From NCBI RefSeq assembly GCF_000744825.1, contig NZ_JQMR01000001.1, positions 1,358,501 to 1,422,500 of the forward strand: a stretch of DNA of 64,000 nt, given 5' to 3'. This DNA is from Carnobacterium mobile DSM 4848 (GTDB taxonomy: Bacteria; Bacillota; Bacilli; Lactobacillales; Carnobacteriaceae). Under the pieces are notes generated by a model. The model was given only the letters and a program-made list of their open reading frames with translations, did no database searches and was not told the origin of the DNA. Both the position numbers and the translations under genes were made by a program. Positions 1 through 64,000 of this stretch are shown here, one piece after another. Positions within the stretch are counted from its first letter, which is position 1. The number at the start of each line of letters is the position of its first letter.

Positions 1-1077
1 CGTAGATACTTTTTCAGCGTTGCTGGAGATTTTCATGGTATCTACCATTTTGCCATTTTCGTCTTCAATGGAAACTAATTTATATACTGCACCTAACGCT
101 GGTTGGTCATATGCCGTAATCAATTTTGTTCCGACACCCCAAACGTCTATTTTAGCTCCTTGCATTCGTAAGTTTAAAATTGTTTTTTCATCTAAATCAT
201 TAGATGCGTAAATTTTAGCTTCGGGAAATCCAGCTTCATCTAATTGTTGGCGAACTTTTTTTGAAATATAGGCCATATCACCACTATCTAAGCGAACGCC
301 TAAAAAATTGATTTTGTCGCCCATTTCTTTCGCTACTTTAATAGCCGTCGGTACACCGGATTTCAACGTATCATACGTGTCTATTAAGAATACACAGTCT
401 TTATGCGTCATTGCGTAAGCTTTAAACGCATCGTAGTCATTCCGATATACTTGTACCAATGAGTGCGCATGTGTTCCGCTTGCTGGGATATTAAATATTT
501 TAGCCGCACGAACGTTGCTTGTGGCATCACAACCGCCGATATAAGCCGCTCTAGTTCCCCAAATCGCCGCATCCATTTCTTGCGCTCTTCTTGAACCAAA
601 TTCCAATACCGGATCACTTCCAACAACAGATTTGATTTGAGAAGCTTTCGTTGCAATCAATGTTTGAAAATTAACAATATTTAAAATAGCTGTTTCAACA
701 AACTGACAATCGAATAAAGGGCCTTCCACTTGGAGGATCGGTTCATTAGCAAAAACAACTTCTCCTTCAATCATCGAACGGATAGTCCCTCTAAATTTGA
801 ACTCAGCAAGGTAATTTAAAAAGTCTTCTGGATATTGTCCCACTTCCCGCAAATAGCTGATATCCGATTCTGAAAAGGTCAAGTTTTTTATATATGTTAC
901 GACGCGTTCCAGACCAGCAAAAACAGCATAACCACTTTCAAAGGGATTATTTCTAAAGTAGCACTCAAATATAGCATGTTTATCTGCTTTTCCTAGCTCC
1001 CAATACGTTTGCATCATATTAATTTGATACAAATCTGTATGTAATGCCCAGCTATCATCTGGATAAATCCTGTTCAT
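1..1077 (-). CDS. pncB: Nicotinate phosphoribosyltransferase, 3' end outside window
   Basis: This enzyme makes nicotinate mononucleotide from nicotinate and PRPP in NAD salvage, in the cytoplasm. The reverse strand is open for 359 codons from the ATG at 1077 to the window edge. It starts MNRIYPDDSWALHTDLYQIN and carries the family signatures FGSRRAQ, an SGTHAHS segment (the histidine region of the family) and DTYDTLKSGVPTAI. A GGGAGCG ribosome binding site lies about 7 bases upstream. The C-terminal part, roughly a quarter of a usual 480-490 residue protein, is cut off by the window. An IS sits only 91 bp upstream, but a promoter-like -10 remains between IS and gene, so expression need not be lost. 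Confidence 0.93.
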   Translation of the reverse strand, partial: MNRIYPDDSWALHTDLYQINMMQTYWELGKADKHAIFECYFRNNPFESGYAVFAGLERVVTYIKNLTFSESDISYLREVGQYPEDFLNYLAEFKFRGTIRSMIEGEVVFANEPILQVEGPLFDCQFVETAILNIVNFQTLIATKASQIKSVVGSDPVLEFGSRRAQEMDAAIWGTRAAYIGGCDATSNVRAAKIFNIPASGTHAHSLVQVYRNDYDAFKAYAMTHKDCVFLIDTYDTLKSGVPTAIKVAKEMGDKINFLGVRLDSGDMAYISKKVRQQLDEAGFPEAKIYASNDLDEKTILNLRMQGAKIDVWGVGTKLITAYDQPALGAVYKLVSIEDENGKMVDTMKISSNAEKVST

Positions 1078-1124
1078 GTTATTCGCTCCCAACTACTGAT
1101 TTACTTTCTTACTTATCGTCCTTC

Positions 1125-1133
1125 ATCATACCA
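1125..1133 (-). promoter_or_regulatory. Extended -10 element upstream of pncB
   Basis: The minus strand reads TGGTATGAT, a good extended -10, about 48 bp before the pncB start. No convincing -35 accompanies it. It lies between the gene and the IS end at 1169, so the insertion may have left a minimal promoter in place. Confidence 0.4.
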
Positions 1134-1160
1134 TAAATTAGCAAAAAACACTTTTCAGAA

Positions 1161-1168
1161 ACTATTTT
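1161..1168. repeat. Left 8-bp target-site duplication of the ISLre2-type IS
   Basis: ACTATTTT immediately precedes the left inverted repeat and recurs exactly after the right inverted repeat at 2850-2857. This is the expected footprint of a single transposition event. Confidence 0.8.
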
Positions 1169-1274
1169 GTTTGTGTCAAGTTTTTCTCGAGCGTCCTATT
1201 CCTTCACTAGTTTAGGCACTCTATTTTTGTACACCCATCAGCTACCGCACGGCTCCGCCGCTTGCTGGCCCATC

Positions 1275-1316
1275 TTTTGGAAGAACGTTCCTAAAACCAG
1301 GAACCTTCTCCCAAAA
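1275..1316. terminator. Strong hairpin just downstream of the transposase gene
   Basis: TTTTGG.AGAA.GTTCCT pairs with AGGAAC.TTCT.CCAAAA around a 6-base loop, within the IS and just 3' of the transposase stop. It has no long T tract, so it may act as an mRNA-stabilising or insulating hairpin rather than a classic terminator. Confidence 0.5.
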
Positions 1317-1324
1317 GACAGGAA

Positions 1325-2734
1325 TTAACGAAAACTTTTAATTAATTGTCCTATTGCCGATGAACGAGAGGCATACAATGGAATGATCCCATTCTTTGCC
1401 CCGACTGACTGCCGTGTTTTCTCATGCAATAACGACGATAAACGAACCGTTTGGTTCAGCTTGCGTTGTTGTCTCGCACTTCTATTTTGTTGGTGAAGAT
1501 AGTCTTCACGCAAGGTGTGATTGAACATCCCTTGTTTTACCTTTACCATAGCTTCGCAACCTTCTGCACTCCAATGCATTCCTCGCTTTTTCATGCGAAA
1601 AGAGATGTGTCGTTGATTCGACTCCATTGCGCCTAATCCTCTGGCGCCTTTCGGAGCCTGTTCTACTTTTTCGCGCCAATCGAAAATCCGATCCCAATTC
1701 CGTAAAACATAGGTTCTAAATGTATTCAGTTTTTCCACTGCTGCTGTTTCGTCTAACGTACTTTCATACGTATCCAGCCAAATAGTTAAATGATCTAAAT
1801 CATGCGTCTTTAATGCTTGCTTGACCTGCTGTTTAAAAACGTTAGTTTTCACGCCAAATGCACGATTCAAGCCTTGGAAGACATGATAAGAGTCTAGCTG
1901 ATTGAGAACGGGATAATTCGATTGAGAAAAAGCTTCTTGGAATCTATCTGCAGTATAGCCTTGTCCACCGTCACTATTGGTAATGACTTGGGCTTGTTGT
2001 AAGGCATAATGATTCGCTGTAAAGGCTTGAACCTCTGCCCAAAAACCAGCGGTTTTTTTAGTCGTCATAATGGCTTTAGGTTCCTTTAAGGAAACGCGTT
2101 TTCCGTTTTTATTCCAGCCTTCGTAAAGAATGGCATGACGAACTTCTAAGCTTTTTTTCTTTTCTGTTCCACGAACAAAAACGCCATCCGCTTCGGCATA
2201 GAAATAGTCCACTTTTTTCCCTTCTGGTAATTCAGCTGCTTCTTCTAGCTCCAATACGCTTTCTTCATCTTCACGTGCTTGTGCTGATCCAACGCGTTTA
2301 AGAAGACTGCCAACTGTTTGGTGGCTGATTGTGACAGCCGTCCATTCATTTAGCATAGTTGCAGTATCTCGATAAGTAGCTTTACTCGCCAACTCAGCCA
2401 CTTTTACTTCTACTAATGGACTATGACGCTGATATTTTCGAATGCCTAACCACTCATCTAGTGGATAATGATTCTGATCCGTGTGATCTACCATTAAGGT
2501 ACGATAGTACCGAACGGGACCGAAAATAAATTGGACCGTTTTCCAATCTTCTCGTTTCACTTTCCAACCTTCAAGTTGTTTCTCCTCTTTGATCACCTGA
2601 TTGATATGAGTGAAGACATCTCCCACTAATTCAGAAAATACTTCATACATATAAACCTGAATAGCTTCTTCTGTCTCTATTAAATTGTTTGAATCCTTTA
2701 TTATTTGGTAAACCTTTGATATAATCTTATTCAT
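1325..2734 (-). CDS. ISLre2-family (UPF0236) transposase
   Basis: The 469-residue protein catalyses movement of its IS. Recognisable family segments are the acidic centre KVDYFYAEADGVFV, the VITNSDGGQGY segment, LDSYHVFQGLNRAFG, and the C-terminal GAMESNQRHISFRMKKRGMHWS block. Length and motif order fit the ISLre2/UPF0236 family. I chose the ATG at 2734 (MNKIISKVYQ) because an AAAGAGG site lies about 9 bases upstream; an in-frame ATG 36 bases earlier lacks one. No frameshift or stop is seen, so it is probably functional. Confidence 0.9.
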   Translation of the reverse strand: MNKIISKVYQIIKDSNNLIETEEAIQVYMYEVFSELVGDVFTHINQVIKEEKQLEGWKVKREDWKTVQFIFGPVRYYRTLMVDHTDQNHYPLDEWLGIRKYQRHSPLVEVKVAELASKATYRDTATMLNEWTAVTISHQTVGSLLKRVGSAQAREDEESVLELEEAAELPEGKKVDYFYAEADGVFVRGTEKKKSLEVRHAILYEGWNKNGKRVSLKEPKAIMTTKKTAGFWAEVQAFTANHYALQQAQVITNSDGGQGYTADRFQEAFSQSNYPVLNQLDSYHVFQGLNRAFGVKTNVFKQQVKQALKTHDLDHLTIWLDTYESTLDETAAVEKLNTFRTYVLRNWDRIFDWREKVEQAPKGARGLGAMESNQRHISFRMKKRGMHWSAEGCEAMVKVKQGMFNHTLREDYLHQQNRSARQQRKLNQTVRLSSLLHEKTRQSVGAKNGIIPLYASRSSAIGQLIKSFR

Positions 2735-2849
2735 AAGAAGGCCTCTTTCAATTATGTATTTGCCGGTCAAGCATACATTTATGATAGAACGCCTTCTTTC
2801 TTTTTGCCAGTAAAAAATAATAATATCTCGAGAACTATTTTACACATAC

Positions 2850-2857
2850 ACTATTTT
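2850..2857. repeat. Right 8-bp target-site duplication of the ISLre2-type IS
   Basis: ACTATTTT directly follows the right inverted repeat and matches 1161-1168 exactly. Confidence 0.8.
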
Positions 2858-2925
2858 TCTGCCTAAAGCAACCTTCTTATTTCTTCTCTAATAAGTTTCC
2901 TCTATTTTTTCATTTTTTTATTAAC

Positions 2926-2969
2926 GAAAAAAACTGGAGAAAAGTAGAGCAACACCTACTTTTCTCCAG
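2926..2969 (-). terminator. Rho-independent terminator of the DoxX gene
   Basis: On the minus strand CTGGAGAAAAGTAG and CTACTTTTCTCCAG form a perfect 14-bp stem with an 8-base loop, followed by seven T residues. It begins just past the stop codon at 2976. Confidence 0.9.
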
Positions 2970-2975
2970 CCCCTT

Positions 2976-3335
2976 TTATTGTCCCAAAATGAATTGCCAA
3001 TTTAAAGCCAAAATAATCATTCCTAAAATCAAAATAACTACCGGCATTAAGATTTTTTGCAGCGGATCTCGAATTTTGATTTGAGTAAAGATCGCTCCGA
3101 CCATAATTACACTAATGACTAATCCACTCCAAGCAGCTGCAGTTTGATTAACGATTCCATAGATAGCTAATATAGCTGCAATCATTTCAATCACACCGGA
3201 GACGATCCTAAACCATTGAGGATATCCATAACGCTCAAAATCCTTGGCTCTTTTTTTAGCATCAAATTTTACAAAACCAAATATTAAAAAGACAATTCCT
3301 AATACTAATTGAATAGCAATAGATAAAAAGCCCAT
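2976..3335 (-). CDS. DoxX-like small membrane protein
   Basis: The 119-residue protein has four predicted hydrophobic helices (about residues 3-22, 45-63, 69-86 and 95-115). After the first come the charged KFDAKKRAKDFERYGYPQWFR segment and the GVIEMIAAILAIYG stretch, typical of DoxX-like/DUF4870-sized membrane proteins. The molecular role is unknown; relatives are linked to redox or sulfur stress in other bacteria. It is monocistronic: its own terminator follows and the neighbours are an IS and a divergent lipoprotein gene. A GGAGGG ribosome binding site precedes the ATG. Confidence 0.7.
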   Translation of the reverse strand: MGFLSIAIQLVLGIVFLIFGFVKFDAKKRAKDFERYGYPQWFRIVSGVIEMIAAILAIYGIVNQTAAAWSGLVISVIMVGAIFTQIKIRDPLQKILMPVVILILGMIILALNWQFILGQ

Positions 3336-3529
3336 TTTTGCCCTCCTTAAACTACCCTTTTCTTTCTTTTTAGTTTACTCTATTTAATCGCTGAATAGAA
3401 GAAAAGCGTCCTTTGAAAAAAAAGAAAAATAATCCGATGATGGTTTCTATTTTACTTTAAATCCAATTCGTTATAGATTAATTATAGATTAATAGAAAAG
3501 AACAGTAAAAACAAAGGAGTGGTTTGAAC

Positions 3530-3954
3530 ATGAAAAAACTTTACTGCTGACAGTTGGAATGGCACTTGTACTTTCTCTTGTTGGCTGTGGAACATCTAAA
3601 AAAGAGGATACAGCTGATTCAGCACACTCGCTATCTGACTCTTCGCAAGAAAAGGGAGTAGCATACGAAGGAATGGTAAAAGAAGACGGCTCAGCAGCTG
3701 AACAGCAACTTATTTTGCAAAATTTGAAACAAGTTGAAGAAGATGCAGACGCTATTTCTTTTGATGAAGTCGTTCTTTTAACAAAAGACGTCCCTATTCT
3801 AACTGCTGAAACTCATGAAAAACTGAGTGTGGACGAAATTAAGGCCGGAACAACTGTTACCGTTATGTTAGTGACTGAACCAATCACTACTCGGTCATTA
3901 CCGCCACAGATTCCAGGAAAAAGCATCATTCAAATTTTAGTTCCGAAACAATAA
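3530..3954 (+). pseudogene. Small lipoprotein gene with a one-base frameshift in the signal peptide
   Basis: A good ribosome binding site (AAAGGAG, 3513-3519) precedes the ATG at 3530, but that frame stops after six codons (TGA at 3548). Adding one A to the A6 run at 3533-3538 gives a perfect lipoprotein start: MKK, hydrophobic core LLLTVGMALVLSL, lipobox LVGC. This then continues to the TAA at 3954, about 141 residues. The mature part has a Ser/Asp-rich linker, then a folded region that contains VTVMLVTEPITTRSLPPQIP. As written, translation could only start internally at the ATG at 3559, without the N-terminal lysines. The defect could be a real mutation, slipped-strand phase variation or a sequencing error. 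The function is not recognised. Confidence 0.75.
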
Positions 3955-3986
3955 AGGAGTTAGGATTTTTTCACCCCAACTCCTTT
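3953..3986. terminator. Hairpin between convergent genes
   Basis: AAAGGAGTT and AACTCCTTT form a 9-bp stem around a T-rich loop, between the convergent lipoprotein gene and the 3992 gene. There is no clear T tract after the stem, so termination is plausible but weak. Confidence 0.4.
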
Positions 3987-3991
3987 CTAGC

Positions 3992-4804
3992 TTATTTACG
4001 CCCTGCTTTTTTGTTCATCAACACAAAACCAATCAAATAAACCGCGCTAACCAACAGCTGTTTTACTGTTAGAATTGCTAATGGGTCGGAAAGTGTTGGA
4101 GTAAAGGAAGTCCCTACTTGCTTTTCAATATACCACATGTTTAAAATGGAAACGCCGTTTAAACCAGCTAGAATAACAAACAAATATTTCCAATAAGAAT
4201 AACGGTTAGTTCCTATTTTATACAAGGCATAGCACGATAAAGCAAGGATAGCTACTGGTATAATGATAATCTGCATTAAAACCATTGGTTGTTCCCTGAA
4301 ATACGGGTCTATTGACGACACCGAATAAAACAATTCAGCACCATTGTAAACAATAGCGAGTAGGAGTAAGAAAAAGCCGAGTTTTTCCAATCCTGATTTC
4401 ATGGGTTTTTCTTTTTCACTTTTTTCTGTAAGAGCAGGCTCCTTTTTAGTTTGAACATCTTTAGTTGAAAAAAACAGCAGGACTATTGACACAAAGTAAA
4501 GTACCCCTAAAAGCAATGCCATTAATTGCTTGAAACCTGCAGTCATCAATAAAATACTAATTAAAAGATACACGACTAAATAAGGAGTTTTATTTTTATA
4601 AACAACTTGGTAAAAACTAAACCACTTCACTAATTCAATCACCAAAACCACTAAAGCGATTTGAATAGCTCCTGTATAAGAAGGAGGCTTTCCTTCAATC
4701 TCTATCGAACTCAATCTAAAAATACCAAAAGAAATAAAGGCTGCAATTCCTGATGATAAGACATTGCTGATAATCAATAAAATAGTTCCATATGTTTTTT
4801 TCAT
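3992..4804 (-). CDS. Polytopic membrane protein of unknown function
   Basis: The 270-residue protein has about eight hydrophobic stretches: near residues 8-30, 45-62, 73-90, 92-110, 137-158, 175-193, 205-222 and 245-263. A charged cytoplasmic-type loop (KDVQTKKEPALTEKSEKEKPMK) lies near residues 114-135. I do not recognise the family and see no catalytic motif. It is transcribed in the same direction as the phosphotransferase gene upstream (59-bp gap) and might share its mRNA. The start is the ATG at 4804, preceded by a weak GGCGG site. Confidence 0.6.
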   Translation of the reverse strand: MKKTYGTILLIISNVLSSGIAAFISFGIFRLSSIEIEGKPPSYTGAIQIALVVLVIELVKWFSFYQVVYKNKTPYLVVYLLISILLMTAGFKQLMALLLGVLYFVSIVLLFFSTKDVQTKKEPALTEKSEKEKPMKSGLEKLGFFLLLLAIVYNGAELFYSVSSIDPYFREQPMVLMQIIIIPVAILALSCYALYKIGTNRYSYWKYLFVILAGLNGVSILNMWYIEKQVGTSFTPTLSDPLAILTVKQLLVSAVYLIGFVLMNKKAGRK

Positions 4805-4863
4805 TCAGCACCGCCTTATTTAATAATCTGTCTCGTCTTAAGTACGTGGAAATCGTATTCTAG

Positions 4864-5730
4864 TTAGCTCAAGACAATCTTCTTTAGGTCAGCTAAATTT
4901 TTTTCTAAAAATAAAGCATTCTTTTCTATTCCTCGGCGTTTGCACCACCCAATGCTATTGAACGTATCTGTAAATAGATAAAAAGGCAATACTACTTCTA
5001 AGTCTATCAAGGGTCGTATACTTTTATAGCCTTCTTGATAAGATTGATACAAGGCCAGATCAAAGCTTAAAAAATCACGGTACAATTTCGTGAAATCAGT
5101 TTCTGTCGAACCAAATCGCACACTTTCAAAATCTATCATTCCCGAAACGTTATTTCCGTCAACAATTATATTAGCTGGACGAAAATCCATATGTATGAAA
5201 CTTGGTCCATCTGGTGAAGGAAGACTTCGCTTCATTTCTTCAAATTTTTCAATCGATTTTCTATATACTGCTTCATCCACTACTTCTCTTACATCTTCAG
5301 CAAAACTATAAAATTGATTTTCAACAAAACTAGACCAGTTTATAAATTCGTTTTTTATGCCGGTTAATGTTGTCGCATTAGATGGTTGGATGTTGTGCAT
5401 GGAAGCATGAAGAATACCGACTTGAAATGCTGTCGCTGAAGAAACGTTAGTTGTTAAGGGATTCCCTTTTAATTCAGATAACAAAAAAGCACCTGGATAC
5501 TCCTCATCACCAGACCAATAAGCCAGCAAATTAGGAATAGAGACCTGTTCTTTTAAGATTTCATAAGCTTCTAATTCTCGCTGGAACTTCAATTTTGAAT
5601 AAGGAATTTTTATAAAAACATTCTCACCATTAAATAATTTGCATTTATAAACTGTGGAGCTATGAGAATCTTCTACTGCATTGACTGATATTGGCTGCAA
5701 TCTAAATTGTTCAAGAACTTTATTTAACAC
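4864..5730 (-). CDS. Aminoglycoside/choline-type phosphotransferase family protein
   Basis: The 288-residue protein has a protein-kinase-like fold. The N-lobe contains VFIKIPYSKLKFQRELEAYEIL (ATP-binding lysine and helix glutamate, near residues 33-55). The C-lobe carries the Brenner motif FIHMDFRPANIIVDG (catalytic Asp and the metal-binding Asn) and the metal-binding MIDFES. This places it in the APH family, which phosphorylates small molecules; the substrate cannot be read from sequence and resistance should not be assumed. It uses a GTG start at 5730, 7 bases after an AGGAGG site. Confidence 0.8.
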   Translation of the reverse strand: MLNKVLEQFRLQPISVNAVEDSHSSTVYKCKLFNGENVFIKIPYSKLKFQRELEAYEILKEQVSIPNLLAYWSGDEEYPGAFLLSELKGNPLTTNVSSATAFQVGILHASMHNIQPSNATTLTGIKNEFINWSSFVENQFYSFAEDVREVVDEAVYRKSIEKFEEMKRSLPSPDGPSFIHMDFRPANIIVDGNNVSGMIDFESVRFGSTETDFTKLYRDFLSFDLALYQSYQEGYKSIRPLIDLEVVLPFYLFTDTFNSIGWCKRRGIEKNALFLEKNLADLKKIVLS

Positions 5731-5921
5731 TAACTTTCCTCCTTTTTTAGAACGATTTTCACTTTAGATAGTTTAACGACAAATTTCGAAATTCATTAAG
5801 TTCATCTACACTATATCAAATGTAGCGATAAAAGACTTCAATAAACGTCTAATTGCATAACACAGTTCCAACCTAAAGAGCGTTAGAGGGCATATTAGAT
5901 GCAACTTTTACAGCAACAAAT

Positions 5922-5964
5922 TAAAAAGAGAGCAGATGAGTCTTTCCCCTCATCCGCTCTCTTT
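5922..5964 (-). terminator. Terminator of groESL
   Basis: On the minus strand AAAGAGAGCGGATGAG pairs with CTCATCTGCTCTCTTT (one mismatch), followed by a T-rich run. It lies 15 bp after the groEL stop codon. Confidence 0.85.
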
Positions 5965-5978
5965 CCTTAATCTATTTC

Positions 5979-7619
<1,641 letters not shown>

Positions 7620-7719
7620 TCATTAATAAATTTGTGTAACTTTATTTATTGATTTATTGTTTAGTTTAAAAGAGACTTCTGTTTACAATCCATGCATTTT
7701 TTAGTGCTTACACTACTTG

Positions 7720-8004
7720 TTATTCGACAATTGCAATAATATCGCGTTCATTCACAACAAGGAAATCTTTACCGTTGTGTTTTACTTCTGTTCCCGCATA
7801 TTTTTCAAATAAAACTGTATCGCCAACTTTAACAGCTAACTCAGCTTTTGTTCCGTTTTCTAGTATACGGCCTTCACCTACTGCAATAATTGAACCAGTT
7901 TGAGGTTTTTCTTGCGCAGAACCCGGTAAAACAATCCCGCTGACAGTCTTTTCTTCTTCTTTTGCGACTTCAATAATAACACGATCTCCTAATGGTTTTA
8001 ACAC
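7720..8004 (-). CDS. groES: Co-chaperonin GroES (Hsp10)
   Basis: GroES forms the heptameric lid of the GroEL chamber. The 94-residue protein begins [20 protein letters not shown], contains the mobile-loop motif [16 protein letters not shown] (about residues 20-35), and ends [12 protein letters not shown]. Length and motifs are typical. It is the first gene of the groES-groEL operon, 36 bp downstream of a perfect CIRCE element. Confidence 0.98.
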
Positions 8005-8040
8005 GTAAATCCCTCCACTTTTCTTATCTTGTTCTTTCGT

Positions 8041-8067
8041 TTAGCACTCTTATCATTTGAGTGCTAA
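8041..8067. promoter_or_regulatory. CIRCE operator (HrcA binding site)
   Basis: TTAGCACTC-N9-GAGTGCTAA is a perfect match to the CIRCE consensus. It lies between the groES promoter and start codon, so HrcA repression of groESL with relief on heat shock is expected. Confidence 0.97.
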
Positions 8068-8078
8068 ATCACTCTTTT

Positions 8079-8107
8079 ATCATAATCAAATTCTTTATTA
8101 ATTGCAA
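8079..8107 (-). promoter_or_regulatory. Vegetative (SigA-type) promoter of groESL
   Basis: The minus strand carries TTGCAA, a 17-base spacer, then TATGAT. The -10 ends 11 bp before the CIRCE element, so the operator covers the start of the transcript. Confidence 0.88.
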
Positions 8108-8212
8108 GTCTTTTAATCCAGTCTTTGTTAAAATTGATTAATTTTTTTATTGCAGAACGTTCCTTTCTCCTCTTGAGGTGAATCAAAAGTTCACACATTG
8201 CCATTCATCTTA

Positions 8213-8221
8213 TGTTATACT
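8213..8221 (+). promoter_or_regulatory. Extended -10 promoter element for the CPBP protease gene
   Basis: TGTTATACT fits the extended -10 pattern TGnTATAAT with one mismatch, 122 bp before the start codon at 8343. No strong -35 is seen at the usual distance. Confidence 0.45.
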
Positions 8222-8342
8222 GACAAATGTAACTTATTTCAGTAATACGTTAATTGTAGTTTTTTTTAGTAAAAGAATCGTTTACTGAAAGATCCAAATA
8301 AAGAAGTAACCACTTCTAAAAAAAGAAGGTTTAATAGTAGAT

Positions 8343-8996
8343 ATGAAAAATATTTTTCGACATACAGAGGTACGGATGATTTTAGTTTATGTCCTCTCTC
8401 AATTCTTGCCGGTTCTGTTCTTAGCAGCAGCACCGATTCAATATCAAACAGAAGCAAGTGTTTACGGAACAATTTTCTCCTTTACTCTTGGTGCTTTGTT
8501 GATGATACTACTCAATCAAAAATCAACTATTCATAATAGCATCACAGTAGGTCCTTCTGCCGGAAGATCTGAAGTCCTTAAGTGGGGGTTGATTGGAATC
8601 ATAATGGCTTTTGCTGCACAGGTCCTAGCTAATTTGATTGAAACTCAGTTATTGGGCTTGCCAATAGATTCAGCAAATACTCAAAATATTCTATTAATAG
8701 TTAGTAAATATCCTTTCTATTTGATCATTGTCTCCATTATGGCTCCTATTATGGAAGAATTTGTTTTCCGTAAAGTTATCTTCGGCTTTTTTTATGACTT
8801 AACAGGCGGTGTTGGGGCAGCTGTTATCAGTTCTTTGTTATTTGCTTTCATGCATCAGGACAGTCATATTTTGCTTTACTCTTCAATGGGCTTTGTCTTT
8901 TCATACTTGTATATCAAAACTAAAAACATTGCTACTCCCATTATCGCACATGTGCTGATGAATACTGCTGTTGTCGCGCTCAATTTGCTTCAATGA
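8343..8996 (+). CDS. CPBP-family intramembrane metalloprotease
   Basis: The 217-residue membrane protein has about six hydrophobic helices. It carries the CPBP (Abi/CAAX-type) motifs: MEEFVFRKVIFG with EExxxR near residue 139, then FAFMHQD with the HxxxD/H site near residue 170. A last helix contains IIAHVLMNTAVV, with an HxxxN motif. Family members cleave within the membrane; in lactic-acid bacteria many sit near bacteriocin loci, but no bacteriocin gene is visible here. An AGAAGG site lies upstream of the ATG. The next gene (36 bp downstream) is probably co-transcribed. Confidence 0.88.
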   Translation: MKNIFRHTEVRMILVYVLSQFLPVLFLAAAPIQYQTEASVYGTIFSFTLGALLMILLNQKSTIHNSITVGPSAGRSEVLKWGLIGIIMAFAAQVLANLIETQLLGLPIDSANTQNILLIVSKYPFYLIIVSIMAPIMEEFVFRKVIFGFFYDLTGGVGAAVISSLLFAFMHQDSHILLYSSMGFVFSYLYIKTKNIATPIIAHVLMNTAVVALNLLQ

Positions 8997-9032
8997 TTCA
9001 TTTTCCACTAAAGAAAGGAACTTTTTAATTAT

Positions 9033-9239
9033 ATGAATAGTAAAAACTTTATTATGCAAATCGTTTTTAATTATGTAATGTCTTTTATCTTCATTTGGTT
9101 CACGATCAATTCAGTCTCAACAGAAGGCTGGGGAATCTTCCCTGTCTTATTCGTACTATTTGCTACGAATGATTTTGTTCGTGCCTCAAAGCTTTTGGAG
9201 ATTTATTTTAAAATAAAAAAAGGCGGCAAACCTAAATAA
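9033..9239 (+). CDS. Small hypothetical membrane protein
   Basis: The 68-residue protein has two hydrophobic helices (about residues 9-27 and 31-45) and a basic C-terminus ending KKGGKPK. A GAAAGGA site stands before the ATG, and a terminator overlaps the stop. It follows the CPBP gene closely, suggesting one mRNA. The family is not recognised. Confidence 0.6.
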   Translation: MNSKNFIMQIVFNYVMSFIFIWFTINSVSTEGWGIFPVLFVLFATNDFVRASKLLEIYFKIKKGGKPK

Positions 9240-9255
9240 GGTTGCCGCTTTTTTT
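9215..9255. terminator. Bidirectional terminator between convergent genes
   Basis: AGGCGGCAA(A)CC pairs with GGTTGCCGC (one bulged A), with A7 on the left and T7 on the right. It can end both the small membrane protein mRNA and the rex mRNA, and it overlaps the rex stop codon. Confidence 0.85.
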
Positions 9256-9895
9256 ATGCTTCTTCTTTTTTATAATGGTCTAAAAAGTAAATCAAGGTCT
9301 GCAATTCATTCGCTAAATCGACATTTTGTACACGCATGTCATTCGGTACTGAAATACGAATAGGTGTAAAGTTCATAATGCCCTTCACTCCCGCTTCAGC
9401 TAATGTATTTGCAGTGTCTTGCGCTACTTCTGTAGGGACTGTTAAAATAACTACCTCAATTTGCTGCACTTTAAGTTGCTCTACCATTTCACTCATAGGG
9501 TAAACGGGTACGCCGCTTAAGATCGTTCCAATAATTTCTTCATTGATATCAAAAGCAGCACTGATCCGCATATTGTTGCTTTGATGAAAATTGTAGTTCA
9601 ACAAAGCATGTCCTAAATTCCCTACACCGATCAAAGCCACATTGGTTAAACGATCCTGCTTTAGTGTTTTACTGAAAAAGTTCATTAAATCTTCGACATC
9701 ATAACCATATCCTCTTTTTCCTAATGCTCCAAAATAAGAAAAATCACGACGGATAGTAGCACTATCAACTTTTACTGCTTCGCTTAACTCCGTTGAAGAA
9801 ATACGGTCTTTTCCAGCATCGTGCAAGAAACGTAAATAGCGATAATAAATAGGTAGTCTTTTAGCGGTTGCTTTTGGTACTGTTGGATTAGTCAT
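9254..9895 (-). CDS. rex: Redox-sensing transcriptional repressor Rex
   Basis: Rex senses NADH/NAD+ and represses fermentation genes at high NAD+. The 213-residue protein has an N-terminal winged helix ([21 protein letters not shown], near residues 40-60) and a Rossmann NAD(H) domain with [14 protein letters not shown] near residue 87. Length is typical. A GGAGGAAG ribosome binding site precedes the ATG. Its 313-bp upstream region, shared with the divergent ABC-F gene, contains several TTGTGAA/TTCACAA motifs, which suggests autoregulation. Confidence 0.96.
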
Positions 9896-9944
9896 TTTCT
9901 TCCTCCGTTAAGTTTTTTAAAATGATCTTATTAGATAACATTTT

Positions 9945-9979
9945 TTCACAAGAATTTTCATTTAAATGAAAATTCACAA
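9945..9979. promoter_or_regulatory. Palindromic Rex-like operator region upstream of rex
   Basis: A perfect 24-bp palindrome (9952-9975, arms GAATTTTCATTT and AAATGAAAATTC) is framed by two TTCACAA boxes at 9945-9951 and 9973-9979. TTCACAA is a Rex half-site. The location 50-84 bp upstream of the rex start supports autoregulation, but the arrangement is not the standard single 18-bp operator. Confidence 0.5.
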
Positions 9980-10081
9980 GCTTTTCTTTACTTCGACTTA
10001 GTCATTATAGCATCTTTTAAAGAGAATACTAGTCTTTTTTTCTTACTTTTAAAAAGAAAACAGATTTTCCCTTGTTTCATC

Positions 10082-10097
10082 TTGTGAACATTCACAA
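10082..10097. promoter_or_regulatory. Rex-like operator with short spacing
   Basis: TTGTGAACATTCACAA is a perfect inverted repeat of Rex half-sites. The classic site is TTGTGAA-N4-TTCACAA (18 bp); here the spacer is only 2 bp. A further half-site, TTGTGAA, follows at 10105-10111. It lies upstream of the ABC-F gene. Confidence 0.55.
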
Positions 10098-10208
10098 TAT
10101 AAGATTGTGAAATCTCTGCTTTTTTTCTGACAAGATTGCTTAGAACAATATCAGAATGACAGCTTATATGCTAAACTAGAAGAGAGAATAATGAAATGAG
10201 GAAATAAG

Positions 10209-12164
10209 ATGATTTTATTACAAGTTCAGCATGTCGCGCGCTATTTTGGAGCAGATGTGCTTTTTGAAAACATTTATTTAGAAATACAAGAAAATGCTAG
10301 AATAGCTTTAGTAGGACGCAACGGTGCTGGAAAATCTACTTTATTAAAAATGATTGCAGATGTTGAACAGCCAGACGCAGGTCAGATTATTAAAAGTAAA
10401 AACGTGACGATTGGATACCTGGCACAAAATACCGGCCTAGACTCTGCCAGTTCTATTTGGGATGAAATGTTAAAAGTCTTTGAACCGGTGATCCAATTAG
10501 AAAAGGAAATGCGCCAGACAGAGATCCAACTGGGCGACCCAGAGCTGCTGGCAGATGAAACCCTCTATCACAAAACATTAGCCCGTTATGATCAGCTTCA
10601 ACATGATTTTAGAGCAGCCAATGGTTTCGGCTATGAAGCTGAAATTCGTTCTGTTTTACATGGTTTTCGTTTTTATGAAGAAGATTATGCAAAAGACATT
10701 CGCCAGTTATCTGGAGGCCAAAAAACTCGATTAGCTTTGGCTAAACTATTATTAGAAAAAAGAGATTTATTGATTTTAGATGAGCCGACTAACCATTTAG
10801 ATATCGAAACGTTAAATTGGCTTGAAAACTATTTGCAACTTTATCATGGAGCGTTATTGATCGTTTCTCATGACCGGTACTTTTTAGACAAAGTCGTTAA
10901 TGAAGTTTATGAAATCAGCCGACAGAAAATAACCCATTATAAAGGCAATTATTCCAAATATTTAACTCTAAAAGCTGCACAACTGGAACAAGAATGGAAA
11001 GAATATGAGAAACAACAAACAGAAATTGCTAAATTAGAAGATTTTGTTAACCGTAATTTAGTCAGGGCTTCTACAACTAAACGTGCCCAGAGCCGTCGAA
11101 AACAATTGGAAAAAATGGATCGGATGGATCGGCCTCAAGGCGATGAAAAATCAGCACACTTTCGTTTTCAAACCAATAAAGAAAGCGGAAATGTGGTCTT
11201 AACTTTAACGGATGGTGCTATTGGATACAAAGAACACATTTTATCTGCCCCCATTGAATTAGAGATTCGAAAATATGATTCAATTGCGTTGGTTGGTCCA
11301 AATGGAATTGGAAAATCTACTTTGTTAAAGTCTTTGATTGGTGATTTGCCTTTAATTCATGGCAACGAGCAGCTAGGAGCTAATGTTGATTTAGGGTATT
11401 ATGACCAAGAACAAGCAAACCTCAATTCTAAAAAATCGGTGCTCAATGAATTATGGGACGAGCATCCCACTACACCTGAAAAAGATATCCGCAGTATTTT
11501 GGGTAGTTTTTTATTTACAGGCGATGATGTAGAAAAAAGTGTTTCCAGCCTAAGCGGAGGCGAAAAAGCGCGATTAGCTTTAGCTAAATTATCCTTGCAC
11601 CGTGATAATTTTCTAGTATTGGATGAACCGACTAACCATTTGGATATCGACAGTAAGGAAGTCTTGGAAAATGCGTTGATTGATTTTGACGGTACCCTTT
11701 TATTCGTTTCTCATGACCGTTATTTTATTAACCGTTTAGCTACAGCGGTAGTCGAATTATCTGAAGAAGGAAGTACCCTTTACCTAGGGGATTATGATTA
11801 TTATATTGAGAAAAAAGCACAGCAAGAAGAATTGCAACAGCTAGCAGAAGCGGCCGAACAAGACAAACAAATTGGCAGAAACGCCTCTTTAACAAACAAA
11901 AACCATCGGGAAATAAATAAAGAGACGCAAAAAAAAGTTCGTCAATTAAGCAGAAGAATCGAAGCACTTGAAAGTGAAATGTCTGAATTGGAACAAGCGA
12001 TCGAAGCGATTGAACTTCAATTGACCGAACCTGAAGTTTTTGGAGATCATATCCAGGTTCAAGAACTCAATGGAAAATTGACGGATCTCCAAACAAGAAA
12101 TGAACAGCTCTTAACGGAATGGGAAGAAAAAAGCATCGAACTAGAAGAACTTGATGAGCAATAA
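10209..12164 (+). CDS. ABC-F family ATPase (YdiF-like)
   Basis: This is a soluble protein with two ABC domains and no membrane part. Domain 1 has Walker A GRNGAGKST (near residue 37), signature LSGGQ and Walker B LLILDEPTNHLD. Domain 2 has GPNGIGKST (near residue 365), LSGGEK and FLVLDEPTNHLD. A charged inter-domain linker (about residues 250-320) and a C-terminal coiled coil (about 560-651) complete the ABC-F layout. ABC-F proteins act on ribosomes; at 651 residues with a C-terminal coiled coil it matches B. subtilis YdiF. A GAGG site precedes the ATG. Nothing indicates antibiotic-resistance specificity. Confidence 0.9.
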   Translation: MILLQVQHVARYFGADVLFENIYLEIQENARIALVGRNGAGKSTLLKMIADVEQPDAGQIIKSKNVTIGYLAQNTGLDSASSIWDEMLKVFEPVIQLEKEMRQTEIQLGDPELLADETLYHKTLARYDQLQHDFRAANGFGYEAEIRSVLHGFRFYEEDYAKDIRQLSGGQKTRLALAKLLLEKRDLLILDEPTNHLDIETLNWLENYLQLYHGALLIVSHDRYFLDKVVNEVYEISRQKITHYKGNYSKYLTLKAAQLEQEWKEYEKQQTEIAKLEDFVNRNLVRASTTKRAQSRRKQLEKMDRMDRPQGDEKSAHFRFQTNKESGNVVLTLTDGAIGYKEHILSAPIELEIRKYDSIALVGPNGIGKSTLLKSLIGDLPLIHGNEQLGANVDLGYYDQEQANLNSKKSVLNELWDEHPTTPEKDIRSILGSFLFTGDDVEKSVSSLSGGEKARLALAKLSLHRDNFLVLDEPTNHLDIDSKEVLENALIDFDGTLLFVSHDRYFINRLATAVVELSEEGSTLYLGDYDYYIEKKAQQEELQQLAEAAEQDKQIGRNASLTNKNHREINKETQKKVRQLSRRIEALESEMSELEQAIEAIELQLTEPEVFGDHIQVQELNGKLTDLQTRNEQLLTEWEEKSIELEELDEQ

Positions 12165-12427
12165 GGGAGTGAGACAAAAAGCGTTTAGACCCGAATCTTC
12201 TATCTCGCATACCGTATCCCTAAGCAGCTAAAGCTGCAAGGGATACGGCAACTGGAACGAATAAGCGCAGTATGGTCACACGACAACCGAGCATTTAATA
12301 GAAGCACTTTAAGCTAGCGCCTAAGTGTATCATGTCTGTACGTAGCTAAAGCTACTACAGGCATGACAAAGTGGACGTCGGGTCTGCTTCTTTGAACACG
12401 TTCTAGAATAAACATTCGGATATGCAA
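12165..12427 (+). other. Multi-branched structured intergenic element
   Basis: There is no gene here, but strong nested complementarity. The outer stem pairs AGACCCGA (12187-12194) with TCGGGTCT (12378-12385). The next pairs CTTCTAT (12197-12203) with ATAGAAG (12298-12304). Hairpin A pairs CCGTATCCCT with AGGGATACGG (12212-12248), with an inner AGCAGCT/AGCTGC stem. A small hairpin pairs CACTT with AAGTG. Hairpin B spans 12330-12366 and ends in TAGCTAAAGCTA. A terminator follows at 12428. It opens with GGGAGTGAGACAAAAA, a start I associate with dispersed intergenic repeats of related Firmicutes. It may be a structured RNA or a repeat element. Confidence 0.55.
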
Positions 12428-12455
12428 AGAGGTTGAGACTTTTGTCTCAACCTCT
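12428..12455. terminator. Bidirectional terminator
   Basis: AGAGGTTGAGAC and GTCTCAACCTCT form a perfect 12-bp stem with a TTTT loop, between the convergent ABC-F and tsaD genes. T tracts are short on both sides. Confidence 0.75.
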
Positions 12456-12481
12456 ACTGCTTATTTTTATGGGAATTTTCT

Positions 12482-13528
12482 TTATTTGTTCACTATCTGC
12501 TCTTCAAAACTATCAAAAGTTAAACCAGGCTGTGCATTCAAGTCATAACCGGCAAATTGTTGCCGATTGTACTCTACGTAAGCAGCTGCACCAATCATAG
12601 CAGCATTGTCCCCGCAAAGCGACAATGGAGGGATCAAAAGCTCAACATCAGGCAGTTCTTGCTTCATTGTTGTGATCAATTCTTCTCGCAATCCTTGATT
12701 GGCCGCTACTCCTCCAGCCAAAACCAACTGTTTGACTCCTAACTCTTTTGCAGCACGTATTGTTTTTTTGACTAACACTTCAATTACACTTGCTTGAAAA
12801 CTAGCTGCTAAATCATTTTTGTCTACTTCTTCATTTTTTTGAGCGGTATTATGAACCAAATTGATAAACGCACTTTTTAACCCGCTAAAACTAAAATCGT
12901 AATTATCTTCTTTCAACATAGCCCGCGGAAAATGGTACGAATCTTTTCCTTGATGAGCCATTTCGTCGATCCGCTTACCGCCTGGGTAAGGCAAACCTAA
13001 GACTCGTCCAATTTTATCATAAGCTTCTCCGGCAGCATCGTCTCGTGTTTCTCCAATAATCTTGAAATCTCCATCTTTTTCCATGTACACTAATTCAGTG
13101 TGTCCGCCACTGACGACTAAAGCTAGTAACGGAAAAACTAATGGCTGAATCAACCGATTAGCGTAGATATGTCCTGCCATATGATTAACGGCGATCAAAG
13201 GCAAGTCATGAGCATAAGCCAATGCCTTAGCCGCATTAACGCCGATCAATAAAGCTCCTACTAATCCCGGTCCATACGTTACAGCAACTGCTGATAAGTC
13301 TTTGTAAGAAACACTTGCTTCTTCCATAGCTTCTTCAATACACTGAGTGATTTGTTCAACATGGTGCCGACTCGCGATTTCCGGTACGACGCCACCAAAA
13401 CGCATGTGGCTTTTAATCTGTGACGCTACAATATTAGACAACATTCGTTCTCCGTTTTCGACGACAGCAACACTCGTTTCATCACAACTCGTTTCAATGG
13501 CTAAAATTAAATTTTGTTCAGGCCTCAT
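12482..13528 (-). CDS. tsaD: tRNA threonylcarbamoyladenosine transferase subunit TsaD
   Basis: TsaD transfers the threonylcarbamoyl group to A37 of ANN-decoding tRNAs, with TsaB and TsaE. The 348-residue protein begins with the ASKHA fold [17 protein letters not shown]. The metal-binding histidines lie in the HMAGHIYAN segment (near residue 116), followed by [11 protein letters not shown] and [14 protein letters not shown]. Length is typical. It is the last gene of the tsaB-GNAT-rimI-tsaD cluster, 26 bp after rimI. Confidence 0.97.
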
Positions 13529-13554
13529 GCTTTCACTCTTTCTACTTTACATTT

Positions 13555-14052
13555 TTATTCTTCTTCTGGCTTGATGTATTGCATGACTACCGCATCTTCA
13601 TTTGGATCACGGTAATAGTTTTTGCGTATTGCTACTTCTTTCAAACCAAATTTTTGGTACACTGTCCGCGCCGACTGGTTACTCGCACGGACTTCTAAAA
13701 ACAGCTGTTTCATTCCTTGTTCATCTAAATGCGATAAACAAGCAGCCATTAGACGACTGCCGATTCCTTGTTGTTTAAACAGTTGATTTACACCAAAATT
13801 AGTGATCTCCGCTTCTCCTAAAAAATGACGATAGCCGATAAAACCGATTGCTTTTTCATCTTTGACTGCAAAGCCGTATCCTGCAAGCGAAGTATCCAAA
13901 TCCGTTTGAAAATTGGTTACTGACCAAGGCGAACCATTTGGATAACTTTCTTCTGCTATCTGATACACTCGCTCACTCGTAATAAGTTCTTTTTCTGGAA
14001 AAATAAATTGGATTTTTTCCATTGTCTCATTCGTTAAATCCATGTATATCAC
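13555..14052 (-). CDS. rimI: Ribosomal protein S18 alanine N-acetyltransferase, RimI-like (copy 2)
   Basis: This 165-residue GNAT protein has the acetyl-CoA pyrophosphate loop QLFKQQGIGSRLMAA (near residue 95), the LEVRASNQSARTVYQKFGL stretch and a C-terminal RKNYYRDPNEDAVVM, which are RimI hallmarks. Its start overlaps the upstream GNAT gene by 26 bp. Position next to tsaD and tsaB matches the widespread tsaB-rimI-tsaD cluster. It is the more standard-sized of the two RimI-like proteins here and so the better candidate for the S18 acetylase. Confidence 0.88.
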   Translation of the reverse strand: MIYMDLTNETMEKIQFIFPEKELITSERVYQIAEESYPNGSPWSVTNFQTDLDTSLAGYGFAVKDEKAIGFIGYRHFLGEAEITNFGVNQLFKQQGIGSRLMAACLSHLDEQGMKQLFLEVRASNQSARTVYQKFGLKEVAIRKNYYRDPNEDAVVMQYIKPEEE

Positions 14053-14641
14053 GCTTTCTTAAAATAGGTTTACTCATTTCCAATGCATCTTCATGGTCGC
14101 CAGCATAATAGTCTTTTTTGACTTTCCCCGCCTTAAATCCTAGTTTCCGGTAGAGACTCTGAGCCGTTGTATTTGAAACACGAACTTCTAAACTCAACTG
14201 ATGCATACCTTGTTGTTCTGCCAATTGCTCAATTTCTTTTAACAAATAATAGGCCAGGCCTTTTTGCCGTTCTGTTGGAACTACGGCAAGATTCGTAATA
14301 TGGGCCTCCCCTTCAACAAACCAAGTGCCCACAAAAGCAACCGTTTGGCTTTCAAGACTTGCAATTAAATACAATGCTCGTCTATTGCGTTTGATCTCAT
14401 GTTCTAAAGCAGTTGCGTTCCAAGGGGCGGTTCCATTATAACTTAACTCTTGTATTCGGACAATATCCGGTATATCATCAACTGTTGCAATCCTTACTTC
14501 CACTATCCGTCCATCTTTTAAAGTCTGTTTTACAGCTGATAAGCGGATTATTTCAGCTAAATTCCCATTTGATACCTGCTGTTCTCCTATGCTCCATATT
14601 GATTGCTCAGTCTCCAACCATTCCCTAAATTTTCTCAACAT
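14027..14641 (-). CDS. GNAT acetyltransferase, RimI-like (copy 1, with N-terminal extension)
   Basis: The 204-residue protein has a RimI-type GNAT domain from about residue 45, with VPTERQKGLAYYLLKEI (CoA loop) and LEVRVSNTTAQSLYRKLGF. It ends in VKKDYYAGDHEDALEMSK, so similar to the downstream rimI that a tandem duplication is likely. The first ~45 residues (MLRKFREWLETEQSIWSIGE...) are extra. It overlaps tsaB by 17 bp and rimI by 26 bp, implying translational coupling. Its substrate may differ from S18. Confidence 0.82.
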   Translation of the reverse strand: MLRKFREWLETEQSIWSIGEQQVSNGNLAEIIRLSAVKQTLKDGRIVEVRIATVDDIPDIVRIQELSYNGTAPWNATALEHEIKRNRRALYLIASLESQTVAFVGTWFVEGEAHITNLAVVPTERQKGLAYYLLKEIEQLAEQQGMHQLSLEVRVSNTTAQSLYRKLGFKAGKVKKDYYAGDHEDALEMSKPILRKRDIHGFNE

Positions 14642-15347
14642 ACGATTCCTCCAGCCGATCCGGATGTTCTTTGCGCCAATTTTCCTCCGCTTCTGCCAAT
14701 TTTAAATAATCGGGTGTTAACGTATGGACATCTTCTGGCTTTTTTGTTCTTCCTAACAGTCCTAGCACACTTGCTTTAGACAAATGGTCTTTCAAAGGCG
14801 CAGAAATAACGCGATCGGCCAACTGTTGTTCAAAAGTCGTTACATGTAACAAACGGTCTTCGCCAATCAATTCGATCGTCCCAGTAAATTTGGTTAAGTA
14901 ACTGGCCCATGCTTCAGCTGAAATATGGGTATCTGGTTCAATTTGAACCAATTTCCCAGCTTGCCATTGATATACTCCCGTGTAGATATTTCCGCGACGT
15001 GCATCAAATAATGGTACAAGATAATGCGGAGATTCTTCGCAGTTTCCTGCTAACACGGCTAGACTTGAAACACCTACAATTTCTTTATCCAAAGTCCAGG
15101 CCAATGTTTTCGCAATCGTCACACCAATTCTTAAACCGGTATAAGATCCAGGTCCTTTAGCGACAACTATTCGATCCAATTCGGTCGGTTTCCAACCAGC
15201 TTCTTTCATGATTGTTTCAATTGCTGGCATTAAACGCTGACTGTGATTGCCTTTTACATTCGTAGTAACTTCTCCAATCAATTTGCGGTCTTCTAAAACC
15301 GCCACACTCATTACTTGATTAGAGGAATCAATTGCCAATAGCTTCAT
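14625..15347 (-). CDS. tsaB: t6A synthesis protein TsaB
   Basis: TsaB is the scaffold partner of TsaD in t6A37 tRNA modification. The 240-residue protein starts MKLLAIDSSNQVMSVAVLED, with the conserved KGPGSYTGLRIGVTIAKTLAW block near residues 64-84, and has the ASKHA fold without the metal site. It is the first gene of the four-gene cluster; its stop overlaps the next GNAT start. Confidence 0.95.
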   Translation of the reverse strand: MKLLAIDSSNQVMSVAVLEDRKLIGEVTTNVKGNHSQRLMPAIETIMKEAGWKPTELDRIVVAKGPGSYTGLRIGVTIAKTLAWTLDKEIVGVSSLAVLAGNCEESPHYLVPLFDARRGNIYTGVYQWQAGKLVQIEPDTHISAEAWASYLTKFTGTIELIGEDRLLHVTTFEQQLADRVISAPLKDHLSKASVLGLLGRTKKPEDVHTLTPDYLKLAEAEENWRKEHPDRLEESYVEKI

Positions 15348-15729
15348 TTTTAAACGACTCCGTTCTCTGTAATCTCCAGCTCGTTGCTTTATGTTCTTTA
15401 TTTTAGCACATAATGTTTAAAAGATTAAGCAGGCGAACACTAGCACTCATATAAAATAGAGAAATGCCCTATTTGTTATCATTTAATGTAACTAGTGATT
15501 GCAACAATAGATAACAGACACAATCAGCCAATCGAAAAAACGAGCTCCATTTTTTTATAGGAGTGAATGGTTAAAAGGGTTATCATTTGATTTTTTTTAT
15601 TAAACCAGTTAAGCTTTAAACATAAAAGAAGTTCACACTTTTAACACAAATTTTTTTAAGTTCTTTATGAGTGTTTATACAGTTGTGCGAACCGTTTTTT
15701 AAATAATTATTTATTAGGAGGAAAACAAC
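15348..15729. other. Intergenic region between tsaB and csbD
   Basis: These 382 bp separate divergent genes. They are very A/T-rich and must hold the promoters of tsaB and csbD. I see no convincing -35/-10 pair, no sigma-B-type promoter, no hairpin with a T tract and no coding frame with a ribosome binding site apart from AGGAGG for csbD. Confidence 0.5.
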
Positions 15730-15945
15730 ATGGCAGACAAAGATAACGGTATGAAGGACAAATTAAAAGGTGTCAAAGATAAAGCAGTCGGTGCTGCAAA
15801 AGACGCTTACGGTGACGCCACTAACGACCTAGGCAAGCAAGCTGAAGGTAAAGCCCAAAAAGGCAAAGGCGAAGTAGAGAAAAAAGTAGGCGACGCTAAA
15901 AAAGAAACAAATGATCGTATGGACGACCGTACAGATCGCGCATAA
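15730..15945 (+). CDS. CsbD-family stress protein
   Basis: This is a 71-residue, highly charged, helical protein: KDKLKGVKDKAVGAAKDAYG, then DLGKQAEGKAQKGKGEVEKK. The G-K-A-K-G pattern with Lys/Glu/Asp repeats is the CsbD signature. Relatives are induced by general stress; the biochemical role is unknown. A TTAGGAGGA ribosome binding site stands 8 bases before the ATG and a terminator follows at once, so it is monocistronic and probably well expressed. Confidence 0.88.
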   Translation: MADKDNGMKDKLKGVKDKAVGAAKDAYGDATNDLGKQAEGKAQKGKGEVEKKVGDAKKETNDRMDDRTDRA

Positions 15946-15960
15946 TCATTCGTTTTCCCC

Positions 15961-15991
15961 GAGAGTGCTACTTTTGTAGTGCTCTCTTTTT
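15961..15991 (+). terminator. Terminator of csbD
   Basis: GAGAGTGCTAC and GTAGTGCTCTC pair (two G-T wobbles) around a TTTT loop, followed by six T residues, 15 bp after the stop codon. Confidence 0.88.
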
Positions 15992-16140
15992 CGCTCAGTA
16001 ATTAGCTAAATGATTAATAAAAACTTGAAACAACAGCAGTAATAAGAAAGCTAGACTGCCGATTTGTTTATTTACAATAAACTTAATTTTTATCTACTTA
16101 CAGTGTCATTGAATCTATTTTTGATAGGAGGAAATGAGTG

Positions 16141-16881
16141 ATGGCTCGTATTTTAATTACAGGCGCAACTGGAACGATTGGAAAAGTAATCACACAACAT
16201 TTAAAAAAACAGCATGAGCTTACTTTAGTTGATATTCACTTTGACGATGTTGATAAGCAATTACTGGAAGGAACCAAAACAAAAGATTTAGATTTATCGC
16301 TCGAAGAAAATTGGGAAGGCTTACTTGATGGCATAGAGTATGTTTTGCATTTAGCCGGTGATCCTAGTCCAGATGCAGAATTTTATGGATCGTTACTCGA
16401 TTTAAACTACAAAATTCCTTACAATTTATTTCATCAGGCAACTCTAGATTCTGTGCATATAAAACGGATCATTTTCGCCAGTTCCATCCATGCAGTGGAT
16501 GCTTATCCTGCAAATGTACAAGTCCACGTCAATCAACCTGTTCGTCCTGCTGATTTATACGGAGTCTCTAAAGCGTATGTAGAAGCTTTAGCCAGTTATT
16601 ATGCTTTTACGAAAGGACAAGAAACTATCGGTATTCGTATTGGAGATTTTAAAGAAAGTGGCAAACCTGCACCAAATACTGGACCTGACGGCTTGGCTAA
16701 CTTCTTATCTGCTCGAGATTTTTGTCATCTAATCGACTGTACATTATCTGCTAATCTTCAAGAGCCTTTTTTATTGGTCAACGGAATTTCAAATAATACT
16801 TTTCCACGTCTTGATATTGATCAGGCTCGTGTGGCTGTCGGTTATCAGCCGCAAGATAATGCATTCGAAATGAAAGGTTAA
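16141..16881 (+). CDS. NAD(P)-dependent epimerase/dehydratase-type SDR
   Basis: This is a 246-residue extended short-chain dehydrogenase. It shows the nucleotide-binding GATGTIGK at residues 7-14, the acidic VDIHFDD after strand 2, VLHLAGD, an IIFASSIHAVDAY active-site Ser region and the catalytic YGVSK (near residue 140). The SIHAV/YGVSK arrangement resembles uronate dehydrogenases, but the substrate is not certain. The ATG at 16141 is favoured over the adjacent GTG because AGGAGG (16126-16131) is then 9 bases away. A long hairpin terminator follows. Confidence 0.8.
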   Translation: MARILITGATGTIGKVITQHLKKQHELTLVDIHFDDVDKQLLEGTKTKDLDLSLEENWEGLLDGIEYVLHLAGDPSPDAEFYGSLLDLNYKIPYNLFHQATLDSVHIKRIIFASSIHAVDAYPANVQVHVNQPVRPADLYGVSKAYVEALASYYAFTKGQETIGIRIGDFKESGKPAPNTGPDGLANFLSARDFCHLIDCTLSANLQEPFLLVNGISNNTFPRLDIDQARVAVGYQPQDNAFEMKG

Positions 16882-16935
16882 AATACCGCACGCAATTCTT
16901 CTAAACTATGTTTTGTATGTGTATGTATAAAAAAG

Positions 16936-16993
16936 CAGCCGAATACAAAAAGGAGATTAGACAAAAGTCTCACCTTCTTTTTGTATATGGCTG
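16936..16993. terminator. Long hairpin terminator after the SDR gene
   Basis: CAGCC..ATACAAAAAG.. pairs with ..CTTTTTGTAT..GGCTG over about 27 positions, with an inner AGAC/GTCT stem and an AAAA loop. It immediately precedes the 51-bp repeat array. Confidence 0.7.
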
Positions 16994-16995
16994 TT

Positions 16996-17199
16996 TTCAT
17001 TCGTTTGGGACAAACTTTCCTATTTCCGGTGGTTGTTCGTCCAAAATTCATTCGTTTGGGACAAACTTTCCTGTTTCTGGTGGTTGTTCGTCCAGAGTTC
17101 ATTCGTTCGGGACAAACTTTCCTATTTCCGGTGGTTGTTCGTCCAGAGTTCATTCGTTTGGGACAAACTTTCCTGTTTCTGGTGGTTGTTCGTCCCAGT
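16996..17199. repeat. Tandem array of four 51-bp units
   Basis: The motif TTCATTCG recurs at 16996, 17047, 17098 and 17149, an exact 51-bp period. Each unit contains GGGACAAACTTTCCT and GGTGGTTGTTCGTCC, which can fold back imperfectly. Units alternate: 1 and 3 have CTATTTCCGG, 2 and 4 have CTGTTTCTGG, so a 102-bp unit seems to have duplicated. A degraded fifth copy may begin near 17200. Because 51 is a multiple of three, several frames stay open across the array; these lack ribosome binding sites and look spurious. The array lies between convergent genes. Confidence 0.88.
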
Positions 17200-17268
17200 T
17201 TCTCTCATTCGAGTCAAAATTCGCTATTCGTTCTAGTTATCTTAACTGGCTATGTTTCAAAACGCATT

Positions 17269-18213
17269 TTATTTCGAAAATTGTAAAAAGACTTTTGGGA
17301 TTTTTGTTTTGAATTGCATCAACTCTCCAGAGGTAGGGTGGATAATGGCTAATGTTGTGGCATGCAGTCCTAAGCGTTTTAATGGATTAACAGTAGAGCC
17401 ATACTTTTTGTCTCCTACTACTGGATGGCCTATTTCTTCCATATGAACTCGGATTTGGTTTTTTCGACCAGTTTCCAATTGAACTTCCAATAAAGTAAAC
17501 TCATTATTGGAGCGTATCTTTTTGTAATGCGTTACAGCTTTCTTCCCGCCATTATCGTAAGAAGTGGAAAAGACATGCATAGCTTTATTTTCTGTTAGCC
17601 AAGAAGTGATCGTATTTTCTTCATCACGCACGACTCCTTCAACCAAAGCAGTATAAATTCTTTCTTTTACCATGGTTGTCCAGTTTTCTTGTAATTTAGT
17701 CTTTACTGCTTCGCTTTTTGCAAATAGCATGACACCTGAGGTATCTCTATCTAATCGATGAACAACAAAAATCCGGTTTTTAGGGTGTTCTTTTCTAACA
17801 TAAGTAGTTAGTTGACGATAAGCTGTCAAGTCCTGTTCATTTTTAGAGGCCATAGACAGCATCCCTGCTTCTTTGTTAATAACAATTATAGCCTCATCTT
17901 CATGTAATATACTGATTCCTGTCAACGCTTCTTCTTTGAGTGCTGCTTTATTCGCAACTATAGAGACCGTTTGTCCTGGAAGCAAAGGATGATTATGCTG
18001 TTTAATGTTTTTGCCATCTACCCACACTTGCCCTCTCGTCAAGACAGATTTCACCGAATTTCTACTATTTTTAACCTTTTCTTGTAATAAGAAAGGCAGT
18101 AATTCCGTTGGTTCTTTGACAAGGTAGTCTTTTGTTTTACTATCTTGTTGCTTATGCGTTCTTTCTGACTTTTTACTTTTTTTAATAGTTTCTTTGCTGT
18201 ACTGTTTTCTCAT
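17269..18213 (-). CDS. RluA-family 23S rRNA/tRNA pseudouridine synthase
   Basis: The 314-residue protein converts specific uridines to pseudouridine. It has an N-terminal S4 RNA-binding domain (SRNSVKSVLTRGQVWVDGK, about residues 50-68) and the catalytic motif VHRLDRDTSGVMLFAKS with the active aspartate. The KAVTHYK and LLEVQLETGRKNQIRVHM segments complete the RluA family pattern. Site specificity (RluD-like or other) cannot be read. The ATG at 18213 is preferred over 18222 because AAAGGGG then sits at a proper distance. The first 35 residues are very basic. Confidence 0.9.
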   Translation of the reverse strand: MRKQYSKETIKKSKKSERTHKQQDSKTKDYLVKEPTELLPFLLQEKVKNSRNSVKSVLTRGQVWVDGKNIKQHNHPLLPGQTVSIVANKAALKEEALTGISILHEDEAIIVINKEAGMLSMASKNEQDLTAYRQLTTYVRKEHPKNRIFVVHRLDRDTSGVMLFAKSEAVKTKLQENWTTMVKERIYTALVEGVVRDEENTITSWLTENKAMHVFSTSYDNGGKKAVTHYKKIRSNNEFTLLEVQLETGRKNQIRVHMEEIGHPVVGDKKYGSTVNPLKRLGLHATTLAIIHPTSGELMQFKTKIPKVFLQFSK

Positions 18214-18327
18214 ATTTTTCATTCCCCTTTTTCTAAAGCGTTTAGCTGGTTATTTATTCAAAAGACATTTTATTGGTTCGACTGCTTCCTGCTTCTCTTG
18301 CAGTATAACGGAAAAAGGTAAAAAAAT

Positions 18328-18377
18328 AACCTAAAAACTAAAAATCTCCTTTTTTAGGAGATTCTAGTTTTTAGGTT
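18328..18377. terminator. Terminator after galR (minus strand)
   Basis: AACCTAAAAACTA...TCTCC pairs with GGAGA...TAGTTTTTAGGTT around a T6 loop, between galR and the pseudouridine synthase gene. It ends the gal operon mRNA on the minus strand. Confidence 0.75.
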
Positions 18378-18400
18378 TTTACTTAACTGTGGATAACCTG

Positions 18401-19420
<1,020 letters not shown>

Positions 19421-19427
19421 TTATTCA

Positions 19428-20468
19428 TTAAAGAGTATCAAATTGATACGTTGTTTCTGAATAGAATGTTTCATCAGGTTTTAAAATTGTTTCGCCAAAG
19501 TTAGGATGGTGAATCGCATCTGGCAACATTTGAGTTTCTAAAGCTATTCCTGAGTAAGGCTGAACTTTACGGCCTTCAATTTCATAAGCGCCCTCTACCC
19601 AATTATTTAAATAGACTACTACTGATTCACGATCTGTATAGAATCGTATCCGTCGCCCGCTTTCAGGATCAACCAACTGACCAGCCGGATGATCAGCCGA
19701 CTGCCGCAAAACAAACGGATGGTCATAGCCTCTATTTGCTACTGTCTGCGGATGATCGCTTTCTACACCTTTTTTCAATGGTGCAGGTTCTCTAAAATCA
19801 AACGGTGTACCTTCCACTTCCAGTAAACTGCCTGTTGGAATAGAGTCTTCTTTCAAAGGTGCATACTGATCACTCTCTAATTGCAGCATATGATTCAGCA
19901 CTCCCTTTGTGTGATCTCCGCTTAAATTAAAATAGACATGATTGGTCGGATTAAACAAAGTTGTTTTATCCGTTGTAGCCGTATAATGGATTTTCCATTC
20001 ATTTTCTTCGGTCAAACTGTGTTTTACTTGAACAGTTAAATTCCCGGGGTATCCATTTTCTCCATCTGGGCTTAGATAAGTAAAAACTAATGTTTCTTCA
20101 GTAGCTGCTTCGTCCACTTCCCAAAAGCGTGACTCAAATGCAGGGATACCGCCATGATGATGGTTTTTTCCTTCATTGACCATCAATTGAACTTCTTTGC
20201 CTTCGAGAACAACTTTTCCTGCGGCGATGCGTCCCGCCACTCGTCCAATTGTCGCTCCATAGAACGGCCGATAAACAACGTAAGGTGCGACACTATCAAA
20301 TCCTAAAACGATATTCTGAATGTTTCCCTTTTTATCCGGCGTTTTGATCGCTGTTACGGCTGCACCATAATCCATAATAGATAGTTGCATGCCGCGACTG
20401 TTTTCCAACGTATATTCATAAACTGGTCTGCCGTCTACTTCTCCAAAAAGGCGTTTACTCCTTTTCAT
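19428..20468 (-). CDS. galM: Aldose 1-epimerase (galactose mutarotase)
   Basis: It interconverts alpha- and beta-galactose before GalK acts. The 346-residue protein has the family histidines in NHHHGGIPAFESRFWEV (near residue 100) and NPTNHVYFNLSGD (near residue 175), and the RGYDHPFVLR segment. The C-terminal GIALETQMLPDAIHH holds the catalytic Glu. It follows galT by 66 bp and precedes galR in the same operon. Confidence 0.95.
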   Translation of the reverse strand: MKRSKRLFGEVDGRPVYEYTLENSRGMQLSIMDYGAAVTAIKTPDKKGNIQNIVLGFDSVAPYVVYRPFYGATIGRVAGRIAAGKVVLEGKEVQLMVNEGKNHHHGGIPAFESRFWEVDEAATEETLVFTYLSPDGENGYPGNLTVQVKHSLTEENEWKIHYTATTDKTTLFNPTNHVYFNLSGDHTKGVLNHMLQLESDQYAPLKEDSIPTGSLLEVEGTPFDFREPAPLKKGVESDHPQTVANRGYDHPFVLRQSADHPAGQLVDPESGRRIRFYTDRESVVVYLNNWVEGAYEIEGRKVQPYSGIALETQMLPDAIHHPNFGETILKPDETFYSETTYQFDTL

Positions 20469-20534
20469 ACCTGTTCTCCCCCTACTTTTTTATTTATTGA
20501 ATGAGATTGATTGCAGCTTCAGCTGTGAAAAAGC

Positions 20535-22037
20535 TCAATGGGATAAAGTTTGAATAAATTTCTTGAAAGCAACTTGTCCTGCAACCGTTTGTTTGTAAAC
20601 CCCAGCATCTTCTAAAACACGTAAAAACACTTCACCGACAGCTTCCATTACAAAGTGATGGACATCCATAGCAGCATCAAAAGTTGCTTTTTCTTTCAAT
20701 TGATCAGCCCATTCTTGGTGGTAAGCGGCTATTTTATTGGGTTCATCCCTTAAATAGAGTTCAACTTCTTGCAATTCGGCTTGCAGACGCGGAGGCAGAA
20801 TCGCCAGGCCCATCACTTCAATCAATCCAATATTTTCTTTTTTGATATGCTGCACATCAGGATGAGGATGATAAATACCATCTGGAAATTCTGACGATGT
20901 TCGATTATTTCGCAATACTAAATCTATTTCAAAGTCCTCTCCGCTACGACGCGCAATCGGTGTGATCGTATTATGCGGAACTTCTTTTGTATGCGATAAA
21001 ATACCGGCCTCTTCATCAGAATAATCTCGCCATTGTTCTAAGACCAGCGTCGCTGCATCAATTAAATCTGCTTTATCTTGACTCTTCAAGCGAATGACCG
21101 ACATGGGCCAGTTCAGTATTCCTGCTTGAACTGACGAAAAACCTTCTAATGAAAACGAGTAGTTAACTTCTGCTCTCTCCATCGCAAACGTGTGCCGCCC
21201 GCCTTGATAATGATCATGAGACAAAATGGAACCGCCGACGATCGGCAAATCTGCATTGGATCCGACAAAATAATGAGGGAATTGTTCAACGATCCCTAGA
21301 ATTTTTTCAAATGTTGCTTTTTCTAGTTTCATCGGTTTATGTTCTGCAGATAAAAAGATACAATGCTCATTATAATAAGCATATGGGGAATATTGCAGAC
21401 CCCAATTTTCATCATTTAGCGGCATCCGTACGATTCGATGATTGCTTCTTGCTGGATAATCGATGCGTCCAGCATATCCCTCATTTTCCATGCAAAGCAG
21501 ACAAGTCGGGTACCCAGCATTGCTTGTTTGTTTAGCCAACGCTATTTGTTTAGGGTCTTTTTCTGGTTTAGATAAATTGATCGTAATTTCTAGTGGTCCA
21601 AACGGACTGGCGTATTCGAAGTGAGTATTTTTAGCGATTTGACGTGTTTTGATATAATCATTCGCTTGGCTCAAATGGTAAAAATAATCCGTTGCTTGTT
21701 TTGGGCTGCTAGCATATCGCGACCAAAACTGCCGATTTACTTCAGAAGTTAATGGAGTAATCAAATTCATGATTTCGGCTTCTAGTATCTCACGTGTAGC
21801 TGGAAAATCTTCGATCACACCTTCATTTACTGCATAGTCAACCAATTGATCTAGGACTGCTAGAGGTTCTGGTAAAAGCAGGGAAACAGATAAATCAGAA
21901 ATAAAATCTTCTTTTCCAAGTAGATACAATAATTGATTCGTTTTTAGATTTTTGTCTAGTGGATCGATCTCTCTTTGTTGTATTCCTATCTCAATAAAAT
22001 CAGTAATTAATTGATCGATGTTTTCTCGTTTAGCCAT
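20535..22037 (-). CDS. galT: UDP-glucose-hexose-1-phosphate uridylyltransferase (Firmicute type)
   Basis: GalT swaps UMP between UDP-glucose and galactose-1-phosphate in the Leloir pathway. At 500 residues it is the long Gram-positive type 2 GalT, not the 350-residue E. coli type. Recognisable blocks are CLLCMENEGYAGR (near residue 180) and GGSILSHDHYQGGRH with the active-site His region near residue 275. The C-terminal HHFVMEAVGEVFLRVLEDAG closes the family. It begins 14 bp after galE. Confidence 0.95.
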   Translation of the reverse strand: MAKRENIDQLITDFIEIGIQQREIDPLDKNLKTNQLLYLLGKEDFISDLSVSLLLPEPLAVLDQLVDYAVNEGVIEDFPATREILEAEIMNLITPLTSEVNRQFWSRYASSPKQATDYFYHLSQANDYIKTRQIAKNTHFEYASPFGPLEITINLSKPEKDPKQIALAKQTSNAGYPTCLLCMENEGYAGRIDYPARSNHRIVRMPLNDENWGLQYSPYAYYNEHCIFLSAEHKPMKLEKATFEKILGIVEQFPHYFVGSNADLPIVGGSILSHDHYQGGRHTFAMERAEVNYSFSLEGFSSVQAGILNWPMSVIRLKSQDKADLIDAATLVLEQWRDYSDEEAGILSHTKEVPHNTITPIARRSGEDFEIDLVLRNNRTSSEFPDGIYHPHPDVQHIKKENIGLIEVMGLAILPPRLQAELQEVELYLRDEPNKIAAYHQEWADQLKEKATFDAAMDVHHFVMEAVGEVFLRVLEDAGVYKQTVAGQVAFKKFIQTLSH

Positions 22038-22051
22038 AACATACTTCCTTT

Positions 22052-23047
22052 TTATTTTTTCGTTTGATATCCCGTCGGATGCGATTCATGCCATTGCCAT
22101 GCAGAACTGATGATGTCTTTTACATCTGGAAATTTAGGATTCCAACCTAAAATGGTTTGGGCCTTTTTGCTGGATGCAATCAATGTGCTTGGGTCTCCTG
22201 CGCGCCTAGGTTCAACTTTTGCCGGAATTTCTTTTCCAGTTACTTGCCGTGCAGTCTCCACCATTTCTTTGACTGAAAAACCGGTACTGCTTCCTAGATT
22301 AAAAATATTACTCTCATTACCAGCCTTTAAATATTCCAAAGCTAAAATATGTGCATCGATCAAATCAACTACATGAACATAATCGCGAATGCAAGTGCCA
22401 TCTGGAGTAGCATAATCATCTCCAAAAATGGCTAATTCTTCACGTTGCCCCAAAGCAGTCTGTAAAATAAGTGGAACTAAATGCGTTTCCGGATCATGAT
22501 CTTCGCCAATACTGCCGTTCCATTTTGCTCCAGCAACGTTGAAATAACGTAGTGCGACGAACCGCATGCCGTATGCTTGATCACACCATTTCAACATTTT
22601 TTCCATCATTAGTTTTGTCTCTCCGTAAGGACTTTCGGGATGCGTTTCTGCTGTTTCCATAATTGGAATCTCTGTTGGTTCGCCGTACGTTGCTGCAGAA
22701 GAAGAAAAAACAATGTTTTTCACGCCGTACTGCTGCATCACTTCTAGTGTAACTTGCGTACCTTGTACATTATTATTAAAATAAAGCAAAGGTTCTCTCA
22801 TCGATTCTCCTACCTGCGAATTTGCAGCAAAATGCATAACTCCTTCAATCGTTTCTTTCTCAAAAACTTGGCTTAAAAAAGCTTTATCCCGAATATCCCC
22901 TTCATAAAAATGAACATTCTCAGGAATAGACTCTTGGTGTCCAGTTTGCAGGTTATCCACTACCACCACTTGATATCCTCTATCTACTAATTGATCAACT
23001 GCATGAGAACCGATATAGCCAGCTCCTCCTAATACTAAAACTGCCAT
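22052..23047 (-). CDS. galE: UDP-glucose 4-epimerase
   Basis: GalE regenerates UDP-glucose from UDP-galactose and also supplies UDP-galactose for surface polymers. The 331-residue SDR has [14 protein letters not shown] at residues 7-20, [22 protein letters not shown] and the catalytic SPYGETK (Tyr-Lys near residues 149-153). RYFNVAGA and [13 protein letters not shown] are typical GalE blocks. It starts 4 bp after galK. Confidence 0.97.
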
Positions 23048-23051
23048 ATTC

Positions 23052-24224
23052 TTACGCCTCCTTTACCGCTTTTGCTCCGTCGCCGATACTAGCAATATAA
23101 AATTCCGCTGGATAACCAATTTCCGTTTCATATGTTTTTCCAACTTGTTGAATAAACGAATCAATTTGATCATCAGCAACAATCGCAATGGCACATCCAC
23201 CAAATCCAGCTCCGGTCATTCTGGCTCCGATAACACCTGGCTGATCCCAAGCTGCTTGAACTAACGTATCCAATTCTACTCCCGTCACTTCATAATCATC
23301 CCGCAATGAAACATGAGACGCATTCATTAATGACCCAAATTGCTTTAAATCCCCTTCTTTTAATGCTTTAGCCGCTTTGATTGTCCGTTGATTTTCTGTG
23401 ACTGCATGGCGTGCACGTTTTTTGATGATTTGATTGGATAATTGATCTTGATAGGTTTCAAATTCAGCTTCATCTAATGCTCCCAGCGATGGGGCAGCAA
23501 TAAATTTCTGCAGCTCTTCTAAAGCTTGTTCACACTCATTGCGGCGTGAATTATAATTAGAAGTTGCTAATTCACGTCGTTTTTTTGTATTCATGATGAC
23601 GATTTTGTGGGCACCTAATTCAACTGGGACTAGTTCGTATTCCAATGTATTGCAGTCTAACAAAATAGCGGTGTCCTTTTTCCCCATTCCGACTGCAAAT
23701 TGATCCATGATGCCAGAATTGACTCCAATAAATTCATTTTCTACTCTTTTACCTGTTTGGATCAAATCTAGACGAGAAACCGGTAAGTCAAACAAGTCTT
23801 CTAGCATTACGCCCATTAACAATTCAAGCGAAGCCGATGAAGATAAACCAGCTCCATTAGGAATATTTCCATAAAGCGCTACATCCATTCCTGATGAAAT
23901 CGGGTAACCAGCTTCTTTTAGGTACTTTATCATTCCTTTAGGATAATTGGTCCATTTATCCTCGTCACGATAAGCTAAGTCTTCAAGATCAAATGAAATG
24001 ACCCCTAATTCCGAAAAATTTTCTGAGTACAAGTTGATTTGAGTATCCTCTCTTCTAGCAGCTACTCCTAATGTGCCTAGTGTGATAGCACAAGGAAAAA
24101 CATTCCCGCCATTGTAATCTGTATGTTCTCCGATAAGATTGATTCGGCCCGGAGCGAAAAACGCTTTCAATTCTTTGTGGCCAAAAAGTTCTACAAATTT
24201 TTCTTTCAACTCGTTCAATTCCAT
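23052..24224 (-). CDS. galK: Galactokinase
   Basis: GalK phosphorylates alpha-galactose at C1. The 390-residue GHMP kinase shows the galactokinase signature [15 protein letters not shown] (near residue 27), the ATP loop [11 protein letters not shown] (near 122) and the C-terminal [11 protein letters not shown]. It is the first gene of the operon. I chose the ATG at 24224 ([10 protein letters not shown]) because GAGGAG lies 8 bases upstream; the longer frame from 24245 has no ribosome binding site. Confidence 0.96.
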
Positions 24225-24257
24225 TATCATTCTCCTCTTATTCATATTGTTTCTTCT

Positions 24258-24286
24258 ATTCTATTTCTTTTAGTAAAACAAATCAA
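24258..24286 (-). promoter_or_regulatory. Promoter of the gal operon
   Basis: On the minus strand: TTGATT, 17-base spacer, TAGAAT, 34 bp before the galK start. The spacer holds TTTACTAAAA, and a similar TTTACTAAAT lies just upstream (24290-24302). These repeated boxes are candidates for the GalR operator. Confidence 0.8.
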
Positions 24287-24305
24287 GTAAAATTTAGTAA
24301 ATTAA

Positions 24306-24320
24306 TGAAAACGTTGCTTT
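24306..24320. promoter_or_regulatory. Candidate cre (CcpA) site upstream of galK
   Basis: TGAAAACGTTGCTTT matches the core TGNAANCG of catabolite-responsive elements but lacks the final CA. It sits about 20 bp upstream of the -35 box. It could alternatively be a LacI-type operator. Confidence 0.4.
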
Positions 24321-24321
24321 T

Positions 24322-24362
24322 ATATAAAAAAAACGCGCTCACTTTTTACGTGTTGCGCTTTT
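24322..24362 (-). terminator. Terminator of the CAP-domain gene
   Basis: On the minus strand AAGCGC..CAC pairs with GTG.GCGC..TT, followed by a T8 tract, 22 bp past the stop at 24384. Confidence 0.7.
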
Positions 24363-24383
24363 TGAAATGCTCTATTTTATTGT

Positions 24384-25040
24384 TTATCGCTTTGGCATAG
24401 GTGTACCAAATAATTGTGCAGCATATAGGGTTTCTCCATCGTAATATACGCCGATCCCAACTTCTGTAAACTCTTTGCGAACCATATTTTCATAATGCCC
24501 TGGGCTTTCTTTCCAACCGTTAAATAACAGTTCAGCCATTCCTTTTTCATCTAAGTAATAGGTAGCCATCCCGATATTTTCACCTGCTAATTGATAGGTA
24601 TAGTGGTATTCAGGTTCTGTTAAAACAGTAAAGGTATCACTGCCATCCGGGCGAGTATGCGAGAATAATTCTTTTGTTTCTTGAGCTCTTTTTCGACTAG
24701 CTTTTTGGAGTTGTTCATTTATTTTCAATTCTGGTAAATTCTTTTCTCGACGCAAATGATTTAACGATTCCAAGATTTGACTTTCAATCAATTGGTAATC
24801 AATCGATGCCGTTGTGTCATCAATGCTTTGAGCAGCAGATGAAGATGTGGAACTGGAATCCGTTAAGAGGTTATTCGTTTCGATCTGAGCTTCATTAAGT
24901 GCTGGAGCAGGAATCCTTGTGACAATGGCTGAAAGGATCTCTCCAATTTTTGTGCCTTCTAATACATTGGCACTACTTAGCCAAAAGCCTACTATAACAG
25001 CTATAATGATCAATACGATAGAAGAAAAAAAACGTTTCAT
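24384..25040 (-). CDS. Secreted or membrane-anchored CAP/SCP-domain protein (YkwD-like)
   Basis: The 218-residue protein has an uncleaved-looking N-terminal helix (residues 5-25) and a Ser/Thr-rich linker. A CAP domain follows from about residue 85: LNHLRREKNLPELKINEQLQ, then FSHTRPDGSDTFTVL, AGENIGMATYY and ESPGHYENMVRKEFTEVGIGVY. The SH, E and H positions of the CAP cavity are present. Function in bacteria is poorly defined. It has its own terminator and lies upstream of the gal operon on the same strand. Confidence 0.85.
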   Translation of the reverse strand: MKRFFSSIVLIIIAVIVGFWLSSANVLEGTKIGEILSAIVTRIPAPALNEAQIETNNLLTDSSSTSSSAAQSIDDTTASIDYQLIESQILESLNHLRREKNLPELKINEQLQKASRKRAQETKELFSHTRPDGSDTFTVLTEPEYHYTYQLAGENIGMATYYLDEKGMAELLFNGWKESPGHYENMVRKEFTEVGIGVYYDGETLYAAQLFGTPMPKR

Positions 25041-25100
25041 CCCATCCGTCCTTTCTTTAATTGACCATTATTGTAACAGAAAAACCTTAAAAAACTACTA

Positions 25101-25150
25101 AAAATGAACCCTACTCAAAAAAATCTGCTTTTGAGTAGGGTTCATTTTTT
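25101..25150. terminator. Strong bidirectional-type terminator after pepF
   Basis: AAAAATGAACCCTACTCAAAA pairs perfectly with its complement at 25130-25150 around an eight-base loop. On the minus strand it ends pepF, whose stop is at 25164. Confidence 0.88.
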
Positions 25151-25163
25151 GAATTGTCTGTCT

Positions 25164-26972
25164 TTAATTGATTTTTTTACTTAAATCGATGATTCGGTCT
25201 ACTGATTCATTTAGATACGCAATGGTATCATTCAACGGTTGAGAGGTTGTGATATCCACACCCGCAAGTTGTGCTGCTTCAGCGGGTTTAAATTGATCAC
25301 CTGATGCTAAAAAAGTTAACCATTGCTCAACAGCTGGCTGCCCCTCTTCTTTGATCCGTAAGAATGCTTGTGTTGCAATCGTTAATCCTGCCGAATACGT
25401 ATAAGAATATAACCCCATATAGTAATGGCTTTGACGCATCCAAGTTAATTCTGCTCCTGGATTGATCTCCACAGCATCTCCCCAGAATTGCGTCAACACA
25501 GACCGTTTGATTTCGCTTAATTTCGCTGCGTCAAAACCTTTGCCATCATCAATTAATTGGTAGACTTCTCTTTGGTACGCTGCTTCCAACAAATGAGTAA
25601 TAAAGTTATGGAAGTACGTATTTGTCAGCATATTCGTTAAGGCAAAACGCTCCATCCGTTCATCTTTGCTTTGTCGTTTCAATAAATCGGTCAATAACAA
25701 CTCATTAAAAGTGGACGGTGCTTCGATTAAATAAAGTGATGGATTCTCGCCAAGAATAGAGTTGGCTTCAGCCGATAATAACCCTTGTCCGGCATGACCA
25801 AATTCATGGATCAAAGTATAGACATCAGACAATTGATTGGTCCACGACATTAAAATATAAGGGTGCTTGCCATAAGGGCTGGTACAGAATCCGCCAGTTG
25901 ATTTTCCTTTATTTTGAGCAAAGTCTACCCACCGTTCGGGATAAGCTTTTAAAATACGATCTACATAATCTTGTCCCAAAACACTTAATGCATCCGCTAC
26001 TAATTCTTTGGATTTTTCAACCGTTACTTCTATAGCATAATCCGGGTCCAAATCAATTTTTAAATCTGCATAAGTCATTTTGTCTAACCCATTTACCTCT
26101 TTAATATGCGTGATATATTTTTGCATCACAGGAGCCAAGTCTTTCATGATCGTATCGATTTGGCGATTGTATAAATCACGTTCTACTTCTTGATCAAATA
26201 GCAAGTAATCAAAAATAGAATCGAAACCGCGCATGGTAGCTAACGTTTTCTCTTTTTGCAATTGGGTATAGTACGTTTCAGCAACAACATTTTGATAATC
26301 CGCCAAGACGGCAGAAAATTTATCAAAGGCTGCACGTCGAACAGCGGTATCTGCGTGGTACATGTAATAGTCTTCGTATAAAACAAAACTTAAAGGGTAC
26401 TCTTTGTCATTGACAGAAAATGTACCAAAATCCATATCGGCTAAACGAGCTTGTTCGTAAATCGATTCCGGCGCGCTTAACACTGGACCAAGTTGCGCTA
26501 GAGCTTTCTCTACTGCCGGATCTAATTGAACACGTTTCTTTTCTTTGAGGTGGCGCACATAAGGTGCAAAAGCTGGTTCTACCTCAGCCACTTGATTGAG
26601 CAGTGCAGTATCGTTTGCCATTAATGCAGAATCGAAAAAAGCTAACTTAGCTTCCATTTCCGCCAATAAATTATTTACAGAACGAGAAAGTTCCGTATTA
26701 GCCGGATTCGTAAGATCAGTAGCTTCTGGCAAGAAAGCATAATGATTTATTGAAGAAACAGCTTGCATGATTTTTTCATAATCTTTTAAAGCAGCTGTGA
26801 TTGTTGCGGCATCGGTTAAGTGTTTTTCATAATCTTTGCAAAATTTAGCTACAGCTGCTTTTGTTTTTTCAACAGCCTTTTCAAAATCTTCCTTTGTTTC
26901 ATATAAAGCAGTCAAATCCCATGTTAATTTCTTAGGTACATCTGCCCGATTTTTTAATTTTTCTTGCGCCAT
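25164..26972 (-). CDS. pepF: Oligoendopeptidase F
   Basis: This cytosolic M3 zinc metallopeptidase degrades short peptides, part of peptide nutrition and turnover. The 602-residue protein has the zinc motif LIHEFGHAGQGLL (near residue 390) with the downstream glutamate in YLIEAPSTFNELLLTDLL. The N-terminal helical region (MAQEKLKNRADVPKKLTWDL) is typical. The start has an AAAGGAG site. It is monocistronic, with a terminator behind. Confidence 0.96.
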   Translation of the reverse strand: MAQEKLKNRADVPKKLTWDLTALYETKEDFEKAVEKTKAAVAKFCKDYEKHLTDAATITAALKDYEKIMQAVSSINHYAFLPEATDLTNPANTELSRSVNNLLAEMEAKLAFFDSALMANDTALLNQVAEVEPAFAPYVRHLKEKKRVQLDPAVEKALAQLGPVLSAPESIYEQARLADMDFGTFSVNDKEYPLSFVLYEDYYMYHADTAVRRAAFDKFSAVLADYQNVVAETYYTQLQKEKTLATMRGFDSIFDYLLFDQEVERDLYNRQIDTIMKDLAPVMQKYITHIKEVNGLDKMTYADLKIDLDPDYAIEVTVEKSKELVADALSVLGQDYVDRILKAYPERWVDFAQNKGKSTGGFCTSPYGKHPYILMSWTNQLSDVYTLIHEFGHAGQGLLSAEANSILGENPSLYLIEAPSTFNELLLTDLLKRQSKDERMERFALTNMLTNTYFHNFITHLLEAAYQREVYQLIDDGKGFDAAKLSEIKRSVLTQFWGDAVEINPGAELTWMRQSHYYMGLYSYTYSAGLTIATQAFLRIKEEGQPAVEQWLTFLASGDQFKPAEAAQLAGVDITTSQPLNDTIAYLNESVDRIIDLSKKIN

Positions 26973-27090
26973 TTTCTTTCGCTCCTTTTTTATTCATTCG
27001 TTTAGTTCATTCGTTTTAATCAACTCTTCATATTCTATTATTTCAGTATATCACTTAATTTTCGAAAGCAAGCATAGTTTTTAAATAAGC

Positions 27091-27133
27091 AAAAAAAATG
27101 AAGAAGAACCTGCTGGTATTCCGCAGGTTCTTC
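27091..27133 (-). terminator. Terminator of the DUF975 gene
   Basis: On the minus strand GAAGAACCTGC and GCAGGTTCTTC form a perfect 11-bp stem with a 9-base loop, followed by a T8 tract. Confidence 0.9.
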
Positions 27134-27196
27134 GATTAATTTCTATTCTTATCTATCCGCCCAATTTCTTATTACGGCCAACGAAGTGTTTTAACG

Positions 27197-27931
27197 TTAA
27201 AATACTTCTATCTCGTCATTTCCGTAATAATTTTGAGATAAGTTATCATAAAAAGCTGCATAAGTTGCATTCATATAAGGGTTTAGCCATAAGAACCCGA
27301 TTCCTAAAGTTAGAAGGCTAAGCAGTCCCCAACCAATAAAACTTAATTGCAAGATGAAATATTCCCATTTATGTCCATCCATCAATCTTCTGCTTTCAGT
27401 AATACAATCTAGTGCGGATGGTTTTTCGCCTTCAGAATGTTCCATCTGGTCTTTATAAATAAAGTAAGCCTGAGAATAAGAGTAACTTTTAATAATACCT
27501 GGGATAATAAAGAGCAACGTCCAAAGAAACGTAAAAATCGAAACAATAATGTAAATGAGAACAACTCTTAAAAAATACTTCTTTGAGAAAACTTGAAAAG
27601 CATTTTTAAACGGTTGAATACGCAATTCTGGCTTTCGCAACCAGTCTAAGAAAGTAAAGGAAATTCCAGTCGTAATCAATGTAGCAATAATACCGCTGCC
27701 CGTACTAGTTCCTGTATTATCAGAATAGCTGATACCGTAATTTTGCGGATAACCAGCTGAGACATCCATAGATAGATTCATCGCTCCAATGACAGCTATT
27801 ATCCCAATGATACTCACTATTATTAGTAGTATGGTTGGTACTAGATTCAGCAAAACAGCATCTTTCCATCTCCCTCGAAAGAGATCCTTAACCTCTTGTT
27901 TCAATTCAGCTCTTCTTTTATAATTTTCCAA
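27197..27931 (-). CDS. DUF975-family membrane protein
   Basis: The 244-residue protein opens with LENYKRRAELKQEVKDLFRGRWKDAV, the typical DUF975 head, then about five membrane helices. It contains LLFIIPGIIKSYSYSQAYFIYKD and the C-terminal NPYMNATYAAFYD. The function is unknown. I chose the TTG at 27931: an AAAGGA site precedes it, whereas the ATG at 27976 would lie within about 5 bases of the predicted transcription start and has no ribosome binding site. Confidence 0.85.
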   Translation of the reverse strand: MENYKRRAELKQEVKDLFRGRWKDAVLLNLVPTILLIIVSIIGIIAVIGAMNLSMDVSAGYPQNYGISYSDNTGTSTGSGIIATLITTGISFTFLDWLRKPELRIQPFKNAFQVFSKKYFLRVVLIYIIVSIFTFLWTLLFIIPGIIKSYSYSQAYFIYKDQMEHSEGEKPSALDCITESRRLMDGHKWEYFILQLSFIGWGLLSLLTLGIGFLWLNPYMNATYAAFYDNLSQNYYGNDEIEVF

Positions 27932-27987
27932 TCCAACCGTTCCTTTCACTCTGAACTTTTTTACAGATAAGCACATATCTGAACTTC

Positions 27988-28017
27988 ATCATACCAAAAC
28001 TACCCTTTCGATTTCAA
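27988..28017 (-). promoter_or_regulatory. Promoter of the DUF975 gene
   Basis: On the minus strand: TTGAAA, 18-base spacer, TATGAT with an extended TGG before it. Its position decides against the upstream ATG of the gene behind it. Confidence 0.8.
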
Positions 28018-28154
28018 ACGTTAGTCAGTTAATCCGTTTGTTTTTTTAGTTGTAAGAGTGTACAGTCTAAAACGACTCTTGCCACTAGTTAAAATTAGAA
28101 CGGGTATGGTTTTTACTTTAAGCGGCAGGTGAAAGAAGACGGTCTTGTGGTAGT

Positions 28155-29765
28155 TTACCAGACTGATAAATACCCGTCTGATCTAGGTTCTGTTCCGCCG
28201 ACTAAAACACCATTTTTATCACGCAAAATAATTTGGCCGCGTCCGAACATAATGGTTTCATTGACTACTTCTACTTCATGTCCTTTTCGCATCAGTGCTT
28301 CTGTTACATGGAAAGGCATACTCGGTTCAACTTGAATCTGTTTTCCTTTGATCCATTGCCACCTAGGAGCATCTAGTGCATCTTGCGGGTTCAAATGAAA
28401 GTCGATCATGCTGCTGACTAATTGCATATGTCCTTGCGGCTGCAGCGGTCCGCCCATCACGCCGAATGGCCCAATAGCCGTGTCCCCTTGCGTTAGAAAA
28501 CCTGGAATGATCGTATGGTACGGCCGCATTCCGGGTGTCAAACAGTTGGGATGGCCTTTTTCCAAAGTAAATTGACAGCCACGATTGTGTAAACTGATTC
28601 CCCAGCCGGGCAAAACAGTTCCAGAACCAAACCCTGTGTAGTTGCTTTGGATATAAGAAACCATATTGCCATCTTTGTCGGCAGCTGCGAAGTAAACCGT
28701 TCCTGACTTATCTAATTCGCCAGGAGCTGGAGTCAAGGCTTCTTCTCCAATCAGCTCACTGCGTTCTTTGGCATATTCTTTTGACAGCATCGCTTCTAAT
28801 TTAACTTTCATTGCTTTTGGATCGGCGATGTGTTCTATCCCATCACTGAAAGCTAGTTTGATTGCTTCGATTTGCTTATGGTAGGTATCGACATCGTCTT
28901 TTCCTTTTAAATCTAAATTCTCCAAAATATTGAGAGCCATCAAGACAATTACACCGATTCCATTAGGCGGCAATTCCCAAACGTCATATCCTCGGTAATT
29001 GGTTGAAATTGGATCGACCCATTCCACTTGGTGTTTTTCCAAATCTTCTTTGCGTATGTAGCCATCATATTCACGTGAAAATGCATCGATTTCATCTGCA
29101 ATTTTTCCACGGTAAAACGACTCTCCGTTTGTTTGGGCAATCTCGCGCAGGGCTTTAGCATGCCCTTTCGAAGACCACAGTTCTCCGGCTTCTATCGGTC
29201 GGCCGTCTGGACAAAAGACATCAAACCAAGTTTTCAAAACAGGGTAATCTTTTAAAGCTGCTGAATAAATTTTATAGTATCGTTTCCATAAACGAGCCAC
29301 ATTGCTGGCAACTGGAAATCCTTCTTCTGCGATTTTCGCTGCGGGCTCTAGTACTTCTGTTAAAGGCAAATTACCGAACTTTTCAGATAAAGCTACCCAA
29401 CCACTGGGAATTCCGGGAACAGAAACCGGGTCTAACCCAAACTTGCTGATTTCTTGGTATCCTTTTTTTACAATGGATTCTGATGTCATTAAATCAGGAG
29501 CTGCTCCGCTGGCATTCAAGCCGTACATTTGCCCTTCGAACCAAACTAAAACAAATGCATCTCCTCCGATACCGTTTCCGGAAGGTTCTACTACTGTTAA
29601 AGCAGCGGAAGTAGCAATCGCTGCATCAATGGCATTTCCGCCTTTTTTTAATATTTCCAGTCCTACTTGTGAAGCTAATGGACTAGCGCTGCCGATCATT
29701 CCTTTGTGACCGTAAACTAAATTACGTCTTGATGCGTAATGGAATAAATTAGGATCAAATTTCAT
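28155..29765 (-). CDS. Gamma-glutamyltransferase-family protein, no signal peptide (YwrD-like)
   Basis: The 536-residue protein belongs to the Ntn-hydrolase GGT family: GGNAIDAAIATSAALTVVEP and GNGIGGDAFVLVW near the N-terminus. The cleavage region is LDKSGTVYFAAADKDGNMVS (candidate nucleophile Thr near residue 355), and SYIQSNYTGFGSGTVLPGWG follows. It lacks the signal peptide of secreted GGT and so is probably cytoplasmic, as YwrD of Bacillus. Substrate could be glutathione or another gamma-glutamyl or acyl compound. It follows the carrier gene by 27 bp, so the two likely form an operon. Confidence 0.88.
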   Translation of the reverse strand: MKFDPNLFHYASRRNLVYGHKGMIGSASPLASQVGLEILKKGGNAIDAAIATSAALTVVEPSGNGIGGDAFVLVWFEGQMYGLNASGAAPDLMTSESIVKKGYQEISKFGLDPVSVPGIPSGWVALSEKFGNLPLTEVLEPAAKIAEEGFPVASNVARLWKRYYKIYSAALKDYPVLKTWFDVFCPDGRPIEAGELWSSKGHAKALREIAQTNGESFYRGKIADEIDAFSREYDGYIRKEDLEKHQVEWVDPISTNYRGYDVWELPPNGIGVIVLMALNILENLDLKGKDDVDTYHKQIEAIKLAFSDGIEHIADPKAMKVKLEAMLSKEYAKERSELIGEEALTPAPGELDKSGTVYFAAADKDGNMVSYIQSNYTGFGSGTVLPGWGISLHNRGCQFTLEKGHPNCLTPGMRPYHTIIPGFLTQGDTAIGPFGVMGGPLQPQGHMQLVSSMIDFHLNPQDALDAPRWQWIKGKQIQVEPSMPFHVTEALMRKGHEVEVVNETIMFGRGQIILRDKNGVLVGGTEPRSDGYLSVW

Positions 29766-29792
29766 ATGTATTCCCCTTTATGGTTTAATAGA

Positions 29793-30998
29793 TTATAAAA
29801 AATTAACAAAAATTCCAGCGATCACGATCGATAAAGTTGTGACTGTCGACAACCCGGCTACTACATATGCCGGCATAATGTGGTCTAAAATAATTTCTTG
29901 TTCTTTAGGGTCATCGGTTACTGCTTTGGCTATTTCATTTGAAATTAAAAAAGTCGCCGGAAAACCTAAAAATTGTCCCATTGCAATGCCCATAGCTAGA
30001 TTTTTAGTCTTCGTCAGCTTCCAGCCTGGTAATAAATAAAAGACACTATATAAAGCAGCTAAAGAAACGCCAATCAACAAAATCGTGGAAACACCTAATG
30101 AGAGCAAATCAGCTGTGCTAATATTAGCCAATGAAGGAACAATCGTTGCAAATACCAGCATTGACAACAGCCCAGAAGCTTTACCTTTTTCTAAAATTTT
30201 ACTCGGAACTAATTTGGTATAACTCATAAATGCGCCAAACAACAAGGCCCAGATCGAATAATTGATCGGAGTAATTGTCCCTAACGAAACAGCGATCCAA
30301 GCAAAGAAAACAGCGATGGCCATACAAATAAAGTCAGTAAAATATTTATTGTGTTTATCTGCAAATCCAATATTTTTTTGTAAATCTGCCTGCATAGAAA
30401 TTTCTTCCTCCGGGGTCAATGCCGTTGCTTGTTTGCTGCGGTAAACAGCTAAAACCTCTTTTGCTTCTCGTACTCCAAAAAATGAAGCTGGATAAGAGCC
30501 GGCAAACTTTTTAATGGCATACAATACGACGCCTAAAGCAGCTGGAATAGCTAAACCGATCTCAGTCGCTGCGCCGCTCATGATTTGTGTTGAAACGATT
30601 CCGCCATTTAGCACAGGTATCGCTACAATAGCACTTTTGATTCCAACGATTGGCGCGATTGCTAAACAAGCTGCCATAACCACCAGCATGGAAACAATCG
30701 CCGTCAGTACTGTACGCCATTCTTGCGTCAATTGCTTTAAATTGATCATCGTACCCATATGAAAAATCAACAATCCGGCAGATAAACTACCAAATTCAGA
30801 TAGTCCCGCTAATTCAATAACATTAGCCGGCAAGATATGTGTCAAAAACCCAATAAGGAACAAAAATAAGGCCACAAACACAGATGAAACTTTGGCTTTA
30901 GAAAGGATTCCAAAGAAATCACCAATCGCAAAAATACCTACTACAATCAAAAAATAAAAATAGCTCCCACTCGTGAAAGCTGTCAAAATATCCTGCAT
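29793..30998 (-). CDS. Polytopic membrane carrier, possibly GltS-like
   Basis: The 401-residue protein has about ten to eleven membrane helices in two halves joined by a hydrophilic loop (about residues 170-215). Gly/Ser-rich segments such as NGGIVSTQIMSGAATEIGLAIPAALG in half one and AMGIAMGQFLGFPATFLISNEI in half two suggest an inverted-repeat secondary carrier like GltS-type transporters. I am not certain of the family. Being first in an operon with a GGT suggests uptake of a glutamate- or gamma-glutamyl-type compound, but this is inference. Confidence 0.65.
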   Translation of the reverse strand: MQDILTAFTSGSYFYFLIVVGIFAIGDFFGILSKAKVSSVFVALFLFLIGFLTHILPANVIELAGLSEFGSLSAGLLIFHMGTMINLKQLTQEWRTVLTAIVSMLVVMAACLAIAPIVGIKSAIVAIPVLNGGIVSTQIMSGAATEIGLAIPAALGVVLYAIKKFAGSYPASFFGVREAKEVLAVYRSKQATALTPEEEISMQADLQKNIGFADKHNKYFTDFICMAIAVFFAWIAVSLGTITPINYSIWALLFGAFMSYTKLVPSKILEKGKASGLLSMLVFATIVPSLANISTADLLSLGVSTILLIGVSLAALYSVFYLLPGWKLTKTKNLAMGIAMGQFLGFPATFLISNEIAKAVTDDPKEQEIILDHIMPAYVVAGLSTVTTLSIVIAGIFVNFL

Positions 30999-31086
30999 AA
31001 AAATTCCTCCTATTGGGTTGCCATTTTTTAGACAAACAGATTAGAAAGTTATTTTTAAACTAATCGTTTTCTAATGCAATGGCCAT

Positions 31087-31116
31087 ATAGTAACATTATC
31101 TTCTAAGGGGTGTCAA
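31087..31116 (-). promoter_or_regulatory. Promoter of the carrier-GGT operon
   Basis: On the minus strand: TTGACA, 18-base spacer, TACTAT with an extended TGT. An inverted repeat TTAGAAA / TTTCTAA follows in the leader, of unknown role. Confidence 0.8.
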
Positions 31117-31167
31117 TCCTTATTCCTGCTTAATTTACCCTTACAAAAAGTTGTACCAAAAAGAAAG

Positions 31168-31211
31168 CGCCATCAACTTTTGTTCTCCTCTTGAAGAGAA
31201 AGTTGATGGCG
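31168..31211 (-). terminator. Terminator of the PfkB kinase gene
   Basis: CGCCATCAACTTT pairs with AAGTTGATGGCG, with an inner CTC/GAG stem; T-rich on the minus-strand 3' side. It follows the stop at 31226. Confidence 0.8.
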
Positions 31212-31225
31212 ATTCTTATCTATTT

Positions 31226-32155
31226 TTAATGATTTTGTACTTTCTCAATTCGGACTTCTTTTTGCAGCCGTTTAGCTTCTTTTACACTAAAAGATGTACT
31301 ATTTGTGTATTGCACTTTGCTTGCAGCACAACCGCTGGCAAACGCCAATGATTCGACTAAAGACTTTCCTAATGAGAGACTTCCTAGAAATGATCCGACA
31401 AAGCAATCGCCAGCACCGGTATCGTTCACTGCAACAACTTTAGGGGCAGTAATTTGATAAAGTTCCCCATCGTGACTGCAAATGCTGCCTTCACTTCCCT
31501 GCGAAACGACAATATAATCTACTTTTTTAGACAGTTCTTTTAAGTTATCCAATAAAGAATTTTCTTCCGAAACAATTTCTTGTATTTCAAACGCATTGGG
31601 TTTGATAAAGTTGACTCCTACTTCGACTGCCTTGGCTAATGCAGCTCCTGAAAGATCACAAGCAACAAAACAGTTTTTCTTTTTTAGCAATTGCAGCAGT
31701 TCTTCTAAATTCCTCAACTCAAAACCTGGCGGCAATGAACCAGCAATCAAAACCATATCGTCTTCTTGAATTTTTTCTTCGATCTGTTCTGTTAACAATT
31801 CGATATCATAACTAGAAACTCTAAATCCTTTTTCCGTAATGAGAATACTGCCGCTGACTCCGGCTTCTAAAATAACGTAACTTTCTCGAGTTGGTTTGCC
31901 ATAAACTTCTACCAAGTCATGATTAATCCCTTTTTCTTGTAAAATTTTTTCTAATTTGCTTTTATTCGTTGTTCCGCAAAAACCTAATGCTTGATTCTTT
32001 ACCCCTAGTTTGCTCATTGCAAAAGAACCATGATGTCCTTTTCCGCCTAAATCATAATCTATTTTGCTAAGTCGGTTGTTTTTTTCTTTAACCAACGTTT
32101 TTTCTAGGAATAGTAATCGGTCAATAGCTGGATTTAATGTAATGGTGTAAATCAT
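31226..32155 (-). CDS. 1-phosphofructokinase / tagatose-6-phosphate kinase family sugar kinase
   Basis: This 309-residue PfkB-family kinase starts MIYTITLNPAIDRLLFLE. It has the GGKG substrate motif near residue 38 (here followed by HHGS instead of the usual NVS) and the ATP/anion-hole VNDTGAGDCFVGSFLGSL near residue 245. The family phosphorylates fructose-1-phosphate or tagatose-6-phosphate; which one cannot be decided. No PTS or fruR gene is beside it, unlike fruRKA operons. A cre-like site overlaps its promoter. Confidence 0.82.
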   Translation of the reverse strand: MIYTITLNPAIDRLLFLEKTLVKEKNNRLSKIDYDLGGKGHHGSFAMSKLGVKNQALGFCGTTNKSKLEKILQEKGINHDLVEVYGKPTRESYVILEAGVSGSILITEKGFRVSSYDIELLTEQIEEKIQEDDMVLIAGSLPPGFELRNLEELLQLLKKKNCFVACDLSGAALAKAVEVGVNFIKPNAFEIQEIVSEENSLLDNLKELSKKVDYIVVSQGSEGSICSHDGELYQITAPKVVAVNDTGAGDCFVGSFLGSLSLGKSLVESLAFASGCAASKVQYTNSTSFSVKEAKRLQKEVRIEKVQNH

Positions 32156-32210
32156 ACTCTTTTCTCCCTCCGTCTACATTATTTTTCTGAACTCGTTTCT
32201 TTATCTTTCC

Positions 32211-32239
32211 ATTGTATCATTTAACTGTATCGCTTTCAT
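32211..32239 (-). promoter_or_regulatory. Promoter with cre-like site for the sugar kinase gene
   Basis: The minus strand has an extended -10 (TGATACAAT) at 32211-32219, and ATGAAAGCGATACAG at 32225-32239 overlaps the -35 region. The latter shares the TGNAANCG core of CcpA sites but is imperfect at its 3' end. Catabolite repression would be expected if real. Confidence 0.45.
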
Positions 32240-32356
32240 TTATTGGCTTTCCTTATAGTAGTTAAAATAATGAATGAACACATTTTTTCATTATAAGTAT
32301 ATTAGAATGTTTATTTTTTTGTCTAAAACTCTCCATTCCAAGAATAAACAATACTA

Positions 32357-32400
32357 ATTGGTATCTGTATAAAAATCTCATTTTTTTATATATACCAATA
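32357..32400. promoter_or_regulatory. Upstream NagR-like half-sites of glmS
   Basis: AATTGGTAT (32357) and ATACCAAT (32393) are inverted GntR/NagR-type half-sites, about 28 bp apart, upstream of the glmS -35. With the full operator downstream of the promoter they could support DNA looping. Confidence 0.45.
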
Positions 32401-32422
32401 TTAAAATAAAAAATTAAACCTG

Positions 32423-32451
32423 TTGACATTCCATTATATTAATAATACTAT
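32423..32451 (+). promoter_or_regulatory. Promoter of glmS
   Basis: TTGACA, 17-base spacer, TACTAT: close to consensus. It leaves a leader of about 170 nt before glmS. Confidence 0.88.
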
Positions 32452-32479
32452 TATCATGTTTTTAAAAACATTTCATGAA

Positions 32480-32497
32480 AATTAGTATATACCAATT
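32480..32497. promoter_or_regulatory. NagR/YvoA-type operator in the glmS leader
   Basis: AATTAGTATATACCAATT is a near-perfect palindrome resembling GntR-family NagR/YvoA sites (ATTGGTATAnACCAAT type). It lies about 20 bp after the predicted transcription start, where a bound repressor would block elongation or initiation. Known streptococcal NagR controls glmS and nagAB in response to amino sugars; the same is inferred here. Confidence 0.65.
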
Positions 32498-32629
32498 TTA
32501 AAACGATTCGATTTGGTCTAGTTCATAACACTGATGGATCAGCTAGTATATCTTACTGCTGAGAAGCTATGTCTAACCAAAAAACGTCCCGTCTCTTAAC
32601 GCTATCAATATAGAAAGAAGGAAAAGTTC

Positions 32630-34438
32630 ATGTGTGGAATAGTTGGGTACATCGGAAACCGAGATGCTAAAGACATCTTGCTGCAAGGTTTGGAAAAATT
32701 AGAATATCGAGGTTATGACTCTGCCGGTATTTTTGTTATTGATGAAAATAAAAGAAGCTATTTATTTAAAGAACAAGGACGGATTGCTGCGTTAAGAAAA
32801 GTAGTTGACTCAACTGCAGCAGCTGCCTCAGGTATTGGACATACTCGTTGGGCGACTCACGGGGTTCCAAGCATAGAAAATGCTCATCCACACCAATCAG
32901 CTAATGGCCGTTTTACTCTGGTTCATAATGGTGTAATCGAAAACTATCAAGAACTTAAACAAACTTATTTAGCTAACACTCACTTAACAAGCGATACGGA
33001 CACAGAAATTATTGTTCAACTCATTGCTCATTTGGTAGAAAAAAATACTGTTTCTACCCTCGAAGCTTTTAAAGAAACAGCTGCGCTTTTAAGAGGATCC
33101 TATGCATTAGCATTAATTGACAAGGAGCAGCCTGAAATCATTTATGCAGCTAAAAATAAAAGTCCTTTATTAGTTGGGAAAGGCGACGGGTTTAACGTTA
33201 TTTGCAGCGATGCTATGGCCATGATTCAAGAAACAAATCAATTTATCGAGTTGACCGACGGCGAAATTGTGACGTTGTCTCGCGATACGATTACCATTGA
33301 AAACCAGCTGAATGAAGTGATCGAGCGAGAAGCTTATACGGCAGAAATCAATTTGAATGACTTAGACAAAGGGACTTATCCTTACTATATGGCAAAAGAA
33401 ATGGATGAACAGCCAGCAGTTATCCGGAAAATCATTCAAGCTTATCAAAATGATGAAGGGGTATTTGAATTAGATAAAACTATTCTTGCTAAATTGATTG
33501 CCAGTGATCGGATTTATATCGTAGCTTGCGGAACGAGTTACAATGCAGGATGGGTAGGGAAACAGCTATTAGAAAAACTAACTCATATTCCTACTGAAGT
33601 TCATTTATCCAGTGAATTTGGACACAATATGCCTTTATTGACCAAAAAACCTTTCTTCATTTTCTTGTCGCAAAGCGGAGAAACAGCAGACAGCCGTCAA
33701 GTGTTGGTCAAAGTCAATGAGATGGGCCACCCTTCTTTAACATTAACCAATGTAGCTGGTTCAACACTTTCTCGCGAAGCAGAGTTTACTCTACTGTTAC
33801 ATGCCGGCCCTGAAATAGCTGTCGCTTCTACCAAAGCTTATACTGCTCAAATCGCCGTTTTAGCTATATTAGCCGAAGTGGCAGGTAAAGAAACCGGTCT
33901 AGTTGTACAGGATTCCATTGGTCATGATCTTGGAATCGTAGCCAGCGGAATGGAAAGTATTCTCTCTGAAAAACATCAGATCGAACAAATGGCAGCAGAT
34001 TATTTAAGTATCAGCCGCAATGCTTTTTATATTGGTCGCGGAGTTGATTATTATGTAGCTATGGAAGCTTCACTAAAACTGAAGGAAGTTTCTTACGTAC
34101 AGACTGAGGGATTCGCTGCTGGAGAACTAAAACATGGAACGATTGCATTGATTGAAGAAGGCACACCCGTGATTGCCGTGATTACTGATGAAGGTATCGC
34201 TGGACATACTCGCGGAAACGTACAAGAAGTTCAAGCCCGTGGCGCGAATACAATGGTTTTCTCTATGGAAGGCTTAGAGCAACTAGGCGATCAATTCATT
34301 TTGCCAAAAGTCAATCCTTTACTTACTCCATTAGTCAGTGTCGTTCCCACACAATTGTTGGCTTATTATACTAGCTTGCAACGTGGGAACGATGTAGATA
34401 AACCAAGAAATCTTGCTAAAAGTGTGACCGTTGAATAA
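32630..34438 (+). CDS. glmS: Glutamine-fructose-6-phosphate aminotransferase (isomerizing)
   Basis: GlmS makes glucosamine-6-phosphate for peptidoglycan. The 602-residue protein has the N-terminal nucleophile Cys2 (MCGIVGYIG) and the glutaminase block [19 protein letters not shown]. Two SIS domains follow ([10 protein letters not shown] near residue 302; [21 protein letters not shown] near 465), and the tail is LAKSVTVE. Length is typical. The leader shows protein-operator sites and no glmS ribozyme core. A terminator follows. Confidence 0.98.
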
Positions 34439-34469
34439 AATCACGCTACCTACGAATCGTTTTGTTGAA

Positions 34470-34516
34470 AACAAGCCAAAAGGTACTGACTATGCGTCAG
34501 CTTTTGACTTGTTTTT
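34470..34516 (+). terminator. Terminator of glmS
   Basis: AACAAG.CAAAAG pairs with CTTTTG.CTTGTT, with an inner GAC/GTC stem, followed by TTTTTTCC. Confidence 0.88.
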
Positions 34517-34622
34517 TCCTTTTTTTTAAAGTGAATTTGTAATGAAACTATATTAATGAGATAATGAAGTACTATGTCCGGCTTTCTCGCACATAATGAT
34601 TACACATAGGAGGTTAGGAAAT

Positions 34623-35624
34623 ATGCTACAGGAACCATTGAAAACCATCGGATTTGTCAACAGTCATAAAACTGGCGAAAAACGAATTGCTTTGCTGCCA
34701 AGAGATGTTGCACACATTCAGCATCGAGAAGTTCTGTTTTTTGAACAAGGTTATGGAAGCGATTTAAATATTTCTGATAACGAATATATGGCTTTAGGCT
34801 GCCAAATTGTTTCAAGACAAGTTGCTTTGTCACAAGATATTATTTGCGATCCTAAAATTGGTGATGCTGATTTTTTAAAAAGCTTACAACCAGGACAAAC
34901 CCTTTTTGGTTGGATTCATGCAGTCCAAAGCAAAGAAGTAACAGAAATCTTAATAGCTAATGGTCTTTCTGCCTATGCTTGGGAAGATATGTATGAAGAT
35001 CACCGACATTCTTACTGGCGCAATAATGAATTGGCCGGCGAAGCAGCAGTCATGCATGCTTATCAATTGAACGGTGTTATGCCGTATGATACCAAAGTAG
35101 CGCTTTTAGGTCGCGGCAACACAGCTCGTGGAGCTCAAAAAATCTTAACGAGTTTAGGGGCAGATGTCCAAGTATATGACCGCAGACAAGAAGCGCTGTT
35201 CCGGAAAGAAATGACTAACTTTGATGTAATTGTTAATGCAATTTTATGGGATACTACTCGTACAGACCATCTGATTTATCAAAAAGATCTGAAAAAATTT
35301 AAAGAAGGTACAATGATCATTGATGTCAGTTGTGATGAAAATGGCGCAATTGAAACAACTATCCCTACAACACTAGCCCATCCTATTTATGAAGTAGAGG
35401 GGGTTGTTCATTACACAGTCGATCATACACCAACTATTTTTTATCGGACTTCTTCAAGTGCAATTTCACAAGAAACTGCTAAGTACATTGATGATTTAGT
35501 TGAGAATCGCCCCAATAACGTTTTAGACCACGCCTTAATTATAGAACAGGGACAGATCCTTGATGAACGCATCAACCAATTCCAAAGCAGGGGCACAAAA
35601 GATCCCCTAAAAAATATAAGCTAA
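34623..35624 (+). CDS. N5-(carboxyethyl)ornithine synthase-like, alanine-dehydrogenase superfamily
   Basis: The 333-residue protein resembles the alanine dehydrogenase/lysine-type opine enzyme fold: GFVNSHKTGEKRIALLPRDV at the N-terminus, AWEDMYEDHRHSYWRNNELAGEAAVMHAY near residue 120 and the nucleotide loop VALLGRGNTARGAQKIL near residue 158. The WRNNELAGEA block is what I recall from lactococcal CeoS, which reductively condenses pyruvate with ornithine or lysine using NADPH. The substrate is inferred. The ATG at 34623 has TAGGAGGT 8 bases upstream; the longer frame from 34596 overlaps that site. It is monocistronic. Confidence 0.75.
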   Translation: MLQEPLKTIGFVNSHKTGEKRIALLPRDVAHIQHREVLFFEQGYGSDLNISDNEYMALGCQIVSRQVALSQDIICDPKIGDADFLKSLQPGQTLFGWIHAVQSKEVTEILIANGLSAYAWEDMYEDHRHSYWRNNELAGEAAVMHAYQLNGVMPYDTKVALLGRGNTARGAQKILTSLGADVQVYDRRQEALFRKEMTNFDVIVNAILWDTTRTDHLIYQKDLKKFKEGTMIIDVSCDENGAIETTIPTTLAHPIYEVEGVVHYTVDHTPTIFYRTSSSAISQETAKYIDDLVENRPNNVLDHALIIEQGQILDERINQFQSRGTKDPLKNIS

Positions 35625-35653
35625 TGATCCTTTCTTGCTAATTCAGAAAAATA

Positions 35654-35703
35654 AAAAAAGTGCTAACTAACGCAATAAAATTGCTGTTAGTTAACACTTT
35701 TTT
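35654..35703. terminator. Bidirectional terminator
   Basis: AAAAAAAGTG.CTAACTAAC pairs with GTTAGTTAACACTTTTTT around GCAATAAAATTGC (itself a small stem). It separates the convergent carboxyethylornithine-synthase-like and flavin-protein genes. Confidence 0.88.
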
Positions 35704-35717
35704 CTGATCCTAGCCTA

Positions 35718-36137
35718 TTAGCTGAGATCAATCGGAATCGCATCGTTATTTTTTGTTCCACGCAGTCTTGCTGTTTCTGGTTTTAATTGTAAAATCAGAA
35801 TATTCGGATCATCTTTCCCATCAAAGATAACGTTCATATACGCGCTCCATAGATGATCGATTAGAGACTGATCATCTGTAAGAGAAAGCTTACCTTCGAT
35901 CTCTACATAATCTTTATTTAAAACGCCTTCTTCATATCCTAACAATACAAATGCATTTGGATTTTCTTCTAACTCTTTCACTTTGGTGGTTCTTTTATCT
36001 GTTAATGTATATAAAACAAAACCTTCATTAAAAAAGGTCATATAATAAGCTTTGGGTTTGTTGTCTGAAACAGTGGATAAGACGCCAATACTGTTTTTAG
36101 AAATAATTTTTAACGCTTTTTCTCTTTCATCTGCCAT
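35718..36137 (-). CDS. Pyridoxamine 5'-phosphate oxidase-like FMN-binding split-barrel protein
   Basis: The 139-residue protein matches the general-stress-protein-26-like split barrel: ISKNSIGVLSTVSDNKPKAYYMTFF, LYTLTDKRTTKVKELEENPNAFVLLGY, and VEIEGKLSLTDDQSLIDHLW. The family binds FMN or F420 and the partners are usually unknown. A GGGGGT site precedes the ATG. It is monocistronic. Confidence 0.82.
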   Translation of the reverse strand: MADEREKALKIISKNSIGVLSTVSDNKPKAYYMTFFNEGFVLYTLTDKRTTKVKELEENPNAFVLLGYEEGVLNKDYVEIEGKLSLTDDQSLIDHLWSAYMNVIFDGKDDPNILILQLKPETARLRGTKNNDAIPIDLS

Positions 36138-36225
36138 TTTAATACCCCCAATTCGTTAGTAAGTATAGTTTGACATACTTTATTTTTCTAATCAAAAGAT
36201 AGCACTTTAGTCCTTTTCATATTTT

Positions 36226-37944
36226 TCATTTTAGGATTTCAGAAACGGATTGAGTCACACGTTTGCCAAAGAAGTAAACAACAGCCACTGTCACGATCAA
36301 TGCCATCGGTAGCACGATCCAAACGGATAGCCCTAAACCAGCAGGAATAAACCCAAAAATAATAGCGATGGCTGCAACCACGATCGCATACAACAATTGG
36401 GTCTTTACATGTTCTAAATGGTCTGCTCCTGCTCCCATCGATGACAAAATAGTTGTATCGGAAATCGGTGAACAATGGTCTCCGAAAATAGCACCTGTCA
36501 AAACGGCTCCAGTTGTGATAATAATAAAATCAGGATTGTTGGATAATGCTGCTGATAAAGGAATAGCCAGCGGCATTAAAATTCCCATTGCGCCATAAGA
36601 CGTCCCAGTCGCAAACGAAATAATTGACCCTAGAATAAAGACGATAGACGGCAGTAAGAATACGGGCATTGTATCGGATAACAAAGATACTAAAAATTCT
36701 GCTGTACCTAATTCTCTGATAACGGCGCTCAATGACCAAGCCAGCAATAAAATTGCTCCCGTGATAATCAAAGATTTCATTCCATTGATCCAAGTATCGA
36801 CTGCTTCACCCCAAGTAAAGGTCTTTTGTGATACACCCATCGTCATGGCTACGAGGCTTGCCAATAAAGCTGCCTGAAACAACACGATACTCGCATCCGA
36901 AGCACCAAAAGCTTCTTGGATAGCTAAAAGAGACAAAGGACTTGCTTTCAGAACTGCTATAGCCGCAGCTTCTCCATTTTCTATGATTGCATTGTATCCA
37001 TTGAAATAAAAACCAACGAAAGCTGCTACAATTAACGTACCGATTGGAATAATCATATTCCAAATGCTTAATTTTGTTCCTTCAGCTGGTTCCATCTCAT
37101 CAATTTCTTTTGACGAGACCATATTCAACTCATCTTCATCATATAAAGTACGATTACGTGCTTTTTTTTCAGCGTTCAGCATGGGCCCAAATTCTTTTAA
37201 TAATAGAATAGTCGCTAATACAAAAGCCAACATTAAGAAATTATAAAATCGATAAGGTAACGTTTGAACAAAAATACCATAAGCATTGACTGTTTGGCCA
37301 ATCGCTTCATACCCCTCCTTGATCAAACCTACTTCATACCCTACCCAAGTTGAAATTAAGGCTATCCCGGCAATCGGAGCTGCCGTTGCATCAACAATAA
37401 AGGCTAATTTTTCTCTAGAGACATGTTTTTCATCTGTCACTGGCCTCATCACAGGTCCAACAATTAAGGAATTAGCGTAATCATCAAAAAACATCAGTAT
37501 ACCCAAAATCCACGTAATCACTTGGGCACTTTTAGGACCTTTAGCTTTGTTTGACAAAGCAGAAGCAACAGCTTTTGCACCTCCCATTTTAGTCATCAAG
37601 GCTATTAATCCGCCTATTGTTAAGACTTGGAGAATAATCCCCGCATTCCAAGGATCAGCCAAAGAAGTCAACGCATAATCTACAACGCTTAAAAATGCTT
37701 GTATTATCGCAAAAAAAGAATTGCTCGTTGCTAAATGAAGGACATATGCTCCTGAAAAAATACCGATAAATAATGAGATAATAACATTTTTAGTTACAAA
37801 GGCTAATATTATCGAAACAAAAGGCGGTACTAATGTAAACCACCCATAATTGACACCAGAACCGTTTCCATTTGAGAAATCCATATTAGCAGCAACTACC
37901 ATAAAAATTGCTAATGCTGAAACCAAACCAATTTTCTTCTTCAT
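36226..37944 (-). CDS. NhaC-family transporter, predicted lysine transporter (LysW type)
   Basis: The 572-residue protein has about 12 or more membrane helices and NhaC-superfamily blocks such as GWFTLVPPFVSIILAFVTKNVIISLFIGIFSGA, ILMFFDDYANSLIVGPVMRPVTD, IVDATAAPIAGIALISTWVGYE, and FGDHCSPISDTTILSSMGAG. By itself this would be called Na+/H+ antiporter. The lysine riboswitch in its leader argues that the substrate is lysine; L-box-controlled NhaC-type transporters (LysW) are known from comparative genomics. A GGGAGT site precedes the ATG. Confidence 0.88.
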   Translation of the reverse strand: MKKKIGLVSALAIFMVVAANMDFSNGNGSGVNYGWFTLVPPFVSIILAFVTKNVIISLFIGIFSGAYVLHLATSNSFFAIIQAFLSVVDYALTSLADPWNAGIILQVLTIGGLIALMTKMGGAKAVASALSNKAKGPKSAQVITWILGILMFFDDYANSLIVGPVMRPVTDEKHVSREKLAFIVDATAAPIAGIALISTWVGYEVGLIKEGYEAIGQTVNAYGIFVQTLPYRFYNFLMLAFVLATILLLKEFGPMLNAEKKARNRTLYDEDELNMVSSKEIDEMEPAEGTKLSIWNMIIPIGTLIVAAFVGFYFNGYNAIIENGEAAAIAVLKASPLSLLAIQEAFGASDASIVLFQAALLASLVAMTMGVSQKTFTWGEAVDTWINGMKSLIITGAILLLAWSLSAVIRELGTAEFLVSLLSDTMPVFLLPSIVFILGSIISFATGTSYGAMGILMPLAIPLSAALSNNPDFIIITTGAVLTGAIFGDHCSPISDTTILSSMGAGADHLEHVKTQLLYAIVVAAIAIIFGFIPAGLGLSVWIVLPMALIVTVAVVYFFGKRVTQSVSEILK

Positions 37945-37973
37945 TTTCTTACTCCCTTTCTTAATTTGAACGC

Positions 37974-38220
37974 AAAAAAACGCCTTGAGTTCTATTCAAC
38001 TCAAGGCGCACTTTATGTATAGATTCACACAATTCAGTACCCTTTGTTGATAGTCCTCCACAAATTCATGCCTGAAATTTTGTGACAGTGCTGAACATAT
38101 TCTGTTCAGCCCCAGCATCCAACAGTTTGGCACTGTTAAACACTTCGGCGATTTTCCCTTTCCAACTACTTCATCGTGCCCTCTCACTAGTTGTACTCTT
38201 AAAAACCGCGCCTCTATCTT
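37974..38220 (-). ncRNA. Lysine riboswitch (L-box) with terminator
   Basis: Read on the minus strand from 38220, the leader shows AGATAGAGGCGCGG, AAGAGTA, GGAAAGGGAAAATCGCCGAAG and a later CTGGGGCTGAACAGAATATG stem, which are L-box aptamer core elements in the right order. The leader ends with a perfect terminator at 37981-38008 (CGCCTTGAGTT / AACTCAAGGCG) and a T7 tract, 30 bp before the transporter gene. High lysine should end transcription early. The predicted -10 TATACT (38246-38251) places the start just upstream of the aptamer. Confidence 0.9.
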
Positions 38221-38245
38221 TATTTTTTTTAAAATCTTATCCTTT

Positions 38246-38251
38246 AGTATA
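38246..38251 (-). promoter_or_regulatory. -10 element of the lysine-riboswitch transcript
   Basis: TATACT on the minus strand, about 25 bp before the first aptamer bases. The -35 (TGTCAA region, near 38269-38274) is weak. Confidence 0.5.
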
Positions 38252-38467
38252 CAGTATTTTTTACATTTTGACACTGCATTCTGCTAATCCACATCCGATT
38301 TTAATACAGTTTTTGACCTCTTTTCTTCTTGCCTTAAAAGAATACGTTGTTATTTGTCACTAGCAGAGAAATTCGCTTATTGTCTTTAAGTTGATTAACT
38401 GTTTAATCAAGCGTAAACTATTTGTATACACAAGCGTTTTCACTTCTTAACTAAAGGAGGGTTTCAT

Positions 38468-38663
38468 ATGAAAATTTTAGTCACTGGCGCCACCGGTATG
38501 TTAGGTACTAAAGTAGTTGAGGCATTATTAAAAAAAGGTGTTCCTACAGAGTCTCTTGCAATCCCTGTTCATAAGTGAAGGCTTGCCCTTGTTGTTAAAA
38601 CGTCCTGCCATCACTTTGCAGGAATCTTTAGCAGAAATCATTCATCGGTTTAAAGAAAGCTAA
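38468..38663 (+). pseudogene. Remnant of an NmrA/SDR-type NAD(P)-binding oxidoreductase
   Basis: After an AAAGGAGGG site the ATG at 38468 gives MKILVTGATGMLGTKVVEAL with an intact Rossmann GATGMLG, but the frame stops at 38578 after 36 codons. At once, in another frame (38580-38663), comes a C-terminal piece, GLPLLLKRPAITLQESLAEI..., which fits the end of this family. About 200 central codons are missing, so an internal deletion has fused the two ends. It is a gene remnant, not functional as an oxidoreductase. Confidence 0.8.
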
Positions 38664-38912
38664 GAAGATGTTGCCTTTTTTTTCCTGATAATAATAAAAC
38701 AGATCATTAGATATCATGGTTCAGATCTTTTATAATAAAATAGAAAACTTTTTCATTTTAACGAAGGATGGGACGATCCACCTCTCAATCCATTAAGTAT
38801 ATTTTCTCAAATAATTGAGGAAATACCAACTAAGAAACAACTTAGGTTCATAAGGTTTTCCTTTTTTTGTCGGAAGACTAAAACCTTAAATATAATGTAC
38901 AAGGATGATTTT

Positions 38913-39776
38913 ATGATAAATAAAAAAGCTTTGTTTCCTGCATTTATCACAATGGCAGTATTAGCCGGCTGTTCAATGAACAACGCCCCTGATAATGAAA
39001 CAACTAACACATCTTCTCAAGCAAGTTCTGCAGAAGAAACTAGCCAAAGCAGCAGTCAGGAAAGCACAGTTGAAGAAAGTTCCAGCAGTGAAGCAGCCAA
39101 TCAATCAAGTGCGGCTTCATCAACAAGTTCGAGCGAACAACCAGCTGCTTTATCTCAACAAGAGGTTCTTGAAGCCATTGAAAATGAACTCTATACCGAT
39201 GCGCCTATCCATTTACCTAAACAACTCCCAATGAAAGAGGGCAAACATCTAAGTGCGACTACTTCATCCGAAGCGGGTACCTATGCTGTTGTCTTTTATG
39301 AAAGTGATGAACCAATCCCGATTAACAATCAGCAGTTAACGAATAGCACCAGTTCAGCTGAAAAAATTGCCCAATTAACGGTTCAACAATATCCTTCTCA
39401 AAAAGAAGCTGACGATCAAATAGTCCATCAAACGTTCAGTGAACAAGGCGGACAAGAAGTCGATCTAGGGTATGATATTACCGGCTATCAAGACGCAGGA
39501 GCCGGTTCTGTTTATACTGGCTGGAATGAAGGCCAATGGGCTTTGGCTGTCCATGCCAGAACCTCAAATAGCGAACAAGGTACTGAATTAGCGAAAGAAG
39601 CAGTAGAGTTCTTAGAAGAGAACAGTCTTCCGGTTCCTAACCCTCATGGTTATGCTCATCTTGATTCCGAGCGTGAAACCAACCGGATCCTTTGGCAAGA
39701 CGGAACAACAGTCTATGTTATTGATCAAGTAGTTGATCCAATTGACGCATTGATGATCGCTGTAGCCTTTGATTAA
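38913..39776 (+). CDS. Ser-rich lipoprotein of unknown function
   Basis: The 287-residue protein has a lipoprotein signal (MINKKALFPAFITMAVLAGC, lipobox LAGC at residues 17-20). A low-complexity Ser/Glu/Gln/Ala linker covers about residues 25-90, and a folded part of about 190 residues follows with LPKQLPMKEGKHLSATT and LGYDITGYQDAGAGSVYTGWNEGQWALAV. I know no specific function. The ATG at 38913 is used because AAGGAT precedes it; an ATG at 38895 has no site and would put the lipobox too deep. A terminator follows. Confidence 0.8.
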   Translation: MINKKALFPAFITMAVLAGCSMNNAPDNETTNTSSQASSAEETSQSSSQESTVEESSSSEAANQSSAASSTSSSEQPAALSQQEVLEAIENELYTDAPIHLPKQLPMKEGKHLSATTSSEAGTYAVVFYESDEPIPINNQQLTNSTSSAEKIAQLTVQQYPSQKEADDQIVHQTFSEQGGQEVDLGYDITGYQDAGAGSVYTGWNEGQWALAVHARTSNSEQGTELAKEAVEFLEENSLPVPNPHGYAHLDSERETNRILWQDGTTVYVIDQVVDPIDALMIAVAFD

Positions 39777-39784
39777 AAAAACGT

Positions 39785-39820
39785 CCTATCCTTTTTGTCT
39801 AAAGAAAGGATAGGTTATTT
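39785..39820 (+). terminator. Terminator of the lipoprotein gene
   Basis: CCTATCCTTT and AAAGGATAGG form a perfect 10-bp stem with a 10-base loop, then TTATTTTT. It may also serve the convergent YetF-like gene. Confidence 0.88.
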
Positions 39821-39827
39821 TTATTTA

Positions 39828-40496
39828 TTACCCATCAATTTCATAAGGCTCTTTTATTGAATCAGCATAAGTTTTAATATATAGACCTCGTTCGCTCGAC
39901 CACTCAGCATATGCAATTTCCGCTATTTGCATCTGTCCTTCTTTTCTTAATCGTTCCCGTAACCAATCTTCTGTTTTATGAATACTTTCTAATGCTTTTT
40001 CACTTATTTTCCCTTCATCGATTAAAAGAATGGTCAATATCGTATCTTCTTTTTCATTTTTCATCACACTGATCGTTCCACCTGTTTCAAGAATCACATG
40101 TTTTGCTTCTTGCAAAGAAAAACAGTTTTGCTGCCTCATCATCGTTCTTAACTGTTCCATTTCTACGTGGTTGCTGTTCAATCCTTTAATATTCAGCTGA
40201 CCATCCTGCACTAAAACGCAGGGCTCGCCTTTGATCCATTTATTGATTCTATCATTTTTTTGTACAAACGTTTCAATACTGTAAATCATAACTCCCCATA
40301 CCGTCAAAGCTAGAAAAAAATGGATTAAACGGATCTTTTCATCATAGATTGATTCTTCCAAAAGCCCTCCCAGCACCAAAGTATAAATTAAATCAAATGG
40401 TGTAATATCAGACATACTTTTTTTCCCTAATAAACGGGTAAAAAACAATAACCCGATTAATCCAAAAGCAACCTTTAACACAATACTTCCATACAT
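39828..40496 (-). CDS. DUF421 (YetF-like) membrane protein
   Basis: The 222-residue protein has three N-terminal helices with ARLLGKKSMSDITPFDLIYTLVLGG-type sequence (here RLLGKKSMSDITPFDLIYT). A cytoplasmic domain follows with GEPCVLVQDGQLNIKGL and LRTMMRQQNCFSLQEAKHVILETGG, both typical of YetF/YcaP. Such proteins occur in Firmicutes, often linked to sporulation or envelope, but the role is unknown. The ATG has an AGAGGGTG site. Confidence 0.9.
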   Translation of the reverse strand: MYGSIVLKVAFGLIGLLFFTRLLGKKSMSDITPFDLIYTLVLGGLLEESIYDEKIRLIHFFLALTVWGVMIYSIETFVQKNDRINKWIKGEPCVLVQDGQLNIKGLNSNHVEMEQLRTMMRQQNCFSLQEAKHVILETGGTISVMKNEKEDTILTILLIDEGKISEKALESIHKTEDWLRERLRKEGQMQIAEIAYAEWSSERGLYIKTYADSIKEPYEIDG

Positions 40497-40762
40497 AACG
40501 GATCACCCTCTATTCAAATTAATGTTTGTAATCACTATTCTTTTTCTCTATTCTAGCGTTTCCATTAGAGGAGTGCTATTGAAGTGCTTTAACTATTTAT
40601 GGATGGACCAAAAACTTGATGGGCGGGGTCTATCTCTCCTCAACTCTCCAACGCAACTGGATAAGTTGAACTACCTTATCACCTGAGTTTTCAAACGGTA
40701 TTTGATAAAATAAATATATAGTAAACAATAAAAAATAACCGATTAAGAAAGGAAGAACAGAT

Positions 40763-41020
40763 ATGCCAAAAATCAATCGCAAAAAAAATGATGTTGTCAT
40801 TAAATCCAAACGTTTCAAGATTTATTTCCAACAAAAGTACCAAATTATTTCATTAACGAATGATGTTATCACTGGATTAATGTTTGTAGCTGGTAGTTTA
40901 TTGAATCTTTTTGGCGCTCCCGCTGTTTATGGTAGTGTTATTTATTTATTAGCCAGTATCTTCTTAACTATCCGTCCTATTCTTAAAATTCTTCGGAAGA
41001 CTTGGATTTCAAAACTGTAA
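40763..41020 (+). CDS. YrhK-domain small membrane protein
   Basis: The 85-residue protein has a basic N-terminus, then two helices in ITGLMFVAGSLLNLFGAP and YGSVIYLLASIFLTIRPIL, the usual YrhK layout. The role is unknown. A GAAAGGAAG site precedes the ATG. It stands alone between a divergent YetF-like gene and a convergent surface-protein gene. Confidence 0.75.
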   Translation: MPKINRKKNDVVIKSKRFKIYFQQKYQIISLTNDVITGLMFVAGSLLNLFGAPAVYGSVIYLLASIFLTIRPILKILRKTWISKL

Positions 41021-41045
41021 GACTAAATCCTTTAATAAGAGGAAC

Positions 41046-41079
41046 AGAAAAAAAGACCCACTGCAAAAGCAGCGGGTTC
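41046..41079 (-). terminator. Terminator of the surface-protein gene
   Basis: GACCC.CTGC pairs with GCAG.GGGTTC around AAAA; a T-rich run follows on the minus strand. It lies 37 bp past the stop at 41116. Confidence 0.8.
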
Positions 41080-41115
41080 AAAAAGAATCTCTTTATTTAT
41101 TCTTGGAGTTTGCCT

Positions 41116-42507
41116 TTAATATTTATATAAAAATGCGGACATCACAAGTGTGCCCAGCACAACAAGTCCCATTAGAGCAGTAGAATCGTTATCTGCTGAC
41201 TTTCCAGCTTCATTTTTATTTTTTTCCAATACTTCAGTACTTTTCTCTGCTGAAGAAAATAGGGTAGTTTCACTTTTCGAATCAGGTAATGCAGTTCCCT
41301 CATTTTTTACATGTGCTGTTTTTCCTGGTTCCGTTGAATCAGGTAACAGCGAAAAATGCGTTTTATCAGTAGTCTCCTCCAACGGCAATCTTTGTTTGTC
41401 TTTCGTCTTCTTTTGACTTTCATTTTTCGTAAGAGACTCTTGATGCTCGTCAGGCTCTGGTAGTTTATTTTCTTCTCCTGTTTCTAGATCAGGGACTTCT
41501 TCCTCATTATCCACCTGGCTTTTTTCCAATAAAACCACTTTTTCAAAAGTTGCAAACACCCCTGTTGTATCCGTTATCGTAATCTCAAGGCTGTCTTCTG
41601 CACTTATTTCATTAAGTATGCTTAAATCAAAAATAAAGTTGCCGTTTTTATCAGCTGTGCTTTCAGCGGCCAATTGATCACAGTAGTTAAGAGTTATCGT
41701 TGCTTCGGAAATGGTTTTTCCAGCGTAATTCCCCATATTTTGATAGATATCTGGTAATTCAGTAGCTTCTTTGATTTCAGCTACTCGCTTTTTCCACTCT
41801 TCTGTTGGTTCTGAAACGGTCTTTTCCATGAGATGGGTAATCCCATCAGATAACAAAATGAATTGAATCACTTGCCCTGTTTGTAATCCTTGATCATCAA
41901 AAGAGAGTGTAAATTCTCCAGTCACAGCATCTGCTTGGATTGGATCACTTAGTTGTGTATTGATGAATAACCGAATAGAAGAACTAGGATCCGTTGTGCC
42001 CATATAGTGTTTGGTATAGGGATAAAGCGCAGGTAAAACCGTGTTTGCTTCAAGTTCTTTTTCTTCAGAAGATTCTGCTTCAAGATAAATCACTTCTTTG
42101 CCTGCTGTTGCTAGTAAAATTTGCTTCTCAATAGTCTCTTCCATTCCAGCCGGCTCATCACTGATTATATGAAAAATAAGCGTATCTCCAACCTTAAATT
42201 CTTTTTCACCAAAGTCCACAGCAAATTTCCCAGTTTTATTTACTGGAATATCTGTCATTGTCCCTTCATGACCTTTTATCTCATAAGAGAGTTTTCCTTC
42301 AAAAGAGAGCATCCCATTATAAATCTTTGTGTTTTGATAGATTTCTGACAAATCAGCTTTCTTATCTACCACTGAATCTGCTGAATCTTTACTTGCATAT
42401 TGGTTAGTCGCGCTTTCTGTCTGACCGTAGACTTCTGGGCTCCATAATATAAAGAAGATACTCCATAATAATCCAATCATCCAGCAGAAAGAGGTACTTT
42501 TCTTCAT
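41116..42507 (-). CDS. Secreted, membrane-anchored surface protein with Ig-like repeats
   Basis: The 463-residue protein has a signal peptide (MKKSTSFCWMIGLLWSIFFILW, cleavage perhaps after VYG). Three related beta-rich repeats follow, about residues 58-145, 160-240 and 255-325. Each begins with IYQN-, then a strand and FAVDFGEKEFKVGDTLIFHI-like sequence, typical of bacterial Ig-like modules. A charged Ser/Glu/Lys spacer and a C-terminal helix ALMGLVVLGTLVMSAFLYKY end it. I see no LPXTG sorting motif before this helix, so it is probably held by the helix itself. The adjacent ectoenzyme gene lies 48 bp upstream on the same strand. Confidence 0.72.
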   Translation of the reverse strand: MKKSTSFCWMIGLLWSIFFILWSPEVYGQTESATNQYASKDSADSVVDKKADLSEIYQNTKIYNGMLSFEGKLSYEIKGHEGTMTDIPVNKTGKFAVDFGEKEFKVGDTLIFHIISDEPAGMEETIEKQILLATAGKEVIYLEAESSEEKELEANTVLPALYPYTKHYMGTTDPSSSIRLFINTQLSDPIQADAVTGEFTLSFDDQGLQTGQVIQFILLSDGITHLMEKTVSEPTEEWKKRVAEIKEATELPDIYQNMGNYAGKTISEATITLNYCDQLAAESTADKNGNFIFDLSILNEISAEDSLEITITDTTGVFATFEKVVLLEKSQVDNEEEVPDLETGEENKLPEPDEHQESLTKNESQKKTKDKQRLPLEETTDKTHFSLLPDSTEPGKTAHVKNEGTALPDSKSETTLFSSAEKSTEVLEKNKNEAGKSADNDSTALMGLVVLGTLVMSAFLYKY

Positions 42508-42555
42508 TATTTTTTCCTTTCCTACAAATAGCGAAAAATAGGTTAGATAAATTTC

Positions 42556-44526
42556 CTATTTATTGTTAACGGATTCTTGTTCTTTTAATACTCGAGCTAA
42601 CTGTAAATAAAACTCTCCCGTTGTTTTCACATCCGCAAACTGGTTTTTGTCTACATTAGCTTTTGAAGACAAGTAACTGATTTCTTCTTTAACAATCGGT
42701 TTAGTTACATTGATAGAGGCAATATTCGTTCCGCTTCCCTCTTTTGAACGGGGAATATCTAAAATCTCTTTATTGACAAGTTCGACAACGGCTGAGTAAG
42801 CTGGAGATTCGGTTTCTATTCCCACTATTTTCCAATTGTTTTTTGGTTCTGGTGTATATTTTCCATTCAATTCTTCTACTAAATACTTAGTAGCTAGTTT
42901 TTGAAGAGTCCCTTCTGTTGCTCCATATGCACTTTCAGCTTGAGATTCCCATATTTTATTAAATTCTCGGTTTGAAAACAATTCGCCATCTGAACGAAGA
43001 AACTCCATTCTTCTTGAGTTCATGCCTAGTTTTAACTGGTCACTCATCTTGATTGGCGTACCATCCAATTTACGTAAATTTTTAATACGATTTCCTGGTT
43101 CTTCGCTTAAATCAATTTCATATTTGATGTTTCCGAACAAATCATTCGTCACTTTATCGGCTGTTCGCCGCCTTTCATTAAAGCTGATCGTAACATCTCC
43201 CGGTTGAGCAGTATTAAAATAACCAGCAGCCCACTCCATATAATCTTTTAAATCTTGGCCGGTTACTTTATAAACAGAAACGTCTCCATCCTCAAATTGG
43301 TAGTTATACCCTAAATCTTTTTTCCGAATCGGTCCGATTTCTAATGAGGCTTGATCGTTATCAATTTGATGAGCAACGACATCTGCATGACTATAATAGA
43401 GCATCACTTCATGTAAAAAATCTATCAAAGGAGTCTCTTGTGTTTGAACTGCTGGGATGCCCTTGATGGTGTCTTCAGGAACCAAATTCATTCCTTTCAA
43501 CTCACCTACTATTTCATTAGCGTCTGCACGCGCAAGTTCATGATAAGGTTGTAAAATTGTCTCTAATTCTTTGTCTGATTCGGTAACCGTTCCATCTGCG
43601 GCTACAACTGGAATAGCTGTGACGTCTTTTTGCTGTAATTCAAAATGGTCGCCTTTCTTACTGAATGTCAAATCAATTCTAGAAAGATACGTACCGTAAT
43701 TTTCTGGTTCTGTAACTGGTATGCCGTTTGATTCCGTGTCTTTAATCAATTCATGTGCATGCCCAGCAAAAACGGCATCCAATTCAGGAACAGCTTTAGT
43801 CAGTTCTTGGACACCCGTTCCAGCAACATCGTATTCATTTTCTAAGCCCATATGAACTAAGCCAACTACTGCATCTGCTTTTCCCTCTAAATCTGCTACC
43901 GCTTTTTTCGTTTCTTTGATCGCACTCCTAATTTCGATACCGTCTAAATGTGAACTGCCTTTCTCAAATTCTGTCACCATGGGAGTCACCATTCCGATAA
44001 TGCCGATTTTGATTCCAGCCCTCTCAATAACAGTAGAAGCTGGTAAAAAGCGTTCGCCGTTTTTTTGATAAACATTTCCGGCTAACTTAATACCCGTATA
44101 TTGATCAGCTATTTTCTTCAGTGTATCCAGTCCAAAATTAAATTCATGATTCCCAAGAGTCCATACGTCATATCCCATTTCATTCATAGCCGCCATCATA
44201 GGTGACTCAGGCTGATCATTAAATAATTCAGCTGAATTATCTTGAATCATATCTCCTGCATCCAATAAAATAGTATTAGGATTTTCTTGACGAATCTTTT
44301 TTATAAGGGTTTGAAGTTGTGTTAAACTGCCTTCTAGATTTGGTTCATCAATCGCATAATCCCATGGCATAAAGCGTCCATGAATATCAGATGTTGCCAA
44401 AAGAGTGATTTTGACTTCTTTTTCTTGTGTTTCCGCGCTATTATGTACATAAACCAGACTTATTCCTATAAGAATTCCTACTAATAGCATAGCGAGAAAT
44501 AACTTTTTACCTTTTATTTTCTTCAT
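42556..44526 (-). CDS. 5'-nucleotidase / 2',3'-cyclic-nucleotide 2'-phosphodiesterase family ectoenzyme
   Basis: The 656-residue protein has an N-terminal signal helix (residues 8-28). A calcineurin-type metallophosphoesterase domain follows with metal motifs ATSDIHGRF (near 45), LLDAGDMIQD (near 92), TLGNHEFNFG (near 122) and FAGHAHE (near 255). A 5'-nucleotidase C-terminal domain follows from about residue 335. The best match is the YfkN/CpdB-type cell-wall nucleotidase, for nucleotide scavenging outside the cell. The last ~80 residues may be a wall-interaction module. No LPXTG is seen. An AGGAGGAAG site precedes the ATG. Confidence 0.85.
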   Translation of the reverse strand: MKKIKGKKLFLAMLLVGILIGISLVYVHNSAETQEKEVKITLLATSDIHGRFMPWDYAIDEPNLEGSLTQLQTLIKKIRQENPNTILLDAGDMIQDNSAELFNDQPESPMMAAMNEMGYDVWTLGNHEFNFGLDTLKKIADQYTGIKLAGNVYQKNGERFLPASTVIERAGIKIGIIGMVTPMVTEFEKGSSHLDGIEIRSAIKETKKAVADLEGKADAVVGLVHMGLENEYDVAGTGVQELTKAVPELDAVFAGHAHELIKDTESNGIPVTEPENYGTYLSRIDLTFSKKGDHFELQQKDVTAIPVVAADGTVTESDKELETILQPYHELARADANEIVGELKGMNLVPEDTIKGIPAVQTQETPLIDFLHEVMLYYSHADVVAHQIDNDQASLEIGPIRKKDLGYNYQFEDGDVSVYKVTGQDLKDYMEWAAGYFNTAQPGDVTISFNERRRTADKVTNDLFGNIKYEIDLSEEPGNRIKNLRKLDGTPIKMSDQLKLGMNSRRMEFLRSDGELFSNREFNKIWESQAESAYGATEGTLQKLATKYLVEELNGKYTPEPKNNWKIVGIETESPAYSAVVELVNKEILDIPRSKEGSGTNIASINVTKPIVKEEISYLSSKANVDKNQFADVKTTGEFYLQLARVLKEQESVNNK

Positions 44527-44742
44527 GTTCTTCCTCCTGATTCGTTAAGCCAGCAGAGCTGCACTTAAAAAAATTGCCATTTATCATTCTACCACAGAAC
44601 ACCATTTCCGCTAAGAAAAATGTTTTTTTATTCAATTTGGTTTAAAAAGCCGCTTCTTCTACTTATGAGATGTTAATCAGCTTTCCTAGAAATTTCCCAT
44701 CCCTTTTTATTACATGTAAAACAGTTCACAAAAATCATCCTA

Positions 44743-44751
44743 TGGTATACT
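44743..44751 (+). promoter_or_regulatory. Extended -10 promoter of the flavodoxin-like gene
   Basis: TGGTATACT matches an extended -10 with one mismatch. TTCACA lies 15 bp before the hexamer. The start codon at 44787 is 35 bp downstream. Confidence 0.6.
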
Positions 44752-44786
44752 TAAGGCATACGGAACTTTTTAGGAGTGTTTACTTT

Positions 44787-45548
44787 ATGATGAAAATATT
44801 AGGCATTTTAGGCAGTTATAACCATAGAGGAAAAACTGCAAAAATGTTGGAAGAAGTTTTGGCCGGTGCAAGTGACGCTGGCTTGATAACTGAATTGCTT
44901 TATTTAGACGAGTACCAAGTAAAGATGAGCCATCCTGATACTCGTAAACTTTATGCTAAATTACTGGAAAGTGACTGCGTTGTTTTAGCAGCGCCTACTT
45001 ACTGGGGAGAAATCAGCGGCATAGCGAAAAACTTTCTCGATTGTCTGCGGCAATACGCAGTCAAAACAACCGAAAATGGAGATTTAAAACCTGGAAATTT
45101 AAAAGGTAAAAAGTATATTACCATTACCAGCTGCTATAAGACAGCTTTGGAAAACATAGTGACCGGTCTGACTGATACTACTTTTAATAGTGTTCAAACT
45201 GTTTTTTCTGCTGCCGGGATGAAACCTATTGGCGAAGTAGTATTGACCAATACATGGAAACTGTCCGCTCTTCCTTTACGAAAAAAAGAGGAATGTTATA
45301 ACTTAGGCTTATCCTTACAACAAACTATTGAAAAGGAGCACGATCTGTTGAAACGCTATATTCAATTATTCTTTATGATTGCTTTTTCTTCCCTTTTGGT
45401 GATGGGAATGGAAGAAGGATTAGCTAAACTGGGTCTTTTAAATTTAACTAATTTTTGGGTACGCTGGCTAGCATTCGCCGTTTTATTTTTTACCTTATTA
45501 TCGGTTATTCTTCATACGGTTACCGTTCACAATCATAAGAAGAAATAA
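44787..45548 (+). CDS. NAD(P)H-dependent FMN reductase/flavodoxin-like protein with C-terminal membrane helices
   Basis: The 253-residue protein begins with a flavodoxin-like fold: ILGILGSYNHRGKTAKMLEEVL (FMN-phosphate loop) and VVLAAPTYWGEISGIAKNFLDCL. After about residue 185 it has two hydrophobic helices (LFFMIAFSSLLVMGMEEGLA and LAFAVLFFTLLSVILHTV), ending in a basic tail. The usual family is soluble, so this fusion suggests a membrane-attached flavoprotein. The ATG at 44787 follows TAGGAGTG; the upstream 39 codons have no ribosome binding site. Confidence 0.78.
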   Translation: MMKILGILGSYNHRGKTAKMLEEVLAGASDAGLITELLYLDEYQVKMSHPDTRKLYAKLLESDCVVLAAPTYWGEISGIAKNFLDCLRQYAVKTTENGDLKPGNLKGKKYITITSCYKTALENIVTGLTDTTFNSVQTVFSAAGMKPIGEVVLTNTWKLSALPLRKKEECYNLGLSLQQTIEKEHDLLKRYIQLFFMIAFSSLLVMGMEEGLAKLGLLNLTNFWVRWLAFAVLFFTLLSVILHTVTVHNHKKK

Positions 45549-45670
45549 CCGTTTCAAGTCAGTTTTCTGTCTACTGTTATTTGTTACTAAATTCACTAAA
45601 AATAACAAAAGACGGTGCATCCTTCAAACATGCTGCGAAAATTGAATGCTCTATTTTATTACCTCCACAT

Positions 45671-45717
45671 AAAAATCCCCTCATTTTAAGCACAATAGGC
45701 TTAAAGTGAAGGGGATT
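45671..45717 (-). terminator. Terminator of the GSP39-like SDR gene
   Basis: AATCCCCT....AAGC pairs with GCTT....AGGGGATT, and TTTTT follows on the minus strand. Confidence 0.75.
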
Positions 45718-45763
45718 GGTTTTATTAGTAAACTTTGGTTCTTTTTAACAACAATAAAATAAA

Positions 45764-46654
45764 TTACGCAATTTCTGTTCCACCCGTTACACCGTAAACT
45801 TGGGCAGTCACATAACTTGAACTAGTCGAAGCGAGGAACACATACACATCTGCTAGTTCTACTGGTTGACCCGCTCTTTTCAGTGGTACCTGTTGGCCAA
45901 ATTCAGGTATGGCTTCGCTCGGTTGTGCACCAGTAATTTGTAATGGTGTCCAAATTGGACCAGGAGCAACTGAATTGACTCGGATTCCTTTCGGAGCTAA
46001 TTGTTTAGCTAAACCGCGTGTAAATCCCGTAATGGCAAATTTCGAAGCAGCATAATCCAGTAAAATAGGACTTGGGTCAAAACTTTGTACAGAAGTTGTG
46101 GTAATGATAGAAGCTCCTTTTGGCAAATAAGGCAAGGCAGCTTTTACTACCCAAAATAATGAAAAGACATTCACTTCAAACGTTTTGCGAAGTTGGTCAG
46201 TCGGTAATTCAGTAATATCTTTTACAGCTTGCTGTTGGCCAGCAACTAAAGTCAATACGTCTAGTCCATCTAATTCGGTATAAGCTTGTTTCACTAAATC
46301 TTGGCAAAAAGATTCATCACTTAAATCTCCAGGTATCAATACTGCTTTTCGTCCTTCTGCTTCAATCAGTTCTTTTACCTCTTCGGCATCTGGTTGTTCT
46401 TCCGGTAAATAATTAATCGCTACGTCAGCACCTTCGCGCGCATAGGCTATCGCTGCTGCTCGGCCTATCCCTGAATCTCCGCCTGTAATCAATGCTTTTC
46501 TGCCAATCAATTTTCCGCTTCCTTTATACGACGTTTCCCCACAATCAGGCAAAGGATCCATCTTCCCTTGAATACCAGGAGTCTCTTGATATTGTTTAGG
46601 GTAAGTTCCATTAAAATATTGATTTAGCGGGTTTTGAGAAGTTGAATCAGTCAT
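45764..46654 (-). CDS. SDR family oxidoreductase (general stress protein 39 type, YdaD-like)
   Basis: The 296-residue protein has a proline-rich N-terminal lead ([19 protein letters not shown]), then the cofactor loop [19 protein letters not shown] near residue 53. The catalytic Ser region TTSVQSF and [20 protein letters not shown] (YxxxK) follow, and the tail is [11 protein letters not shown]. The length and N-terminal extension match GSP39-like dehydrogenases. The substrate is unknown. An AAGGAGAT site precedes the ATG. Confidence 0.9.
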
Positions 46655-46749
46655 TAGTCGATCTCCTTCCTTTTTTTGGTTTTGCGATTTTGATCTTATA
46701 GATTCATTTTAACAAGTTCATTATTTTTCCGCATCTTATACGACTTTAC

Positions 46750-46792
46750 AAAAAATAAACTCCTAAAATCACTTATTGATTTCAAGAGTTTA
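46750..46792 (-). terminator. Terminator of the zinc lipoprotein gene
   Basis: On the minus strand TAAACTC.TGAAATCA pairs with TGATTT.AGGAGTTTA, followed by TTTTT. Confidence 0.85.
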
Positions 46793-46839
46793 CTTTTTAG
46801 GTTAAAAAAACTAATTATTGATTGTTTTTCTAGCCAATT

Positions 46840-47817
46840 TTAATAAATACTTTTCTTTAATGCTTCAAGGTTGTTTTTCATTACTTGAATGTAATCAACA
46901 CCGGCTTCTTGCTCTTTTTGAGTAACTCCTTCGATCGGATCCAAAATAGCCAATTCTATCCCGACTTCATTAGCTAACGTTTCAGCTATTTTTGAAGAGG
47001 CGTTATTTTCAAAATAAATGTATTCTACATGGTATTTATTTACATATTCGGTTAATTCAGCCAGCTTTGCTGGACTGGGTTCTGTTTCAGCAGATAAACC
47101 AGAAATCGAAATTTGAGTTAACTCGTATTGTTTTGCTAAATAAGCAAATGCTGCATGTTGTGTTACAAATACACGGTTAGTTGCATGTTTAAATGCCTCT
47201 TTAAATTCTTGATCTAATGCAGCTAATTTTTCGTTGTAAGCTGCTGCATTTTCTTGATAAGAGGCGGCGTTTTCTGTGTCAACTGTTGCAAGCCCTTCTT
47301 GAATATTTTTGACTTCTATTTGAGCTAGCACAGGATCTAACCAAACATGCGGATCAACAGCGTGATGGTGTTCTTTTGAATGGTCCTCTTCTTCTGTTTC
47401 CTCATGGTCATCATGTTCGTCGTGCTCAATAAATTCAATTCCGTTACTGGCATTGATAACCGTTACTTTCTTTGTATCAATAGCTTTTAACGCACTCGGT
47501 ACCCAAGTTTCCATTTCATCACTATTATAAATAAAGACGTCTGCATTTTCAATTTGGGCAATCATTTTTGCACTCGGTTCAAAGTCATGCGGTTCCGTTC
47601 CAGCTGGGATCAACATAGCGACATCTGCTTTGTTTTGCACAATATTTTTTGTGAAATCATACATGGGATAAAAAGTTGTAACGATTTTTAACTTCCCAGT
47701 TGTATTTTCTCCATTGGGCCTATCAGATTGGTTCCCAGTGTTTCCGCAACCAACAAGCAATAAAAAAGTTCCCACAATAGACAGTACTAAGCTCATAACT
47801 TTTCTCTTCTTTTGCAT
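46840..47817 (-). CDS. Zinc ABC transporter substrate-binding lipoprotein (ZnuA/AdcA type)
   Basis: The 325-residue lipoprotein has the lipobox LLVGC near residue 24. A cluster A-I solute-binding fold follows: KIVTTFYPMYDFTKNI, PAGTEPHDFEPSAKM (first metal His), then a His/Asp/Glu-rich loop (EHDEHDDHEETEEEDHSKEH, near residues 130-150). VDPHVWLDPV, FVTQHAAFAYL and the terminal FENNASSKIAETLANEVG supply the other metal ligands. It lacks the ZinT-like domain found in long AdcA. No permease or ATPase gene is adjacent, so it must serve a transporter encoded elsewhere. The ATG at 47817 is 6 bases after AGGAGG. A Zur-like box lies upstream. Confidence 0.9.
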   Translation of the reverse strand: MQKKRKVMSLVLSIVGTFLLLVGCGNTGNQSDRPNGENTTGKLKIVTTFYPMYDFTKNIVQNKADVAMLIPAGTEPHDFEPSAKMIAQIENADVFIYNSDEMETWVPSALKAIDTKKVTVINASNGIEFIEHDEHDDHEETEEEDHSKEHHHAVDPHVWLDPVLAQIEVKNIQEGLATVDTENAASYQENAAAYNEKLAALDQEFKEAFKHATNRVFVTQHAAFAYLAKQYELTQISISGLSAETEPSPAKLAELTEYVNKYHVEYIYFENNASSKIAETLANEVGIELAILDPIEGVTQKEQEAGVDYIQVMKNNLEALKKSIY

Positions 47818-47894
47818 ATACATCCTCCTGATCTTAATTAATTTTTTAACCTACCCTCTATGTAGTAAAATAAGCACATAAACTTATTTTAACC

Positions 47895-47915
47895 AAATCG
47901 TAAAGGTTACGTTTT
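47895..47915. promoter_or_regulatory. Candidate Zur box upstream of the zinc lipoprotein gene
   Basis: AAATCGTAA-AGG-TTACGTTTT is an inverted repeat close to the Firmicute Zur consensus (AAATCGTAATnATTACGATTT). It stands about 78 bp before the gene, so zinc-dependent repression is expected. A separate inverted repeat AAAATAAG / CTTATTTT lies at 47867-47890. Confidence 0.65.
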
Positions 47916-48160
47916 AAAGCATAACTTAATTCGCTTTTCAATGCAACTCTTTTTCGCTAACCTTAATTTTTTTTTGAATTCAGCTTAATTTTAAAGACAT
48001 AAATCAGTTAGTATGCCTGCTTTTCTTTTAGATTAGATACTAAGTCTTTTTTAGAAGTCAAACTATTGTAAAATAAGTCCGTTAATCATGGTAGTATAGT
48101 AGATGATAAATGAATACATGATCCGTTGTACCGTACTGATTTAAAAAGGAGACTATTTTT

Positions 48161-49267
48161 ATGAAATTTTTTAAAGATTCAAAGCTGTTCTTTTGGACAA
48201 TGTGGCTGTTAGCAGTCGTCGTTATTGTTTATTTTGCCACACGAATCAGCTTTGTTTTCCATCCAATTTTCGTTTTATTTTCAACGCTCTTTATTCCCGT
48301 TTTAAGTGCAGGTTTTTTATTTTACTTATTTAATCCTTTGGTTAAACTCTTACAAAAAGTAAAACTCAAACGCAGTTATGCCGTTATGTTAGTTATGATC
48401 CTCTTTCTTGGTGGAGCAGCTGCTTTTATTATTAAGACCGTACCTGTCTTGATGGAACAATTATCAGATTTGGTTACTAATATACCAGCTATTATTTCAG
48501 ATATTGAAATACAAGCCAAAGATTTGACCTTATTTTCCAAATCCAATAATGTGGATCTTGAAGAGACACTGAATCGTTTAAATATATCACTTGATGCTAT
48601 TTCGAAAACCATTTTATCTAGCGTTACAACTAGTATCAGTTCTATCCTGGCAATGGTCGCTAACTTAACGATTGTCTTGATCACAGTGCCCATTATGCTG
48701 TTTTATATGTTTCATGACGGTGAAAAATTTCAACCGGCTGTTGCCAATTTATTTCCCGAAAAATATAAAAAACACGTTATTGAACTGCTCCATCAAACAA
48801 ATGAAGTGATTTCTGCTTATATCAGCGGAAAAGGATTAGCGAGTATTGTAGTGGCTATCTTAATATACTTTGGTTTTTTATTTATTGGACTGCCTTATAC
48901 GCTATTATTAGCAATCATTAACGGCGCTACCAATCTTATTCCTTATATTGGTCCTTTCATTGGCGCTGCTCCTGCATTTATTGTTGGCTTGACGATTTCT
49001 CCGGCAACAGCTTTTTTTGTTGCTTTGGTCGTATTTATTGTACAACAGCTTGATGCTAATTTCTTGACACCAAAATTCGTTGGGAAATCTTTAGCAATCC
49101 ACCCATTGACCATTATTATCATTTTATTAGTAGCAGGAAAAATGATGGGGATTGTGGGAATTATTTTTGGAGTCCCGGCTTTTGCAGTAATCAAAACAAT
49201 CATCATTTATATTAAATCTACTCGAATGTCTGCCATAGAAAACAAAAAAATTGAAGTAGAAAAGTAG
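48161..49267 (+). CDS. AI-2E family (PerM/YueF-like) membrane protein
   Basis: The 368-residue protein has about eight membrane helices: a pair at the start, LVMILFLGGAAAFIIKTVPVL, then a hydrophilic stretch (about residues 100-150). The family block ISAYISGKGLASIVVAILIYFGFLFIGLPYTLLLAIINGATNLIPYIGPFIGA follows, with QQLDANFLTPKFVGKSLAIHP. Members are varied exporters or antiporters; an AI-2 role should not be assumed. An AAAGGAGAC site precedes the ATG; a terminator follows. Confidence 0.93.
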   Translation: MKFFKDSKLFFWTMWLLAVVVIVYFATRISFVFHPIFVLFSTLFIPVLSAGFLFYLFNPLVKLLQKVKLKRSYAVMLVMILFLGGAAAFIIKTVPVLMEQLSDLVTNIPAIISDIEIQAKDLTLFSKSNNVDLEETLNRLNISLDAISKTILSSVTTSISSILAMVANLTIVLITVPIMLFYMFHDGEKFQPAVANLFPEKYKKHVIELLHQTNEVISAYISGKGLASIVVAILIYFGFLFIGLPYTLLLAIINGATNLIPYIGPFIGAAPAFIVGLTISPATAFFVALVVFIVQQLDANFLTPKFVGKSLAIHPLTIIIILLVAGKMMGIVGIIFGVPAFAVIKTIIIYIKSTRMSAIENKKIEVEK

Positions 49268-49277
49268 TTGTCATACT

Positions 49278-49329
49278 AAAAGCTCTCTTTCTTTCCAGTT
49301 ACGTATCGGAAATAAAAGAGAGCTTTTTT
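49278..49329. terminator. Bidirectional terminator
   Basis: AAAAGCTCTCTTT pairs with AAAGAGAGCTTTTTT around a 24-base loop, between the convergent AI-2E and VanZ genes. Confidence 0.8.
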
Positions 49330-49350
49330 ATAGAGTATTTCATATTCTGG

Positions 49351-49956
49351 CTACTTAGTTATCAGCCGTTTAACAAAACGAGCATTCATCAATTGGTACC
49401 CTACGAATAATCCCATATAATTTAAAAGCAAGTCGCTCACATTAAAAGATCCCAGCCCCACTATGTATTGAACAAGCTCTACTGAAAATAAAGGAATAAC
49501 TGTTTTTATCGCTAATTTCTTAAGATTCCACCGCTTCAAATAAGAACCTAATGGAATAAAACAAGCTAAGTTAAAGAACGTATCTACACCACTGCCATTT
49601 ACTAATTCTCCAATAAAAGCTAATGGATTTAGTGTCGTTCCATCCTGGCTGGAACTGTTAAAAAATAAGAAACCGATCAAGGCTATTCCATACACAAGTG
49701 TAGAGGATTTCAAACTATTTATACCTTTCATACGGTAAATAATGTGATAAAAGATCCCAACTAAAAGAAAAGCCAATCCTAAAGAGATCACCAATGAAAC
49801 AATCCGGGTATCTGGTAAACTATACATCGGCTTTAAATATAAGGCTAGCTTCTGTTGGAAGACGGTACGGTAAAACCAATTTGTACTGATGAAGCTGAGA
49901 AGTGCTAAAACGATGAAGAGACGGCGTTTATTTTTCTTTCCTTTGAATAGTTGCAT
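49351..49956 (-). CDS. VanZ-family membrane protein
   Basis: The 201-residue protein has about five membrane helices. The VanZ pattern is visible: NPLAFIGELVNGSGVDTFFNLACFIPLGSYL, then PLFSVELVQYIVGLGSFNVSDLLLNYMGLFVGY, with the conserved N, E-Q and D-N positions. VanZ homologues alter lipoglycopeptide sensitivity in some species, but most chromosomal copies have unknown roles. An AGGAGT site precedes the ATG. Confidence 0.88.
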   Translation of the reverse strand: MQLFKGKKNKRRLFIVLALLSFISTNWFYRTVFQQKLALYLKPMYSLPDTRIVSLVISLGLAFLLVGIFYHIIYRMKGINSLKSSTLVYGIALIGFLFFNSSSQDGTTLNPLAFIGELVNGSGVDTFFNLACFIPLGSYLKRWNLKKLAIKTVIPLFSVELVQYIVGLGSFNVSDLLLNYMGLFVGYQLMNARFVKRLITK

Positions 49957-50029
49957 AACTTACTCCTATTGTGCATTTTGTATAATTTTTTCTCCTTCTA
50001 TAGTAGCATGTGATCGCACAAATGGGAAT

Positions 50030-50055
50030 AAAAAACAAACAAACGTTCTTGTTTG
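50030..50055 (-). terminator. Terminator of ohrR-ohr
   Basis: On the minus strand CAAACAA and TTGTTTG flank a 6-base loop, followed by a T-rich tract. A second hairpin (AACCTTAAT / ATTAAGGTT, 50108-50158) lies nearer to ohr. Confidence 0.55.
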
Positions 50056-50220
50056 CTTAGGGAGCTAACTACTTGTTTGTGCTTAATTTTCTGTCTTTTT
50101 AGTATACAAAAACCTTAATTTCTAATTGCCTATTAAAAGGAACTAGCCATTAAGGTTTCTTTTGTCTATTGATTGAACGGCTGTCTGAACAGGTATCCAT
50201 CCTTGCCATTCTTTTTCAGC

Positions 50221-50625
50221 TTATTTTGCTTTTAATTCAACGTTTATGTTTCCTCTGGTAGCTTTAGAATAAGGACATACTTGATGAGCTTTTTCCATCC
50301 ATTCTAATGTTTCATCTGTTGAAAATCCACTGATTTCGCCTTCTAACACAACTTTTAGTTCAAAACCTTCGTTTGGATCATTATATAAAGCAACTGTACA
50401 GTCAATTGTACTTGCTGCTTTTATTTTTGCTTGTGAAAGAACTAATTCAAGAGCTCCATTAAAACAAGAACCGTATCCTGCTGCAAACAATTGTTCAGGA
50501 TTTGTTCCTTCCCCTTTACTGCCAGGGGCTGATATTTTGTATTCAACAGAATGATCTGGAGAATGAGTTTCACCGTTTCTGCCGCCTGTGTTGATCATTT
50601 TTGTTTCATATAGTTTTGTCATCAT
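50221..50625 (-). CDS. ohr: Organic hydroperoxide resistance protein, OsmC/Ohr family
   Basis: This thiol peroxidase reduces organic hydroperoxides. The 134-residue protein has Ohr features: TGGRNGETHSPDHSVEY, NPEQLFAAGYGSCFNGALELV (first cysteine, near residue 54), and AHQVCPYSKATRGNINVEL (second cysteine, near residue 118). It overlaps the end of ohrR by 20 bp, so the two are translationally coupled. An AGGAGGA site precedes the ATG. Confidence 0.95.
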   Translation of the reverse strand: MMTKLYETKMINTGGRNGETHSPDHSVEYKISAPGSKGEGTNPEQLFAAGYGSCFNGALELVLSQAKIKAASTIDCTVALYNDPNEGFELKVVLEGEISGFSTDETLEWMEKAHQVCPYSKATRGNINVELKAK

Positions 50626-51058
50626 TTATTCCTCCTAGTTTTGTAGTTAACTCGTTGAGTTGAGCAATTAAAGCAAAATATTCTTTTTCATCAAAATTTA
50701 AAAGAGAAAGACAATTAGCAATCTTTTTAAGCAACTCATCCTTTATGTCATTTGCTTTTTTTGTTGGCTTGATCATTACTTGTCTTTCGTCTTCCGGATT
50801 ACGATTTCGAGTAATATAGCCGTTTTTTTCCATTCTTTTCAGCATAGGAGTTAGCGTTCCGCTATCCAATACCAACCTTTTCCCTAACGTTTGAACGCTT
50901 TGTTCTGGTTCTTCCCATAATAAAAGCAGTGTTAAGTATTGTGGATAAGTTAATGAAAAAGGTTCCAGAATAGGACGATAAAATTTTGTAAACTGTTTGG
51001 ATAAAGTATAAGTTGAAAAGCATAACTGCTCTTCTAATAAAAAATGATTGCCTTTCAT
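50606..51058 (-). CDS. ohrR: MarR-family organic peroxide sensor OhrR
   Basis: The 150-residue MarR protein has the peroxide-sensing N-terminal cysteine in EEQLCFSTYTLSKQFTKFYRPIL (Cys near residue 12). A winged helix contains LVLDSGTLTPMLKRMEKNGYITR and RNPEDERQVMIKPT. It represses ohr and itself until oxidised. The ATG at 51058 is chosen because AGGAGG lies 6 bases upstream; the longer frame starts inside the operator. Confidence 0.95.
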   Translation of the reverse strand: MKGNHFLLEEQLCFSTYTLSKQFTKFYRPILEPFSLTYPQYLTLLLLWEEPEQSVQTLGKRLVLDSGTLTPMLKRMEKNGYITRNRNPEDERQVMIKPTKKANDIKDELLKKIANCLSLLNFDEKEYFALIAQLNELTTKLGGINDDKTI

Positions 51059-51083
51059 GTATTCCCTCCTGTTTAAGTTGTGC

Positions 51084-51096
51084 ACAATTTAATTGT
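51084..51096. promoter_or_regulatory. OhrR operator
   Basis: ACAATTTAATTGT is a perfect palindrome matching OhrR boxes (TACAATT-type). It overlaps the -10 of the ohrR promoter, the expected place for autorepression. Confidence 0.88.
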
Positions 51097-51120
51097 ACTC
51101 CGCATAAATGTAAAATGCAA
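51092..51120 (-). promoter_or_regulatory. Promoter of ohrR-ohr
   Basis: On the minus strand: TTGCAT, 17-base spacer, TACAAT. The -10 is inside the OhrR palindrome. Confidence 0.85.
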
Positions 51121-51137
51121 ACCTTTTCTATCAGCTT

Positions 51138-51185
51138 AAAAAAATACACTTATCCTCTCTCAATGAAAGAGAGTCGATAAGTGTA
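51138..51185 (-). terminator. Terminator of the MFS-HAD operon
   Basis: On the minus strand TACACTTATC.CTCTC-type arms form a long stem (TACACTTATC / GATAAGTGTA plus CTCTC / GAGAG), then a T7 run. Confidence 0.88.
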
Positions 51186-51201
51186 CAAGAATACAAACTG
51201 C

Positions 51202-51906
51202 TTATTTAACGAGTTGTTTTTGTAAGATTTGATAAAGTTCTTCTAACGATTGGATTTGGTAATCAGGTTCGATACCCGTTTTGTTTACTTTGTTTTCAGG
51301 ATTGAACCAACAAGTAGCGATGCCGGCTAGTTGACCGCCTTTGATATCTGAAGTAAGAGAATCGCCAATGATCAATGTCTGTTCTTTTGAAAAATTCGGA
51401 ATACGGGCAAAAACATAGTCAAAATATTCTTTCATAGGTTTTTGATAACCCGTATCTTCTGAAACAAAAATATCTTTAAACAATGGATAAAGTCCTGAAT
51501 CCTGTAACCGTCTGTATTGTGTCTTTGAAATGCCATTAGTTACGATATACAAATCATAATCATCTTTTAATTCCTGAACCAAATCAAATGCACCCATCAT
51601 TAAATCGTGTCCTTCATTTAAGTAATTGCGGTACTTTTGTTCAAATAAAATCCCATCAATTTCTTTTTCCAGCTCTTTAAATAGAGTAGAAAAACGTGTA
51701 TTGACCACTTCGTCACGTCCAATTTTTCCTTCTTCAAATGCTTTCCATAGACTTTGATTAATTTGGCCGTACCGAGATTCAATTTCTGCTGTTAATAAGA
51801 GCTGTTGTTCTTCAAAAAGTAACGTTAAAGCTTGTTTTTCTGCTGCACCAAAATCAAGTAACGTATCGTCCACATCAAATAGTAATGTTCGGTAATTTTT
51901 CATCAT
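51202..51906 (-). CDS. HAD-superfamily phosphatase, YjjG/YfnB type
   Basis: The 234-residue protein has HAD motif I LLFDVDDTLLDFGAAEKQAL at the N-terminus, motif II YIVTNGISKTQYRRL, and motif IV LIIGDSLTSDIKGGQLAGI. These match the noncanonical pyrimidine nucleotidase group YjjG/YfnB. It follows the MFS gene by 26 bp on the same strand, so the two are co-transcribed. The ATG at 51906 has an AGAGAG site; the longer frame overlaps the MFS gene. Confidence 0.88.
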   Translation of the reverse strand: MMKNYRTLLFDVDDTLLDFGAAEKQALTLLFEEQQLLLTAEIESRYGQINQSLWKAFEEGKIGRDEVVNTRFSTLFKELEKEIDGILFEQKYRNYLNEGHDLMMGAFDLVQELKDDYDLYIVTNGISKTQYRRLQDSGLYPLFKDIFVSEDTGYQKPMKEYFDYVFARIPNFSKEQTLIIGDSLTSDIKGGQLAGIATCWFNPENKVNKTGIEPDYQIQSLEELYQILQKQLVK

Positions 51907-51932
51907 TTCAATCTCTCTTTCATTTTTATATT

Positions 51933-53120
51933 TTAAATTTCTTTTTTTATGGCATAAAACAGTAGCAAGCAACCGAAGACTGCACTCAGCATCCCGACGG
52001 TTAGCATTGTATGAACCGTTGCATTATCTAACAACCAACCTCCTAGCCCATTTCCAAAAACACTTCCTAAAGTAGTTGCTCCAATCACCATAGTCTGACC
52101 TTTTACTTTATCCCCTTTTTTCATTAATTTGTTCACATAATAAGCTGATGCTGGAACATAGATTGCGAAAGAAAGCGCTTGGAATAATTGAGCAACATTG
52201 ATCATCCAAACGGTGCTGGATCCAAGAAACAACAGACTACGAACAACAAAGAAAAAGCTGGAAATTTTTAGTAATGAACTGCTTTTATATTTGGAAGCTA
52301 AATAACCAAATCCTAACATCGCCGGCAATTCTACAGAAGCTGCGATTGTTAAAGATAAACCAAAATCGCTATCCTTTCCGCCAAGGCTAGACATAATCTG
52401 CACTAAGTAACTGTTAATAATCGTATGAAATCCAAAAAGAAATACGATAGCTGTTAAAAAAAGAAGAAAACGTTCGTATTGTTTAAAAAAATGCAACAGG
52501 CTTTTAGGGCGTGTTGCTTCATTTGAGTGAAGACCGGATGGATCTCTGCTCAATTGTGTTTCCGTTGCGGGAAAAGTGACTACGAGAAGTAAAAAGATCA
52601 GATATAAAGAAATACAGAGAATCGGGATAATATTTGCACTGTACTTATTAAGCGCTCTTCCTAGAAAAAAGGAAATAAAAGCAAAAGAAAGTGAGCCTAC
52701 TCCTCTCGTTAAGCCATAATTGATCTCTAGCCCTTCATTAATGTGTTCAAAAATTAGTGAATTGAGCAAAGGCTGTAATGTAAGTGTTAATGAAGTTACG
52801 CCAATATATAATGCTGTACTGATAAGAAGATTATCCGGTTCCGTAATTAATTTGATTAAAAAAAGGATATTCACGATTGCGATAGAAGAAATCACCTTTT
52901 TTAAAGATAGACTGCTTAACTGATCAACCAAAAAGCCAACTGCAGGCTGCAACACAACCGAAAAGATATTTACCAGCGCTAGTATCACACCAATTTGCTG
53001 ATTTTCAAAGTTTTTTGCCAACAAAAATACTGATGCAAAACCATAAATGGCACAAAAACACATCCAATAAAGGCTTTGTAAACCGGCATACTTTAAAGTT
53101 AAAGAGGTATGTTTAGTCAT
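51933..53120 (-). CDS. MFS transporter
   Basis: The 395-residue protein has about 12 helices with MFS features: VSLVNIFSVVLQPAVGFLVDQLSS-type loop 2-3 (here LVNIFSVVLQPAVGFLVDQL) and LGFGYLASKYKSSSLLKIS in the second half. Layout resembles the LacY/oligosaccharide symporter branch, but the substrate is unknown. It forms an operon with the HAD gene and is divergent from a Crp/Fnr regulator. Confidence 0.8.
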   Translation of the reverse strand: MTKHTSLTLKYAGLQSLYWMCFCAIYGFASVFLLAKNFENQQIGVILALVNIFSVVLQPAVGFLVDQLSSLSLKKVISSIAIVNILFLIKLITEPDNLLISTALYIGVTSLTLTLQPLLNSLIFEHINEGLEINYGLTRGVGSLSFAFISFFLGRALNKYSANIIPILCISLYLIFLLLVVTFPATETQLSRDPSGLHSNEATRPKSLLHFFKQYERFLLFLTAIVFLFGFHTIINSYLVQIMSSLGGKDSDFGLSLTIAASVELPAMLGFGYLASKYKSSSLLKISSFFFVVRSLLFLGSSTVWMINVAQLFQALSFAIYVPASAYYVNKLMKKGDKVKGQTMVIGATTLGSVFGNGLGGWLLDNATVHTMLTVGMLSAVFGCLLLFYAIKKEI

Positions 53121-53196
53121 TTTTATTTTTCCTTTCTCATATTGTCATAAAAAATCGTTTGCTGTTCTTAAACAGAATAACATTCCTTCTTGTAAT

Positions 53197-53220
53197 TTAG
53201 TATGAGAAATCTCATACTAA
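53197..53220. promoter_or_regulatory. 24-bp perfect palindrome between MFS and Crp/Fnr genes
   Basis: TTAGTATGAGA and TCTCATACTAA are perfect 11-bp arms separated by AA. The site lies 16 bp upstream of the Crp/Fnr start and 77 bp from the MFS start. A TTGTAA -35-like hexamer stands just before it. It is unlike FNR (TTGAT-N4-ATCAA), CRP (TGTGA-N6-TCACA) or PrfA boxes. It is probably the operator of the adjacent regulator. Confidence 0.7.
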
Positions 53221-53235
53221 TAATGAGGTGAGTTG

Positions 53236-53904
53236 ATGAAAGCTGAAAATAATCAAGAAATAATTAACGCTTATCTAAGCGATGTAAAAGTTCAATCCCT
53301 ATTCTCTAAAAATTTTCTTCCTTATGCTACTATTCATACATTTAAAGAGAAAGAGATGTTAACAAACGAAGGAGAAGCTTTTCCTTACCTTTATTACTTA
53401 GTTTCTGGTAAAGCTAAAGTATTTATGACGCATAAAAATGGGAAAGTATCTCTAATTAATTTTTTAACCGAGTATTCGCTTATTGGAGATTTAGGTTTAG
53501 TCGGAGTTGAGACTCAAGCAAAAGGCATTCAAGCTATGGAAGATTGTGTTTGTATTGCTTTTTCTTTAAAAGAATGTGGTCAGAAGTTGCTGCAAGATGT
53601 TTATTTTTTACAACAATTATGCAAGACATTAGGAGAAAGAACACTGACAAGAACAAAAAATTACGCGAAAAATAGCGGTTATCCATTAGAAAACCGACTA
53701 GCTGCTTTTATTCTGCTTACTGAAAAAAAGAATAGCTATAGTGAAAAGCATACTGAAGCTTCTGATTATCTAAACGTCAGCTATCGTCATCTTCTTTATG
53801 TACTTAAACAATTTTGTGAAAAGGGCTGGTTAAAAAAAGATGGCAGAAACTACTGGTTGCAGAACAAAGAACAACTAAAAAAATTGGCGGATGAATTGGA
53901 ATAG
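53236..53904 (+). CDS. Crp/Fnr-family transcriptional regulator (YeiL-like)
   Basis: The 222-residue protein has an N-terminal cyclic-nucleotide-like barrel (KEKEMLTNEGEAFPYLYYLVSGKAKVFM; LINFLTEYSLIGDLGLVG) and a C-terminal winged helix (ASDYLNVSYRHLLYVLKQFCEKGWL). Cysteines at DCVCIAF, KECGQ, QLCKT and QFCEK are scattered rather than forming an FNR-type cluster. It resembles YeiL-type regulators. A GAGGTGAG site precedes the ATG at 53236. It is divergent from the MFS-HAD operon, the probable target. Confidence 0.85.
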   Translation: MKAENNQEIINAYLSDVKVQSLFSKNFLPYATIHTFKEKEMLTNEGEAFPYLYYLVSGKAKVFMTHKNGKVSLINFLTEYSLIGDLGLVGVETQAKGIQAMEDCVCIAFSLKECGQKLLQDVYFLQQLCKTLGERTLTRTKNYAKNSGYPLENRLAAFILLTEKKNSYSEKHTEASDYLNVSYRHLLYVLKQFCEKGWLKKDGRNYWLQNKEQLKKLADELE

Positions 53905-53962
53905 CCAATCTTTTTAGTTTCAATAGAGACAATTACATAACGTTACTTAATGCTCGAATAGC

Positions 53963-54540
53963 TTATTGGCTATTTTCAATCATCTCCTGTTCTAGCCCTT
54001 CATCATCTTTGATTTCGATCGAAGACAATTTTCCTTTTTCTTGGCTTTCTGCTTTTCCTGTCACAAGAGCTGTTTTTTCTTCTCCTTCATCTGTTGTATA
54101 GACTAAATGAACCTTAAAAACATAATGCTGAGAAGCATCTTTATCTTGGGTAACATCTATTCCATTTACCATTAATTGGTACTCTGAAGACTCTGCTTCA
54201 ATAGAGTATTTAAATCCCAGTCCATCAATGAATTTTTCATAGCCTGTTATTGTAAAGAAGTCGCCAAATCTTTCATCTAATAGATTATTTAATTTATCAC
54301 TGGCTGAGCTAGTTGTTTCTGGTTTTCATCAACTGTACGCGTTACGTAATAGTATTCTGTCAGAAGTTCTTCATCAGGTGCATTCAATAGTTGTTGCAGA
54401 ACATTTTCGATTGTTTGTCTATTTGGATCCTGAACTAATTGTTCACCATTTTTTGTATGATTTGCAGTACAAGCTACGAGCAGTAGCGAAAATAAACTCC
54501 CTATAAAGACAAAAACAGGTTTCTTTTGTCTTTTCACCAT
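53963..54540 (-). pseudogene. Lipoprotein gene with a one-base frameshift
   Basis: The first part (from the ATG at 54540) has a lipoprotein signal VFVFIGSLFSLLLVAC and reads to TRTVDENQ, then stops at 54289. The other frame continues without a stop from about 54325 through SDKLNNLLDERFGDFFTITG and VNGIDVTQDKDASQHYVF to 53963. Adding one A in the A4 run (54323-54326 as TTTT on the plus strand) joins them as VDEKPETTSSASDK, about 192 residues. The repaired protein is a small lipoprotein of unknown function. A real mutation, phase variation and sequencing error are all possible. Confidence 0.75.
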
Positions 54541-54623
54541 TAACTATTCCCTCCTTTTAAGTTGCTTATTTTTTGTATTTGAGACTGATTTAGAAAAAAA
54601 CTATATAAGCCCTTATACCGTAA

Positions 54624-54657
54624 GAAAAGAAATAACCTTTGTTGGTTATTTCTTTTC
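54624..54657 (-). terminator. Terminator of the OYE gene
   Basis: GAAAAGAAATAACC pairs with GGTTATTTCTTTTC around a five-base loop. It follows the stop at 54680, though the T run on the minus strand is short. Confidence 0.75.
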
Positions 54658-54679
54658 TTTTGAATAACGCTGCTTCACT

Positions 54680-55810
54680 TTAACGGTTTGTTTCAACAAT
54701 TGGAAGCCAGCCAGGGTTGCTTTCTACATATTCCCACATTGCATCAGGCAGCATTAAATCTGCTCGGTCTTGAGGATGAATTTCTGTACGAATAGCATCT
54801 TCTTTTCCTTCCTTAACTTTCTTGATCCAATCAGGCTCCACAATCAGTTCGCGCCCAACGGCAATTAGTGGAATTCCTAGATCCAAAGCATTGATAGCTT
54901 CATCAGGGGTTTGAATTAATCCAACCCCTATAATTGGAAAATCCTTTCCTACTTGTTCTTGAAGGATTTGAATAATTGGCTTCTTATTGCTCTTGTCCCG
55001 CATTGAACGTTGCATCACATTTCCGACTGAAACATGGAGATAATCTAATCCTTGATTTTTTAATTTGGCTACTAACTGTAACGTATCATCCAATGTAATG
55101 CCCGGTTCTTCCATTTCTTCAGGAGAAATTCGGTAACCGAGTATAAAGGGTTTTTCTGCATAGGTTTTGATAGCTTCTTTTGCTGCTTGTACGACTGCGA
55201 GTGGAAAGTTCATTCGCTTTTCAAGTGTACCTCCCCAAAAATCGTCTCTGCGATTCGAGTGTGGAGAAAAAAATTGTTGAATCAAATAGGTGTTTGCTCC
55301 ATGCAATTCAACACCGTCAAAGCCAGCTAGGATAGCTCTTCTAGTGGCTTCACCATAGGCTGTTACCAGTTCACGTACTTCTTCATCCGACAAGGCTCTT
55401 GGTGTCTCTGCAAAATCTCGAAGAGCTGGCACTGCGCTTGCACTAACCGGTTGTTCGCCTCTCAATGTTCTGCTTGTACCCATCCGTCCTACATGGAAAA
55501 TTTGCAAAATTGCTTTAGCACCTGTACTTTGAATGGACTTCGCTAATTTTGAAAGGCTCTCAATGCGATTATCAGAAGCTGCACTGAGTGATCCTGCAAA
55601 TTTTCCATTCTCCATTACTTGCGCACAAGAAGTAATCACTGCACCAAGACCTGCTGCTCTACGTTTATAATAATTGTGTTCATCGGTAGTTACCATGCCA
55701 TTTTCAAAAGATGAATTAGTCGTCATCGGCGCCATAATGACACGGTTGTTAATTGTTACACCAGATGCAAAGGTAAAAGGTTCAAATAATTTACTATAAT
55801 TTGGATTCAT
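54680..55810 (-). CDS. NADH:flavin oxidoreductase, Old Yellow Enzyme family
   Basis: The 376-residue FMN protein is a TIM barrel: LFEPFTFASGVTINNRVIMAPMTTNSS at the N-terminus, QIFHVGRMG, FDGVELHGANTYLIQQFFSPHSNRR (the H-x-x-N region, near residue 172) and IGVGLIQTPDEA / LIAVGRELIVEPDW. It lacks the C-terminal Fe-S and FAD domains of dienoyl-CoA reductases. The substrate is unknown, likely an activated alkene. It is monocistronic with AGGAGG before the ATG. Confidence 0.92.
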   Translation of the reverse strand: MNPNYSKLFEPFTFASGVTINNRVIMAPMTTNSSFENGMVTTDEHNYYKRRAAGLGAVITSCAQVMENGKFAGSLSAASDNRIESLSKLAKSIQSTGAKAILQIFHVGRMGTSRTLRGEQPVSASAVPALRDFAETPRALSDEEVRELVTAYGEATRRAILAGFDGVELHGANTYLIQQFFSPHSNRRDDFWGGTLEKRMNFPLAVVQAAKEAIKTYAEKPFILGYRISPEEMEEPGITLDDTLQLVAKLKNQGLDYLHVSVGNVMQRSMRDKSNKKPIIQILQEQVGKDFPIIGVGLIQTPDEAINALDLGIPLIAVGRELIVEPDWIKKVKEGKEDAIRTEIHPQDRADLMLPDAMWEYVESNPGWLPIVETNR

Positions 55811-56184
55811 TAGAAACCTCCTGATTTTTTATAAGTAAGATTTGATTTCATAATACTTCAAAGAAGTCTTTTTTCAAAGTAAAACCGACTCGGAGTTTGA
55901 TCGTTAGAATCTGAAATGAGTTTGCCTACCTTATCTTCGTTTTTTTTTGACACTTCAGGCACATAAAAAGGTTTTGTGGACCATATCTTTTTTTCCCCAC
56001 GCACTTAAGGTCTATATAATGGATTTATCTACCATAAAGCTATACAACCATACAGAATGAGGCGTTAAACAATTTTTAGCAGCTAAAATCGAATTATTTT
56101 AGCTGCAGTTGAAAAGCACAAAACCATAAATTTAACTTACCTATCATATGGAAAGGAATTCTTAATGCTTACTGTATGCAAAAT
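55811..56184. other. Intergenic region with one hairpin
   Basis: No gene is seen between the OYE start and the HAD terminator. It holds one strong hairpin, GCAGCTAAAAT / ATTTTAGCTGC (56079-56106), without a T tract, and a TATAAT at 56015-56020 with no good -35. The OYE promoter must lie near 55815-55900. Confidence 0.5.
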
Positions 56185-56230
56185 AAAAAAACTAGTCTTC
56201 TTCAATTCCTTATCGAAGAATGCTAGTTTT
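56185..56230 (-). terminator. Terminator of the beta-PGM-like gene
   Basis: On the minus strand ACTAGC.TTCTTC pairs with GAAGAAGACTAGT (one mismatch), followed by a T6 tract. Confidence 0.85.
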
Positions 56231-56244
56231 ACTTTTGTACAAGC

Positions 56245-56886
56245 TTAATTTTTTAATTCTGTAATGATTTCATTTAACCTTTTGATTTTTCCATCTGCAA
56301 GATCCTGATTGAAATTAAAGCGGTTGTCTTCTTTAGCCAATACATACATTCCAGCTGCTTTCCCTGCCCTTATGCCATAAGTAGAATCTTCGATCACAAG
56401 GCATTCTTCAGGCTTCACTTCTAATGTTTCAGCTGTTTTTAAGTAGATTTCTGGGTGTGGTTTTGACTGTTTAAACATTTCTCCACTTAAAATAGAATGA
56501 AAATAATGTTTAATATTGCATTGTTCTAAAACTTCTAGAATATTGCTGTGAGATGAAGAAGAAGCTAGAGCTATTTTATAATTTTCTTTGGTCAGCCAAT
56601 CAAGTACGAAAGTGATGTCTTGATCTACTATTTTTCTGAAATCAATCGGCATATCTTTATAAAATTCATCATAAGCTGCTTCATACTGGTTTTTATCTAG
56701 TTCTTTACCCCAAATTCGCTGAATAGCATCCCAAGTATCGACAGAACTGGAACCCACAATCTTATTCAATTCCTCGGTCTCTGTGTGAATATTATTATAT
56801 TTAAAAAACTCATGGAGCCTTTCGTAATAGACCGGTTCAGTGTCTACTATCACACCATCCATATCAAAAATAACTGCTTTTATCAT
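56245..56886 (-). CDS. HAD-superfamily hydrolase, beta-phosphoglucomutase-like
   Basis: The 213-residue protein has motif I VIFDMDGVIVDTEPVYYERL, motif II ALASSSSHSNILEVL, a lysine in KQSKPHPEIYL and motif IV CLVIEDSTYGIRAGKAAGM. This is the class IA HAD group that includes beta-phosphoglucomutase and sugar-phosphate phosphatases. No maltose phosphorylase or similar gene is beside it, so the substrate is unknown. The ATG at 56886 sits 6 bases after GGGAG; the upstream ATG at 56892 is too close. Confidence 0.88.
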   Translation of the reverse strand: MIKAVIFDMDGVIVDTEPVYYERLHEFFKYNNIHTETEELNKIVGSSSVDTWDAIQRIWGKELDKNQYEAAYDEFYKDMPIDFRKIVDQDITFVLDWLTKENYKIALASSSSHSNILEVLEQCNIKHYFHSILSGEMFKQSKPHPEIYLKTAETLEVKPEECLVIEDSTYGIRAGKAAGMYVLAKEDNRFNFNQDLADGKIKRLNEIITELKN

Positions 56887-57262
56887 AGTCATCTCCCTTT
56901 TTTAAATTATTAACGAGCTAATATTAGTGTAGCTTGAACTACCTCCAATTACGACGTCGCTTATAAGTGGAGGTTTGCTGTCTAATGATGATAAACAACT
57001 GTTCAGTAAAAAAATCAACACGATAGAACACAATACCAATAATACTGTTTTTTCTTTTTTAGTGCGAACATCTAAAAAATAACTCTCTTTTTATCAGTAT
57101 AGCTTATTTTTTCTCTAAATCAAACAGATGATAAAAGCGCAAACAACTCTATTGTCATTAAAAACAATCATTCAAAACTTGAGGCACAAATTTCAAATGA
57201 TTATTTTTTCAGTTCTATTTTATTGTTCGTAACTTTTTCAAAACATTACCAATCGACGATTC
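56887..57262. other. Intergenic region with an imperfect hairpin
   Basis: The 376 bp are A/T-rich and hold no plausible gene. At 56942-56973, CCTCCA...CGACGTCG...TGGAGG forms a hairpin with a palindromic core. The pattern could be a remnant of an IS200/IS605-type right end or of another small element, but no transposase or tnpB is seen. Confidence 0.35.
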
Positions 57263-57715
57263 TTATTGTTTTTCCTGCCACTTTTTCAATGGGTTTTCTT
57301 GTTCTTTTTCTAACGGTATTTGCTGCATAGAAAGTTTTCGTTCAGAACGCGATTTTTTAAAATCTGTATAAATGGTTTTAGAGATTCCTAACCCTGCTTC
57401 CGCTGCGGTTTCGATGGATACGCAATAAAATCCTTGCTTCATACCAGATAAATACATCGCTGCTAAACACATGGGGCACGGCTCTCCACTAGCATACATT
57501 GTGTATTCCGATAAATCATGTGTTTGAAGCTCTGATTGCGCCTTTCGAATAGCCAGCATTTCAGCATGTCCGCTAATATCATAGGTATGATGAAGCTCAT
57601 TTACACCTTCAGCAACAATTTTTCCATCTTTTACTAGCACTGCTCCAAAAGGCTGGCCTCCATCACGAACATTCTTTTCAGCAAGATCTAATGCTCTTTC
57701 CATGAATTGATTCAT
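57263..57715 (-). CDS. guaD: Guanine deaminase (cytidine-deaminase fold)
   Basis: It deaminates guanine to xanthine in purine salvage. The 150-residue protein has the zinc site GHAEMLAIRKAQ (near residue 49) and GEPCPMCLAAMYLSGM (near 78), with the N-terminal GGQPFGAVLVKDG. Length and the C-terminal YTDFKKSRSERKLSM tail match Bacillus-type GuaD rather than TadA or cytidine deaminase. It stands alone, with no xanthine genes nearby. Confidence 0.88.
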   Translation of the reverse strand: MNQFMERALDLAEKNVRDGGQPFGAVLVKDGKIVAEGVNELHHTYDISGHAEMLAIRKAQSELQTHDLSEYTMYASGEPCPMCLAAMYLSGMKQGFYCVSIETAAEAGLGISKTIYTDFKKSRSERKLSMQQIPLEKEQENPLKKWQEKQ

Positions 57716-58234
57716 TTTTTTCCCTCCTAAAATTCATCTGTTATATACTATCTACTTTAAAGGATTCATTCTCATTAAGCAAAAAACAGCTCTTTTTAGG
57801 TTTGATAGTTTTAATAAAAGCGAGATAAGACGCTCAAAATCGTAAGAAATATAGGGAAATAAGTTTCGGGAACAATACTCTTTCAACCCCTTGCACTGAT
57901 ATTACATGAGATGACTTTCTAAAAGCACCAGAAAATCTGTATCTTAGAGAATAATTGATAGGAGTCTTTCATCTTTAGCTGATTCATCAACTAGTAAAAA
58001 ATAAATGATTTGAAATTTTGAACCCTTTGATAAGTGCTTCTTTACTGATTGCCTATTCTTTTATTAACAAGCGTACTTCTACTTAACATTTCTTCCCTGT
58101 TTTCTACTACTATTGTTTGCTAGACTGGCTCTACCAGACAATTCATCCTTTACTAACTGCATAACAAAATAAAAAACTATAAAATATTTAATTATCCCTA
58201 CTTTCCTACACTTTTTTATACTACCTTACTATCT
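57716..58234. other. Long intergenic region with no recognised feature
   Basis: About 520 A/T-rich bp separate guaD from the YkkCD terminator. I found no open frame with a ribosome binding site, no strong promoter pair, no repeat and no stable hairpin apart from that terminator. It may be a decayed gene. Confidence 0.5.
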
Positions 58235-58274
58235 AAAAAAGCTGATTGAGTTAATTTCCCTCAACCAGCTTTTT
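58235..58274 (-). terminator. Terminator of the guanidinium exporter operon
   Basis: On the minus strand AAAAAGCTGGTTGAG pairs with CTCAATCAGCTTTTTT (one mismatch) around a 9-base loop, with a T6 end. Confidence 0.9.
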
Positions 58275-58291
58275 AGCTAGATCCTTTTTCA

Positions 58292-58606
58292 TTAGGACAC
58301 TAATTTTAACCCTATTGTTGCTCCTAAGATCATTGCAATAAAAAGGATTCTTTTCCAGTCTTTTGATTCACCATACAGCAACATTCCTAATAAAGCTCCG
58401 CCAGATGCTCCTATTCCTGTCCAGATAGCATAAGCTGTTCCCATAGGAATGGTTTTCATCGCATACGATAGAAAGAAAAAACTAGCTCCAAAACCTACTG
58501 CTAATAAAAGCAGTGATTGCCAATTGCGGTGTTGATTCAGTCGATTGATCATCATGACACCCACTACTTCGAATAACCCGCCTGCAATTAATGAAAGCCA
58601 CGCCAT
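58292..58606 (-). CDS. SMR-family guanidinium exporter subunit, YkkD-like
   Basis: The 104-residue protein has four membrane helices and begins [20 protein letters not shown], with the key membrane glutamate at about residue 13. It has the SYAMKTIPMGTAYAIWTGIGASG signature of the SMR family. It begins one base inside the stop of the upstream SMR gene (TAATG overlap). Paired SMRs under guanidine-I riboswitches (YkkC/YkkD type) export guanidinium. Confidence 0.9.
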   Translation of the reverse strand: MAWLSLIAGGLFEVVGVMMINRLNQHRNWQSLLLLAVGFGASFFFLSYAMKTIPMGTAYAIWTGIGASGGALLGMLLYGESKDWKRILFIAMILGATIGLKLVS

Positions 58607-58947
58607 TAAGAAACACCTCCTTTTTCAGGTTTGTCTTCAGTCACTAACTTCAAGCCTATAACACCGGCCAGTAAAAGAAAAATCAGCAGCAATTTACTGA
58701 TATTTAAAGGCTCGTTAAAGAAAATAATTTCAGAAAAGACTGTTCCTGCTGTTCCTAAACCAACAAAGACTGCATATACTGTTCCCACTGGAATGTATTG
58801 ACTTGCTGCAATAATCAAATAAAAACTAAGCACGATTGCAAAAAGTGTTCCTAGCCATTCCCAAACATTCGTCGCATGGTTTAAACCAACTACCCATAGT
58901 ACTTCACAAACAGCACCTAATAATACTTTTCCCCAATGCTTATTCAT
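58606..58947 (-). CDS. SMR-family guanidinium exporter subunit, YkkC-like
   Basis: The 113-residue protein has four helices, the glutamate in [18 protein letters not shown] (near residue 15) and [23 protein letters not shown]. It is the first gene of a two-gene paired-SMR operon; the partner overlaps by one base. The leader carries a guanidine-I riboswitch, which gives the function. A GAGGAGGGA site precedes the ATG. Confidence 0.9.
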
Positions 58948-58976
58948 ATAAAAGTTTCCCTCCTCATTTATTGCAA

Positions 58977-59098
58977 AATAAAAAGCTCGAAAGTGAACTG
59001 TTTACCAGTTACTCCCGGGCTTTTGTCCCTCCGTGACACAGAAAAACTGTGCGTTTTCTCTCGGACCAGTCCAATCATTTAGATTGCGGAACCCTAGA
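58977..59098 (-). ncRNA. Guanidine-I riboswitch (ykkC class) with terminator
   Basis: The minus strand reads CTAGGGTTCCG, GACTGGTCCGAGAGAAAACG, ACGGAGGGACAAAAGCCCGGGAG, the conserved ykkC core in order. Behind it, AAAAGC.CG..AGTAACTG pairs with CAGTT.ACT..CG.GCTTTTT to form a terminator whose left arm is part of the aptamer. Guanidine binding should prevent this hairpin and turn on the SMR genes. Confidence 0.95.
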
Positions 59099-59126
59099 AA
59101 ACAATCGATTTGTGCAATTAAATTTT

Positions 59127-59154
59127 AGTATAAAGATTATTTTTAAATAGTCAA
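59127..59154 (-). promoter_or_regulatory. Promoter of the guanidine-riboswitch operon
   Basis: On the minus strand: TTGACT, 16-base spacer, TATACT. The -35 ends exactly where the IS target duplication begins (59154). Confidence 0.85.
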
Positions 59155-59181
59155 GAAAAAATAGACAGATCACTTTCAGCT
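59154..59181. repeat. Left 28-bp target-site duplication of the IS1202-type IS
   Basis: The 28 bases from AGAAAAAATAG to CACTTTCAGCT recur exactly at 60761-60788 in the same orientation. A 27-28 bp duplication is a hallmark of IS1202-type transposition. Confidence 0.9.
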
Positions 59182-59250
59182 ATCATTCGAACGTGATAAT
59201 GTCCTAAGTAGGTCGAAGCATAAAATGTCCCAAAATGATAAAATAAACTC

Positions 59251-60657
59251 ATGAAAAGGATCATGCTAACGATGAATGAAGATAAAAAATATAAAGTAAT
59301 AAAAGCTGTGGCAGAAAAAAGAAAGGAAAAAAAGAGAGCTTGTGTTGAACTTGGGCTCTCGACGAGGCAAGTCAACAGATTGATTCAAGACTATCAAAAA
59401 GGAGGAAAAGCTATTTTTTCACACGGTAACAGAGGAAAAACGGCTAAGCACGCTGTGCCAAAGGAAACAAAAAAACAAGTGGTCGAGCTCTATCAAAGTT
59501 TTAAGATACAGCCTAATGTGAAGCATTTTACTGAAATTCTGAAGGAGGATTATGACATCTGTTACACCGATACGACTATTCGTCGTATTTTATATCAAGC
59601 GAATATTTTATCACCTAAAACCCAAAGAAAAACGCGTAAGAAAATAAAAGCTCGAATCAAAGCTAAATCGATGAAAGGAGAAAAAAAGGCTGAGAACCCA
59701 TTGGTTCCAAGAGCCGAAGATCAAATGGAGTTACCCGAAAAAAGCCATCCCAGCCGTCCTAGAAAGAAATATCAGGGGGAGCTTATTCAAATGGATGCCA
59801 GTTCCTATAACTGGTTTGGTAAAGAGGTGACACATCTTCATTTAGCTATTGATGACGCTTCTGGTAATATCGTTGGGGCTTATTTCGATACGCAAGAAAC
59901 ACTCAAGGGTTATTATCATGTGCTCAATCAGATTCTAACGAAACAAGGCATTCCCTTAGCTTTTTTGACAGATAAACGAACGGTTTTTGAATACACATCA
60001 AAAGCCATGAGAGCGGTTGAAGAAGATACATTTACCCAGTTCGGGTTTGCCTGTCATCAACTCGGTATTGAGATTAGAACTTCATCTATTCCACAAGCTA
60101 AAGGACGTGTAGAGCGCTTAAACGGGACTGTTCAATCGCGACTTCCTGTAGATTTAGAATTAGCTGGAATACAATCTATTGAGGAATCCAATCATTTTTT
60201 AACGAAATGGGTTAGAACTTTCAATAAGAAGTTTGGTCATAAAACGAAGGAATCCATTTATGAAAAGGCACCAACTAAATCTGAAATCAATTTGTTATTA
60301 GCACGAGTAGCGAATAGAAAAGTGGATAGTGGGCATCATATTCGTTATCAAAATAACTACTACCTGCCTACGGAAGGTAGTGAAGATAAATACTTCACAC
60401 GAAAATCAAAGGTGCTAATTATCGAAGCGTTTAATGGAGATATCTATGTAAATATAGCTGAAAAAATATACACAACAAGGAGCCTGAAAGAGCATGACTA
60501 TTACTCAAAAGAGTTTGATCCGATTCCAGAGCAAAAAAAAGAAAGACGCCAGTATATTCCCCCACAATCTCACCCGTGGAAACTAGAATCTTTCAAAAGA
60601 TATCTTCGCAGTGTCGGAAAAACACTCGAAGAGTACGAAGCTGAACAAACAGCTTAA
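59251..60657 (+). CDS. IS1202-type transposase
   Basis: The protein is 468 residues from the first ATG. An N-terminal helix-turn-helix contains RACVELGLSTRQVNRLIQDY (near residue 30). The DDE integrase core has QMDASSYNWFG (near 187), HLHLAIDDASGNIVGAYFD and PQAKGRVERLNGTVQSRLP (catalytic Glu). A basic C-terminal part ends ESFKRYLRSVGKTLEEYEAE. The reading frame is intact. The ATG at 59272 (MNEDKKYK) is an alternative start with a better-placed AAAGGA site. Confidence 0.9.
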   Translation: MKRIMLTMNEDKKYKVIKAVAEKRKEKKRACVELGLSTRQVNRLIQDYQKGGKAIFSHGNRGKTAKHAVPKETKKQVVELYQSFKIQPNVKHFTEILKEDYDICYTDTTIRRILYQANILSPKTQRKTRKKIKARIKAKSMKGEKKAENPLVPRAEDQMELPEKSHPSRPRKKYQGELIQMDASSYNWFGKEVTHLHLAIDDASGNIVGAYFDTQETLKGYYHVLNQILTKQGIPLAFLTDKRTVFEYTSKAMRAVEEDTFTQFGFACHQLGIEIRTSSIPQAKGRVERLNGTVQSRLPVDLELAGIQSIEESNHFLTKWVRTFNKKFGHKTKESIYEKAPTKSEINLLLARVANRKVDSGHHIRYQNNYYLPTEGSEDKYFTRKSKVLIIEAFNGDIYVNIAEKIYTTRSLKEHDYYSKEFDPIPEQKKERRQYIPPQSHPWKLESFKRYLRSVGKTLEEYEAEQTA

Positions 60658-60677
60658 GGCTAATTTTAACAAATTCA

Positions 60678-60726
60678 GTCACATTAATGCAAGCTTTTGC
60701 GAAGTAAAAGCTTGCATTAATGTGAC
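60678..60726. repeat. Perfect 21-bp inverted repeat at the IS 3' end
   Basis: GTCACATTAATGCAAGCTTTT and its exact complement flank a 7-base loop (GCGAAGT), 20 bp after the transposase stop and within the IS. No T tract follows, so it may be a protective or insulating hairpin more than a standard terminator. Confidence 0.9.
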
Positions 60727-60760
60727 CCTTGGTTTTGGGACATTTTTACTTTCGCTTGAC

Positions 60761-60788
60761 AGAAAAAATAGACAGATCACTTTCAGCT
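60761..60788. repeat. Right 28-bp target-site duplication of the IS1202-type IS
   Basis: Identical to 59154-59181, directly after the right end of the IS. Confidence 0.9.
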
Positions 60789-60839
60789 TACTATTATTTT
60801 TTCATTCAACCGACATTCAAATCACTATCAGTTCAAACT

Positions 60840-61370
60840 TTATTTGCCAAAGGTCATTTTTGTTTCCAAAACCAACAGTTTCTTCTTCATAGGCAATTTA
60901 CCCCTGTAGCCGGAAATTCCTCCATTTTTATGGATTACTCGGTGACAAGGAACAACAATTAAAATAGGATTTTTCCCAATGGCGGTTCCGACAGCGCGGG
61001 AAGAACCAGGTCGATTGATCTTATCAGCGATTTCTCCATAAGAAGTCGTTTCACCATAAGGCAGTTCCTTTAATGCTGCCCATACTTCTTGTTGAAAGAC
61101 GGTTCCAATCGCATTAAGCGGAATATCGAAGCGGCTTCTTTCTCCTTTAAAATACTCTTGCAATTGTTCAGCGTATTTAGCTGTCTCTGCTTCATTTTCT
61201 TCTAACAAAGCACCCGGTACATATTTTTCAGTCCAATTTTCTAATTCAGCGAAACCTTCACCCAAAGAACCGACAAAACAGAGTCCTTCTGATGTGGCAG
61301 CTAAATAAAGCGGCCATTCTTGATTGTCCAGCTGCTGGTAAAAAACAAGATGTCTTACTTTATCTTCCAC
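60840..61370 (-). CDS. ogt: Methylated-DNA-[protein]-cysteine S-methyltransferase
   Basis: This suicide DNA-repair enzyme takes alkyl groups from O6-alkylguanine. The 176-residue protein has the active-site motif NPILIVVPCHRVIHKNG (Cys near residue 144), preceded by PYGETTSYGEIADKI and RAVGTAIGKN. It uses a GTG start at 61370, with GGAGG 6 bases upstream. It lies 25 bp after the acetyltransferase gene and may share its mRNA. Confidence 0.95.
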   Translation of the reverse strand: MEDKVRHLVFYQQLDNQEWPLYLAATSEGLCFVGSLGEGFAELENWTEKYVPGALLEENEAETAKYAEQLQEYFKGERSRFDIPLNAIGTVFQQEVWAALKELPYGETTSYGEIADKINRPGSSRAVGTAIGKNPILIVVPCHRVIHKNGGISGYRGKLPMKKKLLVLETKMTFGK

Positions 61371-61395
61371 TCTTTTCCTCCCCTTTTAAAATGAT

Positions 61396-61977
61396 TTATT
61401 TTGCTTCAGTATTGATCTTTTTAATGGTTTTTGCTGGTACACCTGCAACAACTGTATCCGCTGGCACATCTTTGTTGACAACTGCTCCTGCAGCCACAAC
61501 GGACCCATTTCCAATAGTGACACCCGGCAGTATAGTTGAATTGGAACCGATCCAAACATTCTCTCCAATTGTAACGGAAGAAGGATAAACAGTGTTTCGT
61601 GTTTCTATAGATAAGCCATGGTTGAGTGTAGCAATTGTAACGTTCATTCCCAATAAGGCACCATCTCCGATACTGATCCCGCCTCTATCTTGAAAGGAAC
61701 AACCGATGTTAAAAAATACGTTTTTCCCAATAGAAATATTTTTTCCAAAATTTGTATAGAACGGCGGATTGCAGACAAAAGAAGGATCGATTTTTTTGCC
61801 TGTCAATTCACTAAAAATAGCCACTATTTCTTCTGTTGAATGATAGGATGTATTCAAAGTCATAGTGAGTTTTTGAGCTTCATCACTGCAGTGGGCTGAA
61901 AGTTCATTTACTTCTTTATCCTCTTCTGAAATCGGATGCCCTTGTTTGCAAAACTCAAGAAATTCGTTCATCTCCAT
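61396..61977 (-). CDS. Maltose/galactoside O-acetyltransferase-family protein
   Basis: The 193-residue protein has left-handed beta-helix hexapeptide repeats from about residue 70 (ISIGKNVFFNIGCSFQDRGGISIGDGALLG, then VTIGENVWIGSNSTILPGVTIG). The catalytic histidine lies in IATLNHGLS near residue 117. VVAGVPAKTIKKIN and length match Maa/LacA-type sugar acetyltransferases. The sugar is unknown. An AGAGGAG site precedes the ATG. Confidence 0.9.
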   Translation of the reverse strand: MEMNEFLEFCKQGHPISEEDKEVNELSAHCSDEAQKLTMTLNTSYHSTEEIVAIFSELTGKKIDPSFVCNPPFYTNFGKNISIGKNVFFNIGCSFQDRGGISIGDGALLGMNVTIATLNHGLSIETRNTVYPSSVTIGENVWIGSNSTILPGVTIGNGSVVAAGAVVNKDVPADTVVAGVPAKTIKKINTEAK

Positions 61978-62201
61978 ATAAAAACTCCTCTGCCTTCCTT
62001 TTTTTATTGCACTTTGCCTGTTTCAGTCTAACTGATACTTATTCAGCAAATAGTCTCCATATAAAATTGAAACAGACGCTACCTAAAATTGACTTAACAA
62101 TAACTAGTGACCTGCTTTAAAACAATAGTAACACAACCAGCGAAAAAAATACTTATGCATTTATTTTTTGCCTCATCCATTTTCGGGTATCTCTATAATC
62201 T

Positions 62202-62233
62202 GTCGTTACCCATAAATAAAATTGGGTTGACAT
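62202..62233. promoter_or_regulatory. Candidate BirA operator upstream of birA-bioY
   Basis: Half-sites GTTACC and GGTTGAC are inverted with 14 bp between them, the spacing of Firmicute BirA operators (TTGTTAACC-N14/15-GGTTAACAA type). It overlaps the -35 box of the birA promoter, so biotin-dependent autorepression is expected. The left half is weak. Confidence 0.5.
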
Positions 62234-62255
62234 TCATTTGTTCAATCGTTACACT
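62227..62255 (+). promoter_or_regulatory. Promoter of birA-bioY
   Basis: TTGACA, 17-base spacer, TACACT, with a short leader (about 15 nt) to the start codon at 62277. Confidence 0.85.
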
Positions 62256-62276
62256 CTTGTTAAAGAGGTGATAGGT

Positions 62277-63275
62277 ATGACAACAAAACAACGTGTATTG
62301 GCTTTTTTAGAAAAAAATAAAGGATCCGCTGTTTCTGGTCAAGAATTAGCGGATACCCTACAGATTTCTCGAACTTCTATTTGGAAAGCAATCAATTTAT
62401 TGAAAGAAGACGGTTATGCAATTGAAGCAGTACCGAATAAAGGGTATTGTCTCTCTGCAACTTCTGATCTTTTATCGGCTGAAGCGATACGTCCTTTCTT
62501 GCTGCCGGAATTAAAAGAACGGCCTTTTCATATTTTGAAAACAACGGAATCGACTAATAATGAAGCGAAAAAAATAATTGTTGACCAAGCAACTACAGAA
62601 GCGATTGTTTTATCTGAAGAGCAGACAAAAGGCAAAGGACGTTTAGGAAGATTTTTCTATTCTCCGCCACAAACGGGCATCTATATGAGCCTTATCCTAA
62701 AACCGCATTTGACGACGATGGATGCAACTTTGATCACAACTGCTGCTGCCGTTGCTGTCTGTTTGGCGATTGAAAAAGTAACAAATAAGAAACCGCAAAT
62801 CAAATGGGTCAACGATCTTTACTTAGACGGGTATAAAATTTCAGGTATTTTAACTGAAGCCGTCACAAATTTTGAAAATGGAACGATTGAAACCATTATT
62901 CTGGGAATCGGTTTAAACTTTAGAATGCCGCTTGAAGGCTTTCCAGCTGAATTGCAATCCATCGCAGGAAGTTTATTATCCTCAGAAAACCCTGAACTAA
63001 CTCGTAATGAGTTGATTGCTGAAATCATTAATCAATTCCATCATATTTACCAAGAGATTGAGACCAGAGAATATCTTGAAGCTTACAAAGAACGTTGTTT
63101 TGTCTTTGGTAAAAAAATCAACTTTAAACAAGGAAAACAAGAGTTTGAAGCTGTTCCAATTGATATTGATCAACAAGGCGGTTTGATCGTTAAAATGAAA
63201 GATGGCGAACATCGCACCTTATCTTATGGCGAAATAACCATCAAACGTCCATTTAACAAGGAGAACCTAAAATGA
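62277..63275 (+). CDS. birA: Bifunctional biotin-protein ligase / biotin repressor BirA
   Basis: BirA makes biotinoyl-AMP, charges carboxylases, and represses biotin genes. The 332-residue protein has an N-terminal helix-turn-helix (SGQELADTLQISRTSIWKAINLL, near residue 20) and a ligase domain with the biotin loop SEEQTKGKGRLGRFFYSPP (near 118). KIKWVNDLYLDGYKISGILTEA-type block follows (here KPQIKWVNDLYLDGYKISG). The ATG at 62277 has an AGAGGTGATAGG site. It shares ATGA with bioY. Confidence 0.96.
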   Translation: MTTKQRVLAFLEKNKGSAVSGQELADTLQISRTSIWKAINLLKEDGYAIEAVPNKGYCLSATSDLLSAEAIRPFLLPELKERPFHILKTTESTNNEAKKIIVDQATTEAIVLSEEQTKGKGRLGRFFYSPPQTGIYMSLILKPHLTTMDATLITTAAAVAVCLAIEKVTNKKPQIKWVNDLYLDGYKISGILTEAVTNFENGTIETIILGIGLNFRMPLEGFPAELQSIAGSLLSSENPELTRNELIAEIINQFHHIYQEIETREYLEAYKERCFVFGKKINFKQGKQEFEAVPIDIDQQGGLIVKMKDGEHRTLSYGEITIKRPFNKENLK

Positions 63276-63805
63276 AAATGAGTGCAAGAGATCTTACGTA
63301 TTGCAGTGTTATGGCTGCCTTAACCTTTATCAGCGGATTTATCAGTATTCCTCTTGGGCCGATTCCTTTAACCCTGCAAACCTTATTTGCTTTATTGACA
63401 GGAATATTGCTGACAAAAAACAATGCCCTTGTGTCGCAAGGGTTGCATATAGTCTTAGTCGTCCTCATAAACGGCTTTCAATCTTTCCTCACTCCAAGTT
63501 TTGGCTTTGTTTTTGGCTTTGCAGCAGGAGCGTATGTTATCGCGTTTATATTAGAAAAATACCGTTTCTCTATGCAAACTGTTTCAGTAGCTGTTCTTAT
63601 CGGCTCGCTGATTATTTACCTGATTGGACTTCCTTATATGGCATTTATTTTAAATGGTTATTTGGGTAGCAACTTATCAGTATTTCAAATTTTCCAAATG
63701 GGAATGTTGATCTTTATTCCCGGGGACATCATCAAGGCGGTTATTGCCATTGCTCTTGGTCTGCGGTTACACGGAAAAATTGCTCGTTCTCAAACATCCA
63801 TTTAA
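63272..63805 (+). CDS. bioY: Biotin transporter S component BioY
   Basis: BioY binds biotin in the membrane and pairs with shared ECF energy-coupling subunits. The 177-residue protein has six helices; SGFISIPLGPIPLTLQTLFALLTG (near residues 20-43), FGFVFGFAAGAYVIAF and the C-terminal FIPGDIIKAVIAIALGLRL are family marks. It overlaps birA by 4 bp (ATGA), so biotin sensing and uptake are translationally coupled. Confidence 0.96.
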   Translation: MKMSARDLTYCSVMAALTFISGFISIPLGPIPLTLQTLFALLTGILLTKNNALVSQGLHIVLVVLINGFQSFLTPSFGFVFGFAAGAYVIAFILEKYRFSMQTVSVAVLIGSLIIYLIGLPYMAFILNGYLGSNLSVFQIFQMGMLIFIPGDIIKAVIAIALGLRLHGKIARSQTSI

Positions 63806-63821
63806 TTGAGGACCTTGTTTG

Positions 63822-64000
63822 TTAATCTGTTTTTCCTGGCATAATGATGCTAGCTGGATCAATGCCAAGAGATTCGGCTGTTTCTTCATTGATGAATAGT
63901 TCTAACTGATCAGAGGTTTCTACTGGCATTTCAGCTGGTTTTTTCCCCTGCTGAATTATTTCTAAAGCCATCTGAGCTGTCTGACGCCCTAAGTCTTCGT
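63822..64000 (-). CDS. ABC transporter substrate-binding protein, C-terminal part (5' end outside window)
   Basis: The last 59 codons are readable on the minus strand: EDLGRQTAQMALEIIQQGKK, PAEMPVETSDQLELFINEET and ESLGIDPASIIMPGKTD before the TAA at 63822. The EDLGRQTA...PVE...LFINEETAESLGI pattern is the C-terminus of ABC_sub_bind-type proteins (TrpX-like). The ligand and the rest of the operon lie outside the window. Confidence 0.75.
   Translation of the reverse strand, partial: EDLGRQTAQMALEIIQQGKKPAEMPVETSDQLELFINEETAESLGIDPASIIMPGKTD

Follow-up and report, generated by a model that had tools for sequence, protein, structure and literature searches.

A modular palindromic repeat with a terminator-like end, probably mobile, in Carnobacterium mobile and related lactic acid bacteria

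The window analyzed here is a 64,000-nt stretch of the genome of Carnobacterium mobile DSM 4848, in which the region between an ABC-F ATPase gene and the convergent tsaD gene is probably a modular mobile repeat of wide distribution in its long form, namely a ~172-nt interspersed palindrome enlarged by two hairpins. This repeat, denoted A, is in our judgment likely to be a non-coding mobile palindromic interspersed repeat, whose body (~121 nt) is a closed imperfect hairpin, joined through an A+T-rich linker to a terminator-like hairpin at the right end; the two additional hairpins are denoted H1 and H2 (Table 1). Copies of A are dispersed over the genomes of trichococci, aerococci, and their relatives among the lactic acid bacteria. 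The most likely explanation is that A is a non-autonomous mobile palindrome that is tolerated at terminators since it brings one.

Table 1. Parts of the A copy in the window and its neighboring genes, with positions numbered from the first nucleotide of the window.
Feature	Position	Strand	Basis or remark
Whole element A, long form (A + H1 + H2)	12165-12455	+	Further copies in the genome; relatives have the base, +H1, +H2, and +H1+H2 forms
Left end GGGAGTGAGAC, resembling the terminator left arm (GAGGTTGAGAC)	12165-12175	+	Sequence; ends of 68 unique full copies
Outermost conserved stem, 5' arm (partner 12397-12403)	12165-12171	+	Helix 1, 97% of cells paired; changes mostly one-sided
Outermost conserved stem, 3' arm CACGTTC	12397-12403	+	Covariation alignment; sequence
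8-bp stem, 5' arm AGACCCGA	12187-12194	+	Sequence; helix 3, two-sided changes in 3 of 7 pairs
8-bp stem, 3' arm TCGGGTCT	12378-12385	+	Sequence; helix 3
7-bp stem, 5' arm CTTCTAT, all except the first base within H1	12197-12203	+	Sequence; missing in base copies
7-bp stem, 3' arm ATAGAAG, within H2	12298-12304	+	Sequence; missing in base copies
Module H1, 53 nt; hairpin 12212-12221/12239-12248, tip stem 12224-12228/12233-12237	12198-12250	+	Missing in base copies; covariation
Core fifth stem, 5' arm CGAATAA	12258-12264	+	Helix 5
Core apical hairpin, GGTC...GACC in relatives, altered in the window copy	12274-12288	+	Helix 6
Module H2, 73 nt replacing ~8 nt of the base form; hairpins 12305-12327 and 12331-12365	12296-12368	+	Covariation
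A+T-rich linker, body to terminator	12404-12427	+	Sequence
12-bp palindromic terminator-like hairpin AGAGGTTGAGAC TTTT GTCTCAACCTCT; arms 12428-12439/12444-12455	12428-12455	+	Sequence; scan
ABC-F ATPase gene, neighbor	10209-12164	+	Named from sequence
tsaD gene, convergent neighbor	12482-13528	-	Orthologues in all 18 genomes of the family

The element directly follows the stop codon of ABC-F (12164), and 26 nt separate its end from tsaD (12482). An initial annotation had described four nested stems followed by a 12-bp terminator stem in this interval, all of which are present where it placed them. The fold was compared with those of dinucleotide shuffles and gave z scores of −6.86 on the plus strand and −8.99 on the minus strand, with none of 200 shuffles as good on either strand. 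The arms of the 7-bp stem belong to optional modules (H1 and H2), which places this stem outside the conserved core. The terminator-like hairpin contains 12 pairs, six of which are G-C, and the tail following it (ACTGCTTATT) is a weak T tract; the window copy thus possesses the G+C-containing hairpin and T tract of a predicted intrinsic terminator. A simple scan of positions 12000-12700 gave one terminator-like site versus 0.7 ± 0.8 in shuffles, indicating that the count is unremarkable and that it is the perfect 12-bp stem that is unusual. A promoter search over the same interval found none above chance. When the whole window was scanned against Rfam at the gathering score, no family was found at the element, and a search of six loci with E up to 1 gave solely microRNA-type, chance-level matches at A, far below the gathering score. 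The tip AGCTAAAGCT occurs on both long hairpins (12226-12235 and 12344-12353), and the initial annotation was accordingly right about its repetition in the window. Its letters are not conserved, however, since other copies keep a paired stem and a short loop, mostly TAAA or TGAA, with other stem letters. The proposed kissing of the two apices was rejected on this ground.

The suggestion of a mobile repeat family in that annotation is supported, since dispersed copies occur both in relatives and in the genome from which the window comes. The window's own genome contains copies at 92% (full, 291 nt), 94% (positions 1-264), and 78%, together with several shorter ones. BLAST located A in 11 of the 18 genomes of the family. 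Among 395 genomes of the order, 79 gave a match at E 1e-4, many via the terminator alone, and a match over at least 140 of the 172 nt was obtained for at least 24, belonging to groups f1, f4, and f6, with at most two or three matches scored per genome. R2, a covariance model that describes the base form of 172 nt, matched 23 of 29 hand-picked genomes, giving nine matches in the window's genome and a maximum of 52 in genome G376. Genome G004 has six copies that are identical over 172 nt and located in different places; the terminator motif GAGGNTGNGACNNNNGTCNCANCCTC was found at 13 places in this genome, all inside A copies, which shows that a solo terminator of that form is absent from it. The copies group by genome in a tree (15 changes versus a shuffled mean of 26.8), for which fully supported branches are few. 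A copy of G376 and one of Trichococcus palustris DSM 9172 share an identical flank. Plasmid records searched with the base element gave one match (Aerococcus tenax CP127381), phage records gave none, and an exact scan of IMG/VR for the left end returned 0 stretches. Longer composites, in which A is joined to H and to a second A-like part, and a further H host were observed in T. palustris and G376 (L059, L337, and L338), and a T-box leader-like match at L002 (1245-1453, minus strand; 74.6 bits against a gathering score of 93) adjoins another A copy. No publication on repeat A was found among the titles and abstract openings surveyed, and a Trichococcus genome paper (PMC6950789) searched by word gave no occurrence of repeat, transpos, MITE, or noncoding.

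The location of A relative to genes was evaluated for 64 of the 68 unique full copies, for which both neighbors were available as mechanical ORFs of at least 80 aa; the other four are too close to an edge. Convergent genes surround 26 of these copies, both genes lie on the element strand in 15 and on the opposite strand in 20, and only three copies are located between divergent genes. A gene 3' end is hence faced by 61 of the 64 copies, at a distance of at most 60 nt in 57 and at most 30 nt in 51, and this holds for both orientations; L064, L066, and L181 overlap with mechanical ORFs by 13-20 nt. The background was obtained from gaps of at least 30 nt in four syntenic blocks (the window, G004, G005, and G006), where 39 of 229 gaps are convergent and 44 divergent. 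Convergent gaps are therefore enriched for A (26/64 vs 39/229, p = 1.4e-4) and divergent gaps are depleted (3/64 vs 44/229, p = 0.0036).

Comparison between species revealed what occupies the same sites when A is absent. The window site was read in eight relatives, nine of the 18 tsaD loci being covered in all, and the gap between tsaD and ABC-F holds a plain hairpin-plus-T terminator in five of the eight (G005, G006, G007, G001, and G002); the gene order differs in G004 and G016, and the gap is longer in G003. At the site corresponding to L073 of G004, an unrelated terminator and a copy of another element, B, are present in G000, and a different hairpin is present in G011 at the L135 site of G012. 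At two further sites (the second site of G004 compared with G000, and G009 compared with G010), the plain terminator of the relative is like that of A itself, so that the terminators of G000 and G010 may be remnants of A. G013 and G012 have A in opposite orientations next to one and the same gene end (L110 and L139), and the flank is aligned on that gene's side only. A with H1 is common to two species at the L005/L074 site. All these comparisons are between species, and no transposition event was observed between strains. They are consistent with a process in which A copies would enter, or recombine into, existing intrinsic terminators, and in which the putative terminator of A would keep convergent or successive genes insulated. 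Since A brings its own putative terminator, we propose that hosts tolerate its insertion and that the native hairpin disappears.

The flanks of A were examined for traces of such entry. Direct repeats around the 68 copies did not exceed chance, since 276 of 2000 shuffles scored at least as well, so that no target duplication was detected. The left and right flanks were found to be more complementary than their composition predicts, with an initial run of 2.72 versus 1.77 (0 of 5000 shuffles), 3 of 5000 over 12 nt, and 50 of 5000 when only G/C pairs are counted, a result that rests on a boundary redefined after looking at the first one; with the boundary 2 nt off, the test was not significant, as shuffles scored equally high in 402 of 2000 cases for inverted and in 112 of 2000 for direct repeats. 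Such complementarity fits the residence of A inside older terminator palindromes, but termination-shaped A and T tracts could also contribute to the complementarity.

A first alternative is that A spreads through gene conversion or homologous recombination between terminators that resemble each other, with no dedicated enzyme. It is compatible with the location of A at terminators and with the two relatives whose plain terminators are like A's, and the search for transposases also speaks for it. Y1 transposase had no match in seven of 10 genomes, among them the carriers G000, G004, G005, G009, G011, and G013, with matches only in G006, G376, and G213; the IS110-type domain PF02371 likewise had no match in seven of 10 genomes and matches in three. 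However, the relatives have unrelated terminators at the window site and at L073/L023, which offer little homology for recombination. This explanation is hence possible but rather unlikely, though it ranks ahead of the other alternatives considered below.

The question of whether pairing is maintained was addressed by using alignments of the three parts. The base alignment contains 36 distinct base-length rows out of the 68 unique full copies, and 96% of the cells of its 37 pairs are paired; two-sided changes were found in 19 of the 37 pairs, compared with 5.9 in shuffled and 0-8 in slid alignments. The H1 pattern gave 29 matches, 25 of which were aligned, and two-sided changes occur in 10 of 15 pairs versus 5.8 shuffled. 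The H2 pattern gave 59 matches, of which 33 were aligned, four further real copies were left out, and 22 were judged by eye to be chance. Two-sided changes occur in 8 of 24 pairs of H2 versus 4.2 shuffled, while its further pair types are not above shuffles (194 of 500). This excess of two-sided changes indicates that pairing is maintained, and the compensatory changes on which the initial annotation made its structured element depend are present in the core, H1, and H2. They fit RNA and DNA palindromes alike and hence do not discriminate between them.

RNA tolerates G-U but not A-C pairs, while the two are equivalent in DNA palindromes. G-T pairing has been read as a sign of RNA function in a work on REP sequences (PMC3733652). 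We therefore counted one-sided intermediates, G-T versus A-C, in the three alignments (A1-A3) and in a lysine riboswitch control from the same family, for which 27 matches were listed, 20 aligned, and a subset of 13 recounted. The source family of this control is represented in the window itself (38043-38224, minus strand, 128.3 bits), as is a guanidine-I riboswitch (59010-59108, minus strand, 85.8 bits). When distinct pair types are counted, the ratio of G-T to A-C is 19 to 15 in A1, 11 to 12 in A2, and 7 to 6 in A3, giving a total of 37 to 33, compared with 44 to 10 (n = 20) and 31 to 4 (n = 13) in the control; the difference between 37 to 33 and 44 to 10 has a p-value of 0.001, and that for A1 alone is 0.015. 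By cells, the control gives 132 to 16, and A1-A3 give 112 to 24, 45 to 24, and 16 to 12; a cell count limited to pairs that are most often Watson-Crick gives 57 to 24, 9 to 23, and 7 to 11 for A1-A3. The symmetry of G-T and A-C thus holds by pair types but not by cells, which weakens the case for an RNA role. It is not proof against such a role, since neutral decay in dead copies would produce symmetry too.

The initial annotation had offered an undescribed small RNA as one reading, and a structured non-coding RNA, either a small RNA or a 3'-UTR element amplified through its usefulness, would explain the strong fold, the compensatory changes, and the cell counts of A1, while a position downstream of genes would permit its transcription. 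This reading is poorly compatible with the remaining observations, namely the large number of copies, six of which are identical within a single genome, the lack of a promoter above chance and of an Rfam family at the gathering score, and the pair-type counts that differ from those of the riboswitch. Furthermore, in gene pairs of one direction, the body precedes the terminator in the host transcript for 15 copies and follows it for 20, which gives no sign that the body needs to be transcribed. We consider an RNA function of the repeat improbable. For a mobile palindrome, selection may act on single-strand or cruciform folding for mobility rather than on an RNA product.

The two hairpins that distinguish the window copy are modules. 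The common base form does not contain query positions 34-86 (H1) and 132-204 (H2), and all four combinations of their presence and absence were found, in part by sorting with short motifs. Copies that do not have H1 show the junction GAATC/ACTGG (e.g., L014 and L076-L087); the partner TTATTCG of the core fifth stem is missing in the window copy, which has H2 in its place. H1 and H2 are alike in having a 10-bp or 9-bp stem, a small internal loop, a 5-bp stem, and mostly a TAAA or TGAA tip. Model R1, for which H2 was the only input, recognizes H1 at six sites, one of them in the window, with rough E values of 8e-4 to 9.5e-3, showing that the two are related; the duplication of hairpins surmised in the initial annotation agrees with this result. 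R1 also matches the window at 12303-12368, where the window's H2 is itself part of the model. H is a separate hairpin unit that is also carried by two other elements. Element B (~330 nt) has terminal inverted repeats, one end being GGTTCTTTATCGAATTGTGTTGGT, and is located at L018, L025, and further loci of G000 (L016-L023 and L029-L033 in part). Element C starts at about GAAAAGCGGGACAAG, carries H and further optional hairpins, and by eye apparently follows gene stops directly; it occurs in groups f1 and f4, namely in the window's genome (G000; L324-L326, L328, and L329) and in G376 (L334-L336 and L339). By eye, the A body without its terminator was seen inside B-like elements of G013 and G011. 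In G001, where neither BLAST nor R2 found A, L342 consists of H-like hairpins in tandem (~80-nt units).

Element B also bears on the possibility that A is a MITE of the classical type, which depends on a DDE transposase and leaves target-site duplications. Two B copies (L018 and L025) show 8-bp duplications by eye, and ISL3-type transposases were found in five of the eight genomes searched; B is a MITE, perhaps one of ISL3-type transposases. A shares with such elements its non-coding nature, short length, and similar inverted ends. Against this assignment, direct repeats around A do not exceed chance, the ends of A differ from those of B, and no ISL3-type transposase was found in the A carriers G005, G011, and G013, making the MITE reading of A as doubtful as the RNA one. 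IS110-like and IS200/IS605-like elements and group IIC introns are not known to generate target duplications and use hairpin or terminator targets. Mobilization in trans by an RNA-guided or single-strand terminator-recognizing system of these classes would suit the missing duplication and the targets of A, but is the least probable of the alternatives, as PF02371 and Y1 each matched in only three of 10 genomes and Y1 in none of the six carriers named above.

Besides the preferred reading of A as a non-autonomous mobile palindrome, we tentatively put forward a broader scheme, which we regard as possible though not likely. The H unit (~50-75 nt) would itself be mobile and enter A, B, and C (groups f1 and f4) at structural junctions, and A in its turn would enter native terminators and replace them. 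This would amount to nested hairpin-into-hairpin mobility in Bacilli that proceeds without target duplication by an undescribed enzyme or process.

Repeats similar to A were sought in group f2. In 400 kb of two f2 genomes, R1 found no H module and R2 gave one match (G026, E = 0.0002); the G026 stretch matched 16 plasmid records, 15 of which are from Enterococcus. In three plasmid records, the repeat directly follows cbpB (E. faecium), groL (E. faecalis-labelled), and an AraC-type gene. R2 scored weakly on two enterococcal copies, both in the forward sense (E. faecium, 0.0053 in 22 kb; a second named copy, 0.038), and gave no match on L373-L375 at E up to 1. By eye, these repeats, that of G026 included, appear to share with A ends such as GAGGCTGGGACAAAAGCGTTTA, a palindromic body, the motif CCGTTTA, and their position, and the E. 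faecium and E. faecalis-labelled copies have a GTGGGAC/GTGAGAC...GTCCCAC terminator-like hairpin as in the layout of A, whereas their inner hairpin sequence differs. They are probably EFAR, which would be the closest published kind to A. EFAR repeats are palindromes found in enterococci (De Gregorio et al. 2009, as mentioned in PMC3733652). A dispersed repeat of ~160-175 nt whose copies are 73-77% identical was also observed in G026 (L361, L369, and L370), partly common to the A-like repeat of L366.

Three further kinds of repeats were compared with A. The pneumococcal BOX is a modular interspersed repeat enriched between convergent genes, whose inner boxB is present or absent and can be repeated (PMC3049150). 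BOX and A are both modular with an optional inner unit, as found for A above, and both favor convergent gaps; BOX, however, has terminal inverted repeats and target duplications, while A has a built-in terminator-like hairpin and no detected duplication, and its module is also found in other elements (PMC3049150). SPRITE of pneumococcus resembles A in being terminator-like near gene 3' ends, with target duplication not established, but consists of an 18-bp duplex plus a T-rich tract, with AAAA/TTTT at its ends (PMC3049150), whereas A has a separate palindromic body (alignment columns 1-121). REPs are, like A, palindromic and mostly downstream of genes, and are often combined into larger structures; they are 20-40 bp, carry GTAG/CGTC tags, and are often linked to RAYT, whereas A is larger and six of its carriers have no Y1 match (PMC3733652). 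A thus probably belongs with the EFAR, BOX, and SPRITE kind of repeats, and is unlikely to be a small RNA.

The comparison of G-T with A-C against a riboswitch control provides a simple check where covariation fails to split RNA from DNA palindromes, and cautions against labelling such repeats small RNAs. The H module shared by A, B, and C makes hairpin-into-hairpin movement a testable question. If mobile terminators take the place of native ones, these lactic acid bacteria would depend in part on a selfish element for the insulation of their genes.
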